64,000 bases of DNA from Psychrobacter immobilis (GTDB lineage Bacteria; Pseudomonadota; Gammaproteobacteria; Pseudomonadales; Moraxellaceae). Where the stretch lies: positions 1 through 64,000 of the forward strand of contig NZ_CAJGZJ010000003.1 of the NCBI RefSeq assembly GCF_904846225.1. The letters are read 5' to 3'. A model generated the notes under the pieces. That model made no database searches and was not told the origin of the DNA. It saw nothing but the letters and a program-made list of their open reading frames with translations. Both the position numbers and the translations under genes were made by a program. Shown here piece after piece: positions 1-64,000 of the stretch (position 1 is the first letter of the stretch; every line of letters starts with the position of its first letter).

Positions 1-124
1 TATCTGCGTTATTTTCCTTGTTTGACTGCAATTTATCTCATTTTAAGCCTCACAATCTAAATGATGACACGCCCTAGCTTACTTTACTTAGAATACTGCA
101 TTAATTTATATTTTACTTAGGCTA

Positions 125-937
125 TTACTCAGTAAAGCTTTGAAAGTTGGCTAAGCTCATTGCATTCAAACGATCCAAGTCTTCTTGAGTATCGACACCT
201 GCTGGTAGCTGACAGGCTGCTGCTGCAATCGAGATATGTCCGCCATTTTCTAAAACACGTAACTGCTCTAGACTTTCGAGCATCTCAAGTGGTGTCTGCG
301 GCCAATGTACAAATTTCTGTAATAGACTAACGCGATAAGCATATAAACCCAAATGGCGATAAGCGTTTTTTGGCGGTTGTTTGTCACTCTGATTAGCCAA
401 TACAACATCACGGTCGCAAGGAATTGGCGCTCGGCTAAAATACAGCGCACGCTGTTTGCCTTCAGAATATTGACTGACCACTTTTACCACAGAGGGACGC
501 TGAAAAGTCTCATAATCCTCTATAGGCTCGCATAAGGTCGCCATGACGCTGTCATTATCTGCTATCAAAAGCGCCTTAACTTGCTCCAATAGTAACGGCG
601 GCACGAGTGGTTCATCACCTTGCATATTAACCACAATATCGTGGTCAGCCCAGCCTTTGATAGCAGCCACTTCTGCCAATCGGTCAGTGCCTGATGCGTG
701 CTCAGCGCTGGTCATAACGACGTCAAAACCTGCATCGATACAGACTTTTGCAATGCGTTCATCATCGGTCGCGATACACATATCGTCAGCAAATTGCGCT
801 GCCTGCGCCTTTTCAGCAACCCAAAGAATCATTGGTTTGCCATGAATAGTCAATAACGGCTTGCCGGGTAGCCGCGTACTTTTAAAGCGTGCAGGAATGA
901 CAATATGAGTTTTGGCAGGTGTGATGATTGGCGACAT
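125..937 (-). CDS. kdsB: CMP-Kdo synthetase (3-deoxy-manno-octulosonate cytidylyltransferase)
   Basis: This enzyme couples CTP to Kdo to give CMP-Kdo, the activated sugar for the lipopolysaccharide inner core, in the cytoplasm. The protein has 270 residues (family about 250). It opens with the nucleotidyltransferase signature [16 protein letters not shown] at about residues 13-28 and carries [11 protein letters not shown] near residue 105 and [10 protein letters not shown] near residue 192, all typical of KdsB. The start is ATG with an AGGAA ribosome site a few bases upstream. It is the last gene of a lipid A/Kdo run (msbA, lpxK, kdsB) on the minus strand, 60 bp after lpxK, so co-transcription is likely. 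The N-terminus is slightly longer than usual. Confidence 0.96.
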
Positions 938-997
938 GGTTTATTCCTATAGCATTTTTATATGGTTTAAAACATTATCCATGAGTGGCAGTTAATC

Positions 998-2095
998 TCA
1001 TTTAAAAGTGATACCTAAGCTATTCAGTTGTTGCTGTAATTGTTGATAACAGCCATCAGAGAGTACAGCGGTTACGGGTAAGACCCATAAATTATTTATC
1101 AGCTTTTTATAATCATCGGTGAGCGCCTGCTCGGCTGTGTGTTTCAATAATAATGCTCTTATTTTTACCGCATCTTTAGTGGTTACGACAATTGGATGAT
1201 CGCTATACTGAAACAGCTCAGCCAAGCTAAAGTAATAATGGTCAGGATAAGGATGCCCAATGACATCGAAGCCAAGCAAATCTAAGGTATCAAAAAAGCG
1301 TTGCGGGTAACCAATACCGCTCACTGCATGTACCCTACTACCTTTTTCAGGCGCTTCATTGTTTGTCCTGTTAAATGATACAGGTTGCCATAAGCGCTGC
1401 ATTTCATCAGCTTTTAGGTGCATCGTCAGACGATGGGATTGAGACTGATTGGTATCATTTTTCTTATCAATTGAGACAGCCTCTAAACTTTCATGATAAA
1501 TGACGTTTGCACCCTTTAACCGTGATATTGGCTCACGTAAGAAGCCCGTTGGCAGTAATTGCTGGTTACCGAAACCACGTGCGGCATCTACCACAATCCA
1601 TTCTATGTCACGTTGTAGTGCATAATGCTGCAAGCCATCATCGGCAATAACCAATTGCAAATCAGGATGAGACGCCAATAGAATAGCAATGGCTTGCTCG
1701 CGATTGGGGCTTACGGCCATTGCCACTCCTGTCGTATTTACGATCAGACAGGGCTCATCCCCTACTACACTGGGCAAACTGGTGGCACTGACAAGCATTG
1801 GCATCTGACTGGTATCACCACCATAACCACGACTAATAACACCAATGTTGATGCCTTGGTCTTGCAAATGACCGACCAAAGCAATAATTAACGGGGTTTT
1901 ACCGCTGCCACCAACACTGATATTGCCAATCACCATGACAGGTACAGTCGCGCGATAGCTTGATAATACACCAGTCCTATAAGCATGACGACGGATCATC
2001 GTAATGAGTCCGTATAACCAGCTAATAGGTAGCAGTAGCCATAACCAAACGGCTTGACGTTGCCATGCGCGCGTGACTGTCGTCTCAATGCTCAT
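998..2095 (-). CDS. lpxK: tetraacyldisaccharide 4'-kinase
   Basis: LpxK phosphorylates the 4' position of tetraacyldisaccharide-1-phosphate to make lipid IVA, at the cytoplasmic face of the inner membrane. The 365-residue protein has a hydrophobic N-terminal stretch (about residues 15-32) and the P-loop GGSGKT at residues 62-67 after the motif PVMVIGNISVGG, which is diagnostic. The family motif DDGLQH follows near residue 153. Length is slightly above the usual 325-345 because of a variable polar segment around residues 205-250. It lies between msbA and kdsB on the same strand; the three genes supply consecutive steps of lipid A and Kdo metabolism. Confidence 0.95.
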   Translation of the reverse strand: MSIETTVTRAWQRQAVWLWLLLPISWLYGLITMIRRHAYRTGVLSSYRATVPVMVIGNISVGGSGKTPLIIALVGHLQDQGINIGVISRGYGGDTSQMPMLVSATSLPSVVGDEPCLIVNTTGVAMAVSPNREQAIAILLASHPDLQLVIADDGLQHYALQRDIEWIVVDAARGFGNQQLLPTGFLREPISRLKGANVIYHESLEAVSIDKKNDTNQSQSHRLTMHLKADEMQRLWQPVSFNRTNNEAPEKGSRVHAVSGIGYPQRFFDTLDLLGFDVIGHPYPDHYYFSLAELFQYSDHPIVVTTKDAVKIRALLLKHTAEQALTDDYKKLINNLWVLPVTAVLSDGCYQQLQQQLNSLGITFK

Positions 2096-2156
2096 TAATA
2101 TTGGTCACTTATCCTATCTGTTTAGCGATGCTTAAATATCAAAGTTGTCCCAAGAT

Positions 2157-2221
2157 ATCATTCAATAAAAAGTATCATTCAATAAAAGATGTTCTTGAAT
2201 AAAAGACACCATTCAATAAAA
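2157..2221. repeat. Short imperfect direct repeats between msbA and lpxK
   Basis: The 14-bp unit ATCATTCAATAAAA occurs at 2157-2170 and 2174-2187, with degenerate copies at 2192-2204 (TTCTTGAATAAAA) and 2208-2221 (ACCATTCAATAAAA). The block abuts the msbA stop codon. The spacing of 16-18 bp is irregular, as expected from slippage in AT-rich DNA. No function is assigned. Confidence 0.75.
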
Positions 2222-4009
2222 CTATGCAAAATCTCGGGCATACATTTGTGCATAATGACCTTGCCGCTGTATCAACTCATTATGCGTGCCAAGCTCAACT
2301 ATCTGACCACCATCCAATACAGCGATACGATCGGCAGATTCAATAGTCGTCAGGCGGTGAGCAATGACCAATGTTGTACGGTCTTTCATCACATTATCAA
2401 GCGCTTGCTGAATATAATACTCTGATTCGTTATCAAGGGCGCTGGTCGCTTCATCCAAGATTAAAATAGGGGCGTCTTTTAGTAGAGCACGAGCAATCGA
2501 TAAGCGCTGACGCTGTCCGCCAGACAATTGCAAACCTTCAGCTCCGATTTCACTTTGGTAGCCATTTGGCATCTTCATAATAAAATCATGGGCAAAAGCA
2601 TCTTTCGCCGCTTTTTCGACTTCAGCTTGTGTCCTATTGGCCAAACCACCATAAGCGATATTGTTAAATACCGTGGTATTGAACAGAACCACTTGCTGGT
2701 TGACCATCGCAATTTGAGAACGTAAGCTCTCTAAAGTAATGTCTTCAATTGGCATTCCGTCTAGGGTAATGTGCCCTGAGGTGGTCGATAACGTACGGGT
2801 CAGTAAATTCACCAATGATGATTTACCAGCGCCACTTCGCCCGACCAATGCCACTGTCTCACCCGCTCGTACATCTAACGTAAAATCACTCAGTGCTACG
2901 GTCGAATCTGGATAAACCAAGCCAATATTGTCCAGACGAATCTCACCAGATAATGCGGGGCTAAGCACACCTGTATCTTTTTCTTCTGGCTCATCCAATA
3001 ATGCAAATATCGATTCACCAGCGGCAATACCTTTTTGTAATTTTTGATTGATATCGGTAAGTGAGCGCACCGGCTTACTCAGCAAACCTGCGGCAGCAAT
3101 GTAAGAGATAAACTCACCAGCGGAGATATTGTCTATCACTGCTGGACGCAAGGCGAGCCAAACCACAACCGACATTGCCACTGCCATTAACAGCTGCACG
3201 GCTGGCGTATTAATGCTGTTGGTGACCACTACCTTCATACCTTGACGTAAATTCTTTTTTGATGTTTTATCAAAACGCTTGGCTTCGTACGCTTGTCCGC
3301 CATAGTTTTTGACCACTTGATAGCCACCAATGACTTCATTGGTGATATGACTGACATCGCCCATCGTTTCTTGAATACCTTTGGATAGCTTTAGATAACG
3401 CTTAGAAGCCACCCGAATCAATACTAATATCGGCGGTAGTACGACAAATAAAATTAACGTCAAACGCCAATTGCTATAGAGTAAAAAACCGACCAACGCC
3501 ACAACTGTCAAACCATCACGCAGTAAAGTTTTCATTGAATCCGTACTGGCAGCCGTGACTTGCTCAACATCAAATATCAGTTTGGACGAGATGGTACCAG
3601 CGGGATTGGCCAGATAAAATGAGCTTGGCAAGCGTAGTAATTTATTAAAAACTTGCACTCGTAGCTCATAAACCAAGTTACGTGACACCAAAGCGGAATA
3701 ATAATTACCCAAAAAGCTACCGACACCGCGAATAAAAAATAGTCCAATAATTAATAAGGGAAACATATCTTGTTTGCTTTGATCGTTCTGATTAATGGCA
3801 TCAGTGATGTATTGCAATAGCTTAGCAATCCAAATTTCTGTCCCCGCATTAATAGCGAAACCCAAAACTGTCAGCAGTAACGCCCACCAGTAGGGTTTCA
3901 GATAGCTCAGTAAGCGCAGTAACGTCGCACGCTTAGGTACGCTTAATGGCGCTGCTGATACTGTTTTAGCAGAAGTTTTTGTAGAGTCAGGTTGATATGC
4001 TTGGCTCAT
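2222..4009 (-). CDS. msbA: lipid A export ATP-binding/permease protein
   Basis: MsbA is the homodimeric half-size ABC transporter that flips core-lipid A across the inner membrane. The 595-residue protein has an N-terminal six-helix type-1 exporter domain (about residues 35-330) and a C-terminal nucleotide-binding domain with Walker A GRSGAGKSS near residue 388, signature LSGGQRQRLS near 493, Walker B/D-loop ILILDEATSALD near 512 and the H-loop IAHR. Length matches the family. It is the first intact gene of the msbA-lpxK-kdsB run; upstream lies only an exbD remnant. Its position next to lpxK favours MsbA over other exporters of this fold. Confidence 0.94.
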   Translation of the reverse strand: MSQAYQPDSTKTSAKTVSAAPLSVPKRATLLRLLSYLKPYWWALLLTVLGFAINAGTEIWIAKLLQYITDAINQNDQSKQDMFPLLIIGLFFIRGVGSFLGNYYSALVSRNLVYELRVQVFNKLLRLPSSFYLANPAGTISSKLIFDVEQVTAASTDSMKTLLRDGLTVVALVGFLLYSNWRLTLILFVVLPPILVLIRVASKRYLKLSKGIQETMGDVSHITNEVIGGYQVVKNYGGQAYEAKRFDKTSKKNLRQGMKVVVTNSINTPAVQLLMAVAMSVVVWLALRPAVIDNISAGEFISYIAAAGLLSKPVRSLTDINQKLQKGIAAGESIFALLDEPEEKDTGVLSPALSGEIRLDNIGLVYPDSTVALSDFTLDVRAGETVALVGRSGAGKSSLVNLLTRTLSTTSGHITLDGMPIEDITLESLRSQIAMVNQQVVLFNTTVFNNIAYGGLANRTQAEVEKAAKDAFAHDFIMKMPNGYQSEIGAEGLQLSGGQRQRLSIARALLKDAPILILDEATSALDNESEYYIQQALDNVMKDRTTLVIAHRLTTIESADRIAVLDGGQIVELGTHNELIQRQGHYAQMYARDFA

Positions 4010-4097
4010 AAAAGCCTCAATTTAGGTGTCATAATATGAATGGGCTGCGCTTATTACACAGTTTGATGAGAGTATCTATAGCAAAATTTGCTATATA

Positions 4098-4286
4098 TTA
4101 TTGCGGTAACGGCTGACCAAGTGGCACGACCGTACTGATATTAAGGTTTAAAAAACCCAGTTTACCAGCGACATCCATCACTCGCATGACTGATTGATGT
4201 TTTTTTATAACTGACGAATTTGCACGCTCTCGCGATTCTACATGTGCATCGTCATCAACCAACCACCCGCTTTTACCAACTCCCAC
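4098..4286 (-). pseudogene. exbD: C-terminal remnant of an ExbD/TolR-type protein
   Basis: A 62-codon open frame ends with VMRVMDVAGKLGFLNLNIST, which resembles the C-terminal periplasmic end of ExbD/TolR proton-channel subunits. The N-terminal transmembrane helix with its essential aspartate is missing: the frame is closed by a stop just upstream of a GTG codon, and no further ExbD-like coding sequence is evident before parB. In Pseudomonas-type gammaproteobacteria, exbB and exbD precede lpxK and kdsB, so this is where a decayed exbD would be expected. The remnant assignment is an inference from a short match; a novel small protein is possible but less likely. Confidence 0.5.
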
Positions 4287-4397
4287 ATACTAACTTCTCT
4301 TCTATGTTCTTGTAAAAACAGTGGTTGCCAAGATTATTTACAATAATGACCAAGATGACTTAACATTTGAAAAATTATCGTAAATCAATTCAGCGTT

Positions 4398-5528
4398 TTA
4401 AGCTTGTGCTTCTATATGCTTAATCAAGGCTGCTAACTGGTCTTGGCTATGGAAAAATATCTCAACGCTACCTTGTCCATCTTTTTTGTGCTTCAATTTT
4501 ACTTCAGCGCCTAGCATGTCTGTCAATCGTTGCGTCAACTGCTCCGCATCGCGAGACTGCACTTGTTCGGTGCGATTGACTTTAGGAGCAGGCTGCAAAA
4601 TTGATTTAACCAGCTTTTCAGCGTCGCGTACGGTCATACCGCCATCAATTATTTTTTGTGCGATGATAGGTTGCTGATCAGACGATAATGCCAAAAGTGT
4701 ACGCGCGTGACCCATATCTAAAGCACTGTTTGCTAAATGGTCTTTTACCGTGTCATGCAACTGATTTAGGCGCAATAAATTAGACACGGTCGTGCGCGCT
4801 TTACCAACGACTTCAGCAATCATGGCGTGACTCATACCAAACTCTGTATGAAAGCGCTGTAGAGCCGCAGCCTGTTCAATCACGGATAAGTCTTCGCGTT
4901 GAATATTCTCAATCAGCGCTAGTGCAATCGCCAATTCATCAGATAAAGCACGTTCAATCGCTGGTATAACGGATTTTCCTGCCATTTTTGCCGCACGCCA
5001 GCGACGCTCACCCGCAATAATTTCATGAGTAACGAATGCTTCGCTTTTGTCTTCGTTAGCCAGTAATGGACGGATAACGATAGGCTGCATCACGCCATGC
5101 TGTTCTATAGAAGAGGCAAGCTCTGCCAAAGCCGTTTCGCTCATATCACGGCGCGGTTGATATTTGCCAGCTTGCAGGCGCGTGACATCAATTTGCACCA
5201 AGCTGATCTGGTCTTCTGTGCCGCTAGTATCTGATCCATTACCGCGCGATTTATTGATAGGTGCTTTATTAGTAGTACGTGGCAAGCGCGCTTTACGGCT
5301 GCTCACGTCATTGGTTTCTGGCGCAGCCGATTTTTCATCAGCTTTGGCACGACTAATCTTGGCTGATGCATTTGTCTTTGGCGTCTCAGCTGACAAAGTG
5401 TCGTCATGATTGTCACGCGCAGGCATATCGTCTTGCAAGGCAGAGGCGGTAATTTGCTTTTCTTTTTTGATTGACCCTAACAAGGCATCCAAACCTCGAT
5501 TAGCAGCCAACCCTCTTTTCTTCGCCAT
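4398..5528 (-). CDS. parB: chromosome partitioning protein ParB
   Basis: ParB binds centromere-like parS sites and spreads as a CTP-dependent clamp for chromosome segregation. The 376-residue protein has a long polar, poorly conserved N-terminal region (about residues 25-108), then the ParB/Srx CTP-binding domain with QPRRDMSETALAELASSI and the box II motif IIAGERRWRAAKMAG, a helix-turn-helix (AMIAEVVGKARTTVSNLLRL) and a C-terminal dimerisation domain. The N-terminal linker makes it longer than the usual 290 residues. It follows parA on the same strand, 194 bp downstream, so the two are probably one operon. Confidence 0.95.
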   Translation of the reverse strand: MAKKRGLAANRGLDALLGSIKKEKQITASALQDDMPARDNHDDTLSAETPKTNASAKISRAKADEKSAAPETNDVSSRKARLPRTTNKAPINKSRGNGSDTSGTEDQISLVQIDVTRLQAGKYQPRRDMSETALAELASSIEQHGVMQPIVIRPLLANEDKSEAFVTHEIIAGERRWRAAKMAGKSVIPAIERALSDELAIALALIENIQREDLSVIEQAAALQRFHTEFGMSHAMIAEVVGKARTTVSNLLRLNQLHDTVKDHLANSALDMGHARTLLALSSDQQPIIAQKIIDGGMTVRDAEKLVKSILQPAPKVNRTEQVQSRDAEQLTQRLTDMLGAEVKLKHKKDGQGSVEIFFHSQDQLAALIKHIEAQA

Positions 5529-5722
5529 GATTACCTATCCTCTAACGCTAAAATAAAAGCCAAATAATGATTAATGCGGCTTACTAAAAATACAATGTTA
5601 AGTGTTTTATCATCTGACTGGATATGCTTTTTTCTGACTAATCGATTTACTTCATGAACCATTTTCGTGAAATAAATTGACCGTTTTTCGTGACCAGTCA
5701 TATTCGATTATAATCAGTACCA

Positions 5723-6502
5723 CTAGCGGCTTTGTTTTATCACTTCTGCTGCTAGTTTTTGATAAGCGCGCGCACCTTTTGACCATCTCTCATAGGCGAT
5801 AACCGGCAGACCATGCGCAGGTGCTTCCGCCAAACGAATATTTCTTGGAATGTGAGTTTTATACATAACATCACCGAAGTGCGCCTCAAGTTCGGCAGAC
5901 ACATCACGCGCTAGCGTATTGCGCGAATCGAATAACGTTCTCACGACGCCGCGAATATAAAGATTGGGATTGAGTTCCGTTAAACGCTCAATAGTTTGCG
6001 ATAAATCCGCCAAACCTTCTAATGCATAGTACTCACACTGCATAGGAATGATGACGCTGTCAGTAGCCACCAACGCATTAATCGTTAACAAATTCAAACT
6101 GGGCGCGCAATCTATAATGACATAATCATAAGCAGACTTTTGAGCAGCGATTTGATCGTTTACCAGATCCGCCATCGCTGTTTTAAACAATTCATGACTG
6201 TCGGTTTTACTCATCAAAGTGATGTCCATACCAGCCAAATCGCGATTGGCACCGATCACATCAAACCCTGCTGGACTGGTAACGATAGTCTCCCATAGTG
6301 AGACGCCATCAAGCAGCACATCAGCTATCGTCAATGCCAATTCATTTTTGTCCACACCAGTACCACTGGTCGCATTACCTTGTGGGTCTAAGTCAATCAG
6401 CAGTACATGCTTTTGCTTAGCAGCCAAGCTGGCGGTCAAATTTACCGCCGTCGTAGTTTTACCCACGCCGCCTTTTTGATTCGCAATTGCTATGATTTCC
6501 AT
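5723..6502 (-). CDS. parA: chromosome partitioning ATPase ParA
   Basis: ParA (Soj type) is the Walker-type ATPase that drives ParB-parS complexes over the nucleoid. The protein begins MEIIAIANQKGGVGKTTTAV with the deviant Walker A KGGVGKTT, and continues with switch motifs LLIDLDPQGNAT and YDYVIIDCAPSL. The open frame extends 12 bp further to a TTG codon at 6514, but the ATG at 6502 has a GAGTGAG stretch upstream and matches the family start. Length from this start is 259 residues, normal for chromosomal ParA. It sits between rsmG and parB, the common gene order near the replication origin. Confidence 0.95.
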   Translation of the reverse strand: MEIIAIANQKGGVGKTTTAVNLTASLAAKQKHVLLIDLDPQGNATSGTGVDKNELALTIADVLLDGVSLWETIVTSPAGFDVIGANRDLAGMDITLMSKTDSHELFKTAMADLVNDQIAAQKSAYDYVIIDCAPSLNLLTINALVATDSVIIPMQCEYYALEGLADLSQTIERLTELNPNLYIRGVVRTLFDSRNTLARDVSAELEAHFGDVMYKTHIPRNIRLAEAPAHGLPVIAYERWSKGARAYQKLAAEVIKQSR

Positions 6503-6671
6503 ACACTCACTCAATTTTATTAAGGTCTATTACTGTTATTCTTGTTTGCTTTTTAAGGCAACTACCGTACTGTCTTACGCCAAGATTTTGATCATTGCCA
6601 TACTTAAACTCTTAAGCGCAAGCCTAAGTGCATTGTAGATACAACGTGCTATATAGATATCATACGCATTC

Positions 6672-6787
6672 TAGATACTATGCCATTTAAATACTATGCG
6701 CCATGTAGATATTATGCCATTTAAGTGCAGAGGTAAACGTTGTTTCACAAAAAAATCGACTGTTTCATGAATACCATTTCATGAATA
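6672..6787. repeat. Imperfect direct repeats between rsmG and parA
   Basis: A 19-bp unit, TAGATAYTATGCCATTTAA, occurs at 6672-6690 and 6706-6724 (34-bp period, one base different). A separate 11-bp unit, TTTCATGAATA, occurs at 6763-6773 and 6777-6787 just downstream of the rsmG stop codon. A TGTTTCA half-site resembling half of a parS site also occurs twice here (6741 and 6761), but no complete parS palindrome is present. Function is unknown. Confidence 0.65.
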
Positions 6788-6802
6788 TAGGACGCTCATC
6801 GT

Positions 6803-7519
6803 TCAGATATTTTTATTAGACAATTCAATTAAATGACGACTGTCATGCAAATAAGGTACTTCAAGCTTAATGGTTTTAATGTGCCAGTCATTCTCAAGCG
6901 CTTGTAGCTCATCATCACTAGGTGCTTTACCTTTCATGGCGCACAAATAACCGTCACTCGCCAGTCGCGGCTGTGATACTTCAACAAAATCTATCAAACT
7001 AGCAAACGCTCTAGATGTCACTACATCATAGCTCGCCTCATGCGCTTCAATACGAGAAGCAATCGGCTGCATATTACTCAAACCCAGTTCGCTACTGATT
7101 TGTTTAATGAAACGAATTTTTTTCTGATTACTATCAAGTGCGGTACACTGACGTTCAGGCTGACAAATCGCAATAATAACGGCAGGTAAACCAGCGCCAG
7201 TGCCAATATCAAGCAGTGATCCTGCAGGCAAATGCGTTATAATAGCCAAACAATCAATCACATGTTTGATCAGCGCTTCTTCTGGATCGGTAATGGCGGT
7301 CAGATTATACGCTTTATTCCATAATAAGAGCTGGTCTAAGTACAATAATAGCGTGCGCTGCTGTGTCTCATCTAAAGGTAGGCCCAGCTTGTCTATCGCT
7401 TGCGACAATGTGTTGGCGAGCGCAGGTAATTGTGAGCCAAGCTTTACAAAGCCAGTTGGATCAATACGCATATTGCCCGCGCTGGCAGAAGATGAAGAGG
7501 TTTGAGCGGAAGCTGACAT
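6803..7519 (-). CDS. rsmG: 16S rRNA (guanine-527-N7)-methyltransferase
   Basis: RsmG (GidB) methylates G527 of 16S rRNA using S-adenosylmethionine. The 238-residue protein carries NLTAITDPEEALIKHVIDCL near residue 72, the SAM-binding motif LLDIGTGAGLPAVIIAI near residue 101 and the family motif VTSRAFASL near residue 165. The N-terminus has about 25 extra Ser/Ala-rich residues before the conserved part; a later start at the internal Met17 is possible. It is upstream of parA on the same strand. The usual neighbour mnmG is absent, since a divergent Lon-like protease gene lies on the other side. Confidence 0.95.
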   Translation of the reverse strand: MSASAQTSSSSASAGNMRIDPTGFVKLGSQLPALANTLSQAIDKLGLPLDETQQRTLLLYLDQLLLWNKAYNLTAITDPEEALIKHVIDCLAIITHLPAGSLLDIGTGAGLPAVIIAICQPERQCTALDSNQKKIRFIKQISSELGLSNMQPIASRIEAHEASYDVVTSRAFASLIDFVEVSQPRLASDGYLCAMKGKAPSDDELQALENDWHIKTIKLEVPYLHDSRHLIELSNKNI

Positions 7520-7894
7520 ACTACGAGTTATCCAGTTTTGACGTGTGAACCGCCTATTTTATCATGCAGTCTGCCTATTGAATAGTTGCAGATTGCGCCA
7601 ATGTGAGACATCTTATACTATCTGCACCTATATTAAGTGCGTTATTCTTCTTTAATCGCTTCAAATTGACTATTAATTTTTACATACTTTATTCATCATG
7701 CCCAGTTATTGGTCTAATAATGATACAAAACTGCTTTTAATGACTTATCAAAAGCACTGCTATATCTTGTAAGATGTGTTTACTTACTATCAAAAATTTA
7801 GCATGAAAAACCAAGCCTAAAAGGCTAAGTACAAAATTAAACCGTAAAAAAACAACAATCATTTCACTATTTTAAGACGATTTACCATAATCTT
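7520..7894. other. Divergent intergenic region, rsmG / Lon-like gene
   Basis: This 375-bp gap separates two divergently transcribed genes and must hold promoters for both. A TTGACT box lies near 7666 but no convincing -10 box at ideal spacing was found. No coding sequence, terminator or MITE-like repeat was recognised. Confidence 0.5.
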
Positions 7895-10717
7895 ATGACC
7901 AAAAAACCTCTCGCCCCTACTTATCAAGTATCAAAAGACACCAATAATATGGCAATACTCACTTCTGAATCAAAAGATATCGAACAAACAACATCAAATA
8001 CACCACATCCTGTTTTTACTGACGTCGAGCAACGCTGCCTTATCAGCGCTGAACAATTAAAACGTTATAGCGAGCCAAATACGTTACCTACCGACACACG
8101 TACGGCACCTGATTTAGATGTAGGCTTTGGTCAGCAGCGCGCCCTTAAAGCATTGCAAACTGCTTTGGACATCAAAGCCAGTGGTTATCATGTGTTTGCT
8201 GCTGGTGAAAATGGCCTAGGTAAGCGTACTATTATTAGCCGCCTGCTCACTCGCATTGCAGCCGATGCCCCGACGCCTGATGATTGGGTTTATGTACACA
8301 ATTTCACCGATCCACGCACACCATTAGCTTTACGCCTGCCTGCCGGTCAAGCAGCGCTGTTACAGCAGCAAGTCAATAACTTATGGCAACAAGCAAAGAA
8401 ACGTCTGAGCCAGCGATTTCGTAGTGATCAATACCAAAGCAAAATCGAAGCCATCAAAAACAACACGCATCAAAAAGAGAGCCACGCTTATGACGTGCTC
8501 AATGCTGAAGGTAAGCAATATGATTTAGCACTGACGTTTCGATCATTTGATAACAAAGCGGTTTTTGTACATCCTAGCCAGCTACCAACAGAAAATGACC
8601 CTCATAAAAATAGCCATCATGAGAATAACGACAATACAGTCTCTGATAGCCGCAAAAACAAATCCACGATAGAGGATAGCAAAAAAGCAAACATTACTAG
8701 CGCAAATAATAGCGATACTGACTATAGTAATAATGAGTATGGTAATAGTGAGTACGAAGCTGAGCTGAATAATTTTGTACAAAAAAACCATATGCAAAAA
8801 CGGCTGAGTCAGTTGACTATCGCCTTAGAACAACTAGAAGACGAAGCGAATGACGCTATAGAAGCGCTACATCGTAATATTGCACAACGTGCCCTACAGC
8901 CTTTGTTTGCGCCTGTTTATGAGCAATTTGCCAGTCATCCGCTCGTTATTGAGTATCTCAAAGCCGTGTTTGCCGATATGGTTACTCATGTAGAGCGTAT
9001 CGTCAACGGCGATGATGAAGAGTTTGTGACGGCAGCGCTAGCCACAACGCCCAGCCGTTATGCGGTCAATGTCATTGTCAGTCACACGCCTGACAGTGGT
9101 GCGCCTGTCATATTTGAAGACTTGCCCACTCATTTAAATTTATTGGGTCATGTTGAGCAAATCACGCAATTGGGTACGGTGACGACTGATGTCAGTATGA
9201 TTCGAGCGGGTGCTCTACATCGTGCCAATGGCGGCTATTTGCTGTTAGAGGCAAGCCATTTATTGGAGCATCCTTATGCATGGCAAGGACTCAAGCGCGC
9301 TCTACAATCACGCAAAATCAAGCTGTCTAGCCTTGAACAGATGCTAACTTTAACGGGTAGCTTATCGCTATCGCCTGCGCCGATTGACCTTGATATTAAG
9401 GTAATTTTATTAGGCGAAGCAGATTTGTATTATGAGCTGCTTGAGCTTGAGCCTGAGTTTGATGCTGTATTTAAAGTTCGCGCTGACTTTCACGATGATG
9501 TACCTCGTACCATCGAGCACGAATTGGCACTGGTCGCAAAAATGGCTGACATCATTGATTATGCCAACCTTTATCCATTTGATCGTCACGCGCAGGCTAC
9601 TTTGCTTGAGTATTTAAGCTTACAGGCTGAAGAGCAAGACCGCTTGAGCCTACACAGCGATTTACTGATTAAACTGCTTCATGAATCAAATCGTCATGCG
9701 CGCTTAAATGATGAAAATATTGTTACATCTGAACATGTCACTCAAGCAATAAACGACATGGATGAACGCTCAGGATACTTGCGTGATCTGTATTGGGATG
9801 AGCTTAAAAACGGTCAGCAGCTGATTCAAACGCAAGGTAATGCTGTCGGACAAGTAAACGCTCTAACGGTGGTCAGCTATGCTGATAGCGAGTTTGGTAT
9901 GCCAGCACGTCTAACGGCCGTTATCCAGCCGAATATTGGCGCTGGTGAAATTCTCGATATCGAGCGCGATGTAGATCTAGGTGGTAGCTTACACGCCAAA
10001 GGCATGCTGATTATGACCAGCTATTTGCGGGCATTATTTAGTCAACACCATGCATTGAACTTTAGCGCATCGCTCGCTTTTGAGCAAAGCTACGCGCATA
10101 TAGATGGCGATAGTGCTACTGTTAGCGAGGGCTGTGCACTATTGTCCGCCTTAGCAAATGTACCGATTGATCAATCTTTTGCCATCACAGGTTCCATGAA
10201 CCAATTGGGCGAAGTACAGGCAGTTGGCGGTATCAATGCTAAAATTGCAGGATTTTTTGATGCGTGCCGCGAGCAAGAGCTGACTGGACAGCAAGGGGTG
10301 GTCATTCCGATGGCCAATGTCAAACAACTCATGTTGCGTGACGATATTATTGACGCCGTTAGAGCTGGCAGCTTTCATATTTATGGCGTCCATACGCTCA
10401 GTGAAGCATTGACCTTGATGACGGGCATCCCTATCGACACGATGAATAAAAAAGGTCGCTACCGCAAAGACACATTATTTGGCAAAGTTTTGAGCCGTCT
10501 GATGTTGTGGGATGACAATCAAGATAGAGAAGATGACATTGATGATAAAAAGTCAAAGAAAAAAGACAAGAAGAAGCGTCAAGCCAAACGTCAAAAAAAG
10601 GAGGACAAAAAAAGAAAAGACAAACGTAAGAACGAGAAAAATGATGGCGAGATAGATATCGATCGTGAACAAAATATCAATGATCAATCAAGTATCGATA
10701 GCGACGAACATTCCTAG
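7895..10717 (+). CDS. Lon-like ATP-dependent protease (LonB/YcbZ type)
   Basis: This is a peptidase S16 protein with an AAA domain, related to E. coli YcbZ (LonH) and LonB rather than classical Lon. Of 940 residues, the N-terminal part holds the P-loop GENGLGKR near residue 105, and the C-terminal third is the protease domain with catalytic Ser740 in DGDSA and Lys783 in GGINAKI, a spacing of 43 as in E. coli Lon. Two additions are odd: a polar Asn/Asp/Ser/His-rich insertion at about residues 230-300, and a Lys-rich tail after about residue 880 ending in acidic residues. The start is uncertain because neither Met1 nor Met19 has a strong ribosome site. Substrates are unknown. Confidence 0.88.
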   Translation: MTKKPLAPTYQVSKDTNNMAILTSESKDIEQTTSNTPHPVFTDVEQRCLISAEQLKRYSEPNTLPTDTRTAPDLDVGFGQQRALKALQTALDIKASGYHVFAAGENGLGKRTIISRLLTRIAADAPTPDDWVYVHNFTDPRTPLALRLPAGQAALLQQQVNNLWQQAKKRLSQRFRSDQYQSKIEAIKNNTHQKESHAYDVLNAEGKQYDLALTFRSFDNKAVFVHPSQLPTENDPHKNSHHENNDNTVSDSRKNKSTIEDSKKANITSANNSDTDYSNNEYGNSEYEAELNNFVQKNHMQKRLSQLTIALEQLEDEANDAIEALHRNIAQRALQPLFAPVYEQFASHPLVIEYLKAVFADMVTHVERIVNGDDEEFVTAALATTPSRYAVNVIVSHTPDSGAPVIFEDLPTHLNLLGHVEQITQLGTVTTDVSMIRAGALHRANGGYLLLEASHLLEHPYAWQGLKRALQSRKIKLSSLEQMLTLTGSLSLSPAPIDLDIKVILLGEADLYYELLELEPEFDAVFKVRADFHDDVPRTIEHELALVAKMADIIDYANLYPFDRHAQATLLEYLSLQAEEQDRLSLHSDLLIKLLHESNRHARLNDENIVTSEHVTQAINDMDERSGYLRDLYWDELKNGQQLIQTQGNAVGQVNALTVVSYADSEFGMPARLTAVIQPNIGAGEILDIERDVDLGGSLHAKGMLIMTSYLRALFSQHHALNFSASLAFEQSYAHIDGDSATVSEGCALLSALANVPIDQSFAITGSMNQLGEVQAVGGINAKIAGFFDACREQELTGQQGVVIPMANVKQLMLRDDIIDAVRAGSFHIYGVHTLSEALTLMTGIPIDTMNKKGRYRKDTLFGKVLSRLMLWDDNQDREDDIDDKKSKKKDKKKRQAKRQKKEDKKRKDKRKNEKNDGEIDIDREQNINDQSSIDSDEHS

Positions 10718-10807
10718 ACGCTACGATGCTTTTCTGCGATGATAAACGGCTAATCATACGCTAAAACGTGTAAAAACTGACTGTGACTTCATAAAGGCTA
10801 TCGCTTA

Positions 10808-11920
10808 ATGACTGTACATCCTATTGATAACAATCCTCTGCAAGCTCAAACCAATCCTGACAAGCAGGCGACTCTAGCGGTTACGGATAATAATGCCTCA
10901 GGAGATACGAGCGATGATCGACATGGTGCAGCGACCACGGCGCGCCAATGGCAAGTACTGTCCCAACTACAACGCAATCGCTGGGTGGGCACCACTCATG
11001 TGTTCGAGCAGCTGATCATGGCAGGTTTTGATATCAGCCTACGTACGGTACAGCGTGATTTAAATGCACTGGCCAAACGCTTCCCTATTGAGAAGAACAA
11101 TGCTAACCCGCAAGGCTGGCGCTGGAAGGAAGATGCCCCATTACAAAGCTTACCGCATATGAATCTATCGCAAGCCGTTGCTTTTAATATGGTTGAAGCC
11201 AATCTAACCCAACTGTTACCCCCTGTGATTTTAGATGAATTATTTCCTTGGTTTGATTTGGCAAGACGACAGCTTAAAAACAGTAAGGTGACGCATTCAT
11301 GGATCGATAGAGTTCGTATCGAACCTGCTACTCAGCCGCTCATTGCACCGCATATTGATCTGCACAGTAAAGACAATATTTACCATTCCTTATTTTATCA
11401 ATTGCAAATAAAGGCCAGTTACACGCGCGGCGATAAATCACAAGCCAGTGAATACACTTTAAACCCTATCGCTATTATTCAACGCGGCGTTATCATTTAT
11501 TTAGTGGCCACCCGTACCGACGATCCAGAAGTCATCATTCGTACCTTTGCCTTGCATCGATTTGCCGACGTTGAGATTCTTGAAAGTGCAGCCAAAACGC
11601 CTGAGAATTTTCAACTCGATACTTATTTGGATGCAGGCGGCATGGGCTTTAGCCATCCGTTATTTAGTACGTTGCCTAACCATGGCAAAAATACCTCTGT
11701 TGAGCTACAATTTAACAAACAAGCTGGCAAGAGCCTCACTGAAAGTAAGTTAAGTGATGACCAAACTGTCACGTTGAATGACGATGACACCCTGACTATC
11801 CAAGCAACCGTTAATTTGACCTCACAGCTGGTTTGGTGGTTGCGTGGTTTTGGTAATGGTTTATTGGATGCCAAGCCTGCACTGTTATATCAAGCGGTAT
11901 TGGATCAATCATCAAAATAA
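10808..11920 (+). CDS. WYL-domain transcriptional regulator
   Basis: The 370-residue protein has an N-terminal winged helix-turn-helix of DeoR type (about residues 38-100, with DISLRTVQRDLNALAKRFPI) followed by a WYL ligand-sensing domain (about residues 150-260, with YTLNPIAIIQRGVIIYLVATR) and a WCX C-terminal extension. Such proteins are DNA-binding regulators that respond to nucleotides or nucleic acid ends, and some control DNA damage or phage defence genes. It starts 90 bp after the Lon-like gene on the same strand. The stop codon lies inside a 9-bp tandem repeat. The regulated genes are not evident. Confidence 0.85.
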   Translation: MTVHPIDNNPLQAQTNPDKQATLAVTDNNASGDTSDDRHGAATTARQWQVLSQLQRNRWVGTTHVFEQLIMAGFDISLRTVQRDLNALAKRFPIEKNNANPQGWRWKEDAPLQSLPHMNLSQAVAFNMVEANLTQLLPPVILDELFPWFDLARRQLKNSKVTHSWIDRVRIEPATQPLIAPHIDLHSKDNIYHSLFYQLQIKASYTRGDKSQASEYTLNPIAIIQRGVIIYLVATRTDDPEVIIRTFALHRFADVEILESAAKTPENFQLDTYLDAGGMGFSHPLFSTLPNHGKNTSVELQFNKQAGKSLTESKLSDDQTVTLNDDDTLTIQATVNLTSQLVWWLRGFGNGLLDAKPALLYQAVLDQSSK

Positions 11921-11979
11921 ACAAAATAAACAAAATAAACAAAATAAACAAAATAAACAAAATAAACAAAATAAACAAA
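11913..11979. repeat. 9-bp tandem repeat (CAAAATAAA), seven full copies
   Basis: The unit CAAAATAAA is repeated seven times without error from 11913 to 11975, followed by CAAA. The first copy includes the last codons and the TAA stop of the WYL regulator. Because the unit is a multiple of three, every copy supplies a stop in that frame, so copy-number changes would not extend the protein. Confidence 0.95.
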
Positions 11980-11988
11980 GATTGATGC

Positions 11989-12110
11989 TATAAAAAATAC
12001 AGTAGTGCTAAGATAGTTTTTCGCAGCCTCTGTCAATAACCGCACAGCAAGCAAAAAAAATTGTCCTAGCGATACTTTATAATGAGTGTGCTTGTTTTAT
12101 TTGAGATTAA
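11989..12110 (-). repeat. MITE-like palindromic element, copy 1
   Basis: The core runs from CAGTAGTGCTAAG (12000) through GCCTCTGTC and GCACAGCAAGC to CCTAGCGATACT (12078). The outer arms are complementary and the inner arms partly so, predicting a long hairpin. It is closest to the copy at 43379-43508, sharing the flank TTTATAATGAGTGTGCTTG. It lies between the WYL and TerD genes. Confidence 0.8.
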
Positions 12111-12172
12111 GTTCAGTGAGCCATACTCGAATTACGATAATCGCTACCTACTAAGAATAAAAAAGGAATATT

Positions 12173-12820
12173 ATGCCGACCACTGCCCCATCACCACTGC
12201 TTTCCGATAGTTTAAGAGGACTGGGCTTGGATACGGGAACCCTATTTTTTGCGCTAAATTATGAATTTACCAAAATTGAGCCAAAAGGTTTGCTTAAGCG
12301 TTTTAAAAAAGATCAAGGCGCGATTGATCTTGATTTGGCTTGCGTGCTATATGACGATCATTGCACTATTAGTGACATTGTTTGGTTCAAACAATTGCGT
12401 GACAAAGCTGAATCGGTGAAACATCAAGGAGACAGCTTGAATGGCAAAGATCGCGGTGAGCAAGCAATGTATCTAGCACCACTTGATCAAGAGCAAATCA
12501 GACTGTATTTGGAAAAGATTCCAGCACATATCACGCATATCGCTATGCTTGCTAACTCGTACCATGGTCATCCGTTTTCTAGAGTCCAAAAAGGCGAGAT
12601 TCATCTAAGCGACGATGAAGGCAATCGTTGTTTTGAAGTCAATCTAAAGCAACTTCCACGTGATTGCACCACACTCTGGGTCGCGCATTTGCGCCGAGAA
12701 ATAGATGATTGGCATTTAACATTGCAAAACCTACCACTTTCTGCTGAAGATCTGGCAGAGGCCGCCCAAGAAGTGGCACATGAATTGGCACGGGCGCTGC
12801 CTATACCTCAAGGAATGTAG
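12173..12820 (+). CDS. TerD-family protein
   Basis: The 215-residue protein contains the TerD signature: IDLDLACVLYD (about residues 52-62), then DIVWFKQLRDKAESVKHQGD, the position of the FYNN..SV.HTGD block of TerD/TerE/CABP1 proteins, followed by a segment where LPxxxTHI-type residues are expected. Family members bind calcium through acidic residues here and are linked to tellurite resistance and stress or phage response. AAGGA precedes the ATG at good distance. No terZABC genes are adjacent, so this is a stand-alone member. A strong terminator follows at 12996. Confidence 0.82.
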   Translation: MPTTAPSPLLSDSLRGLGLDTGTLFFALNYEFTKIEPKGLLKRFKKDQGAIDLDLACVLYDDHCTISDIVWFKQLRDKAESVKHQGDSLNGKDRGEQAMYLAPLDQEQIRLYLEKIPAHITHIAMLANSYHGHPFSRVQKGEIHLSDDEGNRCFEVNLKQLPRDCTTLWVAHLRREIDDWHLTLQNLPLSAEDLAEAAQEVAHELARALPIPQGM

Positions 12821-12828
12821 GAACAACA

Positions 12829-12972
12829 TATAGTTAACGAAAAGTTAAATCGATGCATCCATAGTCAGATACTACTGGTATAAATTTTTCTCGCTTGCTG
12901 TGTCGTTGCTGACAGAGGCTTCGAAAATTCATTCCAGTAGTACTGTAGTGATTTTATTGTTCTCTATCTATA
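12829..12972 (+). repeat. MITE-like palindromic element, copy 2
   Basis: The left end is TATAGTTAACGAAAAGTTAAATCG, shortened here to its first bases TATAGTTA. The hairpin arms ACTACTGGTATAAATT (12871) and ATTCCAGTAGTACTG (12930) flank GCTTGCTGTGTCG and GACAGAGGCTT. The right end CTATCTATA is degraded relative to the copy at 52513. Size is about 144 bp. Confidence 0.85.
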
Positions 12973-12995
12973 ATATGCAGTAGTAGCTTATAAAA

Positions 12996-13028
12996 AAGGG
13001 TGCGACGTTATCAAAGCGTCGCACCCTT
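12996..13028. terminator. Strong intrinsic terminator
   Basis: A perfect 12-bp stem AAGGGTGCGACG / CGTCGCACCCTT with a 9-base loop lies between the convergent TerD and potassium channel genes. The plus-strand tail is CTCTTTGTTT and the minus-strand tail is T-rich, so it may work in both directions. Confidence 0.85.
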
Positions 13029-13128
13029 CTCTTTGTTTAACGCGCCAAACAATCCACTAAAAAACTGGTCATACCGTCCATTTGTAAGACTGTCTTATTC
13101 TATATTACCTGTATATTTTTATTACATT

Positions 13129-13250
13129 TATAGTCAGTGAAAAGTAATATCGATATACCACGCCATGCTGATAACAGTTTTTCTTACTTGCTGCGCCGTT
13201 GCTGCCAGAGGCTACAAAAAATTGATATCAGCAGTATCCTAGCGTATGTT
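13129..13250 (+). repeat. MITE-like palindromic element, copy 3
   Basis: It begins with TATAGTCAGTGAAAAG and continues with a diverged hairpin: CTGATAACAG (13169), CTTGCTGCGCCG, GCCAGAGGC and TATCAGCAGTATC (13226). The right terminus is missing where the element meets the end of the potassium channel gene. It is the second copy within about 430 bp. Confidence 0.8.
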
Positions 13251-13257
13251 GAGTAAA

Positions 13258-14241
13258 TTACAAACGCTCACCGCAATTCGGGCAGAAATTCTTTTGCCTG
13301 ACTTCCACCTCTCTTTCACGGCGCTCAAGCTCTTGTTCCCGTAATACCTGTAATACAATATTCTGTGCCTGCTCTTTATCCAAACCCAATTCTCGGCGAA
13401 TTTTATCTATCATCATCTGATTTTTTATCAAATCAAAATCACCATCGATTAATTGCTCTCGAAAATGCTGCTCAAGCTCTTCACGGCGTTGAGCAAGCTC
13501 ATTTGCCAAGCCTGTCGCCAAAATACCCGCTGGCAATGCCGCTAGACCCACACCCAATATAGTAATCACCGCACCCAGTATCTTACCCGCATTGGTAATG
13601 GGCGTGACATCACCATAGCCCACCGTTGTTAACGTCACTACCGCCCACCACATGGCTTTAGGTATTGATTCAAACTCTTGTGGCTGGGCATGGTTTTCAA
13701 CCAAATAAATACCACTAGAGGCCGTCACAATCATAATAATTAAGATAAAAAGAACTGCTTGAAATGAGCCTTTTTCCTTACTGATCACCACCAATAAAAT
13801 GCGCAGAGAGGCAAAATATCGCGTTAATTTGAGGATACGAAATAGACGTAAAATGCGCAAGAAGCGCAAATCAATGTTGACAAAGAAGTTGAAGAACGCA
13901 GGCGCAATGGCAACCAAATCAATCAAAGCTGAAGGACTTTTTAGCCATTCCCAACGCTGACGCCAAGTTGTTTGACTCACCTTCGTTTCAACAACACTCC
14001 ACAACCGTAGCAAATACTCGATAGAAAACACCACAATCGAGAAATTTTCAAACCAAGTAAAGTAATCTTGATAAGGGTAATACCAACTATCAACTGACTC
14101 AGCAATCACTGCCGCAACGTTGGTCATGATTAGAAATATTAAAAAATAATCAACGCAACGGCTGAATAGCGTGTCATGCTCATCATTTTGCAGAATATTG
14201 TAAACAAATAGACGCAAGCGCCGTATAAATTGGAATAGCAT
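13258..14241 (-). CDS. Voltage-gated type potassium channel (ion transporter family)
   Basis: The 327-residue inner-membrane protein has six predicted membrane segments (about residues 25-230), an S4-like helix LRFLRILRLFRILKLTRY near residue 127 with regularly spaced arginines, and the K+ selectivity filter TTVGYGD near residue 200 in the pore loop. The cytoplasmic tail (about residues 240-320) is highly charged and likely coiled-coil, ending in CPNCGERL, a single CxxC pair that could bind metal in an oligomer. This matches bacterial Kv-type channels. It stands alone and is transcribed towards terD. Natural stimulus is unknown. Confidence 0.9.
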   Translation of the reverse strand: MLFQFIRRLRLFVYNILQNDEHDTLFSRCVDYFLIFLIMTNVAAVIAESVDSWYYPYQDYFTWFENFSIVVFSIEYLLRLWSVVETKVSQTTWRQRWEWLKSPSALIDLVAIAPAFFNFFVNIDLRFLRILRLFRILKLTRYFASLRILLVVISKEKGSFQAVLFILIIMIVTASSGIYLVENHAQPQEFESIPKAMWWAVVTLTTVGYGDVTPITNAGKILGAVITILGVGLAALPAGILATGLANELAQRREELEQHFREQLIDGDFDLIKNQMMIDKIRRELGLDKEQAQNIVLQVLREQELERREREVEVRQKNFCPNCGERL

Positions 14242-14390
14242 GCCGTCCCTATACGATGAAACACCGATCTTAGATTAATAGAATAAAGCCAGCACAAAAT
14301 ATAACACGAGTGCCCTTCACAAGAGATCACATATATCAGCAAGCACTCAGTATTATATCCTGCTACCAATGACGACACAGAGGTATTTGT

Positions 14391-14459
14391 TATTAGGGCA
14401 TGTCCTCAATTCAATCGATCATATCCAAATGGTCATAAAAATGAGGACAAGCCCTAATA
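14391..14459. repeat. 69-bp element with 18-bp terminal inverted repeats
   Basis: TATTAGGGCATGTCCTCA (14391-14408) is the reverse complement of 14442-14459 except for one base. The 33-bp interior shows nothing recognisable. Termini ending in TATTAGGG suggest a tiny mobile element or a hairpin; there is no T-run typical of a terminator. Confidence 0.75.
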
Positions 14460-14464
14460 GATAC

Positions 14465-14692
14465 TTATAAGAAATTTAAATAATAAACATAGGATAATAT
14501 AAATAATATAAGGGCAATCATTAGAACAGCCAATCGTAAAAATTTTTCATCAGTGCGTAATTGCTGCTTTACATCTTGAGCGGGCAGCAAAAACAAGTGG
14601 CATTCTGGACAACAAGAATCTATTGAATTTAATACTTCCAAAGAACGTGCCTTTGTACAGCGTAGAGGAGAGTTACTACAATAGCCAAGCAT
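14465..14692 (-). CDS. Small Cys-rich protein with C-terminal membrane anchor
   Basis: The 75-residue protein has a cysteine-rich N-terminal half (C5, C12, then a CCPEC cluster near residue 28) that could form a zinc ribbon, and a hydrophobic C-terminal helix (about residues 53-72) predicted to span the inner membrane. The segment SPLRCTKARSL followed by CPEC..LLP resembles short zinc-ribbon modules found fused to phosphate-binding/OmpA-like proteins; this is a recollection of pattern, not a database match. It starts with ATG and has only a weak AAGG upstream. Function unknown. Confidence 0.55.
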   Translation of the reverse strand: MLGYCSNSPLRCTKARSLEVLNSIDSCCPECHLFLLPAQDVKQQLRTDEKFLRLAVLMIALILFILSYVYYLNFL

Positions 14693-14980
14693 AATATATT
14701 ACGCCTTTTTTATACTATGATCATCAATCAGAGAAGTGATAAGTGGGCGATGACCAAATTTAAAACGTTAAAATCAATCATGCAATTTTAAAGTCTCTGA
14801 AGCATAAAATGGGTAATGATAAGTTTATTTATTAAGGTCACGATGTAACAGATAGCGTGATATTTACAACATTGTGTATCGAACGCTGATGACTTACACA
14901 CAAACCAGTCGGTATATGAGGTGGTATTTAGTGAACTACTCTGATGTTGGTCATGTTGGATAAAATCTATTTCTCTTAAA

Positions 14981-15122
14981 TATATAGTCAAAGAACAATA
15001 GATTAGCTACAGTACTGCTGGGATGAATTTTTTGAAGCCTCTGTCTGCTTAGGCACAGCAAGCGAGGAAGATTTATACCAGCAGTATCTGATGCATCGAT
15101 TTAACTTTTAGATCACTATATA
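14981..15122 (-). repeat. MITE-like palindromic element, copy 4 (near-complete)
   Basis: Terminal inverted repeats TATATAGTCA (14981) and TCACTATATA (15114-15123) bound the element. Inside, ACAGTACTGCTGGGATGAAT (15010) pairs with ATTTATACCAGCAGTATCTG (15071), enclosing GCCTCTGTCTGC and GCACAGCAAGC. In reverse complement it aligns almost end to end with the copies at 12829 and 52513. Confidence 0.9.
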
Positions 15123-15182
15123 ATTGCTAAAACGTTCGTTGAAAGCAATTATTAAAGATAACTCTTCATAATAGCTAGCCAA

Positions 15183-15212
15183 AAAAAAGACCATCCGTAG
15201 ACAGTCTTTTTT
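15183..15212 (-). terminator. Intrinsic terminator of aceEF
   Basis: On the minus strand, AAAAAAGAC and GTCTTTTTT form a 9-bp stem around a 12-base loop and are followed by more T residues, 32 bp after the aceF stop codon. Confidence 0.7.
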
Positions 15213-15243
15213 GAATCAATACTTTATAAAGTAATATCTAAAT

Positions 15244-16998
15244 CTATAGCAGAATACGACGCGGATCCGCCAGTAATGTTGCAACATAACGGGTAAATAC
15301 CGCAGCATCTGCCCCATTAATCACACGGTGGTCATAAGACAATGATAATGGCAGCATCAAGCGCGGCTCAAAAGTCTGCTTAGCAGCATTCCAAACTGGC
15401 TGCATGGTAGCTTCTGACGCTCCCAATATGCCCACTTGTGGCCAGTTTACCAGTGGCGTAAAGGCAGTGCCGCCTAAGATACCTTGGCTTGATATGGTGA
15501 AACTCGCACCTTGTAAATCTTTGGTACTGAGTTTTTTATCACGAGCTTTAACGGCAAGCTCACCAATCTCGATAGCAATTTGCTTCAGACCTTTGTCTTG
15601 CACATTTTTAATAACGGGTACGATGAGACCATCATCAGTTGCAACCGCAATACCCATATTGACACTTTTTCGCAAGATAACTTGAGTATTATCATCGCTC
15701 AAATGACTGTTAAAACGTGGGTGCTGTGTCAAGGCATAGCCAGTTGCTTTGACTATAAATGCCAAAATAGTGAAGCCAATACCTTCTGCTTTCATGCCAC
15801 CTTTTAGCTCACTACGCAGTTTCTCCGTTTCTGTGATGTCTGATAAATCAAACTGCGTCACTTGCGGCAACAACGTATTATAGTTGAGCTGTGGTATCGA
15901 GACTTTCTGTAGACGGCTAAGGTCTTGTGTTTCAGTCTCACCCCAAATCTCAGTATTACTCATATCAGGCAAGCTAGGCAGACTTGAGCTGGCCACATTA
16001 CCAGTAGCAGGTGCCGCTTTTTGAGTAGTCAGACTGTCTTTGACATGCGCAAACAAGTCTTCTTTTAAGATACGGTCATTCAATGCCGACCCTTTCACTT
16101 GCGTGATGTCTACACCCAATTGACGTGCCAATTTACGTACGGCAGGACCTGCATAGACATCAGCTAACTTCTTATTTACTTGTGCTTCTGTCAGCTTGCC
16201 TTTTTGATTATCACTGCTAGCAGTATTGGGCGTTGTCGGTTTGGCTGCTTGCTTTGGTTCACCAGTGGTTTGCTTGTCAGCCTTAGCATCAGCTTTGGCT
16301 TTCGTCGGACTTGGAGACTCCGCTGTATCGGCCTTAGGCTCGCTCGCATCGTCTACATCACTGGAATCATCTGTGTCGTTACCAATGATGACAATGAAAT
16401 CTTGACCATTGGCAACCATGTCACCCGCTTCGACCAATATTTTTTCAATCTTGCCTGCTACTGGTGCTGGCACTTCAACCGACGCTTTGTCAGACTCAAT
16501 CAGCAAAATCGATTGCTCAGCAGTAACGATATCGCCAACACTGACCATGATTTCAGAAACTTGCGCTTCATCAACACCTAAATCAGGCAGTGCATGCGTG
16601 GTTGCCGCACCTGAGCTTTTCTTAGGGGCAGCAGACTCAGCATCACTAGCAGAATCAGAAGAGGCTTTCGGCTCTTGCTCTTTTTCTTGCTTTTGATTTT
16701 CATCGTCTTTGTTGTCTACGCTATCAGCACTGTCGTCATCAGCATTGTCGTCGCTGCTATCACTGCCACTGTCATCGCTTTCAAGCTCAATCAGCACCAT
16801 GCCTTCACTCACATGATCACCAACAGCAACGCTGATTTTGGTGACTTTACCAGCAGCGGAGCTTGGTACTTCAACGGAGGCTTTATCAGACTCTAGTAGG
16901 ATGATGTTGTCATCTTTTGCGATGACATCACCAACTTCTACCATAATTTCGCTGACTTCGGCACTGTCCACACCCAAATCTGGGGCTTTAATATCCAT
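15244..16998 (-). CDS. aceF: pyruvate dehydrogenase E2, dihydrolipoyllysine acetyltransferase
   Basis: E2 forms the core of the pyruvate dehydrogenase complex and transfers acetyl groups from lipoyl-lysine to CoA. The 584-residue protein has two lipoyl domains, each with the ESDKASVEVP motif (lysines near residues 40 and 170), acidic/Ala-rich linkers, a peripheral subunit-binding domain (AGPAVRKLARQLGVDITQVKG, about residues 279-300) and the catalytic domain ending SLSYDHRVINGADAAVF. The catalytic motif reads HRVING instead of the commoner HxxxDG, with Asn at the usual Asp position. E. coli AceF has three lipoyl domains. It starts 25 bp after aceE, so the two form an operon; lpd is not adjacent. 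Confidence 0.96.
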   Translation of the reverse strand: MDIKAPDLGVDSAEVSEIMVEVGDVIAKDDNIILLESDKASVEVPSSAAGKVTKISVAVGDHVSEGMVLIELESDDSGSDSSDDNADDDSADSVDNKDDENQKQEKEQEPKASSDSASDAESAAPKKSSGAATTHALPDLGVDEAQVSEIMVSVGDIVTAEQSILLIESDKASVEVPAPVAGKIEKILVEAGDMVANGQDFIVIIGNDTDDSSDVDDASEPKADTAESPSPTKAKADAKADKQTTGEPKQAAKPTTPNTASSDNQKGKLTEAQVNKKLADVYAGPAVRKLARQLGVDITQVKGSALNDRILKEDLFAHVKDSLTTQKAAPATGNVASSSLPSLPDMSNTEIWGETETQDLSRLQKVSIPQLNYNTLLPQVTQFDLSDITETEKLRSELKGGMKAEGIGFTILAFIVKATGYALTQHPRFNSHLSDDNTQVILRKSVNMGIAVATDDGLIVPVIKNVQDKGLKQIAIEIGELAVKARDKKLSTKDLQGASFTISSQGILGGTAFTPLVNWPQVGILGASEATMQPVWNAAKQTFEPRLMLPLSLSYDHRVINGADAAVFTRYVATLLADPRRILL

Positions 16999-17023
16999 GA
17001 TTTATCTCCTAGTCTTATGATTA

Positions 17024-19837
17024 TTATTCTTTGACATCGCCATCATTGAGTAAAGTCGCATCGGCTTGATCTTCAGCACGACCTTCGTTGCTGATTTCTT
17101 CATCGTCTTCAGCGACAAACTCAGGCACAGGGATTGGATTTACTTTACCTGGTGCTGGTGCATCTGGAGAATGATCATAATAAGACTGCTGTTGCCATGC
17201 AGGTGGCTGATCCACATCAATGCCTAAGCTTGAAATGGCATCTTTAACCAAACGCATTTCTACTTCACCTTCATCCGCCAAGCGTTTAAGCGTTGCAACA
17301 ACGATATGAGCGGCATCAACATTAAAGAAACTACGTAAGTTTTCGCGAGTATCAGAACGACCGTAACCATCCGTTCCTAGCGTCGTATAAGGGCGATTGT
17401 CTGGTAACCAAGCACGGATCTGCTCTGAGTAGTTACGCATATAATCGGTTGCTGCGACTACGATACCTTCATGAGGTGCTAGTTGTTCAGTTACCCAAGA
17501 TACTTTTTCTTCTTCCATTGGGTGCAAGCGATTGTAATCATCACAAGCCATACCATCACGGGTTAGCTCGTTGAAGCTGGTTACGCTCCAAACGTTAGAG
17601 GTGATATTGAACTCGTCTTTTAGAATCTTAGACGCTTTTTGTACTTCGCGTAAGATCACGCCAGAACCCAATAGCTGTACTTGTGCTGAGCCATTGTCTT
17701 CTAACAAGTACATACCACGCTTGATACCTTCTTCCGCGCCTTCTGGCATAGCAGGCTGATCGTAGTTTTCATTCATCAAGGTCAAGTAATAATAAACGCG
17801 CTCGCCCTTTCCGTACATACGACGTAAACCATCATGCACGACAACCGCCAGCTCATAACCAAAGCAAGGATCGTAAGTCACACAGTTTGGTACTACGTTG
17901 AATAAAATCTGTGAATGACCATCTTGATGCTGTAAGCCTTCACCATTCAAAGTCGTACGGCCAGCAGTAGCACCTAACAAGAAGCCTTGTGCCTGACAGT
18001 CACCTGCCGCCCAAGCCAAATCACCGATGCGCTGGAAACCAAACATTGAGTAATATATGTACATTGGAATCATCGGTAGCGCGTTCACAGAATAGCTGGT
18101 CGCTAACGCAATCCAAGTACTCATCGCACCCGCTTCGTTGATACCTTCTTCTAACATATGACCATCGATGGCTTCTTTATAGCCCATCAACGCTTCGCTA
18201 TCTTCTGGCGTATATTTTTGTCCGACCGCAGAGTAGATACCCAATTGACGGAACATACCTTCTAAACCGAAAGTACGCGCCTCATCTGGTACGATTGGCA
18301 CAACGCGATCTTGGATGTCTTTGTTTTTTAGCATTGCTGATAATAAACGCACAAACACCATCGTCGTTGATTGCTCTTTGCCGTTACTGCCTTTTAATAC
18401 CCGATCAAATATTGACAATTCAGGGATATTCAGTGGGATATGACCACTGCGGCGGTTTGGTAAGTGACCACCTAATGCCTCACGGCGACCTTTTAGATAC
18501 TTCATCTCCGCCGAACCCTCTTCAGGACGGTAGAATGGTAGCGTCTCTAGTTGCTCATCGGTAAATGGCAAATCAAAGCGATCACGGAAGTAAACCAACG
18601 CTTCTTGATCAAGCTTCTTAATTTGATGTGACTTATTGACCGCTTGTGTTTGGCTTGATAAACCGTAACCTTTAACGGTTTTGACCAAGATAACCGTTGG
18701 CTGGCCTTTGGTTTTCATCGCCTCACTAAACGCCGCATAAACTTTTTGCGGATCATGACCACCACGATTTAGACGTGAAATGTCTTCATCAGTAAGCGCA
18801 TCAGCCATCTCTTCTAACTCAGGATATTTACCAAAGAATTCTTTGCGAGTAAATTCAGCAGTACGAGCTTCGTATAGTTGATATTCACCATCGACGACTT
18901 CTTCCATACGGTGTTTTAGTACGCCTGTATGATCATTGGCAAGCAAGCTGTCCCACTTACCACCCCAAATGACTTTAATGACTCGCCAGCCTGCACCGCG
19001 AAAGACAGATTCTAGTTCTTGAATGATTTTACCATTACCACGTACTGGACCATCCAAACGCTGTAAATTACAGTTAACGACCCAAATTAGGTTATCTAGC
19101 TTCTCACGACCCGCCAAAGAAATTGCACCCAAGCTTTCTGGCTCATCTGTCTCGCCATCACCTAAAAATGCCCAAATCTTACGATCTTCTTTTTCTAGCA
19201 GTTTACGGTTTTCCATATAACGATGCACATGGGCATGATAGATCGACATAATCGGACCCAAACCCATTGAAACCGTTGGGAACTGCCAATAATCCGGCAT
19301 TAGGTATGGATGCGGATAGCTTGATAAACCCTTGCCACCTACTTCACGACGAAAATTATCGAGCTGATCTTCAGTTAGGCGACCTTCTAAATAAGAGCGC
19401 GCATAGATGCCTGGGGCTGAGTGACCTTGATAATAAATCATGTCACCACCGAAATGGTCGCTCGCCGCACGGAAAAAATGGTTAAAACCCGTTTCATAAA
19501 GCGTAGCACTAGACGCAAATGACGCTAAATGACCACCCAAATCGTCATCATTTTTATTGGCACGCATTACCATTGCCAATGCATTATAACGAATCAACGC
19601 ACGAATCTTACGCTCCATGCCTAGATCGCCTGGATACATAGGCTCATCTTCGACAGCGATACTATTAATATAGGCCGTATCCAAGCGATTGAATGGCAGC
19701 CCTTCTTGTACCGCCATGTTATACAACGCTTTTAATAAAAATTGAGCGCGATCTTTATCGGCATGTTTGAGAACAGACTCGAAGGCACTCAGCCACTCTT
19801 GGGTTTCGGTGCTATCAGCATCCTTATAATAACTCAT
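17024..19837 (-). CDS. aceE: pyruvate dehydrogenase E1 component (homodimeric)
   Basis: AceE decarboxylates pyruvate with thiamine diphosphate and acetylates the lipoyl groups of AceF. The 937-residue protein is of the large homodimeric type (E. coli 887). It shows the thiamine diphosphate motif beginning FLGDGETDEPE near residue 226 and ending near VVNCNLQRLDGPVRGNG, plus PYPHPYLMPDYWQFPTVSMG near residue 175. The C-terminus carries an extra acidic tail of about 35 residues (EDDEEISNEGRAEDQAD), unlike the E. coli protein. It is the first gene of aceEF; a 700-bp AT-rich region upstream should hold the promoter. Confidence 0.97.
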   Translation of the reverse strand: MSYYKDADSTETQEWLSAFESVLKHADKDRAQFLLKALYNMAVQEGLPFNRLDTAYINSIAVEDEPMYPGDLGMERKIRALIRYNALAMVMRANKNDDDLGGHLASFASSATLYETGFNHFFRAASDHFGGDMIYYQGHSAPGIYARSYLEGRLTEDQLDNFRREVGGKGLSSYPHPYLMPDYWQFPTVSMGLGPIMSIYHAHVHRYMENRKLLEKEDRKIWAFLGDGETDEPESLGAISLAGREKLDNLIWVVNCNLQRLDGPVRGNGKIIQELESVFRGAGWRVIKVIWGGKWDSLLANDHTGVLKHRMEEVVDGEYQLYEARTAEFTRKEFFGKYPELEEMADALTDEDISRLNRGGHDPQKVYAAFSEAMKTKGQPTVILVKTVKGYGLSSQTQAVNKSHQIKKLDQEALVYFRDRFDLPFTDEQLETLPFYRPEEGSAEMKYLKGRREALGGHLPNRRSGHIPLNIPELSIFDRVLKGSNGKEQSTTMVFVRLLSAMLKNKDIQDRVVPIVPDEARTFGLEGMFRQLGIYSAVGQKYTPEDSEALMGYKEAIDGHMLEEGINEAGAMSTWIALATSYSVNALPMIPMYIYYSMFGFQRIGDLAWAAGDCQAQGFLLGATAGRTTLNGEGLQHQDGHSQILFNVVPNCVTYDPCFGYELAVVVHDGLRRMYGKGERVYYYLTLMNENYDQPAMPEGAEEGIKRGMYLLEDNGSAQVQLLGSGVILREVQKASKILKDEFNITSNVWSVTSFNELTRDGMACDDYNRLHPMEEEKVSWVTEQLAPHEGIVVAATDYMRNYSEQIRAWLPDNRPYTTLGTDGYGRSDTRENLRSFFNVDAAHIVVATLKRLADEGEVEMRLVKDAISSLGIDVDQPPAWQQQSYYDHSPDAPAPGKVNPIPVPEFVAEDDEEISNEGRAEDQADATLLNDGDVKE

Positions 19838-20545
19838 CTTTTTACATCCTTTTTATCAGTCAGCCCTGCGTCATGACAGGGTATTGTTAAATCAAAGTAT
19901 TCTTCAATACTGTCTTAAATAAGTAACTCTCTTGATTGCTTCCTTTTTAATATCAGGAAGTTACATCCAACATATTGCGTTTACACGGCTATATTTGACC
20001 ACTTAATAATCTGTGGCAGCCAACATAGTTAAAATAATAATACTATCCACGCATACATCGTATGTGAATGGCATAATCAGATAGTAAAATGAGATTCCAA
20101 CTTCACTCCTATAGTCAATTATCAATTGATAATAACTCTTCATTATAAACGCTTATGGAGTGGTTGTTTATAGCGATAAGAAAATGATGATATGACAAGT
20201 ATTTCTGAAATAAATAGTGATTAGTTATTAGGTGAATATTTGCGGAGAATTTTACTACTTTAACAAAGCAAGATTGCTTTTTTTGCAAAAATTAGACTTT
20301 CGTCGATGTGGATACCACACTTTAGATCACTCACGAGAGAAGTAATCTATAAACATGATTATATTATACATAATCTGAAATAGTAATTGGTCGTAAAATA
20401 TCTACCACTTATCGATTGCTTATGTAATTTTCTTAACAATTATATAATATATACGATACACGATTTGTACATCTACTTATTAAATAGTTAATAGTCGAGT
20501 TTTAAGTCAATCCAATTATCGAGATAAACTGAAGGTAATAATACC
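19838..20545. other. Divergent intergenic region, aceE / surface protein locus
   Basis: This 708-bp AT-rich gap separates divergently transcribed aceE and the first DUF11-locus gene. It contains a small hairpin CCCTG..CAGGG near 19863-19880 in the aceE leader and a terminator-like AAAGCA..TGCTTTTTTT near 20264-20283. No open frame with coding character was seen. Long leaders are plausible on both sides, but promoters could not be assigned. Confidence 0.5.
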
Positions 20546-22165
20546 ATGAACAAGGTTAAAGACGTTTTAGACTATAGAAATATGTATTTATCTCGACGTA
20601 TTAGCTATTTATTCTCAATTTTTGCAGGCTTTATAACATTGTTGTTTATGAGCAATACAGTATTTGCACTTGCTCCCAATCCTGGTGCCATTTGTAACAC
20701 CAATTTTTCTAAAGGCAGCTTAACCAATGCTGATTATTCAAGTTTAGCGTCTGCGGTAAATACCAATAACTATGTAACAGTCGCAGGTAATTCAGCAGGT
20801 AGTATTCCTCTACAAATCAAGATCAATACAGTTGAGTCTAGCTCTAGTACAACACTAAGCAATTTCGGTGTCATTACGGCGGGTAATAATAATGCTATCA
20901 ATATTAGGCGGACGTTTCCCAACACCACTGCCTTTACAGATATCAATCTTGACTTTCGTAATAGCATAACCTCTCAACCCATTTTTCTTACTAATGTCGC
21001 ACTCAGTGCATTTGACATCGATTACGCTAATGGTAACGGTAATGCGTTTGATGACTATATCAAGATCACAGGCACTAACGAGCAAGGCAATACAGTTTCA
21101 GGTACTTTTCAACAGATAACTGGCTCGAATATTATTGGTTTTGAACAAGGACTCCGTACAACTAGTACCACTAACTGCCCAGCTAAAGATCTAGGTACTC
21201 AGTGCCAAGGCTCTGTACAGTTCTCTCAACCTGTGAGTTCAGTCAAGATAAGTTATACCAACACAGGTAGACTTGCACAGAATCCGACCAATCAAGAGAT
21301 TGATTTCCGTGTAGATAACTATTGCTATATTCCTCAGTATGTTTTTTCAGGTACGGTATTTGATGATAATGGCGGTATTACAGCTAATGAGGCGAGTGCC
21401 ACTAATGCTGATATTACGAGTAGTGCTAGCCCATATACGAATAGACCTAATTATTTCAATGGTATATTCAATACGCCTCAAGAGTCAGGAATTAATGGCA
21501 GTACGGTTAATTTAGTTAATTGCGCCAATACTTCCACTGTTTACAACGCTCAATCAGTCATTAGAGACAATGCTTCTATAGGCGAGTATCAAATCAGCAT
21601 ACCTACTACTACTCTAGGTAATAATACCAATTTATGCTTATTAGAAAGTCGTACTGCTACGACTTATCCTATTCGGACTAACAATCAAAGTAAGAATGCT
21701 GGTTTCTCGGCGACTGTCTATAACTATCCAGACAACAACTTTGGTAGAGTCATTGCTGCAAATGCGGCTTTGGTATTAGAAAAAGAGCAAGCACCAAATA
21801 AATGTGATATCACCTCACTCACAGATACCTCGCTCAATTATAGTAAAGCCCCTTTATCAACCTCAGGCAACAATCCTGATATACGTCCAGGCCAATGTAT
21901 TGCTTATAAAATCACAGCGACCAACCGCGCCAACATTACTATTGATAATTTTACTATGCAAGACATCCTACAGAAACAAGGGGTAAACAGCGCGACTGTG
22001 ACTTCAGTCTTGACCAATCCTGCTCGTGCAACGGGAGTGTTTAGCGATACTCTTATTAATGGTCAAAATGGCACTATTACAACCATGTCCCAAACGTTGC
22101 CCAATAGACAGACACGCTCATTTTATTTCAATACTAAATATGGTAGTACTGTGAACCCTCAGTAG
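20546..22165 (+). CDS. Secreted Ig-like/DUF11-type surface protein
   Basis: The 539-residue protein has a signal peptide at about residues 20-46 (hydrophobic FSIFAGFITLLFM then cleavage near FALA), so it is exported. The mature part is rich in Asn/Thr/Ser with few charges. A putative C-lobe after residue 408 (LEKEQAPNKCD ... RPGQCIAYKITATN) is a DUF11-like beta-sandwich with a CD..QC cysteine pair also found near the C-terminus of the protein at 22941. SGTVFDDNGG near residue 267 resembles the start of an SdrD-B module. AAGG precedes the ATG. It is the first gene of the surface locus and is followed by a strong terminator. Cell-surface adhesion or matrix role is an inference. Confidence 0.8.
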   Translation: MNKVKDVLDYRNMYLSRRISYLFSIFAGFITLLFMSNTVFALAPNPGAICNTNFSKGSLTNADYSSLASAVNTNNYVTVAGNSAGSIPLQIKINTVESSSSTTLSNFGVITAGNNNAINIRRTFPNTTAFTDINLDFRNSITSQPIFLTNVALSAFDIDYANGNGNAFDDYIKITGTNEQGNTVSGTFQQITGSNIIGFEQGLRTTSTTNCPAKDLGTQCQGSVQFSQPVSSVKISYTNTGRLAQNPTNQEIDFRVDNYCYIPQYVFSGTVFDDNGGITANEASATNADITSSASPYTNRPNYFNGIFNTPQESGINGSTVNLVNCANTSTVYNAQSVIRDNASIGEYQISIPTTTLGNNTNLCLLESRTATTYPIRTNNQSKNAGFSATVYNYPDNNFGRVIAANAALVLEKEQAPNKCDITSLTDTSLNYSKAPLSTSGNNPDIRPGQCIAYKITATNRANITIDNFTMQDILQKQGVNSATVTSVLTNPARATGVFSDTLINGQNGTITTMSQTLPNRQTRSFYFNTKYGSTVNPQ

Positions 22166-22216
22166 TTATTTTTTCTTGCAATATCCAATCATTATTAAAC
22201 TCTTTTTTAATCACAA

Positions 22217-22244
22217 AAAGCCCTATCTATCCAGATAGGGCTTT
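22217..22244 (+). terminator. Intrinsic-type hairpin after first surface protein gene
   Basis: A perfect 12-bp stem AAAGCCCTATCT / AGATAGGGCTTT with a four-base ATCC loop lies 51 bp after the stop codon. The T-run is short (TTT). It would separate this gene transcriptionally from the three downstream genes. Confidence 0.8.
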
Positions 22245-22430
22245 CGCCGTTCGGTAACCTCGAAATACCCTTTGTCGTCTTTATGATGAATGTATGTAGG
22301 TTTTACGTGAAAATACGTTAAAGAATGTATGTATGGTTTTTATTGATACTGACTCTATATATTGCAACCGATTAGACCGCGATTCCACAGCAATACCACA
22401 CTGATAACCATGATCCAAAAAGGATTTTAT

Positions 22431-22895
22431 ATGAGCCATTTCAAGCTATTACATAGTGTTTTGTTAGCAACTTTAGCGTCTACCTGCTTACTTAGTAATG
22501 CCTATGCTGACGATGCATTAAAGATGGAGTTAACTGCCAATAAAGCCGTTAAAAACGCAGAGGGTAAAGTGACCTATTCACCTGCCAGCACCGCTCCAAC
22601 AGGTACGGTTATTCAGTATAAAGCGACTTATACCAATACCGTCAATCAAAATATAAACGATATCGCAGTGACTCTACCTATTCCTGCAAACATGTCTTTC
22701 AATGGTGAAGTATCACCTGCCAGCGCACAAGGCAGTACTGATGGCAAAAACTATGCGGACATGCCTCTAATGCGCAAAGTAGATGGCAAGGTAGTAAAAG
22801 TACCATTCTCTGAATACCGTAGCCTTCGTTGGAATATCAAGCTATTGCCAGCCAATAAGTCTGCCACCGTGTCACTCAATACGATAGTCAACTAA
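22431..22895 (+). CDS. Small secreted DUF11-like protein
   Basis: From the ATG at 22431 the protein has 154 residues; the frame is open 69 bp further upstream, but only this ATG has an AAAAAGGA ribosome site and begins a clear signal peptide (MSHFKLLHSVLLATLASTCL, cleavage after AYA). The mature part is a single DUF11-like domain: TGTVIQYKATYTNTVNQNIN and VTLPIPANMSFNGE are the usual strands, and RSLRWNIKLLPANKSATVSL closes it. It lies 45 bp upstream of the next surface gene, suggesting co-transcription. It may be a pilin-like or accessory subunit of the larger proteins; no function is known. Confidence 0.8.
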   Translation: MSHFKLLHSVLLATLASTCLLSNAYADDALKMELTANKAVKNAEGKVTYSPASTAPTGTVIQYKATYTNTVNQNINDIAVTLPIPANMSFNGEVSPASAQGSTDGKNYADMPLMRKVDGKVVKVPFSEYRSLRWNIKLLPANKSATVSLNTIVN

Positions 22896-22940
22896 CACTT
22901 ACCTGATGCTTTTATCTTAAACTTTCTGGAGATTTACCGC

Positions 22941-25085
22941 ATGAAACCTAATCTATTCAAATACTCAGTGTTGACCGTCGGTGTCGTTGCTGCTATGGGT
23001 ATTACTAGTGCCAATGCCGCTACCCCAACAGGTGGCACATCTGGCTCATTCAATGTAAATAACAAAGCCACCGCTTCGTATACTGTTGCTGGTAATACGA
23101 CCGTACAAAATGCAGAATCAAATGTAGTGACCGTTAATGTGTCTGAAACGGGTTCTTTTAGTTTAATTTCTACAGTTGTTGATGCTACTCCTAACGATGA
23201 TTTTGGTAGAAATCGCGATATCAATGCACAGGCAAACTCAACGGTAGATTTCACTCATACCTTGGCCAACGGCGGTAACATTAACGATACTTATACGGTA
23301 AAAATTGCCAATGCCACTGGTGATGATTTTAATTACAATCTCACCAACAGTGTAATTAAGTATCAAAAAGTGAATGCTGCTGGTACCAATGTCGGTGGTG
23401 CAGTCATTATTGCTAACGGCAGTACTATTGCATTGGCGCCAAACGAAAAAGCGTTAATCACTGTGACAGCCCAAGCCGATACTAAACGTGTTGCGGATAC
23501 AAATGGCATTCTAACCGTCACAGCCGAAAGTACTTATCTAAAGTCGCAAGCGGCTAATAGCGCTGCTACTACCTATACCGCCACTAACACTGATAATGCG
23601 TTAACCAAAACACCACTTTACGCTATTACAAAATCGGCTACTACCAATCTTGGTAATAAGAACTTTGATTTAAATAATACTGATGCTTATGTTGCTTACA
23701 CTATTACTGTCAAAAACGAAGGTAATATCGATGGTACTGCGATCAGCATCTCAGATGACTTGCCATCAGGTTTAGTAGCAATAGCGTTGGGAGAAGCTAA
23801 CTATCTAGCGCCCACTGTTGTAGCATCTAACGGTAGTACAGTAGGTACAGCCGTACTATCAGCCGCTAACAAAACAATAACGGTAGCTGGTCAAAACATC
23901 AAAATTGGCGAAACCATCACCGTCACTTTCCGTGCCAAAAAAGCCGCTGGCGCAACCGCTACTAGCTCATTCGTCAACTATGCAGTCGTCAGAGACAATA
24001 CTAAAGATGATGCTACTGCTAATAATCCTGATATCGTCGATAGATCTGATAATGGCGTCAATCCAGGCGGTCCTACTGAAAGCACTTATGAAGACCCTGC
24101 TAAACCTCTAGCAGGTGCAGACAATAATAACAACGCAAGCATAAGCACGACCAATCAAACTCGTGCTATTGCTATCACTCCTGGTGTTAACAAGGAAATC
24201 GCTCTTGTTACCCCTGCCACTATTAATGACGTTACCAATACTTATACTTATACCATCACCAACAATGGTATTGACGTTACAGAAGCAGCGGGAACAGGCA
24301 ATAATGCCAATGCGGTCAAACTGTCTATAAAACCAACAGCTACTAAAAATAACGGCATTATTGACGATCCTAATATCAGTATCACACGTGTGTACGTAGA
24401 CGCGAATAACAATGGTAAGTTTGACGCAGGTGAAACTGAACTTACTGGCGTAAACGGCATCTATGATCTTAACGCTGCTACTCCTTTTGTGACAGGTAGT
24501 ACTACCACTCGCAAAGGTTTAGCTGCTGGTGAGAGCGTCAAAATTGGCGTACAGGTTGCTTCAACAGGTAAAGGCAGCAACGATCCAAACTCTACAACAG
24601 ATAATGTAAACAACATAGGTGACTTCGAAACGTTAACCGTCGCTGTACAGCCTAACGGTACAGTTGATGGTACTGCCGCACCTACTAGCACCGCTGGCAA
24701 TCCACTGTCTACAGCATCTATCACAACCTTGCAGGGTATTAATCTGAAAAAATACCAGATAGCTGCTGATTGTGATGCTAAACCTGTTGTTACCGCTCCT
24801 GCGTGGTCAACTGGAAATGTAACGGCTAATGCGGATCAATGTGTATTCTATAAATTAGAAGCTAAAAACACCTTTACTGATAGTAATAAAGTCGTTAACA
24901 ATCTTGTGGTTTCAGATACGTTAGACAACAAACTGACTTATCAAGCCAATAGCTTTTCAGCATCTCCAACTGCCACTAGTCAAACCCTTGGTCAGTCATT
25001 ACAAGTTACCTTTGCAAGTATCGCTGCAAATACCACAGCCAACGTTGTATTTGCTGCAAAACCTTCGCAAACAGGTACTAATTAA
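22941..25085 (+). CDS. Secreted multi-domain DUF11 repeat surface protein
   Basis: The 714-residue protein has a signal peptide (MKPNLFKYSVLTVGVVAAMG, cleavage after ANA) and a Thr/Asn/Ala-rich mature chain of repeated beta-sandwich domains. DUF11-like strands are seen near residues 230-285 (AYVAYTITVKNEGNIDG .. DDLPSGL), 415-445 (YTYTITNNGIDV) and 610-700. A calcium-type loop, DANNNGKFDAGE, lies near residue 487. Near residue 608 KYQIAADCD and then ADQCVFYKLEAKN repeat the CD..QC module of the protein at 20546. TGGAG precedes the ATG. Charge is low and lysine is scarce, as in fibrillar surface proteins. It may be assembled with its large barrel neighbour. Confidence 0.82.
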   Translation: MKPNLFKYSVLTVGVVAAMGITSANAATPTGGTSGSFNVNNKATASYTVAGNTTVQNAESNVVTVNVSETGSFSLISTVVDATPNDDFGRNRDINAQANSTVDFTHTLANGGNINDTYTVKIANATGDDFNYNLTNSVIKYQKVNAAGTNVGGAVIIANGSTIALAPNEKALITVTAQADTKRVADTNGILTVTAESTYLKSQAANSAATTYTATNTDNALTKTPLYAITKSATTNLGNKNFDLNNTDAYVAYTITVKNEGNIDGTAISISDDLPSGLVAIALGEANYLAPTVVASNGSTVGTAVLSAANKTITVAGQNIKIGETITVTFRAKKAAGATATSSFVNYAVVRDNTKDDATANNPDIVDRSDNGVNPGGPTESTYEDPAKPLAGADNNNNASISTTNQTRAIAITPGVNKEIALVTPATINDVTNTYTYTITNNGIDVTEAAGTGNNANAVKLSIKPTATKNNGIIDDPNISITRVYVDANNNGKFDAGETELTGVNGIYDLNAATPFVTGSTTTRKGLAAGESVKIGVQVASTGKGSNDPNSTTDNVNNIGDFETLTVAVQPNGTVDGTAAPTSTAGNPLSTASITTLQGINLKKYQIAADCDAKPVVTAPAWSTGNVTANADQCVFYKLEAKNTFTDSNKVVNNLVVSDTLDNKLTYQANSFSASPTATSQTLGQSLQVTFASIAANTTANVVFAAKPSQTGTN

Positions 25086-25217
25086 TAATTAAATAATCTA
25101 TAAGCTTCACAAGATGCTTATAGACCAACTCTCTAGCTTGAACTAGCCACTTTTAACTGGTCAAGCTAGAGACGCTCTACCCTATTACCCCTTTATGTTT
25201 TATTGGATAAGCGACAT

Positions 25218-28200
25218 ATGACTCTATCTACCATGACACCGTCTAATCGTAACTCATTGCGTACAGCGAAGATATCTGCGTTGTCAGTAGCAATGTTGCT
25301 TATGCAGTCGAATATAGCATTCGCAGCACCCAACTCACTTGTGCAAATTATTGATAATTTAGCAAACGTTGCTTATGATGTAGAAGCGATCAAGCAGCTT
25401 GGTACATCAAACGTAGTGCAAGTAAAATCGTCTGCGCTTCCTGAATATGGGGTTAGTCTAAACCAAGAAACCTTGCGTACCGTCGCTCCCAATACGTTAG
25501 TCAACTGGACTAAAACACTGAGAAACACCAGCTTCAGTGATGAAACTATTGAGCTCACACTGGATGTACCCTCTTCGGTCTCCAATGTCAAAATCTATCA
25601 AGACCTCAACAACAATGGCATTGTTGATAGTGCCGATAACCAAATACTCTTTGATAATTTAAGTAATAAGATCAAACTTGGTCAGAATGAAAGTATGCAA
25701 ATTATCATGCAAGTGTTGTCAGATCCCAATGGAAAAAACGGTGATACTGCCGATATCAAGCTTGATGCCGTCGTACTTGAAGATCCATCAAAGTCATTCG
25801 TGAACGTTGTTGAAAAGATAGTGATCGTTAAGCCTGAGATCAATTTTACAACACCTAAATTTGATGAAAATAAAACATCCTCACAAATCGACGAAGATGT
25901 TTATATTGAAACCAGCTATGCACAGTGTAATGTCCAAACAGACAAGCCAGATCAAGTATGGGTAACCATTAAATCGCTATTGACAGGCGATAAGTACTCA
26001 TTGAAAGGTATTGAAACTGGTAATAATACGGGTAAATATCATCTATCAGCCCCCACGCAAAACAATGCAGATGCGGTCAACGACAAAAAAATCCAGACCT
26101 TGGCAGGTGATACATTGACTGCCAGTTTGGACGCTTGTATTTCTCCTTCTGTGGGTACAGGTGCTGAACAGTTACCGAGCGAATCAGACTTCACAGATCG
26201 TATTAACGATTTAGACACGCAAGCTAATATTGTCAATGACAATCCCAGCTTGGTTGTTACCAAAGAAAGTGACGTCAAGAGTGCTGAGCTTGGTGACTAT
26301 GTTAATTACACGATTAATGTGACCAATAGCGGCAGCTCGACCGCTTATGATGTACAACTAAAAGACGCTTTACCACGTGGTTTCGATTACGTTGATGGTA
26401 GCGTGCGGATAGGAAAAACGGCTGATATCAATCCAGCACAAACCACTGAGTTTAAGGCTGAGGGTAAATATCAGGTGCTAAACCTAGGTAAGATGGCAAA
26501 CGGCGAAAGTAAACAAATTACTTACCGTGTATTGGTCGGTGCCTCATCATTAGGCGGTGACGGTATCAATCGGGCAACTGCGGTGGCGAATAACAGTCAA
26601 GGCCAAAGCGTATCATCAAGAGAAGCACAATGGAAAATTGATGTGGAGCGCGGCGTCATGAATACCGACGGCATCATTGTCGGTAAGGTTTACCATGATA
26701 TCAATCGTGACGGTATTCAACAAAAAGAAGATGGCGAGCTTGGGGTTGCGGGCGTGCGAATCTATATGGAAAACGGTAATTTCATCGTTACTGATCCTGA
26801 AGGTAAATATAACTTCTATGGTGTGAATGCCAAAACTCATGTTTTAAAAGTTGACCGCACCACGCTTCCTAACGCCACCGAAATGGTCACACAAAGCAAT
26901 CGTAATGCTGGCGATGCTGGCAGCCGCTTTGTTGACTTAAAGTATGGCGAATTGCATCGTGCTGACTTCGGTATTGTCGGCGGTATGGGTGATAGTACTG
27001 AGCGCTTAAATGCAGAACTGGTTGCTCGCAGTAAATCAGTAAATGCGAAGAATGACACGCTTGAGCAAGCAGTAAAAACAGAACTAACGTTAGAACCTGA
27101 CTACAATAAAAATTCTGATGATAACGTTGACGCCAACGGCTGTAATATCAATGGCGATCTAGACTTTGGTAACAACTGTGACTCCGCTATCGTCAACGAA
27201 ATGGTCAGTCCAGCAGCCAATCGATTAGATATGGCCGTGACTACCATCGCCCCACCAGTAGAAAAAGAGCTTGAAGAATATTTAAAAGAAGTGGCTAATA
27301 ATGAAGTTGCTTTTATCAACCTAAATGAAGGCCAGCAGCTAAGCACTTATAAGCAAATGGTACAGGTACAAGCGCCACTTGGCTCAGTATTTACACTTTA
27401 TGCCAATGGTAAAGCCGTATCAGAGCAGCAAATCGGCAAAACTGCTGAACAAAAAAAGCAAAATGTGACTGCTTTTGATTACTACGCCGTTGACCTACAA
27501 CGTGGCTCTAATACTTTGCGCGGTGTGGCTACTGATATTAATGGCAAAACTATCTCTGAGCAGACGATTAAAGTCTTGACGCCTGACAGATTGCAAACGA
27601 TTGATTATCGTACTCAAGCAAAGTTAGTAGCAGCAGATGGCATTAGCGAATATCAGATCATTATCAGCTTAAAAGATCTTGATGGCCGCCCTTATATTGC
27701 TTCAACGCCGATTACGATTGATACTAATATCGGTCGTATCAACCTTAGTGATGGCAGTAAAGATCAAGCTGGCACCCAAGTCATCGTTTCTGGTGGCGAG
27801 TTACTGATACCAGTCACGGCCCCAATCGTACCGGGCAAAGGTGAGATGGTCATTAATACCGGCAATAGCAAGCAAGTCATTCCATTACAATTTACCGCCC
27901 AATTGCGTCCTTTAATAGCAGTCGGTATCGTTGAGGGTGCCATCTCCCTTAAAAAATTCGATGGTGGCAGCATCACTGACGCTCAAGGTGCATTCGAGCA
28001 AGAATTAAATGATGTTGCTGGCAATGATGCCTCTGGTCGTGCCGCTATGTTCCTAAAAGGCAAAGTACGCGGCGACTATTTATTGACCCTAGCTTATGAC
28101 AGTGACAAAAAAGGCGAGCGTTTATTCCGTGATATCGATCCTGGCGAATACTATCCTGTGTACGGCGACTCATCGGCTAAAGGCTTCGATGCACAGTCTA

Positions 28201-30521
28201 CCAGCAAACTTTATGTGCGCTTAGATAAAGGTCGCTCGTTTGCGATGTATGGCGATCTAAAGACTCAAATTGATAATGATGAAGGCATAAAACTTGGTCA
28301 ATACAACCGTACTTTGACTGGTGCAAAAGCGCAATTTGAAGATAACAATACTCGAATTACTGCTTTTGTAGCAGAGACGAGTACTAGCCAGCGCGTCAAT
28401 GAAACTCGGGGTTTAGGTATTTCAGGCCCTTATCCATTGGCAGAGAACTTTGATGCCGTACTAGAAAACTCAGAGATTATTGAAGTAATCACTCGTGATG
28501 CCAATAACCCCGGCTTGATCGTCAGCCGCAAAACGCTTACCCGTTTTGCCGATTATGAGATTGATCCTATTAGTCGCAGCTTATTCCTAAAAGCGCCTAT
28601 TGCTAGCCAAGATTTTGATGGCAACCCTATCTATCTACGTGTCACTGTAGAAGTAGACGAAGGCGGCGAAGAGTATTTGGTTGGCGGTATCGCAGCTAAG
28701 CAGCAACTGACCAACAAAATCGCTATCGGTGGTAGTTATATCAATAGTGATGATCCATTGAACAAAGAAGAGTTGGCTAGTGTGAACAGCGTCATCAAGT
28801 TTAATGATCAGCTAAAACTAGTCGCAGAATATGCAATGAATAAAGCTGAAAACCCAAACTTTCAGCCAAGTAATCAAATTAACACGACAGAATTAGCAGG
28901 TAGTGACGTTAAAGGCAATGCGCTACGTCTTGAGCTTGAATTTGATAACCAGAAAAATACTCGCGCCAAAGCTTATTATAAAGACACGGACCAAGGTTTC
29001 GTGACTGGCGCCTCACCGCAAACGGCTGGCCGTGAAGAATCTGGTGCTGAGCTTACTCATTTAATTAATGATAAAAAAACCGCCCTAAAACTTGAAGGCG
29101 TACGTACTAAAGATCATACGACAGATGCTAGCCGCGAAGGTGTCTTAGCCAGTATTGAACAGCGCTTGAGTACCAATATCGTTGGCGAAATTGGCGTACG
29201 CTACTACAAGCAAGAAGCCACTGCTGCCTCACGCAATATCCAAGCTGCAACAGATGTCGTAGATATTACAGATAACACTATCTTTAACGATGATATCATC
29301 AACCAGTCAGCGCTTAATAATGTCAACAATGCTGAAAAAGATCTCGAAGGCACCACAGCTCGCGCTCGTATTACTGCACGTTTACCCAAGCTCAATAATT
29401 CTCTAGTATTTGCAGAGTATGAGCAAGATATAGACAACGGTAATCGTAATGCAACCTCTATTGGCGGCGAGACGCCATTAGGTGATTTAGGTCGTTTGTA
29501 TGCTCGCCATGATTTGATCAATAGCTTATCTGGCAGCTACGGTTTGGATGATACTGAAGAGCGTCAACGTACGGTATTTGGTTTTGATGCCAATTACATG
29601 AAAGACGGTAAAGTCTATAGCGAATACCGTATGCGTGATGCGATTAGCGCCCGCGAAGCTGAAGCAGCTATTGGTCTAAAAAATAAATGGTACGTTCAGA
29701 AAGGCCTAACGGTAAATACCTTATTAGAGCGTGTTGAATCGCTGGAAGGTGAGGAAGATAGTACGGCAACTGCAGCTGGCGTTGGTGTCGAATATCTAGC
29801 AAAAGAAGATTACAAAGCCTCTGCCCGTCTTGAGAAGCGTTGGGGTGAAACCAGTGATACGGTATTAGGCAGCGCTGGTATTGCTTATCGCTATACCAAT
29901 GAAGTCACGTTGCTGGCCAAAGACATCTATTCTCAAGTAGCCTATGATGATGGCGATCGCACTATTAACCGTTTTCAACTTGGCGCCGCTTATCGTGATT
30001 ACGATAGCAATCGATTAGACATGCTAACGAAACTTGAATATCGCTTGGATGACAACAATACCGGCGATGATGCTTATCAAAAAGACACGGTTGTTTGGTC
30101 ATTAAGTGGTAACTATCACCCAACACGTCCATTGACCTTGTCTGGTCACTATGCTGGTAAGTACACGCAGTTTGATGCCGATAATACCAGTAGCGATAAT
30201 ACGGCTCATGCGCTTTATACACGCGGTCTTTATGATATCAGTGAGCGCTGGGATGTAGGCTTGCAAGCAGGTACTTATTGGAACAAGCAGGCAGAGGATA
30301 TGTCTTATATGCTTGGTGCTGAAGTGGGTTATAGTCCGATGACCAACCTTTGGTTATCATTAGGTTATAACTTTATGGGCTTTGAAGACGAGGACATCGC
30401 TTATGATGACACCACGCAACAAGGCGCTTACTTTAGATTACGCTTTAAATTTGATGAAGATTTATTCAAGCGTGCAAACCTGCGTAAAGATAAAGGTCTG
30501 ACGACTGATCCTGAGTTATAA
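25218..30521 (+). CDS. Large outer-membrane barrel protein with DUF11 and SdrD-B-like modules
   Basis: The frame is open from a TTG at 25203, but the ATG at 25218 follows GGATAAG and leads into a signal sequence (cleavage near AFA), giving 1767 residues. Order seen: an Ig-like region with a calcium-type loop DLNNNGIVDSAD near residue 129; a DUF11 repeat (NPSLVVTKESDVKSAELGDYV) near 343; an SdrD-B-like module (GKVYHDINRDGIQQKEDGELG) near 488; a large extracytoplasmic segment; and from about residue 950 to the end many alternating amphipathic strands ending YFRLRFKF, typical of an outer-membrane barrel. It is the largest gene here, 117 bp after the preceding surface gene. A role in anchoring or exporting the DUF11 proteins is an inference. 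Confidence 0.83.
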   Translation: MTLSTMTPSNRNSLRTAKISALSVAMLLMQSNIAFAAPNSLVQIIDNLANVAYDVEAIKQLGTSNVVQVKSSALPEYGVSLNQETLRTVAPNTLVNWTKTLRNTSFSDETIELTLDVPSSVSNVKIYQDLNNNGIVDSADNQILFDNLSNKIKLGQNESMQIIMQVLSDPNGKNGDTADIKLDAVVLEDPSKSFVNVVEKIVIVKPEINFTTPKFDENKTSSQIDEDVYIETSYAQCNVQTDKPDQVWVTIKSLLTGDKYSLKGIETGNNTGKYHLSAPTQNNADAVNDKKIQTLAGDTLTASLDACISPSVGTGAEQLPSESDFTDRINDLDTQANIVNDNPSLVVTKESDVKSAELGDYVNYTINVTNSGSSTAYDVQLKDALPRGFDYVDGSVRIGKTADINPAQTTEFKAEGKYQVLNLGKMANGESKQITYRVLVGASSLGGDGINRATAVANNSQGQSVSSREAQWKIDVERGVMNTDGIIVGKVYHDINRDGIQQKEDGELGVAGVRIYMENGNFIVTDPEGKYNFYGVNAKTHVLKVDRTTLPNATEMVTQSNRNAGDAGSRFVDLKYGELHRADFGIVGGMGDSTERLNAELVARSKSVNAKNDTLEQAVKTELTLEPDYNKNSDDNVDANGCNINGDLDFGNNCDSAIVNEMVSPAANRLDMAVTTIAPPVEKELEEYLKEVANNEVAFINLNEGQQLSTYKQMVQVQAPLGSVFTLYANGKAVSEQQIGKTAEQKKQNVTAFDYYAVDLQRGSNTLRGVATDINGKTISEQTIKVLTPDRLQTIDYRTQAKLVAADGISEYQIIISLKDLDGRPYIASTPITIDTNIGRINLSDGSKDQAGTQVIVSGGELLIPVTAPIVPGKGEMVINTGNSKQVIPLQFTAQLRPLIAVGIVEGAISLKKFDGGSITDAQGAFEQELNDVAGNDASGRAAMFLKGKVRGDYLLTLAYDSDKKGERLFRDIDPGEYYPVYGDSSAKGFDAQSTSKLYVRLDKGRSFAMYGDLKTQIDNDEGIKLGQYNRTLTGAKAQFEDNNTRITAFVAETSTSQRVNETRGLGISGPYPLAENFDAVLENSEIIEVITRDANNPGLIVSRKTLTRFADYEIDPISRSLFLKAPIASQDFDGNPIYLRVTVEVDEGGEEYLVGGIAAKQQLTNKIAIGGSYINSDDPLNKEELASVNSVIKFNDQLKLVAEYAMNKAENPNFQPSNQINTTELAGSDVKGNALRLELEFDNQKNTRAKAYYKDTDQGFVTGASPQTAGREESGAELTHLINDKKTALKLEGVRTKDHTTDASREGVLASIEQRLSTNIVGEIGVRYYKQEATAASRNIQAATDVVDITDNTIFNDDIINQSALNNVNNAEKDLEGTTARARITARLPKLNNSLVFAEYEQDIDNGNRNATSIGGETPLGDLGRLYARHDLINSLSGSYGLDDTEERQRTVFGFDANYMKDGKVYSEYRMRDAISAREAEAAIGLKNKWYVQKGLTVNTLLERVESLEGEEDSTATAAGVGVEYLAKEDYKASARLEKRWGETSDTVLGSAGIAYRYTNEVTLLAKDIYSQVAYDDGDRTINRFQLGAAYRDYDSNRLDMLTKLEYRLDDNNTGDDAYQKDTVVWSLSGNYHPTRPLTLSGHYAGKYTQFDADNTSSDNTAHALYTRGLYDISERWDVGLQAGTYWNKQAEDMSYMLGAEVGYSPMTNLWLSLGYNFMGFEDEDIAYDDTTQQGAYFRLRFKFDEDLFKRANLRKDKGLTTDPEL

Positions 30522-30562
30522 TATCGCCTTTATGACAATGCAAGCGTCCTGTGCACTTGCAT

Positions 30563-30647
30563 TGTCATTCGGTGAAAAGCAATATCGATACATCACGCAT
30601 TGATAGAAGCAGTACCGTAGCGTTTTTAGGGCATTTTGACTGTATCG
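30563..30647 (+). repeat. MITE-like element, internally deleted copy
   Basis: The left portion TCGGTGAAAAGCAATATCGA matches the left end of the copies at 13129 and 52513, and AAGCAGTACCGTAGCG plus TTTTGACTGTAT match their right end. The central hairpin with GCTTGCTGTG and CAGAGGC is absent, leaving about 85 bp. Confidence 0.65.
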
Positions 30648-30734
30648 CTTGGTACGACAGACACATTTCAATAAATCATCATATTCAACGCCATCATATT
30701 AACCTTCATCTGCTTAATACAAGGTTTTTACCTC

Positions 30735-31505
30735 ATGTCTCATTCTATTCTCAAAGCAGGTATTTATAAACAATCTGCTTCTACCTTGTTATCAGCCGTT
30801 TTTTTACTGACATCAACGCTACTCACACCTGCTTTTGCTAAAAGCAACGATATAGCGCAAATGACAAATGTAAAGAATGACACTTATCACTGTGCTGACT
30901 CTCAAGCATTGTCTCACCGCTCAAAAAATCAACGCACGATGACGTGCATGCTGACACATTTACAAGATTATCAGCAAAAAAACATGACTGCTCGTCAACA
31001 ATATTTTGCCTATAAAGCCCAAGCTTGGCTGAACTATGCCATTCATAAAGAAAGTATGAATAGTCGCTCCTCTACGAGTTTATATGCCGCAAAAAATGCA
31101 GAAACTATCTTGGTAGCATTAAAAAATGGTACAGAGCAAGATCTGACTCTTATTCAAGATATACCATCAGACTCTGCTCTAATGCGGCCTGATCTATGGG
31201 CGACCTTGAGTGCGCTTAAGGATAGTAATGGTATAGAATCGGCACCACGTGAGATTGCCTTTAGCGAGGTTGCTCTCATTTGGGCAGCGACTAACCAGTG
31301 TGAACGTGGTCGGTATGAATCTGGTATTCATTTTCGCATGGCAGATCGCTGGCTTGAACAAGCGCGCGAAGCTTACGTCAATGCGCATGATTCGCAGACC
31401 AACGTCAATTTAGAACAGTTAATCGTCCGCTACTACGAGCAATACGCTCCTTTAAGTGCAAGCGACGATGTTTGTCACGGGCAAGTATTAATGCGAAATC
31501 TTTGA
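30735..31505 (+). CDS. Secreted protein of unknown function, end of surface locus
   Basis: The 256-residue protein has an N-terminal signal peptide (hydrophobic STLLSAVFLLTSTLLTPAFA, cleavage after AFA at about residue 35). The mature part is mainly helical and contains four or more cysteines (HCADS, MTCML, NQCERGR, DVCHG) that could form disulfides. The spacing of helices (ARQQYFAYKAQAWLNYA, EIAFSEVALIWAATN) resembles the periplasmic partner proteins sometimes found beside OmpA-type genes, but no family was recognised with confidence. It lies 213 bp after the barrel gene on the same strand and shares its terminator region. Function unknown. Confidence 0.75.
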   Translation: MSHSILKAGIYKQSASTLLSAVFLLTSTLLTPAFAKSNDIAQMTNVKNDTYHCADSQALSHRSKNQRTMTCMLTHLQDYQQKNMTARQQYFAYKAQAWLNYAIHKESMNSRSSTSLYAAKNAETILVALKNGTEQDLTLIQDIPSDSALMRPDLWATLSALKDSNGIESAPREIAFSEVALIWAATNQCERGRYESGIHFRMADRWLEQAREAYVNAHDSQTNVNLEQLIVRYYEQYAPLSASDDVCHGQVLMRNL

Positions 31506-31524
31506 ACGCTTTAAAAAACCAATA

Positions 31525-31553
31525 AAAAATCCGACATTATATGTCGGATTTTT
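31525..31553. terminator. Bidirectional intrinsic terminator
   Basis: ATCCGACAT / ATGTCGGAT form a 9-bp stem with a TAT loop, extended by flanking A and T runs on both sides. It lies between convergent genes ending at 31505 and 31583 and can serve both. Confidence 0.9.
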
Positions 31554-31582
31554 ATTGGCTACACGCTTGTAAGAAATCTAAA

Positions 31583-32275
31583 TTAACGATTTTTACGTGG
31601 CAGCTTCTCTGGTAAATAACAACGTAAATAAGCGATGAAGGCGGTATTCGCTTCTTGAATATAGTCATTAGTGATACTTTGATGACGGCGATAAGACAAG
31701 GTGAATATAGCGTTAACAATACTATAAGCAACTAACAAAGTGTCTTGAACGTCTTCAAAGTTTGGCATCTCATAGCGCTCTGACAAACGTTTGTAGACCA
31801 AGTCAACAATCTGATGGTCCATATCTTCCCCAAAGCTATCACCTTCAAAGTCAGGTGTATTGGTATCATAAATGAGCTTTGCTTTGGTTTCGTCTTTATG
31901 GAATATCGTCACGCATTGGTCGATAAGCGCCGTTAAGTACCCCTGCCATCTGTCATAATTTCCGACATCAACTGTTTCTACCATCTCCAATATTTCAATA
32001 GCATTCAAAAAGCGTAATGCTAAAAATATTGCTTCGATGTTAGGGAAAAAGTGATAAGCAGAAGCTCTTGGGATGCCCGCCTCTTCGCAGACAGCAGCCA
32101 AGGTAATGTCATTAATAGGTTGTGTTTCACTTAACTTTTTGGCACCGGCCAAAAGTTTTTGACGACGCGCACGACCTTGTTGGCTGGTAAATTTAAACTT
32201 ATTCGGTACCAGTTTTTTTGCCAGCTCAGAGTCTACTAACACATCTTCAATTTTTTCGTCTTTATTTTCGCTCAT
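31583..32275 (-). CDS. TetR-family transcriptional regulator
   Basis: The 230-residue protein has an N-terminal TetR helix-turn-helix at about residues 45-90, with TLAAVCEEAGIPRASAYHFFPNIEAIF matching the TetR/AcrR signature. The C-terminal region is a divergent ligand-binding helical domain. A short charged N-terminal arm precedes the DNA-binding domain. It is transcribed away from the gene at 32513 and convergent with the surface locus; the 237-bp gap upstream has no other gene. The target is not evident, though regulators of this type usually control a neighbour or themselves. Confidence 0.88.
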   Translation of the reverse strand: MSENKDEKIEDVLVDSELAKKLVPNKFKFTSQQGRARRQKLLAGAKKLSETQPINDITLAAVCEEAGIPRASAYHFFPNIEAIFLALRFLNAIEILEMVETVDVGNYDRWQGYLTALIDQCVTIFHKDETKAKLIYDTNTPDFEGDSFGEDMDHQIVDLVYKRLSERYEMPNFEDVQDTLLVAYSIVNAIFTLSYRRHQSITNDYIQEANTAFIAYLRCYLPEKLPRKNR

Positions 32276-32512
32276 TATAAGTCTCTTATTATTACACCCT
32301 ATTTTATAAAAACAATCTTCACTAGAGAGTACTCCTCCTAAACCGAAGGATTACTTCCTATTATCCAGTAGTGTAGAGTTGATACTAACGCTACTAAAAT
32401 CCATGAAGAGGCATCATAAACGCTTATATACTATCAAGCAAGGGAGATAAATGGGTTAAAAATAACGTACCGATCAACACTTTAATAGCATTGATCATGC
32501 AATGTAATAAAA

Positions 32513-33541
32513 CTAATCATTCAATTTAATTTTCGCTCTTATAATACCATGATCAATGACTCTATCTGCATAATCCCACTTTAAATGGTCATTAAAATAG
32601 TCGACACGTTCAACCCGACCGAGCGAAAACTTGCTATCAGGCAAAAACTCTTCTGACACAAACAATTGATCAATTACTTCTGGCATACCTTGATATATAT
32701 GGGTATAGGCCACATCTTTCATCCAACCATAATGCGATTGTATACGAGCCGCGTCAAATAATGCGACGTCACGCATACTCTTATCATAGTTGATTTCACC
32801 AGTTTCAGTCATTAGTTGCGTGGTCACGCTACCAGTGACGTCATTCATATCACCTAACAAAATCAATGGTTCACGAGTATGGTGTAAGCGCTCAATAATA
32901 GACAGGCGTATAGATGCTGCTTCTGCGGCGCGCATACACAAACTGCGAAGTTTGGCACGGACTCGAATGTTTGGATCAGCCATGTCTTCTAGTAGATTGC
33001 CATTGTCATCACGCAAGAAAAAAGCGCGTTTGCTTTTTAGGTGAGCGGTAACAATCGTAATTGGCTGGCCATATGCATCAACACGTAGAACCAATGGCGG
33101 ACGATTAAAACGCTGATAAGCACCAATATCAGGGATATCAATCACAGCGCTTGGCACAATATCTTCCAATAAACTGGTTTCTAATTGCTCAAAGCGACTA
33201 ATAATCCCGACAGCAGGCGTACCCTGTGCTCCCATCCCTTGCGTATACGGACTCGCACTATCATTGCTGGCCAACGGCACCACAACCTGCTCAGCCTTGA
33301 ATCCTAACGATACAGCAAGTGCTTCAAGCGACTCGCTGTCCCATACTTCTTGTACTGCAATGATATCAGCATGTGCCTTTGCTAATAAATCAGTAATGCC
33401 ATGCAGTTTATGCTCATATTCATGCTGACTGTAAGCAGGCGCATTTTTATAATAAATACGATTCGGATTAGCAAAGTTGAGTAAATTGGCAGTCGCAATA
33501 TAAAACTGTTTTTGACTGCTGCTATTAACATTACTAGTCAT
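32513..33541 (-). CDS. Endonuclease/exonuclease/phosphatase-fold protein
   Basis: The 342-residue protein carries the metal-dependent phosphodiesterase fold: TANLLNFANP at the N-terminus, DIIAVQEVWD near residue 62 with the catalytic Glu, IVTAHLKSKR near residue 165, LLGDMNDVTG near residue 230 and DHGIIRAKI at the C-terminus, matching the motifs of the family that includes exonuclease III and phosphatidylinositol phosphatases. There is no signal peptide, so it is probably cytoplasmic. Its specific substrate (DNA, RNA or phospho-lipid) cannot be told. It is an isolated gene with 237 bp before the TetR gene. Confidence 0.85.
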   Translation of the reverse strand: MTSNVNSSSQKQFYIATANLLNFANPNRIYYKNAPAYSQHEYEHKLHGITDLLAKAHADIIAVQEVWDSESLEALAVSLGFKAEQVVVPLASNDSASPYTQGMGAQGTPAVGIISRFEQLETSLLEDIVPSAVIDIPDIGAYQRFNRPPLVLRVDAYGQPITIVTAHLKSKRAFFLRDDNGNLLEDMADPNIRVRAKLRSLCMRAAEAASIRLSIIERLHHTREPLILLGDMNDVTGSVTTQLMTETGEINYDKSMRDVALFDAARIQSHYGWMKDVAYTHIYQGMPEVIDQLFVSEEFLPDSKFSLGRVERVDYFNDHLKWDYADRVIDHGIIRAKIKLND

Positions 33542-33601
33542 AGATAACCTATTATTATTTTTGACGATCGATTGTATTCTAGAAGTTAAATATACAGCAA
33601 A

Positions 33602-33631
33602 AAGCTCCCAAAGGCATCTTTGGAAGCTTTA
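33602..33631 (-). terminator. Intrinsic-type terminator after glycine-zipper gene
   Basis: On the minus strand AAAGCTTCCAAAG and CTTTGGGAGCTTT form a 13-bp stem with one T-G wobble around a four-base loop, followed by TTTGCTG. It lies about 150 bp after the stop of the gene at 33785. Confidence 0.65.
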
Positions 33632-33784
33632 AAATAGCATAAATATGGTCTATTTTATCTAGTAACAAGACAATATCTACAATCAAAATAATTCTAGTGA
33701 TAAGACAGTAATATTTTGTATTATTAAATTACCTAAAATACATTAATCATTATCTCTGCTTAATTATTTTGAGACGAATCCTCA

Positions 33785-34465
33785 TTACGATAAACGGTTC
33801 CATGCATCAGCAGATGCTCTACGTGCCTCATTCCATTCCATCCGTGATTCACCTTTCACTTCATGCCAAGAACGCTCTAGTTCTGCTTCATGATCTTCAA
33901 AACGTGCATCAGCAGGATAGCGTGCGCGATTGGCGTAACCTACCGCATAGGCAGGATGTAGATCTCGATCGAAGTCATGACCTTCTTTATAGTAATCAGC
34001 ATTTGCATGCTGTGCGCGCCAATAGGCTTCTTCACGTGTTGGGTCAATAGCTTCCGCTGCTGCATGTCCTGCGCCGCCGCCAACGATTGCGCCAATAGCG
34101 CCACCAATTAAAGTCCCTAATGGACCTGCCATCGTACCGATAGCGGCACCTGCTGCTGCCCCGCCTAAACCACCGATACCAGTACCTACTGGATGCGAAC
34201 CTGGTTCACCTGTGATAATATCAGCATTTAGATCTTTTTTTGTCTCTTTAGACATATGCTTTACATCATTGCGATCAATAGCATCATGGTCATTAATCAT
34301 GTTGTCATCATCGTGTCTAACCACTCTATTGCCATCAATTATCTCATTATTACCCGTTACTCGGCGTTCGTTATCGTCAATAATGCGCTCTCTATCGCCT
34401 ACTTCAAGATAATCGTCAGCAATTATACGGTCTTTAGGATCTGTAATACGGCCATCGTTATTCAT
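33785..34465 (-). CDS. Glycine-zipper protein with acidic flanks
   Basis: The 226-residue protein has a strongly charged N-terminal third (many Asp/Arg/Asn), a central hydrophobic glycine zipper at about residues 94-130 (GIGGLGGAAAGAAIGTMAG, then LIGGAIGAIVGGGAGHAAAE) and a C-terminal third rich in Tyr, His and charged residues. Glycine-zipper proteins often insert into or associate with membranes and some are envelope stress proteins. There is no signal peptide, so whether it reaches the membrane is unclear. The pattern resembles predicted stress-induced glycine-zipper proteins of Moraxellaceae. Function is unknown. It is separated by 275 bp from glpK upstream on the same strand. Confidence 0.75.
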   Translation of the reverse strand: MNNDGRITDPKDRIIADDYLEVGDRERIIDDNERRVTGNNEIIDGNRVVRHDDDNMINDHDAIDRNDVKHMSKETKKDLNADIITGEPGSHPVGTGIGGLGGAAAGAAIGTMAGPLGTLIGGAIGAIVGGGAGHAAAEAIDPTREEAYWRAQHANADYYKEGHDFDRDLHPAYAVGYANRARYPADARFEDHEAELERSWHEVKGESRMEWNEARRASADAWNRLS

Positions 34466-34739
34466 AATATTATCCTTAAATTATTGTTATATATTGGAAT
34501 TGCTTAAAGCCAGTTAATTAGCCAATCAAATAGCTAAATAATTGGAAGTGTTGCTTAATTCATCTAAAGTATAAGAATTTATCGGTAAGGACAGATAGAC
34601 CGATTATGTAAGCTGTGTCCGAATTACGATTATCTTGCGTTACAACCTGTATCTTTCTGAAAATTTTGTGAGATAGGCGGATACTTTAGGTAATTTTTAA
34701 TTGAGTTATCATAATATTCAGGCGAATTTTCTCCAGCTT

Positions 34740-36332
34740 TTATGTCGTTCTCAGCGCTCTATCAATGGCTCGTTGCCACTTATCAAGGTGCTTTTCACGC
34801 CTATCAGCAGACATCGTAGGTTCAAAAATTCGATCAACTTGCCATGAGGATTGTAGGGTTGTTTCATCGTATAGACCTGACTTTAAACCAGCAAGTAACG
34901 CGGCTCCCTTTGCAGTGACTTCGGTATCTCTCGGACGCAGTACTGGCACATTGAGCAAGTCTGCTTGAAACTGCATCAGTAAATCGTTGTTCGCCGCACC
35001 GCCATCTACTCTTAATTCTGTGAGTGGATGAGGGCTGTCTTTTTGCATAGCGATTAGTACGTCATAAGTCTGGTAAGCAACGGCCTCTAAAGCTGCTCGG
35101 GCAATATGCGCTTTGGTCGTACCACGGCTCATTCCTGTAATACTCGCGCTGATATCCGAGCGCCAATAAGGCGCGCCAAGCCCTGTGAATGCAGGCAACA
35201 ATACCACCTCGCCACTATCATCGACTTGCCGTGCTAAATCCTCGACTTCACCGCTTTGTTGAATCATACCCAAATTATCACGCAGCCATTGGACAATGGC
35301 GCCTGCCATAAACACACTGCCCTCCAAAGCATAAGTCACTTCTTTTTTGGGTGGCTGTAGCATGCGTCGGCCTGACTGTACAATTTTATCAAACGATAGG
35401 TTTTCTGGACGAGACGATACCGACTTTCTTTGCCAAGCGATGGTAGTCAGTAGTTTGTGCTCACTGAGCTTGGGTTCTTTACCGATATTCATTAGCATAA
35501 AACAACCCGTACCATAAGTGTTTTTTGCCATGCCCACATCAAGGCAACCTTGGCCAAAAAGCGATGCCTGCTGGTCGCCTAATACCGCATGAATCGGGAT
35601 TTGTTTGGCAAACAGCCCTTTTTTGGTTTTACCAAAGTCACCATCGGACGGTAAAACTTTGGGTAAGATATTCATGGGTATCGCAAAACGCTCACACAGC
35701 GCCTCTGACCACGCCATTTTATGAATGTCATACAATAAGGTGCGAGATGCATTGGTCACATCAATCACATGCTCGCCGCCTGTCAAATTGTATATGAGCC
35801 AACTGTCTATCGTACCAAAAGCGATTTCCCCTTTATCGATACGCGCCCGCCATTTAGGGTTATGCTCTAGCAACCAAGCTATTTTGCTCGCGCTAAAATA
35901 CGGATCCAAGCGTAATCCTGTGATACGCTGCACTTCGCTTGCCATGTCATCCTGCTTGCCATTGGCTAGACTGCTGGCACGCTCCATAGCAAATTTTTTA
36001 CAGTAGCTCGCGGTACGTCTGTCTTGCCAAATGATTGCAGGAGCTAAGGGCTTGCCTGTTTGCTTATCCCAAACGACAATAGACTCACGCTGATTGGTAA
36101 TCGCAATACTGGTGACATCGGTGGCGAGTAGCCCTGCCTGATTAATAACATCATGCGCACAACTGATCTGCGTCTGCCAAATTTGTCTGGCGTCTTGTTC
36201 GACAAAATCAGCTTGGGGCGTTTTTAGCGTCGTCGGCTGTTGTGCCATTTTTATCGGACGAGCACGATCATCGTACAATATCGCTCGACTCGACGTTGTG
36301 CCTTGGTCTAAAGCCAAAATATATCCTGCCAT
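34740..36332 (-). CDS. glpK: glycerol kinase
   Basis: GlpK phosphorylates glycerol with ATP to glycerol-3-phosphate in the cytoplasm. The protein begins MAGYILALDQGTTSSRAILY from an ATG at 36332 (a GTG lies 3 bp upstream), and contains GMAKNTYGTGCFMLMN and FTGLGAPYW. Length is 530 residues against about 500 in E. coli. The excess is an insertion of about 26 residues near residue 315, between LLTTIA and VTYALEG, replacing the short CGPTG loop of E. coli. No glpF or glpD is adjacent; it is divergent from the TolC gene across a 564-bp gap. Confidence 0.95.
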   Translation of the reverse strand: MAGYILALDQGTTSSRAILYDDRARPIKMAQQPTTLKTPQADFVEQDARQIWQTQISCAHDVINQAGLLATDVTSIAITNQRESIVVWDKQTGKPLAPAIIWQDRRTASYCKKFAMERASSLANGKQDDMASEVQRITGLRLDPYFSASKIAWLLEHNPKWRARIDKGEIAFGTIDSWLIYNLTGGEHVIDVTNASRTLLYDIHKMAWSEALCERFAIPMNILPKVLPSDGDFGKTKKGLFAKQIPIHAVLGDQQASLFGQGCLDVGMAKNTYGTGCFMLMNIGKEPKLSEHKLLTTIAWQRKSVSSRPENLSFDKIVQSGRRMLQPPKKEVTYALEGSVFMAGAIVQWLRDNLGMIQQSGEVEDLARQVDDSGEVVLLPAFTGLGAPYWRSDISASITGMSRGTTKAHIARAALEAVAYQTYDVLIAMQKDSPHPLTELRVDGGAANNDLLMQFQADLLNVPVLRPRDTEVTAKGAALLAGLKSGLYDETTLQSSWQVDRIFEPTMSADRREKHLDKWQRAIDRALRTT

Positions 36333-36896
36333 CACTCACATCCCATCTTATGTCATTTGCGTTTCATAACCATCTATTTATGAATAGCGCCCTAAGTCTT
36401 TTTTATCTGCTGATTGAGATTGCACTTCATTTGTTCATCTAAGCATCTAAAACGATTACTGCGAACAATGGTATCTCTCAATAATATAAACCATATATAA
36501 TACTGAAATATAGCACAGGTCACTATTATCTATGGTTTATAAACGGTGTCATAGGTAATCCATCAAACCTAAGAATCTTTAATCATCATAGCGCTTCGCA
36601 CTTGATAACCGTCTATTATTGATTAATAGTGGATACTATCATCTGTCTTATATCGGAACGCATAACATAAAATTACCGCTCATTCAATGCAAAACAAGCA
36701 AATACTGAGTATTGACCCGTCACCTTTGTGGTACTACAGTGTACGCCTTATTACTAGTAACAAAATTCTAGTTCTTGTTAATCATCTATAATATTGCTCT
36801 CGCATAACGAGCTATAACGGTTATTATTTTTGATACTTTTAACGCTAGATGCTGCTCTAAAAACCCTTGCTTTCCAATTAATGGCTTATGTGAATT
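36333..36896. other. Divergent intergenic region, glpK / tolC
   Basis: This 564-bp gap lies between divergent glpK and the export operon. It is AT-rich and has no recognisable coding sequence, MITE copy or terminator. Promoters for both genes must be here; none could be assigned with confidence. Confidence 0.5.
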
Positions 36897-38564
36897 ATGA
36901 AACTTGCTTTATCGACGCGGTCTACTGCTGTGATGACGGTTACACTCATGGCTTTAACGACGTCTACGCACGCTCAAGAAAATAATAGCGAATTGCAAAA
37001 TGACATAACGCCTGTCGCCGTGACGCAAATTATTGATGCAGATAATCAGAGTAACGCTCAAAATGAGAGAACAACTGCTGCCGACAATATTAAACAAGAT
37101 AACCTTCATAACCCTCAGCAGCAGACTGGTTTGACGACGCTTATCGATCCTATCACTCATAAAAGCATTAATAACAGTTATCCATTAGAAGTGTCTAGCC
37201 TGTTAAGCCTTGAGCAAGCTCAAAATATCTTGTTGAAAGTTTCTCCAAAAATTGCTGCCAATCAAGCAGCGATTGCCGCCAGTGAATATCAAACCGATGC
37301 GCTCAAGACCATAGATTACCCTTTGGTGTTCGCACAAGTATCAGCCAACGCCTACAATGTAGATGCAGATATTGATTTATCGACGATCAAAAATGGGATT
37401 ATTAATGATGTGAATGGTAGTGCTGGCAACATTGTGCCGTCTATTCCCCCGCTACCCGAGTTACCAAATTTTGGTGAATTGATTGGTGAGCGTATCCCTG
37501 ATTCATACGAATTAAAGCGTTCAGGTTCAACGACTGGTGCAGGTCTTGGTGTGGTATGGCCAATCTATACCGCTGGACGCACAGCCGCATTAACAGGTGC
37601 TTCCAATGCCCGTACTCAAGAAGCCGTAGCAAACAGTTTATTGGATACAAACGAGCTTTATAATACTTTAATTGAGCGGTACTTTAAGGCACAACTGGCC
37701 ATCATTGCCGCCTACTTACGTGAAGATGCATATGATACGTTGCAGCAGACCGACCACATGGCACAGCGGCTTTTTGAAGAAGGTTTTATCTCGCGTGTTG
37801 ATCGCCTAGAAGCACAATCTGCACTTGCCGATGCAAAAAGCGAATCGGTAAATGCAAATAATGATGCGCGTCTTGCTATGATGGCTTTACAGCGTTTATT
37901 GCGTACCGATTACCGTATCAAACCCACGACGCCTTTATTTGTCTCGAGCCGCCCTTTACCCGATGTAAATTACTTTCAGAATTTAGCACTCAGCAATCAT
38001 CCGGGCTTACAAAAAGTCGCTGCCAAACGTGCACAGGCTGAGCAGCTACATGCGCTATCAGATACAGGCTACAAGCCTACTGTTATGCTATATGGTTATG
38101 GACAAGTCGAAAAAGATCCCAGTTGGGTAGCGGGTGTTTCTGCCAGCTGGAAACTGTGGGGCGGCCTCGATAAAACCGCACTACTGGCCTCGAGTAATGC
38201 CAAAATACGCCAAGCCGATTTGTCTGAAATTGAAGTCAGCGACAATCTATTATTATTGGTCGAAAAAAACTGGCACGATGTCAATAACGCTCAATCACGT
38301 TATCAGGCCCTGCAAAGTAATGTAGATTTGGCCGCTGAGGTCTTGCGTTTACGTCAATTGGGACTACAAGAGGGCTTGAATACGCCTATCGATGTGGTGC
38401 AAGCACAGACACAGTCTCTCAAGGCGCGTACCGAACAAGCTCAAGCGGCAAATAGCTATGTACAATCACTGGCAGCTCTGATGCAAAGCTGCGGTACGCC
38501 CCTCGCTTTCAACGCTTACCTCAATGCTGCCGACATTCGATTGCCAACTTTGTATACTAAATAA
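36897..38564 (+). CDS. TolC-family outer-membrane efflux protein
   Basis: The 555-residue protein has a signal peptide (cleavage after STHA, about residue 25), a low-complexity Asn/Gln-rich N-terminal region and two repeats of the outer-membrane efflux domain (about residues 100-320 and 340-540), with helix segments such as LSLEQAQNILLKVSPKIAANQ and FEEGFISRVDRLEAQSALADA. TolC-like trimers make an outer-membrane exit duct for an inner-membrane exporter. It is the first gene of a five-gene plus-strand run with yihY, hlyD-type and two permease genes, so it probably serves that exporter. Confidence 0.9.
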   Translation: MKLALSTRSTAVMTVTLMALTTSTHAQENNSELQNDITPVAVTQIIDADNQSNAQNERTTAADNIKQDNLHNPQQQTGLTTLIDPITHKSINNSYPLEVSSLLSLEQAQNILLKVSPKIAANQAAIAASEYQTDALKTIDYPLVFAQVSANAYNVDADIDLSTIKNGIINDVNGSAGNIVPSIPPLPELPNFGELIGERIPDSYELKRSGSTTGAGLGVVWPIYTAGRTAALTGASNARTQEAVANSLLDTNELYNTLIERYFKAQLAIIAAYLREDAYDTLQQTDHMAQRLFEEGFISRVDRLEAQSALADAKSESVNANNDARLAMMALQRLLRTDYRIKPTTPLFVSSRPLPDVNYFQNLALSNHPGLQKVAAKRAQAEQLHALSDTGYKPTVMLYGYGQVEKDPSWVAGVSASWKLWGGLDKTALLASSNAKIRQADLSEIEVSDNLLLLVEKNWHDVNNAQSRYQALQSNVDLAAEVLRLRQLGLQEGLNTPIDVVQAQTQSLKARTEQAQAANSYVQSLAALMQSCGTPLAFNAYLNAADIRLPTLYTK

Positions 38565-38671
38565 TGATTTTATATTAAAAATCATTGGGTAGGTTGACGA
38601 GCATTTGTAGTGATTATCATGTAGCTGCTAATAACCATATTATTACTAATACTATTGTGAATAAACGTTTT

Positions 38672-39535
38672 ATGAAAAAAATGACTTTTAAATTGGCAAA
38701 TTGGCTACCTTCCTTAATAGACACGTGGCGTATCGCCAATCGCTCTAATATTTGGGCGCATTGTGCCAGCGTGGGATTTTTTGGTTTTCTATCTATTTTT
38801 CCCGTAATGGCCGTATTTGTGCTGCTTTATGGTCTCGCATTTTCACCTGTTCAAATGCAAGAACAGATCTCACTCTTACAGTCTTTTATACCCGATACTG
38901 TCTATGAAGTTCTTAATTCACGCTTAAGCGAACTGCTTTCTAATACCGCATCCGCACTGACCTTTAGCCTTATTGTATCGACCTTGCTCGCCCTTTATGC
39001 AGGCTCTAAAGGTATAAAATCTCTAATCATTCTTATTAATCTCGCCTTTCATATCACCCAAGAGCGCAGCTTCATACAGGGTACGATTCGGGCGCTTGGT
39101 TTAACCTTTGGGGCGGTAGTGGTATTGATAATAGCAATCTCCTCTATCGCTATCATTCCTTTAGGGGCGACTTATCTCCCGCTTCCTCAAGTCGCTAAGA
39201 CGATTGCGCTTTGGAGCCGGTGGCCGATATTGGCTGGTATCATATTCTTAAGCTTTTTAAGCCTATATCGCCTAGCGCCAAACCGTGACGCTATCGCACT
39301 GAAAAAACTAATACCAGGAGCCGCTCTGGCGACCATTCTTTGGATTGTATTGTCTGTGCTGTTTTCGATTTATGTACAAAACTTTAATAACTACAGTGCT
39401 GAGTTTGGCGCGCTTTCCTCTGCTGTGGTCATCATGCTATGGCTTTATTATTCGGCATTTATCATCGCCCTTGGCGCTATTTTTAATTCTGAAACCATAG
39501 AAAATGCCAAACCTTATGCGGTTCGTATGTATTAG
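38672..39535 (+). CDS. YihY/BrkB-family inner-membrane protein
   Basis: From the ATG at 38672 (a GTG at 38657 and TTG at 38585 are in frame upstream) the 287-residue protein has about six transmembrane segments and the YihY/BrkB signature AHCASVGFFGFLSIFPVMAVFVLLYG near residue 20, plus YRLAPNRDAIALKKLIPGA near residue 215 and NYSAEFGALSSAVVIMLWLY near residue 245. The family was once annotated as RNase BN but is now viewed as membrane proteins of unknown transport function. It lies 107 bp after tolC and 48 bp before hlyD, an unusual place for this gene. Confidence 0.85.
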   Translation: MKKMTFKLANWLPSLIDTWRIANRSNIWAHCASVGFFGFLSIFPVMAVFVLLYGLAFSPVQMQEQISLLQSFIPDTVYEVLNSRLSELLSNTASALTFSLIVSTLLALYAGSKGIKSLIILINLAFHITQERSFIQGTIRALGLTFGAVVVLIIAISSIAIIPLGATYLPLPQVAKTIALWSRWPILAGIIFLSFLSLYRLAPNRDAIALKKLIPGAALATILWIVLSVLFSIYVQNFNNYSAEFGALSSAVVIMLWLYYSAFIIALGAIFNSETIENAKPYAVRMY

Positions 39536-39583
39536 TCATAAACCTTTTACTTTTAACTTTGTTGCTCTAGGAATCTCACTGTC

Positions 39584-40798
39584 ATGACTGAATCTACAAA
39601 CGGGTCAGACGACTCACGCAAATTAAACGACTCAGACCCATCAATGTCATCAAATAGCAGTCAAAATGAGCGAACCCCCGTTGAGCCTATCATCGACAGT
39701 ATAGAGACGGAACAAAAGCAAGAACAAGCAGTGCCTAACTATAAGCGCGAGCCAGCAAAAGCGAATAAATCCGCCATCATAAAAAAGGGAATGATCGCAT
39801 TATTGGTTCTGATCGTATTGGCTGTGATTGCTTATGGTCTCTATAAAAGTAATCAAGATAGCGAGCCTAAAGTCGTTACCTTACAAGGTCAGATGCAAAT
39901 GCAGCAAACGTCCATCGCCGCAAAAGTATCAGGGCGTATTGCTCAAATTTTAGTGACAGAAGGTGATGCAGTGACAGTCGGTCAGCAGCTGATTGAAATG
40001 GACTCACCAGAAATTAACGCCAAAATCAGTCAAGCGCGTGCTGGCAAGCAAATGGCACAAAGTCAATTAGATAAAGCCGAAAACGGCGCTCGCCCGCAAG
40101 AGATCGCTCAAGCAAAAGCGGCATGGCAAGCCAATAAAGCCGCCTCTGATTTGGCAGAAAACACATATCAGCGTGTCAATCGTCTTTATGAAGAAGGGCT
40201 TATGGCACGGCAAAAGCGCGACGAGGCGTATGCGCAATATCTGGCCACTCAAGATCAAACTGAAGCGGCTCGCTTGCAATACAATTTGGCGATGGAAGGG
40301 ACGCGCAGTGAAGATAAGTCAGCTGCCACAGCACAAGTCGCACAGGTCGATGCTCAAGTGGAAGAAGCACTAGTAGCAAAAGAAGAAGCCAATTTAAAGA
40401 GTCCTATCGCTGGTATCGTTGACAATGTCATTGTCAGTGCTGGTGAAGTTATCGGTCAAGGCGTTCCTCTTTTGACGTTGGTCAATACGAATGACCAATG
40501 GGTAGTGCTTAACGTCACTGAATCATATTTGAATCAATTTGCTATTGGTCAGCAGTTTACTGGTACGATTCCAGCGCTGTCATCAGCCAATAAACCTTAT
40601 ACCAAGACGTTTACCGTCTATGCCACGTCAACGCTGTCTGACTTTGCGACTTGGCGTTCAACCAATAATGATGATGGCTTCGATGTACGTACTTTTGAGG
40701 TAAAAGCGCGACCGACCAATCCTGACGCACGTATTCGCTCGGGTATGAGCGTCATTGTCCGTATTGATCCCACTATTGTTCCTCAGACCCAAGAGTAA
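39584..40798 (+). CDS. HlyD-family membrane fusion protein
   Basis: The 404-residue protein has a polar Ser/Asn-rich cytoplasmic N-terminus, one transmembrane helix near residues 67-88 (GMIALLVLIVLAVIAYGLY) and a periplasmic part with a biotinyl-lipoyl-like beta domain (IAAKVSGRIAQILVTEGDAV near residue 110), an alpha-helical hairpin of about 100 residues and the closing half NLKSPIAGIVDNVIVSAGEV. This layout is typical of adaptors linking inner-membrane exporters to TolC. It overlaps no gene but is 3 bp from the next permease, indicating tight coupling. Confidence 0.92.
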   Translation: MTESTNGSDDSRKLNDSDPSMSSNSSQNERTPVEPIIDSIETEQKQEQAVPNYKREPAKANKSAIIKKGMIALLVLIVLAVIAYGLYKSNQDSEPKVVTLQGQMQMQQTSIAAKVSGRIAQILVTEGDAVTVGQQLIEMDSPEINAKISQARAGKQMAQSQLDKAENGARPQEIAQAKAAWQANKAASDLAENTYQRVNRLYEEGLMARQKRDEAYAQYLATQDQTEAARLQYNLAMEGTRSEDKSAATAQVAQVDAQVEEALVAKEEANLKSPIAGIVDNVIVSAGEVIGQGVPLLTLVNTNDQWVVLNVTESYLNQFAIGQQFTGTIPALSSANKPYTKTFTVYATSTLSDFATWRSTNNDDGFDVRTFEVKARPTNPDARIRSGMSVIVRIDPTIVPQTQE

Positions 40799-40801
40799 GC
40801 C

Positions 40802-42154
40802 ATGCGCCTGACCAAGCTAAGTACGGCTTTTGTACGTAGTGCTGCCTATGAGCGACGATTTTTAGCCAATAATACTTGGGATTTTAGCATGGTCGTTTGG
40901 ATACCGTTGATGACGGTATTGACAGTTTGGTGGATATTTTCACAAACTCAGGTGACAGATTTGCCCATTGGCGTCATAGATCAAGACAATAGCCCTTCTG
41001 CCAACACTGCTGTGCGTTACTTAGACGCCAGCCCTACTCTGAAAGTAAGACAGCTTTATTACTCAGAAGCCGAGGCAGAAGCCGCAATCTTACAACGTGA
41101 TATTTATGCTGTCGTCATTATTCCTAATGATTTTTCTCGCAATATTTTATCTGGCAAGCCAGCGCCATTGATTTTGCAAGTGAACGCTCAGTACGGTACG
41201 CATTCAGGCATTATTCAAACCAGCGTACAGGCCGTCGCTGGTACGTTGTCAGCAGGCGTTGAGATACAGCGTTTGGTCAAAAAAGGCATGGCACCGTCAC
41301 AAGCCGCGATTGCTTACTCGCCGATTAAAATACAACGTATCAGCTTATTCAATGCGGCAACCAACTATCAACAGTTTTTAGCATCAACCGTCATTCCTGC
41401 CTTGTTGCACATTTTGGCAATGGTCATCGGTGCAACGACGATTGGCCGTGAGCTGCGTGATAAAAATCTTGGTCATTGGTATCGTTTTATCAGTACTGAT
41501 GATCCTAGTTTACCGACGCACAGTGAATCCAACTCAGTATTAAAAACCGAAAACAGCTCAGTATTAAAAATGGACAACAATTTAATATTAGAGACGGACA
41601 ACAGCCATGCCTTGAATGGTAAAAATAAAGTGATGAGTAAAGCGGTCGAACCCGTCAGTATTTTAGTCTTATTATTTGGGTTATTGGGCAAATATTTTTG
41701 GCCGATATTGGCCTATAGTATCTGGGCGATGTTGGCGTTATGGCTCGCCACGCCTCAAGAGTCCGTTGCCATAAGCTCACTCGTCATCACTTATATCGGC
41801 TTAGTACTACTGATAATGCTATCGTTTTGGCTCGGTGCAATCTTTACCTTAGGCTCATTTTCATTACGTATGGGCTTGTCTTCTACTGCCTTTATTTCTG
41901 CGCCTTCTTATGCTTTTGCTGGTGTCACTTTCCCTTATATCGCCATTAGTGACAGCGCCAAACATTGGTCAGATGCCTTGCCACTCACTCATTATCTAAA
42001 GTTGCATATTGCACAATTACAGATGCAAGCGCCTGTTGCCGTATCATTGCCAATTGTTTATGGGCTGACGCTTGCGACAACGCTTGCGATGATGTTGACT
42101 GCCTTGTTGACTAAACGCGCGCTGGCGCATCCTGAACGTTGGGGAGCACGCTAA
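40802..42154 (+). CDS. ABC-2 type permease, first subunit
   Basis: The 450-residue protein has an N-terminal helix (about residues 28-48), a large periplasmic domain with PIGVIDQDNSPSANTAVRYL near residue 58, and a group of five helices at the C-terminus, as in YhhJ/YbhS-type ABC-2 exporters. Between helices 2 and 3 lies a cytoplasmic insertion with an 8-residue unit repeated three times (residues 244-267). No Walker motifs are present. It begins 3 bp after hlyD and its stop codon overlaps the next start (TAATG), so the two permeases are translationally coupled and probably form a heterodimer. Confidence 0.88.
   Translation: MRLTKLSTAFVRSAAYERRFLANNTWDFSMVVWIPLMTVLTVWWIFSQTQVTDLPIGVIDQDNSPSANTAVRYLDASPTLKVRQLYYSEAEAEAAILQRDIYAVVIIPNDFSRNILSGKPAPLILQVNAQYGTHSGIIQTSVQAVAGTLSAGVEIQRLVKKGMAPSQAAIAYSPIKIQRISLFNAATNYQQFLASTVIPALLHILAMVIGATTIGRELRDKNLGHWYRFISTDDPSLPTHSESNSVLKTENSSVLKMDNNLILETDNSHALNGKNKVMSKAVEPVSILVLLFGLLGKYFWPILAYSIWAMLALWLATPQESVAISSLVITYIGLVLLIMLSFWLGAIFTLGSFSLRMGLSSTAFISAPSYAFAGVTFPYIAISDSAKHWSDALPLTHYLKLHIAQLQMQAPVAVSLPIVYGLTLATTLAMMLTALLTKRALAHPERWGAR
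41531..41602 (+). repeat. 24-bp in-frame tandem repeat in ABC-2 permease
   Basis: Three 24-bp units (41531-41554, 41555-41578, 41579-41602) encode NSVLKTEN, SSVLKMDN and NLILETDN within a cytoplasmic loop of the permease. The first two units differ at few bases; the third is more diverged. Confidence 0.85.
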
Positions 42155-43362
42155 TGTCATTATCCTCAAAAAACAATTCATCTACCAAAACGGCTGATTC
42201 AAATTCAAAAGAAAACGTATCGTCACAAACTGTTTTTGGCGGTTTTTTACAGACCATTAAAGACATCTTTTCTGATAAAGGTGTGCTCTTATTATTGATA
42301 ATTGCCCCCATCATTTATGGATTTTTTTATCCTTGGCCTTATTCAACGGAAGTGGTCAATCATGTGCCCGTTGGCATTATTGACGAAGACAATAGCAATC
42401 TATCACGGACGATTGCTCGTTATGCGAGTGCCAGCCCGCAGTTAGATACCAAGCTTTTTCTCAATGAGCAAGCGGCTAAAGAAGCCATTTGGTCAGATGA
42501 AATTGCGGGCTATATGGTTATCCCAAGTGGGCTTGAGCAGCAAGTATTGTCTGGAAAGGCAGCGAGCGTCAGTGTTCTTGGCAACGGCGGTTATTTTTTA
42601 TTAAATAAAAACGTACAAATGGGATTTTTAAAAGCCGTCAGTACGGTATCCGCAGGTATTGAGATCAAAAAAAACGTGGCTCAAGGCGCCTATTCAGCGA
42701 CCGCAGCAGCCAATACCCAAGCGGTGCCATTAAAGATTGTTCCTTTGTATAATAAAACAGAAGGTTATGGCGCTTATGTCGTGCCAGCGGTGTCTATTCT
42801 CATTTTGCAACAGACGCTTTTGATGTCGACAGCCATGCTGATTGGTACTTGGTATGAGCAACGTCGTCATAGAACGAGTATCCGCGGCTGGCTTGGTCGT
42901 ATTGGTGCGCTTAGTATGTTTGGTTTTATAACTGGCTGCTTTTATTATGGCTGGGCGTTTGAGCTGCATCACTATTCTCGTGGACAAAACATGCTCGGTA
43001 GCCTACTGTTTCTATTATTATTTTGTCCCACAGTGGCGACGCTCGGCTGTGTGCTTGGACTTTGGTTTCGTCAGCGTGAACGCAGTATGCAAATTTTGAT
43101 TTTTAGCTCATTGCCGATGTTCTTTATCAGTGGCTATCCTTGGCCCGCCGATCAACTTCCACAGCTCATCCAAATCATCCGCTGGCTCATACCGACGACG
43201 CCTGCCATCAATACATCCGTCCAGCTTAACCAAATGGGCGCCAGTGTCTCACAAGTTGCAGTTGGATTTTATGCATTGGCAGGATTGTTGGCTTTTTACT
43301 TCGCTCTGCTTATGTTAATACGCTGGCATCACTCCACAAAACAAAATAAAGCATTGTTATAA
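42154..43362 (+). CDS. ABC-2 type permease, second subunit
   Basis: The protein (402 residues from the ATG at 42154; a TTG 15 bp upstream is in frame) has the same plan as its upstream neighbour: one N-terminal helix (about residues 42-62), a periplasmic domain with VPVGIIDEDNSNLSRTIARY near residue 72, and C-terminal helices. The ribosome site GGGGAG precedes the ATG by nine bases and lies inside the upstream gene. The pair forms the membrane part of an exporter whose ATP-binding subunit is absent here. Substrate is unknown. Confidence 0.88.
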   Translation: MSLSSKNNSSTKTADSNSKENVSSQTVFGGFLQTIKDIFSDKGVLLLLIIAPIIYGFFYPWPYSTEVVNHVPVGIIDEDNSNLSRTIARYASASPQLDTKLFLNEQAAKEAIWSDEIAGYMVIPSGLEQQVLSGKAASVSVLGNGGYFLLNKNVQMGFLKAVSTVSAGIEIKKNVAQGAYSATAAANTQAVPLKIVPLYNKTEGYGAYVVPAVSILILQQTLLMSTAMLIGTWYEQRRHRTSIRGWLGRIGALSMFGFITGCFYYGWAFELHHYSRGQNMLGSLLFLLLFCPTVATLGCVLGLWFRQRERSMQILIFSSLPMFFISGYPWPADQLPQLIQIIRWLIPTTPAINTSVQLNQMGASVSQVAVGFYALAGLLAFYFALLMLIRWHHSTKQNKALL

Positions 43363-43378
43363 AGAAGAGTCCATTCAC

Positions 43379-43508
43379 TATAAAAAAAATACAGTAGTGC
43401 TAGGATAAGTTTTCGCAGCCTCTGTCAGCAACGACACAGCAAGCAAGAAAAAATTATCCGAGCACTACTTTATAATGAGTGTGCTTGTTTTATTGGAGAT
43501 CAACTATA
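43379..43508 (-). repeat. MITE-like palindromic element, copy 5
   Basis: The core runs from CAGTAGTGCTAGG (43392) through GCCTCTGTCAGC and GACACAGCAAGC to CCGAGCACTACTT (43458-43470). It is most like the copy at 11989, sharing the flank TTTATAATGAGTGTGCTTG. It lies between the second permease gene and sthA. Confidence 0.85.
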
Positions 43509-43593
43509 TAGAGGATTTTAGTCAGCTGAATATAAAAGAAGCGCCGCTATAAGCGAACTATGCTGATAGAAATCTGATCAATAAAAAGCAAAC

Positions 43594-43629
43594 CAAAAAA
43601 AGCACCTGCTAATATGGCAGACGCTTTTG
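43594..43629 (-). terminator. Intrinsic terminator of sthA
   Basis: On the minus strand, AAAAGCGTCTGCC pairs imperfectly with GCAGGTGCTTTTTTT; the stem is followed by a T-run. It lies 40 bp after the sthA stop codon. Confidence 0.65.
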
Positions 43630-43668
43630 ATGTTGCTTAAAAGTGCTACAGCTTGAAAGTGCTACGAC

Positions 43669-45321
43669 TTAAAAGATTCGATTCAAACCATTTAATGCAG
43701 CAACGCGATAAGCTTCCGCCATCGTTGGATAGTTAAAGGTCGTATTGACAAAGTACTCAAGCGTATTGTTGCTCTTACACTTCATCACCGCTTGCCCAAT
43801 GTGAATAATCTCTGACGCGTGATTACCGTAACAATGAATACCCAATATCTCTAAAGTCTCACGGTGGAATAATATTTTCAGTACGCCGCTACGCTCACCG
43901 ATGATTTGGGCGCGTGCAAGGTGTTTAAAGAATGCTTGTCCCACTTCATAAGGCACTTTTTCATCCGTCAGCTCTTGCTCTGTTTTACCAATACAGGAAA
44001 CTTCAGGAATCGTATAAATACCGGTCGGTACACTAGATACTGGCTCAGCATTGCTATCACCAACCATAAAGGCGGCAGCACAGCGCCCTTGGTCATAAGC
44101 GGCAGAAGCCAGCGATGGCCAACCGATAACATCACCAGCCGCATAAATATTTTCGATCTCAGTGCGATACGAATCGTCAACTTTTAGTTGGCCACGGCTG
44201 TTTGCCTTGAGACCAATGGCTTCTAAATTCAGACCTTCGGTATTACCTGAGCGTCCATTTGACCAAAGAATCGCATCAGATTTGATTTTTTTACCACTCT
44301 TGAGATGCAAAACCACATAATCGTCGTGAGTTTCTAAATAATCGATCTCTTCGTTACTACGAATAAGCACACCAAATTGTCTAAAATCATGAGCAATGGC
44401 ATCACTGATTTCGCTGTCTAGATAGCTGAGTAGCTGATCTTGGTTATTAATTAAATCTACTTTATAACCAAGGCCTGTAAAGATAGACGCATACTCGCAA
44501 CCAATGACTCCAGCACCATAAATAATGATTTTTTTGACAATATAATCCATTTGTAGAATTTTATCAGAGTCAAAAACACGCGGATGATTAAAATCTAGAA
44601 TGTCAGGACGGTATGGGCGGCTACCGACCGTCACAATGGCTTTATTAAAGGTAATGGTTTCAAAAACATTTTCATCGACTTCAATACGCAAAGTATGAGT
44701 ATCAACAAAGCTTGCCCAACCGTGGATAACTTCAATACGGTTTCGCTCATAAAAACGTGTATGGGTACTGACTTGACGGCGTATCACTTGGCGGGCATTA
44801 GCCAGTACGCTATTGAGTGGTACTTGATGAGAATCCATGGCTTTGGTAAACAACGGATCACGGCGAAAGTTAATCAAGTTAAATACTGATTGGCGTAATG
44901 CTTTACTCGGAATTGTCCCTACATGTGTACAGTTACCACCAACTTGATCACGCGGATCAATGACGACCACTCTTTTGCCAGATTTACTCATCTTCATGGC
45001 AGCTGCTTCACCAGCAGGGCCTGCGCCTAAGATAACCGCATCATATTCGTATTCGTGATCATCGCTTTTTAGACGTTTTGAGTCTTTAGCAAAACCAGAT
45101 TTGATATCGATCCGCGTATCATCGAGCGGGTTAATGAGATCAGGATGATGCATGACATCATCAGTGACTTGCTCGTGGGTTTGTTCAATCCTTTGTTTTT
45201 TATTCTGGCCTTCAGTGTGCTCAGGATTAGGCACGCGACCGCTTGCTTTATTTGATACTTCAGTATGAATATCTTCACCGATATCATTCGTCGCATCGCT
45301 TGATTTTTTACTTACCATCAT
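43669..45321 (-). CDS. sthA: soluble pyridine nucleotide transhydrogenase
   Basis: SthA is a cytoplasmic FAD enzyme that interconverts NADPH/NAD+ and NADP+/NADH. The 550-residue protein contains the [13 protein letters not shown] motif near residue 97, [16 protein letters not shown] near residue 130 with a single Cys in place of the CxxxxC disulfide of dihydrolipoamide dehydrogenase, and the [13 protein letters not shown] motif. About 85 polar residues precede the FAD fold, compared with about 10 in E. coli SthA. The GAGGAC site ahead of the paired ATG codons supports the long form; the second ATG at 45318 is equally possible. Confidence 0.93.
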
Positions 45322-45408
45322 GTCCTCTTTATCTTTACTGATTTAATATTTAGACTATGAATGAACCCATACATAGGTGGGTCAGGGTCATCATATCAAG
45401 CTCAAGTA

Positions 45409-45813
45409 CTAAGGCATGCTTACCATACGTTGTGACACTATGTTTTGCAATGTCCAATACCCTGTAGGGCTTTGCTTGGCTTCATCAATCTGTGGTCGCG
45501 CACTAATCACATACTCTGTGCCAAGGCTTGGTTTAAAGTCATCAATCCAATCATAAGGAACTTGAAACACGCTACCATCTTTATTTGATTTGGCCAGCAA
45601 GCACTGCATTGGCAATGCTGAGGCACAAGCAACACGATTTGGCATAATCGTTAGCGTTTGCGCTTCGCCCAATACGATGGTTGGAATATAGCGTGGCTCA
45701 GGCACAGGATCACGCGAAAAAGGCGATGTCTGACAGGCACTAAGTAAAGTCGCCATACTTAATAAGCTGGCCAATAATAAAGGAGTCTTACTCGACTTAT
45801 AAGATGCACTCAT
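45409..45813 (-). CDS. Small lipoprotein (DUF4377-like)
   Basis: The 134-residue protein has a lipoprotein signal ending LLSACQ (lipid-attached Cys27), so it is anchored in the envelope, most likely the outer membrane. The mature domain contains NRVACASALPMQCLLAK and a W followed by F.PSLGTEYVI near residue 92, similar to the DUF4377 domain often attached to META/HslJ-like lipoproteins. It lies on the minus strand between sthA and ppsR, about 90 bp from each. No function is known, though HslJ-type lipoproteins are linked to heat-shock and drug response. Confidence 0.75.
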   Translation of the reverse strand: MSASYKSSKTPLLLASLLSMATLLSACQTSPFSRDPVPEPRYIPTIVLGEAQTLTIMPNRVACASALPMQCLLAKSNKDGSVFQVPYDWIDDFKPSLGTEYVISARPQIDEAKQSPTGYWTLQNIVSQRMVSMP

Positions 45814-45907
45814 AATTTTCTCTATGTGATAATGACATTATAGTGAATGACGTGTATTAATAATTATATTTATGTTTAAAGCTATCGTTTTTGGAACGAA
45901 CACATTA

Positions 45908-46804
45908 TCAACCAATGCGGCGCTTAAGACCTGTCTTTTGCAAGATACGAGTGGCGATTTCTTCAACGGACATCTCAGACACATCTAAGCTTGGAATACC
46001 GTGAGTAATATAAATTCCTTGTATCGCACGCTGCTCTTGCTGACATTGCTGATAGCTAGAATAACGACTGCCCGCGCGGCGTTCTTGGCGAATTTTCACC
46101 AAGCGATCAGTATCAATCAGCAAACCAAACAGTTTGTCTTTATGGTCGCGTAATGATTTTGGTAATTGATTGTCATACAAATCATCTTCGGTCAAAGGAT
46201 AGTTGGCTGCCCGAATACCAAACTGTAATGCAAGATATAATGAAGTCGGCGTTTTACCCGAACGTGAGACACCAATGAGAATAATGTCTGCCGCATCATA
46301 ATGACGAGTACGCGCGCCATCGTCATTATCTAACGCAAAATGAACCGCATCGATACGTTCTTTATACGTCTCAGAGTCTACATCATCGTGTGCATGACCT
46401 GAATGTCCATCTGGCTCCACACCCGTCTCTTCGGCAACACGTCCGATCAAGCCTTCGTACATATCTAGATTACAACTTTGAGCAGAATTGATTTTTTCAC
46501 GAATCTCAGGGTTAACAATAGTATCAAACACCAAGGGCAAAAAACCGTCTCGTTGATAAGCCATATTGATTTGCTCAACCGCATCTTCAGCGCGCTCCAA
46601 GCTATCGACATATGGCAAAACGCGGGTCTCAAACGGTACTGAAGCAAATTGACTTAAAATAGCCCGTCCCAGCGTCTCTGCGGTAATCGCTGTGCCATCT
46701 GAGATAAAAAATGCGGTTCTAACACCTTGTGAGCTTTCTAAGTTTAGCGCGTGGCGATTTTGAATAGTGGATCTAACTTGTTCATCTGGATTGCTTGAGT
46801 ACAT
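45908..46804 (-). CDS. ppsR: PEP synthase regulatory kinase/phosphorylase
   Basis: PpsR (DUF299) is a bifunctional enzyme that inactivates PEP synthase by ADP-dependent phosphorylation and reactivates it by Pi-dependent dephosphorylation. The 298-residue protein carries FFISDGTAITAETLGRAIL near residue 32 and the P-loop-like GVSRSGKTPTSLYLA near residue 180, followed by ANYPLTEDDL. The first 30 residues before the conserved start have no counterpart in short family members. It is divergent from ppsA across a 646-bp gap; the pairing supports the assignment. Confidence 0.94.
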   Translation of the reverse strand: MYSSNPDEQVRSTIQNRHALNLESSQGVRTAFFISDGTAITAETLGRAILSQFASVPFETRVLPYVDSLERAEDAVEQINMAYQRDGFLPLVFDTIVNPEIREKINSAQSCNLDMYEGLIGRVAEETGVEPDGHSGHAHDDVDSETYKERIDAVHFALDNDDGARTRHYDAADIILIGVSRSGKTPTSLYLALQFGIRAANYPLTEDDLYDNQLPKSLRDHKDKLFGLLIDTDRLVKIRQERRAGSRYSSYQQCQQEQRAIQGIYITHGIPSLDVSEMSVEEIATRILQKTGLKRRIG

Positions 46805-46903
46805 AACTTTGGCACCTTGATTGAAAGCACGATAGTAATCTTCATTTAGCGTTTGGTTTTTATCTATTTTTTAGCGGAGTTCGCCCTTAATTTGGTGCTT
46901 TAT

Positions 46904-46945
46904 ATAAGTACCAATATTGCAAACCACATAAGTACTGATATTGCA
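46904..46945. repeat. 18-bp direct repeats upstream of ppsR
   Basis: ATAAGTACCAATATTGCA (46904) and ATAAGTACTGATATTGCA (46928) differ at two bases and are spaced 24 bp start to start. They lie about 100 bp upstream of the ppsR start codon. Confidence 0.7.
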
Positions 46946-47238
46946 TTCTTATATAATGACAAATTTTAGTATTTATGTCCTGCATTATACGCATAATAGC
47001 GCCTTAATAGAAATCGATGTTACAGGTGTCCCTCTAGAAACCAACACTGTTTTTAGTCTTGTTCACCTAATTGACTGAGTTTGTTATGAGGTTTTATCAC
47101 TCCTATTCAGTTAGTATTGTCAGACCTATATAAAGGTATGAATCATAAGGGCATACTTATTCGGTCTTTCCCCTATTTTAATCACCTTATTTATAAGCAT
47201 AGTCACTGATAAATTCGATGGTATTAGCTTTTAATGAC

Positions 47239-47277
47239 ATTTTATGAGCGTTATAAGATATTTTATGAGCGTTATAA
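47239..47277. repeat. 18-bp identical direct repeats upstream of ppsA
   Basis: ATTTTATGAGCGTTATAA occurs twice without change at 47239 and 47260. The copies are 21 bp apart, two helical turns, about 175-210 bp upstream of the ppsA start. Confidence 0.8.
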
Positions 47278-47450
47278 ATAGGCATTCTAAAAATATAAAA
47301 CGGAGTCTACGGCTATTAACTATGTGTCAAACCCTACAATTTGTATCTTTTTAACAAATTTTTTGGTTCAACCCCTCGAAATTGTCAGAATATAGCGGTA
47401 TAATTTACCATTATAATCTTTACTAAATAACCTTATTTTCTGGAGTTATC

Positions 47451-49835
47451 ATGGCAGCGCAATCTACAGCACTTGTAATCAATCTTGATCAGCTAGGAAA
47501 AGACGACATTGAAATGGTCGGTGGTAAGAATGCTTCTCTTGGCGAGATGATTAGCCATCTTTCTGATTTAGGCGTTAGTGTTCCAGGTGGTTTTGCTACC
47601 ACGTCAAACGCGTTCAACCGTTTTTTGACAGAAACAGGTTTACTTGACAAAATCAACGACGAGCTAAAAACATTAGACGTGAATGATGTCAACAAGCTTG
47701 CTGCCACTGGTAAAAAAATCCGTACGTGGATTATTGAACAAGAGCTGCCAAAAGATCTTGAGCAAGAAGTACGTCAATCGTTTGAAACGATGAGTGGCGG
47801 CGATGATATCGCGGTTGCTGTTCGCTCTTCTGCCACTGCCGAAGATTTGCCAGATGCGTCATTTGCTGGTCAGCAAGAGACATTCTTGAACATTCGCGGT
47901 ATTGATAACGTTCTAATTGCGATTAAAGAAGTATTTGCTTCTTTATATAACGACCGTGCTATCTCTTATCGTGTTCACAAAGGCTTTGAGCACGAAGGCG
48001 TTGCCTTATCTGCTGCTGTACAGCGCATGGTACGCTCAGAAACTGGCGCAGCGGGCGTGATGTTCACCCTAGATACCGAAAGTGGTTTTGATCAAGTGGT
48101 ATTCATTACATCAAGCTACGGTCTAGGAGAAATGGTCGTTCAAGGTGCTGTGAATCCAGATGAATTTTACATCTCAAAAAGATTGCTCGCCAATGGTAAG
48201 CCCGCGGTTATTCGCCGTAACCTAGGCAGCAAGCATAAGAAAATGATCTATGGTGATGAAGGCAGCACGACCAAATCAGTAAAAACAGTCGATGTCGAAA
48301 AACAAGATCGCATGCAGTTCTCATTGTCTACTGAAGAGCTGACCTCTTTAGCCAAACAAGCGGTAACGATTGAAAAGCATTATGGCCAAGCGATGGACAT
48401 CGAGTGGGCAAAAGACGGCGATACCAATGAAATCTTCATTGTTCAAGCCCGTCCAGAAACAGTTAAAAGCCGCCAAGACAGCAATGTCATGGAACGTTAT
48501 ATCATCGACACCACCAACGCTAAAATATTGTGCGAAGGTCGCTCAATCGGTCAACGTATCGGTTCAGGTAAAGTCCGTATCGTTAGCAATCTAAACGAGA
48601 TGGATAAAGTACAAGAAGGCGACGTATTGGTATCAGATATGACTGATCCTGATTGGGAACCAGTTATGAAGCGTGCTTCTGCCATTATTACCAATCGCGG
48701 CGGTCGTACTTGTCACGCGGCGATTATCGCTCGTGAGCTAGGCGTACCAGCCATCGTTGGTTGTGGTAATGCCACTGAATTATTGGTTGATGGTCAAGAC
48801 GTCACGGCTTCTTGTGCTGAAGGTGATACTGGCTTTATTTATGAGAGTCAAATTGATTTTGAAGTGCAGACCAATTCTGTAGAATCTATGCCAGAGCTTG
48901 CATTCAAAATTATGATGAACGTTGGTAACCCAGATCGTGCATTCTCATTCACCCAAATGCCTAACGAAGGTATTGGTCTTGCGCGTCTTGAATTTATTAT
49001 CAACCGTATGATTGGTGTGCATCCAAAAGCTTTACTCAACATGAATAGCTTACCACGTGAAATAGCACAAGCCATTCAAGAGCGTATTGCAGGTTATGCC
49101 TCACCAGTTGACTTCTACGTTGACAAATTGGTCGAAGGTATCTCAACCCTAGCGGTCGCTTTCATGGATCAACCCGTTATCGTTCGTATGTCAGATTTCA
49201 AATCAAACGAATATGCTAACTTGCTCGGCGGTAAGTTATATGAGCCGTCAGAAGAAAACCCAATGCTTGGTTTCCGTGGTGCTAGCCGCTATGTTTCTGA
49301 CAACTTCCGTGATTGCTTTGAGCTTGAGTGTAAAGCGCTAAAGCGTGTACGTGACGAGATGGGCTTGACCAATGTCGAAATCATGATTCCATTTGTACGT
49401 ACGGTGGGTGAAGCCAAAGAAGTCATCGAACTCCTTGGCAAGAACGGCCTAAAACGTGGTGAGAACGGCCTACGTGTCATCATGATGTGTGAGCTACCAA
49501 CCAATGCGCTACTAGCAGAAGAGTTCCTAGAACACTTCGATGGTTTCTCAATCGGCTCTAACGATTTAACTCAGTTAACGCTTGGCCTAGACCGTGACTC
49601 AGGTATCGTCTCACATCTATTTGATGAGCGTGACCCTGCTGTTAAGAAGCTCTTGTCTATGGCAATCGACGCTTGCCGCAAGCAAAACAAATACGTCGGC
49701 ATCTGTGGTCAAGGCCCTTCAGATCATCCAGATCTTGCTTATTGGCTCATGGAGCAAGGCATCGATTCAGTGTCATTGAACCCTGACTCAGTACTTGATA
49801 CTTGGTTCTTCTTAGCTGGTGAAGAAACAAAATAA
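47451..49835 (+). CDS. ppsA: phosphoenolpyruvate synthase
   Basis: PpsA converts pyruvate, ATP and water to phosphoenolpyruvate, AMP and phosphate, the entry to gluconeogenesis. The 794-residue protein has the N-terminal ATP-grasp-type domain ([11 protein letters not shown] near residue 24, [19 protein letters not shown] near residue 125), the phosphohistidine domain with catalytic His near residue 422 in [15 protein letters not shown], and the C-terminal PEP-binding domain with [17 protein letters not shown] near residue 700. TGGAG precedes the ATG. Length matches E. coli PpsA (792). The threonine next to the catalytic His is the target of the divergent gene product PpsR. Confidence 0.97.
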
Positions 49836-49891
49836 GCCATAATGTTAAGTCACAGCAGCAATTCACACAGTCGTTAGAGAAGCAATTATTA

Positions 49892-49937
49892 GGGTCTATT
49901 TGATGGTATTATCAGTTTAAGACATCAAATAGATCCC
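49892..49937. repeat. Inverted repeat downstream of ppsA
   Basis: GGGTCTATTTGATG (49892-49905) is complementary to CATCAAATAGATCCC (49923-49937) apart from one extra base. There is no T-run on either strand immediately after, so a terminator role is uncertain. Like the 69-bp element at 14391, the left arm begins TTATTAGGG. Confidence 0.6.
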
Positions 49938-49979
49938 AAATGCTATTTTTTAAAATAACGACTTAAGATATGACTAACT

Positions 49980-50975
49980 ATGCAGGCAATTATGCAGATT
50001 TTCCTTGCTCGAAATAACGTACAAGCAGGTCCATATAGTTTGGAGCAGCTTAATATCATGTTGGCATCTAGTGAAGTTTCACTGGATGATTTGATTTGGC
50101 ACGAAGGCTTAGATCAATGGCAACGCTTGGGTCATTTAACCAACAATCAGACTGTTTATAGCCCAGCGATTATTAGCAGCCCTGAGGTTAATGATTCTAT
50201 CATTAACAATGTCACGGTCTTTCCTGACGAACAAGACAACAATGACCCAAATAGCAAGTCGGTATCGCTAGATCGATTGTATGGCAAACCTGAGCGCTCA
50301 AAAGACACGGGTAAAAACGTGAAAGGTGACATGACAACCAATCGTCATCAAACCCCTCATAACAATGTATCCTTGAATAAGTCTAGCATCAATAAGGCTG
50401 CCAATAGCAAAGACAAAACCGTTGGCAATGTGGTACTTGCGCCTATCATGTCGCGAGTATTGGCGACTGCGATTAATGGTCTATTGTATTTATTGGCCAT
50501 TTTTCCGCTAGTGATGGCATTGACTAAAATGGATGTGGATTATAGTAAATTCCAAAATATCCAAAATATGGACGTCGCCTATCAATACTCGATGAAGCTG
50601 ATGGAAAGCCTTCCTAGCAGCACGTTGATGATGTCACAAGTCATGGTTTTTGGTTTATTTGCACTGCAACTGATCTTTATTACGTTACGAGGTCAGTCAT
50701 TAGGTAAACTGCTTACGGGTATTCGTGTTGTGGATCAAACCACTCATCGTCTGCCCTCGTTTACCAAACTGATCGGTGTGCGTACTTTACTGATTTTTAT
50801 TATCTATAATTTATTATTTTCGTTCACTAGTATTTTAGGCTTTGTCATTGTTGCTATTCATTATTATATGGCTTCAAAAAGCCCTGAAAATATTGGCTGG
50901 CATGACAAATTGGCTAAGACTTTGGTAGTGAAAGCTGATAACAGTCAATTGATAAAAGAGCCTAAAGTAAAATAG
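49980..50975 (+). CDS. RDD-family membrane protein with N-terminal GYF_2-like domain
   Basis: The 331-residue protein starts with a GYF_2-like domain (FLARNNVQAGPYSLEQLNIM .. EGLDQWQRL, about residues 7-55), followed by a polar linker and an RDD domain (about residues 155-320) with three or more transmembrane segments: LATAINGLLYLLAIFPLVMA, MSQVMVFGLFALQLIFITL and TLLIFIIYNLLFSFTS. The R-x-D-type residues of the family are expected near LAPIMSRVLATAI. RDD proteins are poorly characterised; some are ion transporters. Met5 is a possible alternative start, with CAGG upstream. It is followed by a terminator at 51027. Confidence 0.82.
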   Translation: MQAIMQIFLARNNVQAGPYSLEQLNIMLASSEVSLDDLIWHEGLDQWQRLGHLTNNQTVYSPAIISSPEVNDSIINNVTVFPDEQDNNDPNSKSVSLDRLYGKPERSKDTGKNVKGDMTTNRHQTPHNNVSLNKSSINKAANSKDKTVGNVVLAPIMSRVLATAINGLLYLLAIFPLVMALTKMDVDYSKFQNIQNMDVAYQYSMKLMESLPSSTLMMSQVMVFGLFALQLIFITLRGQSLGKLLTGIRVVDQTTHRLPSFTKLIGVRTLLIFIIYNLLFSFTSILGFVIVAIHYYMASKSPENIGWHDKLAKTLVVKADNSQLIKEPKVK

Positions 50976-51026
50976 GCATATTTTTTACTTTTGAGGTTTT
51001 ATTAAAATAAATTCTTAGATGATAAT

Positions 51027-51056
51027 AAAAAAGCAGCGTTTCAGCGTTGCTTTTTT
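51027..51056 (+). terminator. Intrinsic terminator of RDD gene
   Basis: AAAAAAGCAGCGT and AGCGTTGCTTTTTT form an 11-12-bp stem with a G-T pair and end in a T-run, about 50 bp after the stop codon. Confidence 0.8.
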
Positions 51057-51113
51057 ATTGCATATAAAATTACTACTTTTATGTTTTATTCACGGTGCCT
51101 CAGCGATTAACCT

Positions 51114-51142
51114 TTGTGTTAATGGTTAAGTACTGTTATAAT
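51114..51142 (+). promoter_or_regulatory. Candidate promoter of the rpsF operon
   Basis: A consensus -10 box TATAAT at 51137-51142 lies 17 bp after a weak -35 TTGTGT at 51114-51119 and about 120 bp upstream of rpsF. Position and downstream genes suit a ribosomal-protein promoter; the weak -35 keeps this tentative. Confidence 0.5.
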
Positions 51143-51259
51143 ACGGCGCTTTATAAACTAAGCTTATCCTTTGTTATATTAACTGAGAATTAGGCTTACC
51201 TTATAAATCTCCTTGCTATTAACATAGGGTTAATAGCTACTAATCCGTAAGGAGTCATA

Positions 51260-51664
51260 ATGCGACATTACGAACTGGTGTTACTTGTACACCCAGACCA
51301 AAGCGACCAAGTGGTTGGCATGGTCGAGCGCTACATTAAGTTAGTGCAAGACAACAACGGTGTTATTCATCGTTTAGAAGATTGGGGCCGCCGTCAATTG
51401 GCTTACCCAATCAACAAGATTCACAAAGCCCATTACGTTCTTTTCAATATTGAAACTGACGGTGAGACTTTGGCTGAACTTGAAGAATTATTCCGTTATA
51501 ACGACGCGATCATTCGTAGTCTAGTTATGCGCCGTGACGAAGCTGTCACTGAAGAGTCGCAGTTAGCCAAGAATGCCGATGAAAAACGCGCACGCAAAGC
51601 AACTACTCGTCGTCCAGACAGTCGTGAAAACGATAATGACGACAACGACAACAGTGAAGACTAA
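51260..51664 (+). CDS. rpsF: 30S ribosomal protein S6
   Basis: S6 binds the central domain of 16S rRNA with S18. The 134-residue protein begins [20 protein letters not shown] and contains [20 protein letters not shown] and [12 protein letters not shown], diagnostic of the family. The C-terminal tail is long and acidic (ends [12 protein letters not shown]), as in E. coli where glutamates are added by RimK; here the tail is encoded with many Asp and Asn. AAGGAG precedes the ATG. It is the first gene of rpsF-rpsR-rplI, without the priB gene present in enterobacteria. Confidence 0.98.
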
Positions 51665-51680
51665 TTAAAGGAGAATACTC

Positions 51681-51911
51681 ATGGCACGTTTCTATCGCCG
51701 TCGCAAATTCTGCCGTTTCACTGCTGAAGGCATCACTCACATCGATTATAAAGATGTTGAATTGCTAAAACAGTACATCAGTGATAATGGTAAAATCGTA
51801 CCAAGCCGCATTACCGGTACGTCTACTAAATATCAGCGTCAACTAGCGACTGCTATCAAGCAAGCTCGTTATTTATCGCTACTTCCATACACTGATAACC
51901 ATCAGGGTTAA
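51681..51911 (+). CDS. rpsR: 30S ribosomal protein S18
   Basis: S18 assembles with S6 on the 30S platform. The 76-residue protein starts [20 protein letters not shown] and contains [27 protein letters not shown] with [23 protein letters not shown], all highly conserved. Length is normal (75). It lies 16 bp after rpsF and 20 bp before rplI, with an AAAGGAG ribosome site ahead of its ATG. Confidence 0.98.
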
Positions 51912-51931
51912 CCGTTAACTAGGAATGACTC

Positions 51932-52444
51932 ATGCAAATTATTTTGTTACAGCGTATCGTCAACCTTGGTAAACTCGGTGAAACTGTCGATGTAAAACCA
52001 GGTTACGGACGTAACTTTCTTGTCCCACAGGGCAAAGCACTACCTGCAACTAAAGCTAACATTGAAAAGTTCGAAACACGTCGTGCCGAGCTTGAAGCTG
52101 AAGAAGCTAAAGAAGTTAGTGTTGCTAAAGAACGTGCTGAAGCATTAACTGATGTTAATGTCATCATGCGCGCTAAATCAGGTGATGAAGGCAAGCTATT
52201 TGGCTCTATCGGTACTCGCGATATCGCTGAAGCATTGACTAACTCAGGTCTAGAAGTTGACCGTGCTGAAATCAAGCTTCCTGAAGGCACTTTACGTCAA
52301 GTTGGCGAATACAATGTTGATATTCAGCTACACCATGACGTTACTGCTAGCATCTTAGTGACTATCCTATCTGAAGATGGTGATAACGAAGATCTAGCTG
52401 AAGAAGCAGTTGAAGACGAAAACGAAGACTATTCTGAAGAGTAA
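51932..52444 (+). CDS. rplI: 50S ribosomal protein L9
   Basis: L9 binds domain V of 23S rRNA and helps maintain reading frame. The protein begins [20 protein letters not shown] with [16 protein letters not shown], followed by the connecting helix and the C-terminal domain [16 protein letters not shown]. It has 170 residues against the usual 149; the extra part is an acidic tail ([16 protein letters not shown]). It is the last gene of the operon and is followed by an intrinsic terminator at 52470. Confidence 0.97.
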
Positions 52445-52469
52445 TCTTTTGAACATCTAAGTTCAGTCT

Positions 52470-52506
52470 AAAAAAAGCCAGTAACGTCATGTTGCTGGCT
52501 TTTTTT
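52470..52506 (+). terminator. Intrinsic terminator of the rpsF-rpsR-rplI operon
   Basis: AAAAAAAGCCAGTAAC pairs with GTTGCTGGCTTTTTTT (one T-G pair) around a short loop and ends in a T-run, 25 bp after the rplI stop codon. Confidence 0.9.
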
Positions 52507-52512
52507 ATCGTT

Positions 52513-52657
52513 TATAGTCAGTGAAAAGTCAAATCGATACATTAATCGTCAGATACTACTGGTATAAACTTTCCTCGCTTGCTGTGTCGTTGCAGACAGA
52601 GGCTTCAAAACAATCATTCCAGCAGTACTGGCGCGTTTTTGTTGTTTTTTGACTATA
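52513..52657 (+). repeat. MITE-like palindromic element, copy 6 (complete)
   Basis: Perfect 8-bp terminal inverted repeats TATAGTCA (52513-52520) and TGACTATA (52650-52657) bound a 145-bp element. The hairpin arms are ACTACTGGTATAAA (52556) and ATTCCAGCAGTACTG (52616), enclosing CTTGCTGTGTCG and CAGACAGAGGCTT. It carries no ORF. This is the best copy for defining the family. Confidence 0.92.
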
Positions 52658-52855
52658 TGTTCAGAGAAATCCTTCCTAAATCAGTTATCTAGCCTTTATT
52701 CATATAATGATATATTATAGTAACTATCTGCAACAACTCAATTAAAAACATCATACCAAACAATAAGATAGTATCTATTATAATCTAATCCTATTTATTA
52801 TCATGGGCAGAATTAAAACGCTGCTCTATATTATCTACTGAGAGGAGGCAATAAT

Positions 52856-53095
52856 ATGACTAACGCTAATGGGATATGCACCAACGATAAACTATTATGT
52901 ATTCAAGGTAATGATTTCTACTCCGAAGGTGAAGTTTATACGGTAGGTAGGATTGTTAATGATAAATACTTTCAGCTTCTGACGAGTGGTAATGATGATC
53001 ACTGGTATGCAACCTTAGACAATGAAGGCATTTATGTTAGTTTTGATTCTTTGACCGCCAAAGGTGATAAAGCTTGGTTTGATAAAATAGCGTAG
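52856..53095 (+). CDS. Small acidic protein of unknown function
   Basis: The 79-residue protein has a near-ideal ribosome site (GAGAGGAGG, ATG 7 bases after), which argues strongly that it is expressed. It has no signal peptide or membrane segment. The sequence FYSEGEVYTVGRIVNDKYFQ and DHWYATLDNEGIYVSFDSL suggests a small all-beta (SH3-like or KOW-like) fold. It resembles short orphan proteins of phage or accessory origin in general pattern only. It is followed by a hairpin terminator at 53171 and preceded by the MITE copy at 52513. Function unknown. Confidence 0.7.
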   Translation: MTNANGICTNDKLLCIQGNDFYSEGEVYTVGRIVNDKYFQLLTSGNDDHWYATLDNEGIYVSFDSLTAKGDKAWFDKIA

Positions 53096-53170
53096 CTGTC
53101 AGCTAAATGACAAATACTAATTCAAAACATACATTTAGTTTATGTATCAGCAAATACTATTTTCTAAAAT

Positions 53171-53199
53171 TAATGGTCATTATAAATGGCCATTTTTTT
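53171..53199 (+). terminator. Intrinsic-type hairpin after small ORF
   Basis: AATGGTCATT and AATGGCCATT form a 10-bp stem with one T-G pair and a three-base loop, followed by a run of T residues. Confidence 0.7.
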
Positions 53200-53376
53200 A
53201 GCTCAAAATATAGCCAACTATACATTATGCATTCCTCTATCTAAGACGAATAGATTTCCTAGAGGCCTGTATTTACGATAGAATATGCCCCTTGAAAAAT
53301 ACATATCACTATTGATGCCAGCTAAATGACAGCTGCGTGAATAGTTAACTAAGATATCAACGATACAGAGGCAACA

Positions 53377-54735
53377 ATGATCGTATTTTGGCTTGTGCTG
53401 ACCATTCTTTTTATTATTTTTGCCACAGCAAAACTCAAGTGGCATCCTTTTTTAGTATTGATCTTGTCAGCTTTTTTGGTCGCATTATTTTACCAAGTAC
53501 CGCTTGATACTGTCGCTAAGACGATCTCTGATGGCTTTGGTGGTATTTTAGGCTACATCGGTTTGGTGATTGTATTTGGTACTATTATAGGCTTGATTCT
53601 CGAAAAAACAGGTGCCGCCATTGTGATGGCAGAAACGGTCATCAAAATATTAGGGCCACGCTTCCCTACTTTGACCATGTCTATCGTTGGTGCCGTGGTA
53701 TCAGTACCGGTGTTCTGTGACTCTGGTTATATCATTTTAAACTCTTTAAAAGAGTCGTTGGCTGAGCGTTTACAAGTATCAAGTGTGGCGATGAGTATTG
53801 CGCTAGCAACGGGTTTATATGCGACTCATACCTTTGTACCACCAACACCAGGCCCGATTGCAGCAGCGGGGAATTTGGGACTAGAGTCAAATTTAGGCTT
53901 GGTCATCATGGTTGGTGTGGTCGTAACGGCTGTTGCCGTATTGGCAGGCTGGTGGTGGTCAAATCGTTTTCTTAATGTGACGCCTGACAATATAGAGGCA
54001 ACAGACGCACCAGCGGCGACTTTGCCTGAGAACATGAAAACTCGCGACGACTATAGCACTCTACCTTCAGCAACAATGGCGTTTTTACCCATCATTGTCC
54101 CTATCGTATTGATTTGCCTATCTTCCGTTGCCAACCTTCCAAGCGCGCCATTTGGTAGCGGTATGGTCACAGATATTATAATATTCATTGGTAACCCTCT
54201 CACTGCATTGCTCATTGGTTTATTTTTATCGTTTTTACTCATCAATACTGATCAAAAAACGCAGCAAATTAGTGACAGCATCGCACAAGGTTTAGTGGTA
54301 GCGGCTCCTATTCTATTGATCACTGGTGCTGGTGGCGCATTTGGTGCCATGCTAAAAGTCACCCCAATCGGCGATTATTTGGGTACGACTTTATCGGCGT
54401 TAGGAATGGGTATTTTTATGCCATTTATCGTGTCTGCAGCCCTAAAAACAGCACAAGGCTCGACCACGGTCGCCTTGGTCACGACATCTGCGATGATTGC
54501 TCCTTTATTAGATCAAATTGGTCTCGATAGCGAGCTTGGCCGCGTATTTTGTGTGATGGCTGTTGGTGCGGGCGCGATGACTGTCTCACATGCTAATGAC
54601 AGCTTTTTTTGGATTGTCAGCCAGTTTAGCCGTATGAGTGTGGCACAGGCTTATAAAGCCCATTCAGTGGCGACTGGTATCCAAGGGGTGACCAGCATCA
54701 TATTTATCTGGTTATTAACCTTAGTATTTATTTAA
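53377..54735 (+). CDS. GntP-family permease, probable glycerate transporter
   Basis: The 452-residue inner-membrane protein has about 12-13 predicted helices and the GntP/Gnt-II features: LVLTILFIIFATAKLKWHPF at the start, GFGGILGYIGLVIVFGTIIG near residue 52, SVPVFCDSGYIILNSL near residue 115, THTFVPPTPGPIAAAG near residue 150 and VSHANDSFFWIVSQFS near residue 405. Family members import gluconate, glycerate or similar sugar acids with protons. The next gene, 43 bp downstream, encodes glycerate kinase, so glycerate is the best guess. AGAGG precedes the ATG. Confidence 0.9.
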   Translation: MIVFWLVLTILFIIFATAKLKWHPFLVLILSAFLVALFYQVPLDTVAKTISDGFGGILGYIGLVIVFGTIIGLILEKTGAAIVMAETVIKILGPRFPTLTMSIVGAVVSVPVFCDSGYIILNSLKESLAERLQVSSVAMSIALATGLYATHTFVPPTPGPIAAAGNLGLESNLGLVIMVGVVVTAVAVLAGWWWSNRFLNVTPDNIEATDAPAATLPENMKTRDDYSTLPSATMAFLPIIVPIVLICLSSVANLPSAPFGSGMVTDIIIFIGNPLTALLIGLFLSFLLINTDQKTQQISDSIAQGLVVAAPILLITGAGGAFGAMLKVTPIGDYLGTTLSALGMGIFMPFIVSAALKTAQGSTTVALVTTSAMIAPLLDQIGLDSELGRVFCVMAVGAGAMTVSHANDSFFWIVSQFSRMSVAQAYKAHSVATGIQGVTSIIFIWLLTLVFI

Positions 54736-54778
54736 GATGTTTATTTAACGTATTAGCTGAAATATTCAAAGGAACTTC

Positions 54779-55915
54779 ATGAAAATTCTCATCGCTCCCG
54801 ACTCGTTCAAAGAAAGCTTAGAAGCATTGGATGTTTGCCATGCCATTCAGTCTGGATTTAGTCAGGTTTTCCCAAATGCTGACTATACGTTACTCCCTAT
54901 GGCTGATGGCGGCGAAGGTACTTCTGCGGTGTTGTCTTATGTGTTGGGTGGACGCTGGAAAGAAGTGAGCGTACACGATCCATTGATGAGACCCATTACG
55001 GCAAAATACTTGTTATTACCTGATGCCACTGCGGTCATCGAAATCGCCCAAGCTTGCGGGTTGCATCTACTGACAGCAGCAGAGCGCAATCCTATTATTG
55101 CTAGCAGTTATGGTGTTGGCGAGCTTATTGCCGATGCTTTAGATGAAGGTGTCAAGCGCATCATTATCGGTTTAGGTGGTAGCGCCACCAATGACGCAGG
55201 TCTTGGTATGCTAATGGCGTTAGGCATGACGTTCTATGATGTGAACGACAGTCTACTCACTCACGGTGGTGGCGCACTTGCGAGCCTATACCGATTAGAT
55301 AACACCAACCTTCATACAACAGTGTTAGACACAGTATTTGAAGTGGCTTGCGATGTGACCAATCCCCTATGTGGCCTTTTGGGTGCAAGCGCGGTCTTTG
55401 GTCCACAAAAAGGCGCCTGCCCACAAAAAGTCGCTGACTTAGACAAAGCGTTGAGTCACTTTGCCTCCATATGTGAACAACAGGGTTATAAAGAGTGTCA
55501 AGAAGTGGCGGGTGCTGGGGCTGCGGGCGGTCTTGGTTATGCGTTAATGACGTTTTTTCAAGCTCAATTGAAATCAGGTTTTGACACAGTGGCTGAGGCG
55601 GCTCAGTTATCACAGCATATCGCCGATGCTGATCTCGTTATTACTGGTGAAGGTAAACTTGACGCTCAAACCGCAATGGGTAAAGTCGCTGGCGGCATCA
55701 GCCTGCTCGCCAAAGCCACGCATACGCCAGTCATTGCTATTTGCGGTAGTGTAGATGGGCTAAAACCTGCTCAAACCACTCAATTCGACGTCGTAATGCC
55801 AAGCATTCAAAAAGTAGATTCTATCGACAAGGTGCTCAGCACTGCTTATGACAATATCGAAACCACGGCTGTCAATATCGCCGCTGCTATGCGATTGGGT
55901 CAAAGCATGAGATAA
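54779..55915 (+). CDS. glycerate kinase (GarK/GlxK type)
   Basis: Glycerate kinase type 1 phosphorylates D-glycerate, in E. coli to 2-phosphoglycerate, feeding glycolysis or gluconeogenesis. The 378-residue protein has MKILIAPDSFKESLEALDVC at the N-terminus, PMADGGEGTSAVL near residue 40, GLGGSATNDAGLGMLMALG near residue 128 and TGEGKLDAQTAMGKVAGGI near residue 290, all typical. An AAAGGAA site precedes the ATG. It is paired with the GntP-type permease upstream and followed by an intrinsic terminator, so the two are probably one operon; garK and glxK cannot be told apart. Confidence 0.94.
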   Translation: MKILIAPDSFKESLEALDVCHAIQSGFSQVFPNADYTLLPMADGGEGTSAVLSYVLGGRWKEVSVHDPLMRPITAKYLLLPDATAVIEIAQACGLHLLTAAERNPIIASSYGVGELIADALDEGVKRIIIGLGGSATNDAGLGMLMALGMTFYDVNDSLLTHGGGALASLYRLDNTNLHTTVLDTVFEVACDVTNPLCGLLGASAVFGPQKGACPQKVADLDKALSHFASICEQQGYKECQEVAGAGAAGGLGYALMTFFQAQLKSGFDTVAEAAQLSQHIADADLVITGEGKLDAQTAMGKVAGGISLLAKATHTPVIAICGSVDGLKPAQTTQFDVVMPSIQKVDSIDKVLSTAYDNIETTAVNIAAAMRLGQSMR

Positions 55916-56036
55916 AAAACAGTCCTTTGGGGCATTTTTATCACCCTTGAGCTCCCCTTTATAACTCGCTATCTTTTGCAATATGATAGCCAAGACATCA
56001 TCCAGTTTTTCTTTAGTTTTTATTAATACCTAGACC

Positions 56037-56070
56037 AATAGCACCTTCATAACGTGATGGTGCTATTTTT
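56037..56070 (+). terminator. Intrinsic terminator after glycerate kinase gene
   Basis: AATAGCACC and GGTGCTATT make a 9-bp stem with a short inner TTCA..TGA pairing and are followed by TTTTT. It lies about 120 bp after the stop codon. Confidence 0.75.
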
Positions 56071-56189
56071 TATTGGTGAATATCTAAGATCAGCCATTTT
56101 TCGATAAGACATGCTACTATTTAGAGCACGATCGATAGCATTGTATAAATGTTATTTTAGAGTTAAATTCTTTTTATCAAGGATGATAA

Positions 56190-57026
56190 ATGATGACATC
56201 TAGCCTAAATAAAACTGAATCCATCTTGACGGTAGACATAAACGAGCCGTTGGTTATTAGAGAGAAAAATAATGATTCAAGCGGCGTTGTTACCCTGATC
56301 CTAAATCGCCTAAAACAATTTAACGCATTATCCGTTGAGCTGCTTTCTGCTATACAAACTGAGTTGGACAGCATCGCGCAAGATAGCAACATTCAAATCG
56401 TAATCATTGCTGCAAATGGTAAGGCGTTTTGTGCTGGTCATAATCTAAAAGAGATGCGCGAAAATACGGATGAAGCATTTCATAGGGCCCTATTCCAGCA
56501 ATGTAGTCGAATGATGTTAGCCATCAATGACATGCCGCAAGTGGTAATCGCAAAAGTACAAGGAATAGCCACCGCCGCTGGCTGTCAGCTTGTCGCAGCT
56601 TGCGACTTAGCCGTTGCCTCTGATAATGCCAAGTTTGCTACCTCCGGAATAAACGTTGGGTTATTTTGTTCCACGCCTGCTGTTGCCATCAGTCGAAACT
56701 TATCCCGTAAGCAAGCATTCGAGATGCTGATTACTGGAGAGTTCATTGACGCGCACACGGCCTTACAATATGGTTTGCTGAATCGAGTTGTGCCAGTGGA
56801 TCAACTAGATCAAGCACTGCAATCTTTAATCAATGCCATTACTGCCAAATCCTCGATCGCCGTTAGAACAGGTAAGAATATGTTTTATAAGCAATTAGAT
56901 ATGCCATTAGCAGATGCTTATGAGTATGCCAGTGAAGTGATGACCTGCAATATGATGGCAGAGGATGTCAGCGAAGGCATCGACGCTTTTATCGAAAAGC
57001 GCCATGCGGTATGGAAAGGGCGTTAA
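56190..57026 (+). CDS. Enoyl-CoA hydratase/isomerase-family protein (ECHDC3-like)
   Basis: The 278-residue protein has the crotonase fold: IIAANGKAFCAGHNLKEM near residue 72, the oxyanion-hole glycine in GIATAAGCQLVAACDLAVAS near residue 126, and ISRKQ-like C-terminal helices. Both catalytic glutamates of true hydratases are missing: the position of Glu144 is Gln (GCQL, near residue 133), and the Glu164 region reads SGINVGLF. This resembles the ECHDC3-type branch, so a hydratase activity is doubtful and an isomerase, thioesterase or other CoA role is possible. AAGGA precedes two adjacent ATG codons. It stands alone before a MITE copy. Confidence 0.82.
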   Translation: MMTSSLNKTESILTVDINEPLVIREKNNDSSGVVTLILNRLKQFNALSVELLSAIQTELDSIAQDSNIQIVIIAANGKAFCAGHNLKEMRENTDEAFHRALFQQCSRMMLAINDMPQVVIAKVQGIATAAGCQLVAACDLAVASDNAKFATSGINVGLFCSTPAVAISRNLSRKQAFEMLITGEFIDAHTALQYGLLNRVVPVDQLDQALQSLINAITAKSSIAVRTGKNMFYKQLDMPLADAYEYASEVMTCNMMAEDVSEGIDAFIEKRHAVWKGR

Positions 57027-57027
57027 C

Positions 57028-57173
57028 TATAGTCGATACTGAATAAAATGGATACACAACATTATACTTCGTGACTGGGACAAGTTTTTCTTGCTTGCTG
57101 TGCCTGCGCAGACAGAGGCGACAAAAAATTTATCCCAGCCCCGTTGTCTCTTTTCTATATTGACCTGACTATA
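57028..57173 (+). repeat. MITE-like palindromic element, copy 7 (complete)
   Basis: TATAGTCG at 57028 and CGACTATA-like GACTATA at 57167-57173 form the ends of a 146-bp element. The arms GACTGGGACAAGTTTT and ATTTATCCCAGCC enclose GCTTGCTGTGCCTGCG and CAGACAGAGGC. The left arm flank differs from the copies at 12829 and 52513, so it forms a diverged branch. Confidence 0.85.
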
Positions 57174-57268
57174 TTATATAAATATATTCAAGTCATAGAA
57201 TGCACGTCTGTGAAGTTCACTGAGCCTAAGATAATATTTAATCTAGGGCGTGTATCTGAATACATTAT

Positions 57269-57304
57269 AAAAAAGGACACGATATCGCTATCATGTCCTT
57301 TTTT
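57269..57304 (-). terminator. Intrinsic terminator of ridA-like gene
   Basis: On the minus strand AAAAAAGGACATGATA and TATCGTGTCCTTTTTT form a 16-bp stem with one T-G pair and a short loop, ending in a T-run. It lies 30 bp after the stop codon of the RidA-family gene. Confidence 0.85.
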
Positions 57305-57332
57305 ATTTTATACAGATATTATAACCAGTCTA

Positions 57333-57671
57333 TTATTCCGCAGCGATGGCTATCATTTCAACCAATAGCTCAGGACGTGCTAACGCTGATTCACCACAAG
57401 CACGGGCTGGCGGCTGCACACCTTCAAACCATTTATCCCAAACTTCATTCATAGCAGCAAAGTCTGCCATATCTTTTATCCAAACCGTCACTGATAATAG
57501 CTTTGATTTATCGCTACCCACTTCCTCTAATAAAGTCTGTATCTTCTCTAAACAAGTCAAAGTTTGGGCTTGAATATCGTCTTCAGCATTACCCACTTGA
57601 CCACACAAATAAACGGTCTGATTATGGACAACAATTTTACTCATACGTTGATTGCTGTGTAGCTTTTTCAT
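57333..57671 (-). CDS. RidA/YjgF-family imine deaminase
   Basis: The 112-residue protein matches RidA-type enamine/imine deaminases: VYLCGQVGNAEDDIQAQTLT near residue 22, and ARACGESALARPELLVEMIAIA at the C-terminus with the conserved Arg and Glu. RidA-type proteins hydrolyse reactive imines released by amino-acid-metabolising enzymes. It starts 67 bp after the flavoprotein gene at 57739, whose amino-acid oxidation would form such imines; this supports a shared pathway. A terminator follows. The exact subgroup (RidA or YjgH/Rid paralogue) cannot be told. Confidence 0.88.
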   Translation of the reverse strand: MKKLHSNQRMSKIVVHNQTVYLCGQVGNAEDDIQAQTLTCLEKIQTLLEEVGSDKSKLLSVTVWIKDMADFAAMNEVWDKWFEGVQPPARACGESALARPELLVEMIAIAAE

Positions 57672-57738
57672 TGTGTTTAATCCTAAATTTATAAAAATAT
57701 TTGAATCAATGATTCAATTGAAGTAATCGCCTAATTGC

Positions 57739-58986
57739 TTAGTTAGAAAAACGCTGTGCGCTAAACGGCGCAATATCAACCAATAATGGTTTATCATGAA
57801 TCATCTCTTCTACGATACGTCCTGTCATAGGACCTAGCGTGAAGCCCTGATGACTGTGACCAAAAGCGAACCACAGTTTGTCATGCTTGTCTGCAGGACC
57901 AATCACGGGCTTCATATCAGGCATGCAAGGACGTGATCCAGCCCATGCCTCACTTTCTACCGCATCTTCTAGTGGTAAGATTTTACGAGCCAGCTTTAAT
58001 ACGGTTTTTAATTGGCCAAAGTTCTTTGGTGCATCCATTGTGGTCATCTCAGCACCAGTTGTAATGCGAATACCCTGCTGCATTGGCCCCATAACGAAAC
58101 CTTTATCCATGTCAAACATGCTGTGATTAATCGTGTTTTTTTCAGTCACTTTAAAGTGCTGATGGTAGCCGCGCATTGGGAATAAAGGCAAATCATAGCC
58201 GAGTGGTTTGATCAAGTCATTAGACCAAGGACCCGCAGCAATCACCAATTTATCACTATAATAAGTGTCATTATCAGTGATCACTTTCCAGCCATTTTCT
58301 TCCTGTACAATTTCTTTGACGCCGCTTTCTTTAAGCGTCCCACCTAGTTCTTGGAAGTTTTTTGCATAAGCTTTGACAAGCGAGCTTGGATTGGAGACTT
58401 GCCAAGAGTTTAACCAATGAATCGCGCCAACGAAACCATCAAAATTCGCGCTTGGCTCCATTACTTTTAATTCTTCTACTGTCAATACATTGTGCTCGAC
58501 GCCCTGATCGCGGTCTTTGATTGCGGCAGCAATAGCTACGTTCAGAGTCTCTTCAGAACGATGTAGCTGCAACCAGCCTTTTCGACTGATCAAATCTTCA
58601 GCACCAGATGCGGTAATCATCGTTTGATGCTCACTGGTACAATGCTCAATCAGCGTCTGCCACTCTGCTTCTATTTTTTTGACAGAGGCAGGTGTAGAGT
58701 ATTTCCAGTACTTCAAAAGCGCTTGATGATAACGCAAAATCGCTGGTATACGATAGCGAATATCAGTCCCTTGGTTGGGCAATACTCTGATCATTTCAGT
58801 CAACTGACGCGGGAACGGATGCGTGTGAATCGCTTCGCGCTGAATGAGGCCTGCATTACCATAAGAGGTCTCTGACCCTGGTAGTTTCTTGTCTAACAGC
58901 AATACTTGTGAATTGTTTTTTTGTAAATGCCACGCAACTGACGTGCCAACCATGCCTGCACCGATAACGATAACTTCATAGCGCAT
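57739..58986 (-). CDS. FAD-dependent D-amino-acid dehydrogenase-like oxidoreductase
   Basis: The 415-residue protein has an N-terminal FAD-binding Rossmann motif, VIVIGAGMVGTSVAWHLQK, and LLLDKKLPGSETSYGNAGLIQ, as in DadA, plus MKPVIGPADKHDKLWFAFGH and HQGFTLGPMTGRIVEEM near the C-terminus. DadA-type enzymes oxidise amino acids to imines/2-oxo acids and feed electrons to the respiratory chain. No membrane helix is present beyond the N-terminal hydrophobic FAD motif. Substrate cannot be told; the RidA-like gene downstream fits a role in amino-acid catabolism. Confidence 0.88.
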   Translation of the reverse strand: MRYEVIVIGAGMVGTSVAWHLQKNNSQVLLLDKKLPGSETSYGNAGLIQREAIHTHPFPRQLTEMIRVLPNQGTDIRYRIPAILRYHQALLKYWKYSTPASVKKIEAEWQTLIEHCTSEHQTMITASGAEDLISRKGWLQLHRSEETLNVAIAAAIKDRDQGVEHNVLTVEELKVMEPSANFDGFVGAIHWLNSWQVSNPSSLVKAYAKNFQELGGTLKESGVKEIVQEENGWKVITDNDTYYSDKLVIAAGPWSNDLIKPLGYDLPLFPMRGYHQHFKVTEKNTINHSMFDMDKGFVMGPMQQGIRITTGAEMTTMDAPKNFGQLKTVLKLARKILPLEDAVESEAWAGSRPCMPDMKPVIGPADKHDKLWFAFGHSHQGFTLGPMTGRIVEEMIHDKPLLVDIAPFSAQRFSN

Positions 58987-59300
58987 AACCTATCCTTTTC
59001 TTAGGGTATTAATACAGAGTGTCAAATATGAGGGTCTAGCGAATAAGGTGGTAATAGTAACGCATTGAGCCAAAGATTAAACCCTTATCTCATAAATATT
59101 TTTGCTATTAAGCACTTTTGGTTATGCATTAATTTAAGAGGTATTTTTTATAGGAATAATGAGGAAGTTAACGAAGTTTTTGCCTCTGAATTATTCTTTT
59201 TAAACTGAATATATATAATTCTGGTTGTTTATTTAGGAACGCTATTGAAGTAATAAACATATTTTACAAAAAGGTGGTGCCTTGAGTAGCTTCCAAAATT
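58987..59300. other. Intergenic region, DadA-like / helicase
   Basis: This 314-bp AT-rich gap lies between the minus-strand defence operon (its 3' end) and the flavoprotein gene start. No open frame, repeat copy or clear terminator was recognised. It should contain the promoter of the flavoprotein gene. Confidence 0.5.
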
Positions 59301-61628
59301 TTATTTGTAGTCAACCTCTCTTTCAAATAATAGCTGCAACCAGTCACTGAGACCATCAATATCAAAGGTTTTTGCACCATAACCAATATTTAGTAAATCC
59401 TCAGGCAAATACTTATCGAACTTTTCAATCATTTTATTCGGTACATTTTCAGCAAGCTTAGTCGCAGACGGCATAGGCTCATGAGCTAAAGTTTGCAAGA
59501 ACCTCATAACCTGAACTGAATTAACTTTGTTAATACATATCACACCAGCATACCTCTCAGTAGAGAAATCATGTTGTATCAGCAGAGCTGCCAAGGTGTT
59601 GACAACTTTATCACCACGCCACATAAAGATATAAGTATTACCGTCTTGGTCTATAAGAGGTCGATGACGTAATTGACATCTATCAAAAGTTTCAATACTT
59701 TCTTTGAATAGCTCGCGCGCTGTTTTATCAGCGAAATCGACTTTTTTATCGCCAACTGAAATACGGTAATTGCCACTGCTTAATATGTCATACATCTCTT
59801 GACGCACTCGGTCGTGTATCGACATATCTCCGTCGCCATCAAAATTTGGAGGCTGACCGCCACCTTGGACAGCGCTCACATAAATGACCTTTTTATCCAT
59901 ATCGATATCTTTGACTTGCCAGCGTATACCAGCGAAGATGATGTATTGTTCGGGTAGCAGCAGAGTAGTAACGGGTAATGTGCCCAGTGTTTTACTACCA
60001 GCCACAAGACGATATTCTTCTGGCGTCTTAAACACCGCATAAAAAGTATAATGACCAACGATACGCTCGCCTACTATCCCTAACACTAATTGCTGATTAC
60101 CAAGCTGGGTAATCAGTTGCATCGCGCCCATTTGTAATAATAAGGATTTAAAATGAGTAGGTGTTATCTTTTGAAAAGAACCTTGCCTACATAGCAAAGT
60201 ATAAATTTGATCGGCACGGATACCGCCCCATTGACCAATGGTTGCGAGCACTTGATGAAGGAGCGTTGAGAAGTGATAAAGCGACGTGTCCGCAGGCTCA
60301 AACCATCTGCTAGCGATAAGCAGTCTTATCATTGCTAATGACTGAATAAGCTCTAAGCGTAGCCTATCCACTAAATTGGTATTCACATCGATTTCTTCTT
60401 CCGTTATAAGCATACGTAGCACTGATGAACCGCCGCGCCTACCCGAGCGCCCAAGCCGTTGCCTTAAGCTTGAAACTGAATGCGGAGCGGTAACCTGCAC
60501 GACAGAATCGACTTTACCAATATCTATACCTAGCTCCAAAGTCATCGTGCAGACGGCAGTCGTTGGCAGATTATCCTTTTGCAAACGCTGCTCTAAACCT
60601 TCTCTCAACTCTTTTGCTAATGAGCCGTGATGAGGGAAAAACTCATTTGGAACGATGTTTTGCTCACATTTCTCACTTAGCAATGTGGCTATAAGCTCGG
60701 TACGTTTACGGCTATTGGCAAAGATAAGATGGTTACCGCCACGGCAGAAGCGATACAAATCCGTGCATATTTGTGATTGAGCATCATAGGAAATCTCAAA
60801 ATTACTGCTCTCAATAATGGCACTCTCTAAACCAATACCTGTAAACCTTTCTTCTTCAGTTTTATTACTTTCATAGTCAGTCTCAATACCATCGATTTGT
60901 ACCATTTGCATTATCTGACTAGGTTCTATATAACCTTTTAGCTGAACTTTAACGTTTGATGTCGATTCAGTGTCTTTAATAATGACGCAAGGTAAAGAAT
61001 GATTAGGGCGTAGCGATAAAGGCACAGTTTCTATATTTCCCAAAGTGGCGCTTAGTGCGACTCTAGGAATAGGCGTCTCTAACCGCCCAGCCACATGCTC
61101 AAGGCGATTCAACAGCGACAATAAATGCTGTCCGCGCTCACTACCCAAAAACGCATGAAACTCATCAATGACAATATATTTCAAATCGCCAAAAGCTTGT
61201 TTTACCCAGCCTGCATCTCTTATCAATAAGGATTCAAGTGATTCAGGAGTAATCAAAATAATCCCTGAGGGTGACTTTTTCTGTTGTTTCTTTTTACTTA
61301 ACGGACTGTCGCCATGCCATGGAGTCAATTGCATATCGAGTAGCTCCGCTAGACTTTGCAAGCGTCGATACTGGTCATTAATCAACGCTTTTAACGGACT
61401 GATATAAAGAATGCCAACGCCCTTTTCTTGATGAGCAATAGCGCTACAAGCAGGCAAGAAGAAAGCTTCTGTTTTACCCGCAGCCGTTGCCGCGCTGATA
61501 AGCACATCCGTTTGCCCTGATAAAATGGGCGCAATGGCTTTGGCTTGTACTTCGCGCAGTCCGTGCCAGCCTTGGTTAAAAACCCAGCGTTGCACGCGTT
61601 TATCAAGCTCGATATGGGCATCTCTCAA
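59301..61628 (-). CDS. sngC: Lhr-like DExH helicase of a Shango-type defence operon (SngC-like)
   Basis: The 775-residue superfamily 2 helicase has motif I SAATAAGKTEA near residue 45, motif Ia SPLKALIND, motif II DEFH near residue 152, motif III SATLGN near residue 198 and motif VI QRLGRSGRRGG near residue 400. The C-terminal part after residue 420 resembles the WH/DUF regions of Lhr/BrxHI-type proteins. The start is TTG at 61628, after an AGGACGG site; no in-frame ATG lies near. It begins 33 bp after the ATPase gene. Assignment as SngC rests on gene order. Confidence 0.88.
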   Translation of the reverse strand: MRDAHIELDKRVQRWVFNQGWHGLREVQAKAIAPILSGQTDVLISAATAAGKTEAFFLPACSAIAHQEKGVGILYISPLKALINDQYRRLQSLAELLDMQLTPWHGDSPLSKKKQQKKSPSGIILITPESLESLLIRDAGWVKQAFGDLKYIVIDEFHAFLGSERGQHLLSLLNRLEHVAGRLETPIPRVALSATLGNIETVPLSLRPNHSLPCVIIKDTESTSNVKVQLKGYIEPSQIMQMVQIDGIETDYESNKTEEERFTGIGLESAIIESSNFEISYDAQSQICTDLYRFCRGGNHLIFANSRKRTELIATLLSEKCEQNIVPNEFFPHHGSLAKELREGLEQRLQKDNLPTTAVCTMTLELGIDIGKVDSVVQVTAPHSVSSLRQRLGRSGRRGGSSVLRMLITEEEIDVNTNLVDRLRLELIQSLAMIRLLIASRWFEPADTSLYHFSTLLHQVLATIGQWGGIRADQIYTLLCRQGSFQKITPTHFKSLLLQMGAMQLITQLGNQQLVLGIVGERIVGHYTFYAVFKTPEEYRLVAGSKTLGTLPVTTLLLPEQYIIFAGIRWQVKDIDMDKKVIYVSAVQGGGQPPNFDGDGDMSIHDRVRQEMYDILSSGNYRISVGDKKVDFADKTARELFKESIETFDRCQLRHRPLIDQDGNTYIFMWRGDKVVNTLAALLIQHDFSTERYAGVICINKVNSVQVMRFLQTLAHEPMPSATKLAENVPNKMIEKFDKYLPEDLLNIGYGAKTFDIDGLSDWLQLLFEREVDYK

Positions 61629-61661
61629 AGTAATTTTCCGTCCTAAAATTAAGTGTCAAAC

Positions 61662-62975
61662 TTATAAGCTAAAGTCTGCAAGTCCATCATCTTCATCAAC
61701 ATCGCTCATATCGATATCCATATCGGAGGGCGTCTCAGGATCGATAGCTACCGAATTGATTAGATGATCCCATGAGATAGTAGGATTTTGGTCGATGACG
61801 GCCAGCATATCCAAAAACGCCTTGATGGTATTGCGCGGCGTTCTAAAGTAAGCATCGCCAATCGTCTGGCTACAATGTTGCAAAAAAGCTTGTAGTGATT
61901 CATCAGGTACAAGATAAGCAGTCTCATCACCGCCTGCATAAACATGACGTAGGTTTTTGAGTAAGATATAAAGCTCCTCTGGCGTTAAGCTGGCTAAATG
62001 TAGAGCAGGAGAAGAATAATCAATCACTCCTGCTTTTTTAGCAAAGCTATTATCCGCCAAACGCGTTTGCAGGGCATCATAGCTGTATAACCCTTTGCGC
62101 GGATCGAGTAAAAACTCAGGAGTACCGCCTAATAAAAACCCTAAATGCTCAGCCGTTCCTTGTAAACAATCATTTAGGATACGCAAAATTTGCTCATAGT
62201 TGCCTTGACGCGCTTGCGTGCTATTGAGCTTATATAAATTTACCATTTCATCCAAATTAACGAGCAGTCCTTGATAACCGGCATGGCGCACGAATAAACT
62301 CATGATTTTTAATGAGTCGTAGAAGGAAGCATCAGAGATAATTGTGCGCACACCCAGATCACGTTTCGCGTCGGTCTTAGTAGTATATTCTGCCCGCAGC
62401 CAGCGAATAGCGTTAACTTTTAGCTCGTCATTGCCTTCTTCGTGTCCTTGCCAATAAGCCTCAATAACTTTGGCAAAATCATAGCCGCCTACAAGTTCAG
62501 TCAGCTCCGTTAAATTGTGCTGGATAACGTCACTAATCGCCTCCCCACTGCTATCCGCTTGTTTGCGGGCCTCAGTAATAAAACGCTCAACCACACTAGC
62601 AAGACCATTACCATCAGGCTTATTACGCGTCGATAAATTACGCATCAGCTCAGAATATAAATTTCTTGCTTGCCCTGATGACGCTTGGATACGTCTATCA
62701 GGTGATAAATCGGCATTAACGGTGACCAATTTACGCTCAAGGGCAATGGCGCGAACTACGCTTAAGAAAAAAGTCTTGCCTGAACCATATTCGCCAATAA
62801 TCAGCCGAAAGGCAGAGCCACCGTCAGCCACACGTTCAATATCGTCTATCAAGGCTTTGAGCTCGTTAATACGTCCGACTTGGATGTGCTGAATACCAAC
62901 TTTAGGAGTCACGCCAGACTTGAGCGACTGGATAATTGCATCACGCTCTTTGGCTCTGATTTTTTTAACGCTCAT
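61662..62975 (-). CDS. sngB: BrxD-like P-loop ATPase of a Shango-type defence operon (SngB-like)
   Basis: The 437-residue AAA-type ATPase has Walker A GEYGSGKTFFLS near residue 61 and Walker B LLVNLDEM near residue 244, matching the BREX-type (DUF2791/BrxD) ATP-binding domain. A GIQHIQVGRINELKAL segment precedes the P-loop and an acidic tail (DIDMSDVDEDDGLADF) closes the protein. AAGGGAA precedes its ATG by seven bases. It lies between the TerB-type gene (23-bp gap) and the helicase gene, and probably works with both. BrxD-like ATPases also occur in BREX types; no pglX or pglZ gene is here. Confidence 0.88.
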   Translation of the reverse strand: MSVKKIRAKERDAIIQSLKSGVTPKVGIQHIQVGRINELKALIDDIERVADGGSAFRLIIGEYGSGKTFFLSVVRAIALERKLVTVNADLSPDRRIQASSGQARNLYSELMRNLSTRNKPDGNGLASVVERFITEARKQADSSGEAISDVIQHNLTELTELVGGYDFAKVIEAYWQGHEEGNDELKVNAIRWLRAEYTTKTDAKRDLGVRTIISDASFYDSLKIMSLFVRHAGYQGLLVNLDEMVNLYKLNSTQARQGNYEQILRILNDCLQGTAEHLGFLLGGTPEFLLDPRKGLYSYDALQTRLADNSFAKKAGVIDYSSPALHLASLTPEELYILLKNLRHVYAGGDETAYLVPDESLQAFLQHCSQTIGDAYFRTPRNTIKAFLDMLAVIDQNPTISWDHLINSVAIDPETPSDMDIDMSDVDEDDGLADFSL

Positions 62976-62998
62976 ATTTATTCCCTTTATTTACTGTT

Positions 62999-64000
62999 TT
63001 ATTGACTGAAAGCTTTTAGCTCTTCTACAATCTCAAAATCGACTATGACTTCATCATCATCTTCTAATACAGGCGCATCGACGTTTTCATATGCCCAATC
63101 GTTAATAGTTTCAATGGCGCCATTTATCATTAGGTTAAGCGACTCGCATAATACGTTAACAGCTTCACGTTGCCATACCTCAGCACTAATAAGCTGATGA
63201 TATAATTGGCTATGACTACTATCTAAGCCATCTATGGTCGGCTTGTTATCTGAGTTTTCAATAAGCACATTACTCTGCTGATCAGTCGCCGTCTGATTAA
63301 TTATCTCTAAGGTTTCATTTTCTTCTGACTCATCCTCTACGGCAAAAATGCTGCTTAGCATCGCTTTAGCTACTGCTGTCTCGCGTTCATGTAGGGCTAA
63401 TAGTTCAGCGTCAAAACTAAATAAGGTGCTGTTTTTGCTGCTATTATCTTTGGCTTGAGGCGCATTATTTATGCCCGTGTTTACTTTTTTATTCGTCGTC
63501 AACTGATGGATATCACTAGTCACTAACGTTTTATCTAAACCTAAAGCTTGATATAGCTTTTCGATTTGTTTAATTTGACTGGGTTCGATATTACCATTCG
63601 CTAAGGCAACCGTAATAATGAAACGGCTGATAAAACCAATATATTGCTCATCAAGAGTAGCCAATGTTGACTTTAGACCCGCCATATTTGCTGGAGTGTT
63701 TAATTGCCATAGCAAATAAGCTCTAAGCGAGTCTTTTTCAATAGTGCTCAGCTGACTGTCTTCATTGAGCAGCGTCAATAAGGTGTCCACTTCCCTTTTA
63801 TCAACATAGCCATTAATAGTCGCTACCATGGCGCCCAGCCTCATGGCTAAACCGACTTGATAGAAAGATGAACTGGGCTTAAACTCTTCACTAAACGCAT
63901 CATAACCACCAGCAAATAACACAGCGTAACCATCTGATTGCAAGCGCGTCTGATGATAACGTTGGTCAGGAGCAATACCAAAACCGGCAAGCTCTAGCAG
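62999..64000 (-). CDS. sngA: TerB-domain protein of a Shango-type defence operon, cut by window edge (SngA-like)
   Basis: The reading frame is open to the last base of the window, so the gene starts outside it; an internal TTG at 63943 is not the true start. The 334 visible residues carry a TerB-type helical domain (GAMVATINGYVDKREVDTLLTLL and ALANGNIEPSQIKQIEKLYQALG) and a C-terminal region like TerB-C, with W-Q-REAV and an acidic end (LEDDDEVIVDFEIVEEL). TerB domains bind metal through acidic residues. The gene is first of the operon in transcription order. Shango's SngA is the TerB-domain component. Confidence 0.82.
   Translation of the reverse strand: MLELAGFGIAPDQRYHQTRLQSDGYAVLFAGGYDAFSEEFKPSSSFYQVGLAMRLGAMVATINGYVDKREVDTLLTLLNEDSQLSTIEKDSLRAYLLWQLNTPANMAGLKSTLATLDEQYIGFISRFIITVALANGNIEPSQIKQIEKLYQALGLDKTLVTSDIHQLTTNKKVNTGINNAPQAKDNSSKNSTLFSFDAELLALHERETAVAKAMLSSIFAVEDESEENETLEIINQTATDQQSNVLIENSDNKPTIDGLDSSHSQLYHQLISAEVWQREAVNVLCESLNLMINGAIETINDWAYENVDAPVLEDDDEVIVDFEIVEELKAFSQ

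Follow-up and report, generated by a model that had tools for sequence, protein, structure and literature searches.

An intact-looking Shango operon in Psychrobacter and the conserved C-terminal tail of its SngB ATPase

The window (the whole stretch of DNA analysed, 64,000 nucleotides long, positions 1-64000 of a 299,753-base Psychrobacter contig) carries at its right edge three genes in the order sngA-sngB-sngC on one strand (Table 1). The ORF coordinates bear out both this order and the intergenic gaps given in a first-pass annotation, 23 bp between sngA and sngB and 33 bp between sngB and sngC. The same annotation had proposed extending the contig past position 64000 to find the start of sngA; the extension recovers an ATG start and a full gene of 797 aa at contig positions 62999-65392 on the minus strand. 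The same strand carries, 118 bp upstream of sngA, a gene for a 726-aa UvrD-like helicase, beyond which ychF (named by reading its translation) lies on the opposite strand. The flanking ORFs, read by eye with three of them profile-scanned, resemble housekeeping genes.

Table 1. Positions of the Shango genes, the SngB tail codons and a flanking gene in the window
Feature	Position	Strand	Description and basis
sngC	59301..61628	-	Lhr/Ski2-like SF2 helicase, 775 aa, TTG start at 61626-61628; PADLOC SngC 9.2e-263, motifs intact
sngB	61662..62975	-	ORC/Cdc6-like AAA+ ATPase related to BrxD, 437 aa, ATG start; PADLOC, Pfam, Walker A/B intact
sngA, 3' part	62999..64000	-	SngA residues ~465-797, TerB fold and TerB_C; PADLOC, Pfam, fold match
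SngB variable acidic linker codons	61689..61736	-	Residues 414-429; entropy and charge over 88 loci
SngB conserved C-terminal peptide codons	61665..61688	-	Residues 430-437, DGLADFSL; 88/88 loci, synonymous codons vary
dadA-like FAD-dependent oxidoreductase	57739..58986	-	Flank outside the system, genus backbone gene; Pfam DAO 2.1e-64

All three proteins match the Shango models of PADLOC-DB, SngC at 9.2e-263 (residues 7-765), SngB at 8.2e-185 (residues 1-436) and the full SngA protein at 6.7e-90 (residues 48-794, no other model matching). Pfam places SngB in BrxC_BrxD (5.9e-150) and SngC in DEAD (9.4e-35), in agreement with the BrxD-like ATPase and Lhr-like helicase of the first-pass annotation and with its naming of the set as sngABC. 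The Walker motifs of SngB (GEYGSGKT at 61, LLVNLDE at 237) and motifs I, II, III and VI of SngC (ATAAGKT at 47, DEFH at 155, SAT at 193, QRLGRSGR at 390) are intact. By sequence, SngC has helicase relatives, for example YprA and Lhr-type proteins, and no solved relative was found for SngA or SngB at E 0.01. The homology of SngB and SngC to BrxD and BrxHI could also suit a partial or divergent BREX or DISARM locus; however, the Shango models lead by several hundred bits (PADLOC: SngB 613 bits vs 150 with BrxD, SngC 872 bits vs 386 with BrxHI/BrxHII). In NCBIfam, SngB falls under the BREX_BrxD cut-off (148 vs 350 bits), and no model of that scan matches SngA. SngC reaches the DrmA model only at 1.5e-10, and none of drmA, drmB and drmC was recognised when the translations of the flanking ORFs were read by eye as far as 34 kb outside the window. 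The first-pass annotation had named pglZ among the marks of a BREX or DISARM locus: a search for PglZ (PF08665) returns 0 matches in the whole genome and is positive in 2/14 control genomes. The genome encodes a single TerB_N protein, this SngA, and a single BrxC/D-family protein (PF10923), this SngB, with no separate BrxC. Because PglZ is missing and the lone TerB_N and lone BrxC/D-family proteins both belong to this locus, it is assigned to Shango and not to BREX. With TerB_N and TerB_C present and housekeeping-like flanks on top of this, BREX is refuted and a BREX or DISARM reading as a whole is exceedingly improbable. The locus is a complete, intact-looking copy in Psychrobacter of the known anti-phage system Shango.

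SngA carries TerB_N (4.7e-35) and TerB_C (2.6e-27), both over the Pfam cut-off, while TerB itself (PF05099) reaches only a non-significant E=0.16. The TerB fold emerges from structural modeling of a 95%-identical orthologue (L108; AlphaFold2 with a 46-sequence alignment, mean pLDDT 79.0), in which residues 498-643 match the COG3793 TerB structure 2ou3 (Z 9.8, rmsd 4.5, 136 residues aligned) and also 2h5n (Z 9.2), on a scale where values below ~13 for helical domains, and below 8 generally, may reflect a common arrangement only. These matches come from a second aligner, Foldseek having returned nothing for the model at E 0.001 or better, and the TerB assignment is accepted on the ground that the best-matching chain belongs to the TerB family. 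The TerB domain of the first-pass annotation thus stands through TerB_N and TerB_C in Pfam and through the fold, and not through the Pfam TerB profile. Residues 713-797 match many winged-helix domains (MukF, MotA and MarR types) at a middling Z of 5-6, and residues 721-797 have pLDDT block means of 83-96. The SngA C-terminus is accordingly modelled as a folded, winged-helix-like part of TerB_C, and the acidic tail once attributed to SngA is ruled out.

Shango (sngABC) is said to go back to Millman et al. 2022, and Anantharaman et al. 2012 reportedly predicted Ter-linked helicase gene clusters by comparative genomics. Such clusters share with the present locus a TerB_N/TerB_C protein encoded beside helicase and ATPase genes, and we take Shango to be a later-tested defence system of this make-up. 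The Ter-linked helicase cluster idea is cited by Johnson et al. 2023 (PMC10250203), who also describe Shango with the same three proteins and the same domains as here. There, Shango of PA14 reduces plating on PAO1 10- to 100-fold for many, though not all, of the phages tried, and an E. coli copy is reported to have a ~10-fold effect on two phages (PMC10250203); the published protection is modest and does not extend to all phages. An anti-phage role of the Psychrobacter copy would follow from its membership of Shango. Like the Psychrobacter locus, the P. aeruginosa system, at cDHS1, is an operon standing by itself where the chromosome is variable (PMC10250203); the Psychrobacter copy differs in host genus and in chromosomal site.

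SngB is encoded in 17 of 105 genomes of the genus, and all 17 hold the triad on one strand in the order sngA-sngB-sngC, although sngC is split into two ORFs in one (L053) and separated from sngB by 6.4 kb, with an insert between them, in another (L062). A scan of genome contigs, from which the best 80 of 107 relatives were kept (mostly Gammaproteobacteria, with a few records labelled otherwise), gave the same order on one strand in 80/80 loci; sngA is broken in two in L133 and L158 and short in L155, and sngC is broken in two in L111. The genus set and these 80 loci, minus nine shared Psychrobacter copies, make up 88 distinct loci. Shango is also found on plasmids: 684 plasmid records match SngB at E 1e-20 (451 Klebsiella, 144 Salmonella; 542 predicted conjugative), the triad is present in all three SngB plasmids inspected, and 479 of 5426 E. 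coli genomes match the Klebsiella plasmid sngB at the DNA level. Phage records gave no SngB match.

The chromosomal surroundings were compared across the genus. The UvrD-like gene occurs in 89/105 genomes; 12 of these 89 have Shango, which adjoins the UvrD-like gene in 7, and 5/17 Shango genomes have no UvrD-like gene at E 1e-150. The stretches around the 71 loci from outside Psychrobacter contain just two distant UvrD-like ORFs, neither adjoining Shango. The UvrD-like helicase was considered as a fourth Shango gene and rejected on its presence in 89/105 genomes and its absence from 5/17 of those with Shango. Examination of 48 UvrD-like loci, picked for enough downstream contig (7 with Shango adjacent, 4 with Shango elsewhere, 37 without it), found dadA downstream in 44. 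Between these two flanks (ORFs counted at ≥100 aa), the 44 sites hold Shango (7), a 1534-1571-aa protein (13), VgrG-type genes (2), small or other ORFs (7) or nothing (15, with intervals <500 bp). The 1534-1571-aa proteins are 73-100% identical to the copy in L080, which combines AAA_11/AAA_12 helicase and MTES_1575 nuclease domains and matches the candidate defence model PDC-S37 at 8.9e-64; the VgrG-type genes are those of L078 and L079, and a related gene stands beside a 1554-aa gene in L071. By eye, the insert starts right after the UvrD-like stop codon and ends at a dadA leader common to the empty sites, and no repeat or integrase was seen at its edges. Since the interval holds Shango, helicase/nuclease genes, VgrG genes or nothing across the 44 sites, it is a minor hotspot of conflict genes on the chromosome and offers a ready place to seek further defence genes of Psychrobacter. 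The seven interval copies share a conserved block upstream of sngA that includes an extended -10-like TGnTAGAAT, and on this basis the operon may be transcribed from a promoter of its own; the suggestion is a weak one because the promoter scan overall gave 36 promoter-like sites vs 25.3 (sd 5.7) in shuffles.

The Psychrobacter copies differ from the others in the sngB-sngC junction. The first-pass annotation had singled out a TTG start for sngC, and the start is real: in the window, the next in-frame Met lies 98 codons past the TTG, beyond Walker A, and TTG behind a purine-rich stretch opens sngC in 15/15 Psychrobacter copies that have the RDAH start region, with the next Met 64-112 codons on (the split L053 gene and L066, which has no RDAH region, were left out of the count). 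TTG is thus the start of sngC throughout Psychrobacter, whereas the first sngC ORF start in the other 71 loci is ATG in 67 and GTG in 3, with one running off the end. Measured to the first possible sngC start, the gap from sngB is 24-67 bp in 13/16 Psychrobacter copies (-44, 3 and 6437 in the others), and 63/71 non-Psychrobacter loci show a 4-bp overlap of the two genes, as would be expected for genes with interacting products.

The C-terminus of SngB is conserved well beyond the genus. Over the 88 loci, position -1 is L in 87 and I in 1, position -3 is F in 88, position -6 is L in 83 and F in 5, and position -8 is D in 79, while the stretch from -9 to -36 varies (entropy 2.0-3.3 bits) and is mostly acidic; the last 32 residues carry a net charge of -5 to -13, with a mean of -9.0. 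The acidic tail first noticed on SngB is therefore real and takes the form, in 88/88 loci, of an acidic linker followed by L/F(-6), F(-3) and L/I(-1). These loci were gathered via conserved SngB stretches and are close relatives (~74% identity or more); the divergent SngB set (55-63% identity) numbers only nine (L194-L199, L201, L217 and L224), all of which keep L-x-x-[F/L/V]-x-[L/I], exactly C-terminal in seven and followed by one residue in L199 and L201. Two still more distant SngB/BrxD-like ATPases in L203 (~24% identity) have no such tail and were not counted as Shango, no SngA or SngC match being found in that stretch. The structural model of SngB (mean pLDDT 57.2, pTM 0.39) is too poor to judge disorder of the tail.

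The possibility that the tail is a by-product of an sngC ribosome-binding site inside sngB was rejected, since the motif is kept where there is no overlap and its codons vary. The conserved positions show synonymous variation, Leu(-6) for example being written with all six codons, and the motif is kept in 16/16 loci where ≥20 bp separate sngB from sngC, which comprise 14 Psychrobacter loci and 2 Enterovibrio MAGs and so do not amount to 16 independent cases. Because codons vary synonymously and the motif persists where sngB and sngC do not overlap, selection on the tail acts at the protein rather than the DNA level. The literature search, which left preprint servers and most subscription journals outside, found no description of this tail. 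The locus is ordinary in kind; what is new is the SngB tail as a family-wide detail, a fresh feature that probably grips a partner protein. The first-pass remark that the two acidic tails and the TTG start might be specific details therefore holds for the SngB tail, at the level of the family, and for the TTG start, at the level of the genus, and falls for SngA.

Type 2 BREX offers the closest comparison for the ATPase-helicase pair. Its BrxD and BrxHI genes likewise adjoin and encode a homologous AAA+ ATPase and SF2 helicase, and BrxD has been proposed to load or activate BrxHI (PMC12839542); SngC is grouped with BrxHI, DruE and DpdJ in another study (PMC12278908). SngB and SngC are 23-25% and 29-32% identical to BrxD and BrxHI, respectively. 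Unlike type 2 BREX, the Psychrobacter genome has a TerB protein in place of PglZ and BrxC, and the acidic linker with a C-terminal L-x-x-F-x-L is a feature of SngB. BrxD tails, taken from one further locus and from five of the six that passed the cut-off (two of them sharing one tail), read NDIELNL-like or VDDIDL without the acidic linker; they resemble the SngB tail but are a different motif.

A 2026 review lists the mechanism of Shango as unknown (PMC12926258), and the literature search found no mechanistic paper on the system. The best overall account, to which we give about an even chance, combines a complete chromosomal Shango system with SngB as loader, its tail as docking element and SngA as sensor. 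SngB, as an ORC/Cdc6-like AAA+ protein, would load or activate SngC on phage DNA or replication intermediates, a helicase-loader role suggested by analogy; its acidic linker and short hydrophobic C-terminal peptide would dock on a partner, most likely SngC; SngA (TerB_N, TerB and winged-helix-like TerB_C) would sense the invader or scaffold the complex; and the motor action of SngC would stall phage DNA replication or expose phage DNA to host nucleases. A block by the motor itself or by host nucleases is proposed because no nuclease domain was recognised in SngA, SngB or SngC; SngA might still conceal a nuclease, or the host might provide one. In 85/85 triples compared with the window copy (broken genes in L053 and L133 dropped), identity is higher for SngB than for SngA or SngC, with medians of 42.4% for SngA, 77.8% for SngB and 60.1% for SngC, values that are biased in absolute terms by the choice of the set via SngB, the ranking less so. 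The place of SngB as the slowest-evolving of the three fits a hub role.

A narrower proposal, put forward tentatively and with some doubt, is that the peptide, D-G-L-x-[D/N]-F-x-L preceded by the acidic linker, represents a docking motif not described before that couples the AAA+ protein to the helicase, so that Shango would load or gate its helicase on phage DNA, with BrxD-BrxHI using a shorter version. Docking on SngC is opposed by the fact that the BREX counterpart BrxD does not have the same tail. This same difference would suit a rival and rather unlikely arrangement, in which the tail docks on SngA or on a neighbouring SngB protomer and SngB is the switch of a sensor-motor assembly: SngA is the other invariant partner across loci, and BrxD, which works in BREX without SngA, shows neither the acidic linker nor the L-x-x-F-x-L spacing, and the complete tail might therefore be confined to the system that contains SngA. 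However, the BrxD tail still contains acidic residues and hydrophobics, and the helicase would be the only partner common to type 2 BREX and Shango. The tail, kept in 88/88 loci of the main set on the slowest-evolving part, allows the wiring between ATPase and partner to be probed with one deletion, and the same deletion is applicable to BrxD in BREX.

The tails of SSB proteins consist of an acidic run and a hydrophobic C-terminus ending in Pro-Phe. The SngB tail resembles them in its acidic run and hydrophobic end, and with a UvrD-like gene 118 bp upstream on the same strand, it might mimic the SSB peptide and recruit host SSB-binding repair proteins (e.g. the UvrD-like helicase or exonucleases) to phage DNA. 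This is a quite improbable reading, as SngB ends in F-x-L rather than Pro-Phe, only 12 of the 89 genomes with the UvrD-like gene have Shango and 5/17 Shango genomes are without it, and none of the 71 non-Psychrobacter loci has such a gene next to Shango. A different neighbour, encoding a DEDD exonuclease-BRCT protein, lies 37-52 bp upstream of sngA in 6/17 genus loci, those of a second Psychrobacter clade; one of the six genes has an internal stop, and the domains were scanned in three. Its presence fits a DNA-processing role.

In six of the 17 Psychrobacter Shango loci, a gene for a DEDD exonuclease-BRCT fusion protein lies 37-52 bp upstream of sngA (domains scanned in three of the six); in the genome of L060 it carries an internal stop. 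A homologue, 62-65% identical, occurs at another place in 11 Psychrobacter genomes, including that of the window, where no Shango genes were found near this one copy. In L062, a relative's locus (L062:1209-11419), a 6.4 kb insert separates sngB from sngC and encodes a RidA protein 75% identical to that of the window, together with a distant DadA-like protein (26%).

At the uvrD-dadA site, the one occupied by Shango in the window's genome, the commonest gene found, present at 13 of 44 sites, encodes a SF1 helicase of ~1550 residues with an MTES_1575 nuclease domain, identified by a domain scan of the L080 copy, and is related to the PADLOC candidate PDC-S37. VgrG-type (type VI secretion) genes also occupy this site in three relatives.

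Coordinates of genes associated with Shango loci or the uvrD-dadA site
Feature	Coordinates	Remark
DEDD exonuclease-BRCT gene	L058:2139-3011	upstream of sngA
DEDD exonuclease-BRCT gene	L061:14281-15153	upstream of sngA
DEDD exonuclease-BRCT gene	L062:13978-14844	upstream of sngA
DEDD exonuclease-BRCT gene	L063:14425-15291	upstream of sngA
DEDD exonuclease-BRCT gene	L064:4942-5811	upstream of sngA
DEDD exonuclease-BRCT gene	L060:6081-6770	upstream of sngA
Exonuclease-BRCT homologue	G000:C5:124880-125755	window's genome
SF1 helicase/MTES_1575 nuclease gene	L080:11045-15688	uvrD-dadA site; 12 further loci
VgrG-type gene region	L078:4397-7384	uvrD-dadA site
VgrG-type gene region	L079:10036-15413	uvrD-dadA site; with LysM-muramidase protein
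VgrG-type gene region	L071:9156-10916	uvrD-dadA site

Two distant SngB/BrxD-like ATPase ORFs, about 24% identical to SngB, stand side by side at L203:2-2451, a short stretch within which neither SngA nor SngC was matched. SngB is also plasmid-borne: in PLSDB, hundreds of plasmids of Klebsiella and Salmonella encode it (e.g., L222 and L223). Among the 684 PLSDB records with SngB, most (542) are predicted to be conjugative, and all three of the plasmids examined encode the full sngABC triad.
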